Source of the DNA: Myxococcota bacterium
GTDB taxonomy: Bacteria; Myxococcota_A; UBA9160; PR03
Assembly (NCBI GenBank): GCA_030066475.1
Contig: JASJBO010000167.1
Coordinates: forward strand, 1 to 14,840
Reading direction: 5' to 3'
Length of the DNA: 14,840 nucleotides
The translations under genes were made by a program, and so were the position numbers. The notes under the pieces were generated by a model, which did not search any database, had not been told where the DNA came from, and saw nothing but the letters and a program-made list of their open reading frames with translations. How positions within the stretch are numbered: the stretch's first letter is position 1; the number at the start of each line of letters is the position of its first letter. Below are positions 1 through 14,840 of this stretch, in pieces.

Positions 1-123
1 GAGTGAGCCCAGATACAAGGCCACAAGCACGGACGCAGCGAGCGCCAGAATCTGAAGGGCGTACCGGGCCAGGCCCTTGACGTGCTCCTCGACGTTCCTG
101 GGGGAAGGGAACTCATCTGCCAT
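1..123 (-). CDS. Membrane protein, N-terminal fragment (runs off left edge)
   Basis: A short reading frame starts with ATG at 123 and stays open to base 1, giving 41 residues that begin MADEFPSPRN. A GGAG lies 8 nt before the ATG on the minus strand, which supports the start. The first ~19 residues are polar and contain a basic stretch (HVKGLARY); residues ~20-41 (YALQILALAASVLVALYLGS) form one hydrophobic segment, presumably a transmembrane helix with the N-terminus inside the cell. The gene lies about 100 nt downstream of the large metallopeptidase gene on the same strand and could be co-transcribed with it. The family cannot be recognised from this fragment. Confidence 0.5.
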   Translation of the reverse strand, partial: MADEFPSPRNVEEHVKGLARYALQILALAASVLVALYLGSL

Positions 124-153
124 CTCTGTCGCTCCGTGCAGGTGCTCGTGCGT

Positions 154-178
154 CGCGGGAGCCCGGGTGGCTCGCGCG
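154..178. other. Imperfect hairpin between peptidase stop and downstream gene
   Basis: Arms at 155-163 and 169-177 pair over 9 positions with one G-G mismatch and a 5-nt loop; 154/178 adds one more pair. It lies about 50 nt past the stop of the metallopeptidase gene on the minus strand. There is no T-run after it, so a factor-independent terminator is not supported. It could be a weak terminator, an mRNA-stabilising stem or chance in GC-rich DNA. Confidence 0.25.
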
Positions 179-226
179 GGCGAGGGACTTCCGGGACGGC
201 GCGATACCGGAACGCCGGGCGGTCGG

Positions 227-3200
227 CTACTCGAGCGCGCGGACCCGCGAGCGGATCTCCTTGAGGGCCGACGTCACCACGCCCTGCTTCTCGAACATCT
301 GGAGCATGGTCCGCTGCGCGGCGAGGGCGCTGGCCTTCTCCTTGGTAGTCTCGGCGAGCCTGCTGTAGCGATCGACGATCTCGCGGAACACGATGTTGCC
401 GAGTGAGTCGGCGGCCTCCTCGGGGGCCTCGAGGACACTCCGCTTCAGGTGCCTCTCGACGATCTCCGGGTCCGGGTCGAGCACCTCGACCTTCGACGAG
501 CCGGAGTCCAGCGACAGGAAGGAACCGCAGTGCTGCAGGGAGGCCGCAGCCCGGAGGGCGTGTCGCGCCGGATGGTCGGCCGGCAGCCGATCGCAGACCC
601 AGTCGAGCTTCTCGATGACGTCCCCCATGCGGCGCGTGCCCTTGACCTGGAGCACCCGTCCGATGCGGGCATCGAACAGCTCGCGAAGCGTCGCCTCGTC
701 CTCGGGGTTCGAGGGCCTTCGGATCTGGATCTGCAGCACCGCGCCCGCCTGTCCGCCATCGCTGTTCGTGAAGGCCGCCTCGATCCGATAGATCCCGGGC
801 CGCTTGAACGGAAAGCCCAGCATCCCGAGCGTCAGGTTGATCGGTTGGTAGATGCTCTCGCCCGGCTTCAACGCGACGAGCGTCTCGCGGCGGCGCGTCT
901 GGGCAAACGAGACACAGGGCGTCCGGCTGCGGTCGGGATTCGTGACTGCGACTTCGAGAAAGCCGTCGCTCGGGTCGAGATTGGCGTTGACCACGATGGG
1001 CTCGTCGGAGACGTTCTTGACGCGCGCTTCGACGAAGATGGGCTCGCCGAACTCGAAGTGGCTCTTCTTGGTTCGAACCCGCAGCTCGATGCGCGGGTCG
1101 CGGCGGGATCGGCTCGCGCGACCGTGCTTCACGAACCAGGGGGTGTCGCCCATGCGCACGTGCTCTCGCGGAGCGTGCCGCATGAAGAGGCGCTCGCCTT
1201 CGTCGAACGAGAAGCGAAAGCGCTCGTAGAACCACTTGGCGCTCGGGCCCGGGGTCGGCCGGTCGGGGTAGTTCATCCACGAGAGGGATTCGTCGTCCGA
1301 CTGCAACGGGGCCCAGCTCGGCGCGTCCCAGCCCTGGCCGAAGTGCTTCTGGAAGGAGTGCGCGAGGTTGAACGCGTGGCCGGTCTCGTGGATCAGATTG
1401 AAGAAGAGCTCGCGATCGACGGCCTCCGCCGTCGGGGGATTGGCCTGGATGTAGCCTCCGGCCTCCGTATGGAAGTAGGGGCATCGCGTGAAGAGCGCGG
1501 TGCCCTGTCGATCGACGCCCCCGGGCTCGTCGATCTCGCCGTCGAACATGATGCCGCCGAGGGTGTCGCTGTTGGCGCGCTCGGCGAGGAAGAGCCACAT
1601 CTTCCACTGCGGGCGGTTCTGGAACGCGCTCCAGTGGTCGTCCATCGCGTCGTGCAGCTCGGCCTCGTTCCAGCGCCGGTCCGGCCCTGCGCTCGAGGTG
1701 TCGATCACGTTGCCCTCGCTGGAGCGCGATACCCGAATGCCGGCCTTCGCGAACACGCTCTCGAGGGTGATCTCCTCGCGCGGGAGGTCGGCGGGGCGAT
1801 CGGGGTGTGCATGGGTGTCATAGCGATCGATGGCGACGGCGCCGTCCTCGCGATCGATCTCGAACTCCACCTCGCGAAAGGCGGTCGAGGTGCGCGAGGC
1901 TTCGAAGGGACCGTGCGCCGCCGTGCCCCCTTGCGCCTCGAAGACGGCGCGGAGCTGCGGACCCTCGGGAGTCGACCACAGGTCGAGCTTCAGGCGCGTG
2001 ATCGTGTCGGCCGCAGTGGGCCAACCGAGCGCGAAGTCCTCGACCACGACCTGCCGCAGGCTCGTCGTCGCGGTGTCGCTCGTCACGCGACCGACGAAGT
2101 GTCGCGTGCCGTGATTGCCGGCCTTGAGGGTGCCGCTCACGACCGAGAGCGCCTGCTCGCCGTCGACGTCGACGTGGAGCGTGAACCGGATCTCGTTGCT
2201 GCGCGCGCTCGCCTCGTCCTGCTCGAGGTAGATCGGCTCGCGGAGCTCGTAGCCCGGGTCGTTCACGAAGAACGCACGATCGCTCAGGAGATCCTGGGCG
2301 CTCGCGCGATCCTCGGCGCCGCCGTTGTGTGCGTAGCGGCCGTCGATGTCGGTCGGGGCCGGGAGTCCGACCGGGGGGGCGTCGACGATCGGGGGCTCGC
2401 TGACGACGGCCCCATCGAGGACGTCCGCCATCTGGGCCACGAGGCTGCGGAGCCGCTCGAGCACATCGGAATCGTGGGGCATGGGGCTCTCCTGGAGTTC
2501 GAGCGCGGCCGCGGCCGTCGCGACGTTCATGCGTACGATGGCCGTGGCGAGCGCGTGGTCGATCTGGTCGAGGGTATCGTTGGCGGTGTGGATCTCGGCG
2601 TTCGCGCCATCGGCGGCCTCGATCGTCAGCACCGCCGGGATGCCGGCCTGGAGGAAGGGGACGTGGTCGCTCGCGAAGGGCGAGAGCGAGGTCTGGACCT
2701 CGAGCGACGTGTGGTGGTCCGCCGCCTCCGCGAGCCGGTCGATCAGCCCTTGCGAGAGGCTGGAGCCTTCGAGCAGCACGGCTGCTCGGGCCGTGTTGAG
2801 AGAGCCGATCATGTCCATGTTGATGACGGCGGAGATCCGGGCGCGCTCGTCGGCGCCGAGGCCGCGGACGTGGCTGCGGCTGCCGTGCAGGCCCTGCTCC
2901 TCTCCGCCAAAGAAGACGAGGCGGAGGTCGTGTTGCGCCGAGCTGCCCGCGAAGACGCGCGCGAGCTCGAGCAGCCCCGCGCTGCCGCTCGCGTTGTCGT
3001 CGGCGCCGGGCGCGGGAGCGCTCGCGCCGCCCGCGACGTTGACGGAATCGAGGTGCGCAGTGACGAGGACGAGATCGCGCGACCCGTCGCCGCTTCCCGG
3101 CAGCTCTGCAATCAGGTTCTCGCAGGACCCGCCGGCCCCGAGCGGGAAGGGCTCGCGTCGCGTTCGATAGCCGAGCGCGTCGAGCTCGCGTTCGAGGAGC

Positions 3201-3748
3201 AGGAGCGCCTGCGGATAGTGGGGGCTCGTCGAGTGGCGGGTGGGGAACGCGACCAGCCGCGCGAGGCCCTCTCGAATCCTCTCGGGCGAGACACGGGCCG
3301 CCATGCGATCGATGAGCGGGCTCCGGCTCCCGATGGCTCGCCCACGCGGACGCTGGTCGAAGACCACCGTGCCCGGCTCGAGCGGACGCACCTCGAAGCA
3401 GGGCTCCGGCCGGGCGCGCATCGCGGCGGTGGCCTCGGGCGAGAGGCTCACGACGAGATAGCGACCCCGGTCGACGAGCACCGTGCACTCGGGATGCTCC
3501 CGTTGGAAGAGCCGGCCCTTCTGGACGACGAGGTGCAGGCTCTTCGCGTCCGCGGAACGCTCGCTCCCGGCCACGAAGTCGATGCCCGCGCTGCGCGCGA
3601 GCGCGCCGAGGCGCGACCACTCGGATTCGTCCGCGACGATCAGGAGCTGATCGCCGAATCGAACCGACGCCCGTTCGAGCGGGGCAGCGATGCGGCTCAG
3701 GGCGTCGCGGGTGAGCGACCTGGCATCGATCAGGGCCAGCTTGTTCAT
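227..3748 (-). CDS. Double-site metallopeptidase: M28 aminopeptidase domain plus metzincin-like domain (1173 aa)
   Basis: The start is ATG at 3748, preceded by GAGGAG with an 8-nt spacer; the frame is open further upstream but that stretch is arginine-rich and not protein-like. Residues ~1-155 form an N-terminal region. Residues ~156-415 are an M28 peptidase with the full di-zinc set: His232 (AHLDS), Asp250 (GADDNASG), catalytic Glu283 and ligand Glu284 (GGEEQG), Asp312 (NMDMIG) and His387 (IHTANDT). Residues ~475-640 are a beta-rich linker. Residues ~660-865 contain HETGHAFNLAH (His787, Glu788, His791, His797) and a likely Met-turn SWMNYP (Met825), the hallmark of metzincin zinc endopeptidases. 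Residues ~885-1010 look like an Ig-like beta domain, followed by a helical tail to 1173. No signal peptide or membrane segment is visible, so the site of action is unclear. Each domain assignment is firm by motif; the substrate is unknown. Confidence 0.9.
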   Translation of the reverse strand: MNKLALIDARSLTRDALSRIAAPLERASVRFGDQLLIVADESEWSRLGALARSAGIDFVAGSERSADAKSLHLVVQKGRLFQREHPECTVLVDRGRYLVVSLSPEATAAMRARPEPCFEVRPLEPGTVVFDQRPRGRAIGSRSPLIDRMAARVSPERIREGLARLVAFPTRHSTSPHYPQALLLLERELDALGYRTRREPFPLGAGGSCENLIAELPGSGDGSRDLVLVTAHLDSVNVAGGASAPAPGADDNASGSAGLLELARVFAGSSAQHDLRLVFFGGEEQGLHGSRSHVRGLGADERARISAVINMDMIGSLNTARAAVLLEGSSLSQGLIDRLAEAADHHTSLEVQTSLSPFASDHVPFLQAGIPAVLTIEAADGANAEIHTANDTLDQIDHALATAIVRMNVATAAAALELQESPMPHDSDVLERLRSLVAQMADVLDGAVVSEPPIVDAPPVGLPAPTDIDGRYAHNGGAEDRASAQDLLSDRAFFVNDPGYELREPIYLEQDEASARSNEIRFTLHVDVDGEQALSVVSGTLKAGNHGTRHFVGRVTSDTATTSLRQVVVEDFALGWPTAADTITRLKLDLWSTPEGPQLRAVFEAQGGTAAHGPFEASRTSTAFREVEFEIDREDGAVAIDRYDTHAHPDRPADLPREEITLESVFAKAGIRVSRSSEGNVIDTSSAGPDRRWNEAELHDAMDDHWSAFQNRPQWKMWLFLAERANSDTLGGIMFDGEIDEPGGVDRQGTALFTRCPYFHTEAGGYIQANPPTAEAVDRELFFNLIHETGHAFNLAHSFQKHFGQGWDAPSWAPLQSDDESLSWMNYPDRPTPGPSAKWFYERFRFSFDEGERLFMRHAPREHVRMGDTPWFVKHGRASRSRRDPRIELRVRTKKSHFEFGEPIFVEARVKNVSDEPIVVNANLDPSDGFLEVAVTNPDRSRTPCVSFAQTRRRETLVALKPGESIYQPINLTLGMLGFPFKRPGIYRIEAAFTNSDGGQAGAVLQIQIRRPSNPEDEATLRELFDARIGRVLQVKGTRRMGDVIEKLDWVCDRLPADHPARHALRAAASLQHCGSFLSLDSGSSKVEVLDPDPEIVERHLKRSVLEAPEEAADSLGNIVFREIVDRYSRLAETTKEKASALAAQRTMLQMFEKQGVVTSALKEIRSRVRALE

Positions 3749-4216
3749 CGGGGCTTCTCCTCGCACCCGTCTGGGTCGTGAACGAGAACGCGAGTCGATG
3801 ACCAGCGGGAGCTGCGGGAGGAGCAGCGCAGTCGCGTGCAAAGAGGTTACAGACCAGGATCTCGACTCGCGACGGCGATCTCGGCACGTGCGGGGGAGAC
3901 GCCACGGTGGCGGCGCGTTTTCTCGCTTCCGGGTTCCAGTGGCGACATCACTTCGGGGATGACGGGGATGCCGTAGTGGGATGATCGATGAGCAAGCTGC
4001 GTGCCGTCGGTGGACGATCATCGAGGACGCGGTTCGGCTGGCCCAGCTGCCCGAGAGGCTCCTGGCTCTGCGGATCGACGACGCGTCGAGTCCGCCCGGA
4101 GCGGGTCGGATGTGCGCGGTCCTGGCCGGCGTCCCTTTCTCGCGCGGACCCTGGCGACATCCGGCGTTCGTCCAGGTTCTTCATCTCGGTGCGCGGGGCA
4201 CGCGCCACCGCGCTAG
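3749..4216. other. Gap of ~470 bp without a convincing gene
   Basis: This stretch separates the RES toxin stop from the metallopeptidase start and should hold the peptidase promoter on the minus strand, although no clear -35/-10 pair was found. Small open frames exist on both strands, including a 79-codon plus-strand frame at 3981-4220, but they have weaker third-position GC bias than the neighbouring genes, no clear ribosome binding site and no recognisable domain. No terminator with a T-run is visible after the toxin gene. Confidence 0.5.
3757..3762 (-). promoter_or_regulatory. Ribosome binding site deciding the metallopeptidase start
   Basis: GAGGAG on the minus strand, 8 nt before ATG 3748. 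It selects this start over the in-frame ATG at 4021, whose extra 91 codons are low-complexity and basic. Confidence 0.75.
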
Positions 4217-4684
4217 CTAGCCCGATCGGAGCAGCCGAACGTCCAGCTCGAAGGGCTCGGGATCGCTGATGCTGACCCGGGAGAAGTCGGGATGGCGCGG
4301 GTTCAGCAGGAAGTTGTGCTCTCCGGGCACGACGGCCGAAGGTACCCGGAGCACCGGTGTCTCACCTCGCTCGGCCCACTGGGTGCCGACGTCGCGAAGC
4401 TCCTGCGGCCCCGGTTCGAGGCGCCACTCCGTGGGCAGCTCTTGTATCTGGACCTCGCGGATGTCGAAATCCGCAGGGATCTCCACACCAAAGCAGACGA
4501 AGTTGGGAGGCAGCCGGTTGCGATGCAGGTGCACCAGCTGCTCGACTGCAACGAGCGCCCGGCTTTCTGAGCAGTAGACGACCGCTGTTCCGGCGTGGTG
4601 CCAGCGGCCGGGGTAGAGGAGGGCGCCCTCGCCCGTGAAGGCCGTCGCGGCGTGCTCGGCCTTGCAGATGCGCCAGACGCGCAT
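4217..4684 (-). CDS. RES-domain toxin (NAD+-targeting) of a type II toxin-antitoxin module
   Basis: A 155-residue protein that is almost entirely one RES domain. The Arg, Glu and Ser that name the family are visible: Arg27 in YPGRWHH, Glu48 in the VAVEQLVHL helix and Ser116 in VPSAVVPGEHNFLLNP, followed by the typical HPDF. Characterised RES toxins either degrade NAD+ (Pseudomonas putida Res, mycobacterial MbcT) or ADP-ribosylate a target (Sphingobium ParT), so this protein probably attacks cellular NAD+ or a metabolic enzyme when free of its antitoxin. Its ATG overlaps the antitoxin TGA by one base (TGATG), so translation is probably coupled and the toxin is made after its antitoxin. The length is normal and the domain looks intact, so the toxin is probably active. 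Whether it is a phosphorylase, hydrolase or ADP-ribosyltransferase cannot be told from sequence. Confidence 0.93.
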   Translation of the reverse strand: MRVWRICKAEHAATAFTGEGALLYPGRWHHAGTAVVYCSESRALVAVEQLVHLHRNRLPPNFVCFGVEIPADFDIREVQIQELPTEWRLEPGPQELRDVGTQWAERGETPVLRVPSAVVPGEHNFLLNPRHPDFSRVSISDPEPFELDVRLLRSG

Positions 4685-5127
4685 CAGCCGATGATGCCGT
4701 GCTCGATCCTGCCGAGTACCTGGTCGACCTGCTGGACACCGATGTCCGTGTCGAGGAGGCTCAGTGGCTGCTGCCTACCCAGAGCCGCATTGGGGCTCTG
4801 GATCCAATCCGCGGACTCCTCCGGGTCCTCGAAGACCCGATTCGCGTGCTCAATCACGCGAGCCAACCGGTAGAGCCGGTCGGATTCATCTGGCGACAGG
4901 CGCTTCTGCTCCTTTCGCCGCAGGAAGTTCCGGGCCGAGAGATGGAGGATGGTGCAGAGGACGTCGCGGGAGATTCCGTACTGCTCCATCACCGCGAGCA
5001 GGGCGGCGAAGGGCAGGCCCTTCCTCACTCGCTCGGCCAGGTCTTCAGGCGAGCGCACTCTCTTCCCTACGACCTTGGCTCCCCCGAGGACGCTCACGAC
5101 TCCCTCGAGCGGCCGCGGATGGCCCAC
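4684..5127 (-). CDS. ParS/Xre-MbcA family antitoxin (DUF2384)
   Basis: A 147-residue protein starting at GTG 5127, six bases after a perfect AGGAGG (5134-5139). Residues ~20-80 are a helical, Xre-like DNA-binding region. Residues ~86-147 carry the DUF2384/ParS toxin-binding pattern: the helix RLARVIEHANRVFED, then W108 in ADWIQSPNAALGRQQPLSLL, then a closing helix ending IEHGIIG. Proteins of this family bind and block the RES toxin and repress their own promoter, usually by binding inverted repeats. The next gene downstream is the RES toxin, overlapping by one base. An open frame continues far upstream through the antisense of the neighbouring acyltransferase gene, but the strong GTG start and promoter rule out that longer product. 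Confidence 0.92.
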   Translation of the reverse strand: MGHPRPLEGVVSVLGGAKVVGKRVRSPEDLAERVRKGLPFAALLAVMEQYGISRDVLCTILHLSARNFLRRKEQKRLSPDESDRLYRLARVIEHANRVFEDPEESADWIQSPNAALGRQQPLSLLDTDIGVQQVDQVLGRIEHGIIG

Positions 5128-5133
5128 TCGAAA

Positions 5134-5139
5134 CCTCCT
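5134..5139 (-). promoter_or_regulatory. Consensus AGGAGG ribosome binding site of the antitoxin
   Basis: AGGAGG on the minus strand with a 6-nt spacer to GTG 5127. It fixes a GTG start that has no competing in-frame ATG and suggests strong antitoxin translation. Confidence 0.85.
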
Positions 5140-5150
5140 GGACCAGGCTC

Positions 5151-5181
5151 GCCGTTTGGCGTGATTATCGCGCCAAACGGC
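5151..5181. promoter_or_regulatory. Perfect 11-bp inverted repeat, likely antitoxin operator
   Basis: GCCGTTTGGCG (5151-5161) and CGCCAAACGGC (5171-5181) are exact reverse complements separated by 9 bp. The repeat lies 24 bp upstream of the antitoxin GTG and surrounds the predicted -10 box, so a bound antitoxin dimer would block RNA polymerase. ParS/Xre antitoxins are known to autoregulate; binding to this particular repeat is inferred. Confidence 0.8.
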
Positions 5182-5192
5182 TAGATCGTCAA
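5164..5192 (-). promoter_or_regulatory. Sigma-70 type promoter of the toxin-antitoxin operon
   Basis: On the minus strand there is TTGACG (5187-5192), a 17-bp spacer, and GATAAT (5164-5169). This is close to the sigma-70 consensus with the ideal spacing. Transcription would start near 5157 and leave a ~30-nt leader that includes the AGGAGG. The -10 box sits in the centre of the 11-bp inverted repeat. Confidence 0.75.
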
Positions 5193-5227
5193 TTCGGAGC
5201 CGAGGTTTGACCGGGTTGCTGGAGGAG

Positions 5228-5244
5228 CCTCGGTCTAGCCGAGG
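5228..5244. other. Short inverted repeat at the acyltransferase stop
   Basis: CCTCGG (5228-5233) and CCGAGG (5239-5244) form a 6-bp stem with a 5-nt loop that contains the TAG stop of the acyltransferase gene. There is no T-run in either direction. It may help end or stabilise that transcript before the toxin-antitoxin promoter, but the evidence is weak. Confidence 0.25.
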
Positions 5245-6635
5245 TCCCCTCGCTCGGCGGCTGCCAGCAGCTCGTCGAACGATTGGCGCAGCATGCTGCG
5301 GAAGGGCGCCAGGTCGGGCATCGCGGTGCCGTCCGCGTCGAGCCCGATGTAGAGCCGGCCGCAGTAGCCGTACAGCGCGATGCTCACCGGCGTGTGCGGC
5401 GCGGTGGGCGCGATCGGGTAGGCGCCATCGATCGCGGCGCCGGCGAGGTAGCGCGTCATCGGAACGCCGGGCACGTTGGTGACGATCAGCTCGAGGCCCG
5501 CCGACGCGGCGGGCGTGAGCACGCGGTAGAGCCAGCGCGGCATCCCGCTCAGGAACTCGGTGATGGCGGGCAGCGCCTCGGCCGCCGGGTGCGCCTTGCG
5601 CGCCTCGACCCGCTCGTGGATCTCGCGGAGGCGCTCGAGCGGGTCGTCGATCGAGATCGGCAGCCGCACCGTGATGCCCGTGGCGCGGTTGCCGACCGCC
5701 GCCTCGAGCCCCTGCTCGGCCGGCGGGCGCAGGTTGATCGGCACCAGCGTCGCCAGCTCCTCCACCTGGTCGTGGCCGGCGTCGCGGTGCCAGCGTCCCA
5801 TCGCCCCGGCCACGCCGGCGAGCAGCAGGTCGACCATCTTGCCGCCGACCCGGCGCTTGGCGGCGCGCAGCGCCTCGAAGTCGAGCTCGACCCCGGAGAG
5901 GTGGCGCGAGCGGCCGAACTGCGTGAGCGGCGACTGGCTGCGGAAGCTCGCGTCCTCCACCACCTGCGACACCACGCGCGCCACGTCGGCCCAGCGCGAC
6001 GGATGCCGGGTGTTGCTCCAGACCGCTCCGGCGAGCTGGCCCCAGCGCCGCGCGTCTTCGGACGCCCGCTGGCGCAGGGCCTCGCCGAGCTGCTCGACGA
6101 AGCGCGACTCCGGCCAGGCCCCGGGCGGCTTGCGCGCCGGCGGCGGCAGCGGCTCGCCCTCGCGCTCGGCGTCGGTGAGCGCCGCCAGCACGGCGTTGCC
6201 GCCGACGCCGTCGGCCACCGCGTGGTGCAGCCGGAAGAAGATCGCCGACCGGTCGCCGGGACGGTCGATCTCGATCATCTCCCAGAGCGGGCGGGTGCGG
6301 TCGAAGGGGCGCTCGTAGATCGGACCCACGGTGTGGAACAGCCCGTCGAGCTCGCTCTCGTGCGGCTCGGGCGCGGCCTGCGCGTAGCGGCGCACGTGGA
6401 AGTCGAGGTCGAAGGTCGGGTCCTCCTCCCAGCGAGGTAGCGCCAGGTCGAACGGCGCGTCGACCACGCACTGGCGCAGCCGCGGCACCGCCTCGACCGC
6501 GCGCTCGGCGGCCGCCCGCAGGCGGGCGGGATCGGGCCGGCGATCGAGCAGCATCAGCATCGCCATCGTGGTGCGCTGGCGCGGCTGGTCGGCGTACCAG
6601 AAGGTGAGGTCTTCGGCGCTGAGGGGGGTGGGCAC
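5235..6635 (-). CDS. Wax ester synthase/diacylglycerol O-acyltransferase (WS/DGAT)
   Basis: A 466-residue protein, the normal length for the family. It transfers an acyl group from acyl-CoA to a long-chain alcohol or diacylglycerol, making wax esters or triacylglycerol storage lipid at the inner membrane. The catalytic motif HHAVADG (137-143) matches HHxxxDG. Other family marks are PLWE (116-119), VPINLRP (298-304), NRATG (316-320) and NVPGVP (387-392), a variant of the usual NVPGP. The start is GTG 6635, nine bases after GGGAGG (6645-6650), giving an N-terminus PTPLSAEDLTFWY that aligns with the usual family start; a nearby ATG is out of frame. It is transcribed divergently from the operon beginning at 6742. 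Substrate preference (wax ester or triacylglycerol) cannot be told from sequence. Confidence 0.93.
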   Translation of the reverse strand: MPTPLSAEDLTFWYADQPRQRTTMAMLMLLDRRPDPARLRAAAERAVEAVPRLRQCVVDAPFDLALPRWEEDPTFDLDFHVRRYAQAAPEPHESELDGLFHTVGPIYERPFDRTRPLWEMIEIDRPGDRSAIFFRLHHAVADGVGGNAVLAALTDAEREGEPLPPPARKPPGAWPESRFVEQLGEALRQRASEDARRWGQLAGAVWSNTRHPSRWADVARVVSQVVEDASFRSQSPLTQFGRSRHLSGVELDFEALRAAKRRVGGKMVDLLLAGVAGAMGRWHRDAGHDQVEELATLVPINLRPPAEQGLEAAVGNRATGITVRLPISIDDPLERLREIHERVEARKAHPAAEALPAITEFLSGMPRWLYRVLTPAASAGLELIVTNVPGVPMTRYLAGAAIDGAYPIAPTAPHTPVSIALYGYCGRLYIGLDADGTAMPDLAPFRSMLRQSFDELLAAAERGDLG

Positions 6636-6713
6636 GGCCGCGGTCCTCCCGGGACCATGTTCGCATCCCCGCCCGAGGTGGACACCTGAGGCAGTTTGCC
6701 CCGCCGCCGCCCA

Positions 6714-6741
6714 GGCGCGCCATTCGCTAGCTTGGCGCGCC
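6714..6741. promoter_or_regulatory. Paired GGCGCGCC palindromes and possible leaderless start in the divergent promoter region
   Basis: The 8-bp palindrome GGCGCGCC occurs at 6714-6721 and again at 6734-6741, with centres 20 bp apart, about two helical turns. The second copy touches the ATG at 6742. Between them is TAGCTT (6728-6733), which fits a TANNNT -10 element 8 bp before the ATG. No ribosome binding site precedes this ATG, so a leaderless transcript is possible. No -35 box is clear. Confidence 0.35.
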
Positions 6742-7773
6742 ATGTTGCCCGAGCGCGAGGCGCCGCGAGCGCACGAGGTCCCGCCGGACGCCCTGGGCTT
6801 CCTGCGCGCGCTGGGCGGCCCCACCTGGCTGCGGCAGCGGGGGCGCGACGACTCGCGGCGCCGGGTGGTGAGCACGCTGCTGCACGGCAACGAGCCCTCG
6901 GGCCTGCGCGCGCTGCACGCCTGGCTGCGCGAGGGCAGGACACCGGCCGTGGACGTGCTGTTCTTCGTGGGCGCCGTGGACGCGGCCCTCGAGCCGCCGG
7001 GCTGGGCCTTCCGGCACCTGCCCGAGCGCCGCGACCTCAACCGCTGCTTCGCGCCGCCGTTCGAGGGCCCCGAGGGGCTGCTGGCCGAGGCGCTGCTCGA
7101 GCAGATCGAGGCGGCGCGCCCCGAGGCGCTGCTCGATCTGCACAACAACACCGGCCACAACCCGCCCTATGGAGTGGGGGCCGCCGTGGGGCGCGCCGAG
7201 CTGCGGCTGGCGTCGCTGTTCGGCGAGCGCTTCGTGCACAGCCCGCTGCGCCTCGGCGGGCTGGTCGAGACCACCGCGGCGCACTGTCCCAGCGTCACGA
7301 TCGAGTGCGGGCGCGCCGGGGACCCCAACGCCGACCGGGTGGCGCACGACGGCCTGTCCGCCTTCCTGACGCGCGACCTGCTCGACCCCGCCGGCGCGCC
7401 CGACCCCAAGATGCAGGTGCTGGTCGATCCGGTCCGCGTGCGCGTGCGTCCCGGGGCGACCCTGGCGTTCGACGAGCGGCCGGCCGCGGACTTCGACCTC
7501 ACCGTGACCCACGACGTCGATCGCCACAACTTCGAGCGGCTCGATGTCGGCACCACGATCGGATGGGTGCGCCAGAGCGGCGACTGGCCGCTCGAGGCGC
7601 GCGACGCGACTGGCGCCGAGCGCTCGCGCGAGCTGTTCGAGGCGCACGACGGCGCACTGCGCACCCGCCGCGAGCTGATCCCGATCATGATGACGACCCA
7701 CCCGCGCATCGCGCTCGACGACTGCCTGTTCTACACGGTCCAGGAGCAGGACCCGGCCGGCGTGCGGCGCTGA
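6742..7773 (+). CDS. Succinylglutamate desuccinylase/aspartoacylase-family zinc hydrolase
   Basis: A 343-residue protein of the AstE/AspA branch of the M14 carboxypeptidase fold, zinc enzymes that hydrolyse N-acyl amino acids such as N-succinylglutamate or N-acetylaspartate. Visible site residues are His48 and Glu51 in LLHGNEPSG (first two zinc ligands), the RDLNR motif at 97-101, His134 in DLHNNTGHNP (third ligand) and Glu188 in VTIECGR (catalytic base). A C-terminal ~120-residue domain (FDLTVTHDVDRHNFERL) is the expected beta domain of the family. ATG 6742 is chosen because the upstream in-frame extension is antisense to the acyltransferase gene. No Shine-Dalgarno sequence precedes it. It is the first gene of a three-gene operon, 13 nt before the next. 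The neighbours are not the arginine succinyltransferase pathway, so a true AstE role is unlikely; the substrate is unknown. Confidence 0.85.
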   Translation: MLPEREAPRAHEVPPDALGFLRALGGPTWLRQRGRDDSRRRVVSTLLHGNEPSGLRALHAWLREGRTPAVDVLFFVGAVDAALEPPGWAFRHLPERRDLNRCFAPPFEGPEGLLAEALLEQIEAARPEALLDLHNNTGHNPPYGVGAAVGRAELRLASLFGERFVHSPLRLGGLVETTAAHCPSVTIECGRAGDPNADRVAHDGLSAFLTRDLLDPAGAPDPKMQVLVDPVRVRVRPGATLAFDERPAADFDLTVTHDVDRHNFERLDVGTTIGWVRQSGDWPLEARDATGAERSRELFEAHDGALRTRRELIPIMMTTHPRIALDDCLFYTVQEQDPAGVRR

Positions 7774-7786
7774 GCCGCCCGCGAGC

Positions 7787-9127
7787 GTGCGCACCCGCAT
7801 CGCCATCCTGGGCGCCGCCGGCCGCGACTTCCACGACTTCAACGTGGTGTACCGCGACGACCCGTCGGTGGAGGTGGTGGCGTTCACCGCGGCGCAGATC
7901 CCCGGCATCGCCGACCGGCGCTATCCGCCCGAGCTGGCCGGGCCGCTCTATCCCGAGGGCATTCCGATCCGGGACGAGGCGGAGCTCGAGCAGCTGTGCG
8001 CCGAGCAGGGGGTGAGGCGCGTGGTGTTCGCCTACAGCGACCTGCCGCACGCGCGCGTCATGCACCTGGCCTCGCGCGCGCTCGCCGCGGGCGCGGACTT
8101 CGTGCTGCTCGGCCCGGCGCGCACCATGCTGCGCGCGGCCGTGCCCGTGGTCGCGGTCTCGGCGGTGCGCACCGGCTGCGGCAAGTCGCAGACCGCTCGC
8201 TGGCTGTCGCGCCGGCTGCGCGCGCGCGGGCTGCGTCCGGGTGTGATCCGCCACCCGATGCCGTACGGCGACCTCGCCGCCCAGGCGGTGCAGCGCTTCG
8301 CGTCGCGCGCCGATCTCGCGGCGGCCGACTGTACGGTCGAGGAGCGCGAGGAGTACGAGCCCCACCTCGCCGCCGGCAGCGCGGTGTACGCGGGCGTCGA
8401 CTACGCCCGGATCGTCGAGCTCGCGGAGCGCGAGTCGGATGTGATCCTGTGGGACGGCGGCAACAACGACTTCCCGTTCGTGCGGCCCGACCTGCACCTG
8501 GTGCTGGTCGATCCGCTGCGCCCCGGGCACGAGACCTCGCACCATCCGGGCGAGGCCGTGCTGCGGATGGCCGACGCGGTGGTGGTGGCGAAGGCCGACG
8601 CGGCGGCCGAGGCGGACGTGCAGCGGGTGGAGGAGGCGGTGCGCGCGATCCGCCCCGACGTGCCGCTCGTCCGCACCGGCTCGCCCGTCGTGCTGGACGA
8701 TCCGGACGCGGTGCGCGGCCGGCGCGTGCTGGTGGTCGATGACGGGCCCACGCTCACCCACGGCGGCATGCCCCACGGCGCCGGCTTCGTGGCGGCCTCG
8801 CGCGCGGGGGCGGCCGAGATCGTCGATCCGCGCGCCTCGGCCGCTCCCGAGATCGCGGCCGCGTTCGCTCGCTACCCGCACCTCGGTCGCGTTCTCCCCG
8901 CGCTCGGCTACGGCGCGGCGCAGCTCGAGGCGCTGCGCCGCAGCATCGCCGACTCCGACGCCGAGGTGGTGGTGGCGGGCACGCCCAGCGACCTGGGCGC
9001 GCTGATCGCGGTGGGCAAGCCGATCGTGCGGGCGCGCTACGAGCTGGTCGACCTGGAGGAGCCGGGGCTGGGCGGGCTGGTGGACGCGTTCCTCGAGCGG
9101 ACAGGGCGCGGCGGGGGGACGACGTGA
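7787..9127 (+). CDS. Cyclic 2,3-diphosphoglycerate synthetase-like P-loop NTPase
   Basis: A 446-residue protein starting at GTG 7787. Residues ~1-115 form a Rossmann-like domain (RIAILGAAGRDFHDFN). Residues ~120-300 form a P-loop domain with a Walker A-type loop SAVRTGCGKS (125-134), a WDGGNND motif at 222-228 and VVVAKAD at 265-271, similar to a G-protein NKxD. The C-terminal ~140 residues are a third alpha/beta part. The length and order match the family of archaeal cyclic 2,3-diphosphoglycerate synthetase (CpgS, about 460 aa), which in Methanothermus makes a phosphoanhydride with ATP. Bacterial members are often annotated as GTPases and their reaction is not settled. The stop overlaps the carbamate kinase GTG by 4 nt (GTGA), so the two proteins are probably made together and act in one pathway. 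No clear ribosome binding site precedes the GTG. Confidence 0.8.
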   Translation: MRTRIAILGAAGRDFHDFNVVYRDDPSVEVVAFTAAQIPGIADRRYPPELAGPLYPEGIPIRDEAELEQLCAEQGVRRVVFAYSDLPHARVMHLASRALAAGADFVLLGPARTMLRAAVPVVAVSAVRTGCGKSQTARWLSRRLRARGLRPGVIRHPMPYGDLAAQAVQRFASRADLAAADCTVEEREEYEPHLAAGSAVYAGVDYARIVELAERESDVILWDGGNNDFPFVRPDLHLVLVDPLRPGHETSHHPGEAVLRMADAVVVAKADAAAEADVQRVEEAVRAIRPDVPLVRTGSPVVLDDPDAVRGRRVLVVDDGPTLTHGGMPHGAGFVAASRAGAAEIVDPRASAAPEIAAAFARYPHLGRVLPALGYGAAQLEALRRSIADSDAEVVVAGTPSDLGALIAVGKPIVRARYELVDLEEPGLGGLVDAFLERTGRGGGTT

Positions 9128-10050
9128 GGGTGCTGGTGGCGCTGGGCGGCAACGCGCTGCTGCGGCGCGGCGAGACGCCCGCGCTCGAGGTGCAGCAGCG
9201 CAACGCGCGCCGCGCCGCCGAGTCGGTGGCGGCGCTGGCGCGCGACCACGACGTCGTCGTCACCCACGGCAACGGCCCGCAGGTCGGCCTGCTGGCGCTC
9301 CAGTCGGCGGCGCACGCGGCCGCGCACGGGGCGGCGGGCGGCGACGGCCGGCCCGACCCGCTCGACGTGCTCGATGCCGAGTCGGAGGGCCTGATCGGCC
9401 ACCTGCTCGAGCTCGAGCTGCGTGTCGCGCTGCCGGGGCGCGAGCTGGCGACCCTGCTGACGCAGGTCGAGGTGGATGCAGCCGATCCCGCCTTCGCGGC
9501 GCCCAGCAAGCCGGTCGGCCCGGTCTACCCGCCGGACACGGCGCGCGCGCTGGCGGCCCGACACGGTTGGCAGCTCGTCCCCGACGGCGACGGCCTGCGC
9601 CGCGTGGTGTGCTCGCCCGCGCCGCGCCGCATCCTGGCGTTGGGGAGCATCCGCCGGCTGCTCGATGCCGGGACGCTCGTGGTGTGCGCGGGCGGGGGCG
9701 GCATCCCCGTGGTGGCCGAGGGCGGGCGCCTGCGGGGCGCCGAGGCGGTGGTGGACAAGGACCGCACCAGCGCGCTGCTGGCCGCCGCGCTCGACTGCGA
9801 CGCGCTGCTGCTGCTCACCGACGTGGACGCCGTCTACGCGGACTGGGACGAGGGCCGCACGCGGCCCTTCCGCGACGTGCCGCCCGAGGCGCTGCGCGCG
9901 CAGCGCTTCGATCCCGGCAGCATGGGTCCGAAGGTGGAGGCGGCGTGTCGCTTCGCCGACAGCGGCCGAGGGTTCGCGGCGATCGGCCGTCTCGACGACG
10001 CGGCGGCGATTCTCGACGGGCAGTCGGGAACGCGCGTGCATCTGGGCTGA
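9124..10050 (+). CDS. arcC: Carbamate kinase
   Basis: A 308-residue amino-acid-kinase-fold enzyme that interconverts carbamoyl phosphate + ADP and carbamate + ATP. Family motifs are present in order: LGGNAL (7-12), THGNGPQVG (47-55), SKPVGP with Lys128 (128-133), CAGGGGIPV (188-196), VVDKDRTSALLA (209-220), TDVDAVY (232-238) and GSMGPKVEAA (265-274). Length is normal. It starts at GTG 9124, overlapping the upstream stop by 4 nt. Arginine deiminase and ornithine carbamoyltransferase, the usual partners in the ADI pathway, are not in this window; the partners are an aspartoacylase-like hydrolase and a CpgS-like protein. It may therefore draw carbamoyl phosphate from another source, such as a ureido or carbamoyl compound, with ATP as the gain. 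The direction of the reaction is inferred. Confidence 0.92.
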   Translation: MRVLVALGGNALLRRGETPALEVQQRNARRAAESVAALARDHDVVVTHGNGPQVGLLALQSAAHAAAHGAAGGDGRPDPLDVLDAESEGLIGHLLELELRVALPGRELATLLTQVEVDAADPAFAAPSKPVGPVYPPDTARALAARHGWQLVPDGDGLRRVVCSPAPRRILALGSIRRLLDAGTLVVCAGGGGIPVVAEGGRLRGAEAVVDKDRTSALLAAALDCDALLLLTDVDAVYADWDEGRTRPFRDVPPEALRAQRFDPGSMGPKVEAACRFADSGRGFAAIGRLDDAAAILDGQSGTRVHLG

Positions 10051-10066
10051 AACCCCGAACGCCTCC

Positions 10067-10082
10067 GGAAATCGCGATTCCC
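10067..10082. promoter_or_regulatory. 16-bp near-palindrome upstream of the signalling operon
   Basis: The sequence GGAAATCGCGATTCCC is symmetric about 10074/10075 with one mismatched pair. It lies 17 bp after the carbamate kinase stop and 115 bp before the histidine kinase start. It could be an operator for the downstream operon. No promoter with good spacing was found between it and 10198. Confidence 0.25.
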
Positions 10083-10197
10083 CTGCGGGCCCCGAAATCG
10101 AGCGGCTTCCGCGCCTTCTTGCTCAGGCGCGATCGCGAACGGTCGATACGCAGCTCGAAGCCCCATGTGTTCGCGCGAACTCCGGCAAGGAACGGGC

Positions 10198-11262
10198 ATG
10201 AGCGAGTCGAGTCCCGCCGCGGTGGGCGCGCGGCCGCTCGATGCAGGCGCGCGCGCGGCGATCCTCGACGACCTCTCGACCGCGCTGCTCGTCGTCGGCG
10301 ACGACGAGACCATCGCCTACGCGAACCCGCGCGCGGAAGAGCTGCTGGGCGCCGCGCTTCCCCTGGCCGGACGCGCGGCCGCCGGTGTCCTGGCGCCCAT
10401 GGACCGGCTGCGCGAGATCGCGGCGGCGGCGGTGCGCGACGACAGTCGCGCCTCGGTCACGATCCAGCGCGACGGCGAGGCCCCGAAGGAGATCGGGATT
10501 CAGCTGAGCGAGATCGACTTCGGGCAGGGGCCGGCGACGCTGATCGTATTCCAGGACATCAGCCACTTCCTGCGGCTGCAATCGGAGCGCGACCACCTGC
10601 TGAAGCTCGCGACCGTGGGCGAGGTGCTGCCCTCGATCCTGCACGAGCTGAAGAACCCGCTCGCCTCGGTCACGAGCGCCGTCGAGCTGCTGGTCGAGGA
10701 GGCACCCCCCGGGCCGTTCCAGAACGATCTGCACGCGATCCTGACGGAAGTGCGCCGCATGAAGCTCGGCTTCGAGGGGATCGGCATCGCGGGCCGGGCG
10801 CTCCACAGCGAGCGCCACACCGCAGTCGACCTCGCGCTCCGACACGCGGTCCAGGTGTTCCACGCCCGGGCCGAGCAGGACGGCATCGAGCTTCGCTGCG
10901 AGGTCCCCGACCTGCCCCTGCTGCGACTCGACGACGCGGTCATGCGCGCCATCGCGTTCAACCTCGTCAACAACGCCCTGCACGCCTGCCGCCGCGGCGA
11001 CTCGGTGCGGGTCGCGGCCCACCTCGAGGCCGGGGGCGGACGTTTCGCGCTCGAGGTCACCGACACCGGCGTCGGCATGAGCGCCGAGACCTGCGCCCGC
11101 TGCACCGAGCTGTTCTACACCACGAAGAAGAGCGGCAGCGGGATCGGGCTCGCGCTGTGCGACAGCACGCTGAAGGCGGCGGGGGGCGAGCTCGCGATTG
11201 CCTCCGAGCTCGGAGCGGGCACGACGATGTCGGCCCGTGTCCCGCTGGAAACACGTCCATGA
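10198..11262 (+). CDS. Soluble PAS-domain sensor histidine kinase (NtrB-like core)
   Basis: A 354-residue kinase with no transmembrane segment or signal peptide, so it senses in the cytoplasm. Residues ~18-125 are a PAS domain (ILDDLSTALLVVGDDETIAYANP). Residues ~135-200 are the dimerisation/phosphoacceptor domain with His149 in HELKNPLAS. Residues ~235-350 are the ATPase domain: N-box NLVNNA (255-260), DTGVGM (289-294), FYTTKKSGSGIGLAL (306-320) and GAGTTMSARVPL. It should autophosphorylate His149 and pass phosphate to the receiver protein three genes downstream. ATG 10198 is preferred to ATG 10165 because AAGGAA (10187-10192) precedes it with a 5-nt spacer and the product then starts just before the PAS domain. 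It opens a six-gene operon, with 19 nt to the next gene. No PAS ligand can be read from sequence. Confidence 0.9.
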   Translation: MSESSPAAVGARPLDAGARAAILDDLSTALLVVGDDETIAYANPRAEELLGAALPLAGRAAAGVLAPMDRLREIAAAAVRDDSRASVTIQRDGEAPKEIGIQLSEIDFGQGPATLIVFQDISHFLRLQSERDHLLKLATVGEVLPSILHELKNPLASVTSAVELLVEEAPPGPFQNDLHAILTEVRRMKLGFEGIGIAGRALHSERHTAVDLALRHAVQVFHARAEQDGIELRCEVPDLPLLRLDDAVMRAIAFNLVNNALHACRRGDSVRVAAHLEAGGGRFALEVTDTGVGMSAETCARCTELFYTTKKSGSGIGLALCDSTLKAAGGELAIASELGAGTTMSARVPLETRP

Positions 11263-11281
11263 GGACAGGAAGGAGAGGGCA

Positions 11282-11650
11282 ATGAGCTCCCGAACGGATC
11301 AGCTGAACACGATCCTCCGCTCGCTGCAGTCGGGGAGTCCGGAGATCGAGGCCAGCGCGCTCGTGTCGGAGGACGGCCTCATGATCGCGAGCGCGCTCCC
11401 CCAGCACATCGACGAGGTCCGCGTCGCGGGCATGAGCGCCACCCTCATCAGCCTCGGCACCCGCGCCGTCAGCGAGCTCGACATGGGCTCGATGGAGCAG
11501 GTGCTGATCCGGGGCGAGAAGGGGTACGCCGTGATGGTCAAGGCGACCGAGGGGACCGACCTGCTCGTGTTGACCACGGCCGAGGCCAAGCTCGGCATGG
11601 TCTTCCTCGACATGAGCCGCGCCGTGAGCGAGATCAAGAAGGTCCTCTGA
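11282..11650 (+). CDS. Roadblock/LC7-domain protein (MglB-like)
   Basis: A 122-residue single-domain protein. It starts with a helix (RTDQLNTILRSLQSGSPEIEASAL), then VSEDGLMIASALP, a long helix (VRVAGMSATLISLGTRAVSELD), strands with QVLIRGEKGYAVMVKA and DLLVLTT, and the closing helix AKLGMVFLDMSRAVSEIKKVL. This is the Roadblock/LC7 order. Such proteins dimerise and in bacteria often act on small Ras-like GTPases; MglB in Myxococcus is the GAP of the polarity GTPase MglA. No MglA gene is in the window, so the partner may be encoded elsewhere or be the ParA ATPase of this operon. AAGGAG (11270-11275) with a 6-nt spacer fixes ATG 11282. The next gene follows after 34 nt. Confidence 0.9.
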   Translation: MSSRTDQLNTILRSLQSGSPEIEASALVSEDGLMIASALPQHIDEVRVAGMSATLISLGTRAVSELDMGSMEQVLIRGEKGYAVMVKATEGTDLLVLTTAEAKLGMVFLDMSRAVSEIKKVL

Positions 11651-11684
11651 CCGCCCGCCACGCTACCGAGAAGGAGAAGATCCG

Positions 11685-12446
11685 ATGGCTTCGACCGTTC
11701 TCTTCGAAGACGGGCCTCACAAGAACATCCTGCTCGAGGACTTCAGCGGCGGCCTCGCCGTCCAGGCCAACCAGCACGTGATCGTACACGGCGACGAGGC
11801 GATGATCCTCGATCCGGGCGGCCACAAGGTCTACAACAAGGTGATGGCCGAGCTGAACAGCGTGCTCGGCGGCGGCGCGAAGCTCCGCTACGTGTTCCTC
11901 TCGCACCAGGACCCGGACATCGTGGCGGCCTGCAACGGCTGGCTGATGACGACGGACGCAGACGCCTACATCTCGGAGCTGTGGCAGCGCTTCGTGCCGC
12001 ACTTCGGGCTGGACCGGCTCGTCGAGGACCGGCTCAAGACGATTCCCGACGCCGGCATGCAGCTCGAGCTGGGCGGCTGTCCGCTGAGCCTGGTGCCGGC
12101 CCACTTCCTGCACTCGGCGGGGAACTTCCAGGTCTTCGACCCGGTGGCGAAGATCCTCTACTCGGGCGACCTGGGCGCCTCGCTCGGCCAGGACTACGTG
12201 GAGGTCGCGGACTTCGACGCGCACGTTCCGTTCATGGAGGGCTTCCATCGCCGCTACATGGCCTCGCAGAAGGCGATGGCGGCATGGGCCGGCATGGTGC
12301 GCGATCTGGACCTCGAGATGATCGCGCCGCAGCACGGCGCCCTGTTCCGCGGCCCGGAGCAGGTCGGCCGCTTCATCGACTGGTGCGAGAACCTGGCGTG
12401 CGGCGTGGACGTGCTGGTGGACCTGTTCAAGGTCCCGGGCGCCTAG
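11685..12446 (+). CDS. ODP-type diiron MBL-fold protein (flavodiiron-like, no flavodoxin domain)
   Basis: A 253-residue metallo-beta-lactamase fold protein resembling the diiron half of flavodiiron proteins and the stand-alone ODP proteins. Candidate iron ligands are His74, Asp76 and Asp78 in SHQDPDIV, His143 in FLHSAGNF, Asp162 in YSGDLGAS and His217 in PQHGALF. HxDxD stands where hydrolases have HxHxDH and flavodiiron proteins have HxExD, and the missing third His argues for diiron chemistry rather than dizinc hydrolysis. There is no flavodoxin domain to supply electrons, so a sensory role is more likely than O2 or NO reduction. In Treponema denticola, ODP acts as an iron/oxygen sensor coupled to chemotaxis. 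AAGGAG (11671-11676) with an 8-nt spacer supports ATG 11685. Its place between a Roadblock protein and a receiver protein fits signalling; the ligand (O2, NO or iron) is inferred. Confidence 0.8.
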   Translation: MASTVLFEDGPHKNILLEDFSGGLAVQANQHVIVHGDEAMILDPGGHKVYNKVMAELNSVLGGGAKLRYVFLSHQDPDIVAACNGWLMTTDADAYISELWQRFVPHFGLDRLVEDRLKTIPDAGMQLELGGCPLSLVPAHFLHSAGNFQVFDPVAKILYSGDLGASLGQDYVEVADFDAHVPFMEGFHRRYMASQKAMAAWAGMVRDLDLEMIAPQHGALFRGPEQVGRFIDWCENLACGVDVLVDLFKVPGA

Positions 12447-12461
12447 CGGGGAGGCACGGCG

Positions 12462-13397
12462 TTGGTGCGCGTTCTCGTGCTGGAGGACGAGCAGATGCTC
12501 CGCAGCTCGATGGTGCGGGGGCTCTCGAAGCTCCCCGACGTCACCGTCGAGGGGGCCGGAACGCTCGCGGAGGCGCTGGTCGCGATCGACGCGGCGGCGC
12601 CGGACCTGATCCTCTCCGACCTCGACCTGCCGGACCGCTCCGGCATCGAGCTGGTGGGCGAGCTGGCGACGCGCCGTCTGAAGATCCCGATCGTGTTCAT
12701 CTCGGCCTACCTGAAGGCCTACGGCTCGCAGATCCCGCCCCATGCGGCCGTCAAGGTGCTCGAGAAGCCGGTCGAGCTGAGGACCTTGCGCGAGCTGGTG
12801 CTCGAGTACGTGGGAACGAGCCGGGCCACCGTGGAGCGCTCCACGCCGTTCGAGCTGTGGGACTACGTGCAGCTCGCGGCCATGGGCGGACACTCGGTCC
12901 GGATCGCGGTGTGCGACGCGGAGGGCCGAACCGGCGAGGTGGTCACGCACCGGGGGCAGCTCTGGCGCGCCGAGGACGAGTCGGGCGCCGGGCGGGAGGC
13001 GCTGTTCCGGCTGCTCGCCGCGAAGTCCACCTCGCTCGACTGCCGCGCCCTGGAGGGAGACCCGGGTCCGCGCTGCATCGAGGGTCGCTGGGAGGAGCTG
13101 CTCCTGGAGGCCGCGCGACTGCACGACGAAGGCGCTCGCGCCTCGGACGGGGACGAGCCGCTCGACCGGGCTCTCGAGCGCGCCTTCGACGCGCCGGAGG
13201 CAGCGGTGCCGGAGCCGGATGACGGCTTCGGCGCGGCGATGGAGCGAGGACTCGAGGCGATGCTGGCCAAGGACTACCCGCGCGCGCTCGCAGCCTTCGA
13301 GGCGGCGCAGCAGATCCGCCCCGACGACCGGGTCGTCGTGGCCAACCTGACCCGCCTGCGCGACATGGGCATGGGTGACGAAGGGGGCGAGTCGTGA
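12462..13397 (+). CDS. Response regulator: receiver + DUF4388 + TPR-like tail
   Basis: A 311-residue protein. Residues 1-120 are a receiver domain with the acidic pocket Glu8/Asp9/Glu10 (LEDE), phosphoacceptor Asp53 (LSDLDLP), Ser81 (FISAY) and Lys102 (EKP). Residues ~128-235 match DUF4388 (PFELWDYVQLAAMGG, then GQLWRAED, then a C-terminal helical part); DUF4388 is common with receiver domains in deltaproteobacterial-type genomes and its role is not settled. Residues ~250-305 look like one or two TPR helices (GLEAMLAKDYPRALAAFEAAQQIRPDD). There is no DNA-binding or enzymatic output, so the phosphorylated form probably acts through protein contacts, plausibly with the ParA ATPase next door. 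GGGGAGG (12448-12454) precedes TTG 12462 by 7 nt; GTG 12465 is an equally possible start. The stop overlaps the ParA start by 4 nt. Confidence 0.87.
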   Translation: MVRVLVLEDEQMLRSSMVRGLSKLPDVTVEGAGTLAEALVAIDAAAPDLILSDLDLPDRSGIELVGELATRRLKIPIVFISAYLKAYGSQIPPHAAVKVLEKPVELRTLRELVLEYVGTSRATVERSTPFELWDYVQLAAMGGHSVRIAVCDAEGRTGEVVTHRGQLWRAEDESGAGREALFRLLAAKSTSLDCRALEGDPGPRCIEGRWEELLLEAARLHDEGARASDGDEPLDRALERAFDAPEAAVPEPDDGFGAAMERGLEAMLAKDYPRALAAFEAAQQIRPDDRVVVANLTRLRDMGMGDEGGES

Positions 13398-14212
13398 CGA
13401 GCACGCGCATTGCGATCACGAGTCAGAAGGGGGGCGTCGGCAAGACGACGGTCGCGCTGAATCTGGCCCCGGCGCTGGCAGCGCGCGGTCTCCGGACGCT
13501 GCTCGTCGATCTCGATCCGCAGGGCGGGATCGTCCTCTCGCTCGCCCAGGAAGACGGCAGCATGCCGGGTCTGGCCGACGTCCTGGCCGGGCGCGCCTCG
13601 CTCGCGGACACGCTGCGGCCGACCCGGCTGCGCGGGCTGACCCTGCTTCCTCGGGGACGCCTGGCCGCGATCGACGTGCCCGACTTCGAGCAGGCGCTCC
13701 ACCGTCCGGGGGTCCTCGAAGGCCTGCTGGACGGCGCGGAGGCCGACTACGACCGCGTGCTGATCGACACCCCGGCCGGGATGGGGCTGGTCACCAGGGC
13801 CGCGCTGTCGGTGGTCCACTTCGCGCTGGTTCCGTTCCAGGCGGAGCCGCTGGGGCTGCGCTCGCTCGGCCAGGCGCTCGAGGTGATCGAGCACGTTCGC
13901 AGCGGCGCGAACCCCGGGCTCGAGCTGCTGGGGATCCTCCCGACGATGCTCGAGTTCGGCAACGAGGAGGCCCTGGCCGTGCTCTCGGAGATCTGGACCG
14001 GCTTCGAGGGGGTGCTCGAGTCGGCGATCCCGCGCTCGAGCGTGTTCGTCCACGCCAGTCGCAAGGGACTCCCGGTCTCGTTCCTCGGCGGCGCTCCGGC
14101 GGCGGAGGCGCGGCGCTTCGAACACCTGGCGGACGAGGTCGAGGTGACCATCGCGGCGCTCTCGGCAAAGGACGACGACGATGCAGAGCGACCCGAACGC
14201 GCCCTCCTCTGA
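13394..14212 (+). CDS. ParA/MinD-family ATPase
   Basis: A 272-residue deviant-Walker ATPase. The P-loop KGGVGKTT (12-19) has the signature lysine Lys12 and Lys17; the switch I-like segment VDLDPQGG is at 38-45 and Walker B VLIDTPAG at 122-129. A variable region follows, and the last ~20 residues are acidic then basic (KDDDDAERPERALL) without an amphipathic MinD-type membrane helix. Such ATPases dimerise on ATP and place cargo such as plasmids, chemotaxis clusters or polar proteins on the nucleoid. No ParB gene or parS sites are nearby, so chromosome or plasmid segregation is unlikely; the operon points to positioning of a signalling complex, as with ParC/PpfA-type orphan ParAs. It starts at GTG 13394, overlapping the receiver gene stop (GTGA). 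Confidence 0.9.
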   Translation: MTSTRIAITSQKGGVGKTTVALNLAPALAARGLRTLLVDLDPQGGIVLSLAQEDGSMPGLADVLAGRASLADTLRPTRLRGLTLLPRGRLAAIDVPDFEQALHRPGVLEGLLDGAEADYDRVLIDTPAGMGLVTRAALSVVHFALVPFQAEPLGLRSLGQALEVIEHVRSGANPGLELLGILPTMLEFGNEEALAVLSEIWTGFEGVLESAIPRSSVFVHASRKGLPVSFLGGAPAAEARRFEHLADEVEVTIAALSAKDDDDAERPERALL

Positions 14213-14756
14213 CCTCGAGCGAGCGCGCGCCATCACGAAGCGGCTGCGTCGCCCCGGAGCGCGGCGCGGCCGCGAGGCCACGCCGCGGGTCGGACGCCCG
14301 ATCGCCGGCGCCGCCGGCGCGGCGGTCGAGTCCGCAGCGGTCTGCGAGGACGCGACCGGTCTCGGCATCCGGGCGGCGGACAACCTCGGCTCGCGCTTCT
14401 GGAACGACCTGCTCTCGCAGTGCCTGGAGCTGGTTCTTCGGGAGGGCGGCACCGCCGCGTTCGCCGTCGACGAGCGGGGCCTCGGCATCGCGCAGGTCGG
14501 CGATCTGGACTCCGCGGAGGTCGAGGGCACGGGTTCGCGGCTCGTGATCGCTCTCGAGCAGGCATCGCGCATGGAGTCGTTCGCGGGCCGTCGGCCCGGC
14601 TCGATCCTGATCGAGTTCGGTCGGCAGTGGCTGACCGGCTTCGCGATCGAGGCCGCCAACGGCACGCGCGTCGTACTCGGCATCGTCGCCAGCGAGCCGC
14701 TCGCCGAGCGCTCTCGCGAGCGCGTCTCGAGCCTGGTGACCGAGCTGCTCACCTAG
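14181..14756 (+). CDS. Probable Roadblock-like protein with Arg-rich N-terminal extension
   Basis: A 191-residue protein. Residues 1-60 are polar, Arg/Ala/Gly-rich and likely disordered (ITKRLRRPGARRGREATPR). Residues ~73-190 read like a divergent Roadblock/LC7 fold: helix FWNDLLSQCLELVLREGG, strands TAAFAVDERGLGIAQVG, a helix RLVIALEQASRME, strands SILIEFGRQWLTGFAIEA and TRVVLGIVASE, and a closing helix RSRERVSSLVTELL. This assignment is from pattern, without an alignment. AAAGGA (14167-14172) with an 8-nt spacer supports ATG 14181, giving a 32-nt overlap with the ParA gene. The basic tail could bind the nucleoid or stimulate the ParA ATPase, as short basic N-termini of ParB/MinE-like partners do; this is inference. 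Confidence 0.7.
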   Translation: MQSDPNAPSSDLERARAITKRLRRPGARRGREATPRVGRPIAGAAGAAVESAAVCEDATGLGIRAADNLGSRFWNDLLSQCLELVLREGGTAAFAVDERGLGIAQVGDLDSAEVEGTGSRLVIALEQASRMESFAGRRPGSILIEFGRQWLTGFAIEAANGTRVVLGIVASEPLAERSRERVSSLVTELLT

Positions 14757-14763
14757 GCTGGTC

Positions 14764-14840
14764 GACTTCGCTCGCCTGCGGCTCGCTGCGCGCTCCGGCT
14801 GCGCCTCCGCTTGCGGCGTCCTGATGGACTTCGCTCGCCT
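14764..14840. repeat. GC-rich intergenic repeat tract with 63-bp-spaced direct repeats
   Basis: GACTTCGCTCGCCT occurs at 14764-14777 and again at 14827-14840, 63 bp apart, and the second copy runs to the window edge. Between them are related pieces rich in GCTCGC, GCGCGCTCC and CTCCGCTTGCGGC. It begins 8 bp after the last gene of the signalling operon. It could be a dispersed intergenic repeat family of this genome or a small tandem array; only one and a bit units are visible. Confidence 0.5.

Follow-up and report, generated by a model that had tools for sequence, protein, structure and literature searches.

What would bring a protein of the oxygen-binding diiron family into one operon with two Roadblock proteins, a two-component pair and a ParA-type ATPase? 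We addressed this question in a 14,840-nt stretch of DNA (the window, meaning the whole stretch that was analysed). A first-pass annotation had described six same-strand genes with gaps of 34 nt or less and two overlaps, a layout that was borne out: all six ORFs lie on the plus strand, with gaps of 19, 34 and 15–18 nt and overlaps of 4 and 32 nt.

Six genes on one strand

The features of the operon are as follows.

10051..10197, +: 147-nt gap from the carbamate kinase gene to the HK gene, where an operon promoter would most probably fit
10198..11262, +: PAS histidine kinase (HK), 354 aa (ORF call, Pfam, motif reading)
11282..11650, +: RB1, Roadblock/LC7 protein, 122 aa (Robl_LC7, 4.6e-15)
11685..12446, +: ODP, metallo-beta-lactamase-fold protein of the oxygen-binding diiron family, 253 aa (PF19583, 8.3e-70)
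11904..11918, +: HQDPD motif, ODP residues 74–78, part of the expected diiron site
12465..13397, +: response regulator (RR), REC, DUF4388 and one weak TPR stretch (Pfam)
13394..14212, +: ParA/MinD-family ATPase (AAA_31, 2.9e-30; Walker motif)
14181..14756, +: RB2, divergent second Roadblock protein, 191 aa (predicted structure)
14205..14249, +: N-terminal stretch of RB2, SSDLERARAITKRLR, modelled as a helix and continued by a basic tail

No sigma-70-like site was found in the 147-nt gap, and promoter and terminator scans of positions 9900–14840 found nothing. TTG at 12462 is an alternative start for RR.

The domains assigned earlier to HK, RB1, ODP, RR and ParA agree with our Pfam scan, with PAS_8 and TPR_2 under their cut-offs. 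In HK, HATPase_c (1e-18) and HisKA (2.3e-7) both exceed the cut-off and PAS_8 falls just below it (2.8e-4); the phospho-acceptor box HELKNPL is intact, the N and G boxes are legible in the sequence, and no hydrophobic anchor is apparent by eye. RR matches Response_reg (4.1e-16, over cut-off) and DUF4388 (2.5e-6; 27.9 bits against a cut-off of 25, and just below the cut-off in two of five RR relatives scanned), TPR_2 stays below its cut-off (0.0024), and the receiver motifs read SDxDLPD and EKP. By motif, HK and RR form a canonical His–Asp pair, as had been claimed. The combination of receiver and DUF4388, the PATAN domain, is that of a PATAN response regulator.

A diiron-family protein and its constant Roadblock neighbour

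ODP matches PF19583 at 235 bits (cut-off 27.2), and its residues 4–248 match the solved ODP 6qrq (E 5e-67), which we take to be the Treponema denticola protein. The residues expected at the metal site (H74, D76, D78, H140, D162 and H217) are identical in 6qrq and invariant in 22 aligned rows, as is the HQDPD motif (22/22); the role of the HxDxD, H, D and H residues as diiron ligands is presumed from the flavodiiron/ODP family. The only solved relatives found for ODP are oxygen-binding diiron proteins, which supports the earlier designation as an ODP-type diiron protein of metallo-beta-lactamase fold. Membership among the flavodiiron proteins (FprA, flavorubredoxin) was rejected because the protein has no flavodoxin domain, only ODP and Lactamase_B exceeding the Pfam cut-offs, and some names among the database matches listed, 'FprA family A-type flavoprotein' for example, do not fit. 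ODP has 3483 relatives at E 0.001 or better. Fusions of ODP to GGDEF domains and to Ser/Thr kinases are present in genomes of relatives.

With its metal-site motifs intact, ODP might instead be an enzyme (O2/NO reduction or hydrolysis), with the signalling genes serving only for its regulation or localisation, and related flavodiiron proteins do reduce O2 or NO (PMC6033852). Against such an enzyme stand the length of only 253 residues without a flavodoxin domain, the purely oxygen-binding solved relatives, the fusions to output domains elsewhere and the role of T. denticola ODP as a chemotaxis oxygen sensor (PMC7666581), and we regard it as quite improbable.

We compared the window with the 80 loci, out of 362 confirmed relatives, whose ODP is most similar to that of the window, counting genes within 5 kb, on the same strand and inside the contig; so that the three Roadblock profiles were kept apart, matches weaker than 1e-15 (RB1 and TMRB, the membrane-anchored Roadblock protein described below) or 1e-20 (RB2) were dropped. 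RB1 accompanies ODP in 76 of these 81 loci. This linkage exceeds chance, and RB1, whose alignment of 26 rows has a mean column identity of 75%, is the constant neighbour of the ODP gene among these loci. A protoglobin gene lies near ODP in 5 of the 81 loci, three confirmed by Pfam. A wider search covered 188 genomes from the phylum of Minicystis rosea; 21 of them have ODP (E 1e-30 or better), at 24 places, of which 15 have RB1 within 1.5 kb; RB1 is therefore less constant among more distant ODPs.

The neighbourhood check proposed with the first-pass annotation found the same genes together elsewhere, with the window's gene order recurring in 9 other loci, and not the dispersal that would count against a joint system. 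The earlier six-gene system thus stands in so far as its genes stay together and are conserved, but it is not indivisible, since HK/RR and ParA/RB2 are each absent from many RB1–ODP loci. RB1 and ODP are the core, HK and RR an add-on, and ParA and RB2 a cassette that can be exchanged for one other. Only 18 of the 81 loci contain ParA, and the core therefore does not need it. Every domain family here is common, as would be expected of an ordinary operon that groups unrelated signalling genes with no shared role. Such a reading is already disfavoured by the RB1–ODP pairing across several phyla, the repeated gene order, the fusions and the exclusive cassettes, and is hardly credible.

Two exchangeable cassettes

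The alternative cassette consists of TMRB and an OmpA-domain protein. Bradyrhizobium sp. BTAi1 (L056) carries this membrane version, and Minicystis rosea DSM 24000 (L034) has the order HK-RB1-ODP-RR with neither cassette inside 5 kb. None of the 81 loci has both cassettes; 20 have ParA or RB2, 41 have TMRB or OmpA and 20 have neither, the corresponding counts for loci with RB1, HK and RR being 0, 17, 14 and 5 (Fisher values for this exclusivity ignore kinship). Nor do both occur together in any of 22 wider regions, about ten of them contigs already among the 80 loci, that cover 23 of the 24 ODP places in the phylum of Minicystis rosea. The ODP tree needs 5 cassette changes, only 1 of which is required by branches with good support; a small number of events may therefore underlie the exclusivity. 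In one locus of the membrane type (L020), a gene of the ParA/MinD family lies on the opposite strand at a distance of about 5 kb.

TMRB, like RB2, has the Roadblock fold, and the two are related in sequence (probability 81, E 1.2e-5; E 3.6e-6 in a separate comparison). A hydropathy cut-off between soluble and membrane second Roadblocks was not clean and was replaced by family profiles: beside ParA it gave 19 'soluble' proteins and 0 'TM', and in loci lacking ParA 34 'TM' and 18 'soluble', some loci being counted twice and 14 of the 18 belonging to the TMRB family by profile. Columns that differ by cassette are more numerous in RB1 than in ODP (S/G versus R near the C-terminus of RB1; Q versus E before the LIRG/LVRG strand), a signal to which we give no weight, as kinship confounds it. 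In relatives a membrane anchor takes the place of the ParA part, suggesting that these genes determine the cellular site of oxygen sensing.

The Pfam scan assigned RB2 to no family, and profile comparisons with RB1 (probability 9) and with solved sequences were too weak to prove a Roadblock by sequence, so a structure model was used. The predicted structure has a Roadblock fold at residues 71–191 and matches MglB in structure comparison, which confirms in fold the second Roadblock-like protein that had been called probable. ParA has the deviant Walker A motif KGGVGKT at 13427–13447 (+), in the context SQKGGVGKTT with the signature lysine present; its solved relatives include Soj 1wcv (E 1.4e-24; entry name: segregation protein) and Soj 6iub (E 2.1e-24). 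ParA is tied to RB2, being adjacent to it and fused with it in two loci (L010:3848-5197 and L012:9846-11063); two loci have RB2 without ParA (L054 and L073). The fused ParA of L012 reads KGGVGG, without the P-loop lysine, and normal nucleotide cycling is therefore probably dispensable there. No recurring cargo gene was found in the neighbourhoods examined.

Known activators of ParA/MinD ATPases combine an interaction domain with a short, basic N-terminal segment (PMC7993993). Most RB2 rows share a conserved N-terminal stretch with basic residues, and from the sequence we propose this stretch and the basic tail as a candidate ParA-activating peptide. A motif pattern written after the sequences were seen occurs in 15 of 22 RB2 rows (10 of 12 with ParA as a known neighbour, 5 of 8 taken from databases with their context unknown, and neither of the remaining 2) and in both divergent soluble second Roadblocks beside ParA (L076 and L122), and elsewhere in 0 of 30 TMRB, 0 of 26 RB1 and 3 of 801 other neighbour ORFs. 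About five of the 7 rows that miss it are near-misses by eye. It is absent from the RB2 of L064, which lies beside ParA and outside the alignment; by eye, a similar stretch is present in L073, with no ParA near. The fusions retain a remnant (L010) or none of the stretch (L012).

ParA may alternatively be an NTPase switch rather than a positioner, its nucleotide state regulated by RB1 and RB2 in the way that MglB acts on MglA or CvnB-type proteins on a Ras-like GTPase, with nucleotide-bound ParA signalling to HK or RR. NTPases are frequent targets of Roadblock proteins (PMC10329633), conservons join a histidine kinase, a Roadblock protein and a GTPase (PMC13343842), and neither a Ras-like GTPase, such as the one cognate to an MglB-type protein, nor anything like CvnC or CvnD was found among the 12 window proteins scanned; nor was a Ras-like GTPase found among 25 families listed of 51 (66 neighbour ORFs, 14 ParA-type loci). 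However, the alternative cassette found so far is membrane-anchored and without an NTPase, which points to an address rather than a switch, and the L012 protein lacks the P-loop lysine. We consider a switch unlikely, if worth keeping in view. A sub-threshold cobW match in the window proteins (E 0.0033) is not Ras-like.

A proposed hub and its known counterparts

From the observed gene set, conservation, folds, catalytic motifs, exclusive cassettes and fusions, we infer binding, sensing and positioning steps that would make the operon an oxygen- or redox-sensing Roadblock hub positioned in the cell by a ParA ATPase, a reading that we believe slightly more than we doubt: (i) RB1 and ODP would form the core, given their constant pairing. 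(ii) ODP would bind O2 or change redox state and pass the signal to RB1, as Treponema ODP and the fusions of ODP to output domains suggest. (iii) The second Roadblock would set the cell address; soluble RB2 would dock on ParA through its N-terminal stretch with basic residues and stimulate the ATPase, and the ParA cycling on the nucleoid that results would place the hub. Many of the relatives that lack ParA would instead have a second Roadblock fixed to the inner membrane, accompanied by an OmpA-domain protein. (iv) HK, controlled by its PAS domain, the hub or both, would phosphorylate the REC-DUF4388-TPR protein, which would carry the output.

The first-pass annotation put forward a candidate polarity system. 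In such a module, ParA and two Roadblocks would mark a pole and control motility or pili via the DUF4388 regulator. MglB and MglC do build polarity in Myxococcus xanthus (PMC10329633), and cyanobacterial phototaxis, which uses type IV pili, involves PATAN-CheY regulators (PMC5812497). No motility or pilus gene recurs in the part of the neighbourhoods that was examined, and there are proteobacterial loci without HK and RR, in which the core is present and the proposed output missing; a polarity module seems improbable.

Returning to the ParA-positioned hub, a broader claim is possible but more doubtful: that a widespread and so far undescribed apparatus for oxygen/redox sensing is based on a Roadblock pair, whose second member is an exchangeable address tag and here activates a ParA that replaces the Ras-like GTPase of other Roadblock systems and moves the hub over the nucleoid. 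If so, Roadblock proteins would have a partner NTPase that is not of the Ras family, ParA systems would acquire a new kind of adaptor, and ODP proteins would have a cellular context beyond spirochaete chemotaxis; the same core with two exchangeable cassettes would allow one to ask directly how a sensor benefits from its position in the cell.

The partial texts matched in a literature search for this gene set concern related or unrelated systems, and no description of the set was found among them. In T. denticola, ODP is a sensor with a genetic link to a signalling protein (PMC7666581), but its partners are an MCP homologue and the CheA array, as opposed to the Roadblock pair, PAS kinase, REC-DUF4388-TPR protein and ParA of the window. 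Conservons (CvnA-D) share the operon of histidine kinase and Roadblock beside a P-loop NTPase (PMC13343842); in the window a ParA-type ATPase replaces the GTPase, and a second Roadblock, ODP and the receiver protein are added. The MglA/MglB/MglC/RomR system of Myxococcus also has two Roadblocks (PMC10329633) and a receiver-domain protein, RomR (PMC6785124), whereas no MglA-like GTPase was found in the window, and ParA, a kinase and ODP are present. PomXYZ and other ParA/MinD systems have a partner in which a short N-terminal extension with basic residues is attached to an interaction domain (PMC7993993), although here the candidate ParA partner is a Roadblock-fold protein. Finally, HGbRL of Methylacidiphilum joins a globin sensor domain to a Roadblock domain (PMC4476040); it is a haem globin in one polypeptide, whereas the window encodes a diiron protein beside its Roadblock, together with HK, RR and ParA.

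A clustered gene set and its recurrence beside ODP

The six genes grouped by the first-pass annotation are all present on the + strand at 10198-14756, and they are as tightly spaced as it claimed, with gaps of 19, 34 and 15-18 nt followed by overlaps of 4 and 32 nt at the last two joints. In the family search, five of the encoded proteins were assigned as follows:

HK, + strand, PAS histidine kinase: PAS_8/HisKA/HATPase_c
RB1, + strand, Roadblock protein: Robl_LC7
ODP, + strand, diiron MBL-fold protein: ODP family
RR, + strand, response regulator: Response_reg and DUF4388, with a weak TPR match
ParA, + strand, ParA/MinD-family ATPase: AAA_31 (ParA/MinD)

The sixth protein, the divergent second Roadblock RB2, had no family match in that search. 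A carbamate kinase gene lies upstream on the same strand and ends 147 nt before the set; directly 3' of the RB2 gene is a 20-nt direct repeat (14758-14777 and 14821-14840, 90% alike, 63 nt from start to start). Elsewhere in the window, on the - strand at 4217-6723, a RES-domain toxin gene (155 aa) adjoins a 679-aa ORF that ends in an Xre/MbcA/ParS antitoxin of 120 residues; its first 560 residues, lacking a Pfam match, may be a long extension or reflect a wrong start.

Scanning with an alignment of 22 ODP proteins yielded 362 relatives, of which the best 80 were kept. These loci come from myxobacteria, other 'delta' bacteria and alpha-, beta- and gammaproteobacteria, and also from Planctomycetota (L010, L012, L022) and acidobacteria (L049, L053), with a single actinobacterial locus (L060). 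Counting parts on the same strand as ODP and within 5 kb of it, with the window included (n=81), we found RB1 in 76 loci, RR in 42, HK in 37, a Roadblock-domain membrane protein (TMRB) in 40, an OmpA-domain protein in 40, ParA in 18 and RB2 in 17. All six parts occur in 13 loci at the counting thresholds, or 12, including the window, once L064 is dropped (RR unconfirmed at E<1e-15). The window's gene order is kept in 10 of these 12 (window, L001, L016, L018, L047, L055, L059, L062, L067, L075); ParA and RB2 are fused in L012, and ODP comes last in L077. That a conserved system exists is nearly certain. Seven gammaproteobacterial loci (L002, L003, L009, L011, L015, L021, L024) have RB1 and ODP and no other sought part within 5 kb, and are perhaps a minimal form.

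ODP as a putative sensor

Two solved ODP sequences match the window ODP over nearly its full length (E 5e-67 and 8e-59). Six residues that we take to form the metal site are all shared with one of them, 6qrq (6/6), and are invariant in the 22 aligned relatives. The ODP of T. denticola is described as a chemotaxis oxygen sensor (PMC7666581). In three relatives' genomes the ODP domain occurs as a fusion, with GGDEF in L105 and with Ser/Thr protein kinases in L106 and L107, which fits a role in signal input. A protoglobin gene is found near ODP in 5 of the 81 loci (L010, L032, L033, L070, L077), confirmed by Pfam in L010, L070 and L077 and directly 3' of ODP in L070 and L077; together with the published globin-Roadblock protein HGbRL (PMC4476040), this fits gas sensing via Roadblock partners. 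The window ODP is likely a sensor, putative as to its ligand.

ParA and the second Roadblock

ParA and RB2 are neighbours wherever both are visible (L071 and L079 end inside ParA at the contig end, with the RB2 position beyond view), and form a single fused protein of 450 aa in L010 and of 406 aa in L012 (L012:9846-11063). L062 has an extra RB2 copy at its contig start. The N-terminus of the window RB2 is a predicted helix, SSDLERARAITKRLR, followed by a basic tail. Short basic N-termini on an interaction domain are a device of known ParA/MinD ATPase activators (PMC7993993), ParB being a further case (PMC12462528). A loose pattern for the RB2 N-terminal motif, drawn up only after the sequences had been inspected, matched 15 of 22 RB2 rows: 10 of 12 known to be beside ParA, 5 of 8 database sequences with no assigned context and 0 of 2 others. 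By eye, about five of the seven remaining rows are near-misses. Both divergent soluble second Roadblocks beside ParA (L076, L122) carry the motif, which occurs in 0/30 TMRB, 0/26 RB1 and 3/801 other neighbour ORFs, many perhaps spurious. Two cases count against a tie between motif and ParA: the L064 RB2, beside ParA but outside the alignment, does not have it, and L073 has a similar N-terminal stretch yet no ParA. Among the fusions, L012 lacks the motif and L010 keeps a remnant. RB2 is likely a Roadblock-type partner of ParA.

In sequence comparison the window ParA has Soj proteins among its solved relatives, and its deviant Walker A motif is intact. ParA-based positioning over the nucleoid is an even bet, its main rival being that ParA itself is an NTPase switch. 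The P-loop of the L012 fusion reads KGGVGGTT, without the usual lysine; judged from this sequence, the protein is probably unable to hydrolyse ATP normally. L054:9892-10761 encodes a single protein in which two RB2-type domains stand in tandem; ParA is absent from its vicinity. A divergent copy of the system (L122:626-8184; domain names read by eye, except profile hits) comprises RB1, ODP, a 1040-aa HD-PAS-kinase-like protein, a first receiver protein, ParA, a 155-aa soluble second Roadblock and another receiver protein, this one TPR-like at its end.

Proposed mechanism and known systems

In the favoured positioning model, RB1 and ODP would form a sensing core, the second Roadblock would set its location, with ParA providing the place in the window's version, and the HK-RR pair would pass the signal onward. 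In HK the HELKNPL box is intact, and inspection by eye showed no hydrophobic anchor; RR keeps the receiver acidic and lysine-proline motifs and DUF4388. Since neither was seen in 22 loci with RB1, TMRB and OmpA beside ODP, the pair is an added output.

Open-access literature gave no description of this gene combination, only related or unrelated systems, which does not establish its absence from print. No Ras-like GTPase was found among the 12 window proteins scanned, nor among the 25 families listed, of 51, for 66 neighbour ORFs at 14 ParA-type loci, and the set as a whole therefore does not fit conservons, the Mgl module, PomXYZ or the T. denticola ODP. Part by part, conservons and the Mgl module come nearest for a Roadblock with an NTPase, PomXYZ for ParA with an activator, and the T. 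denticola ODP for the sensor.
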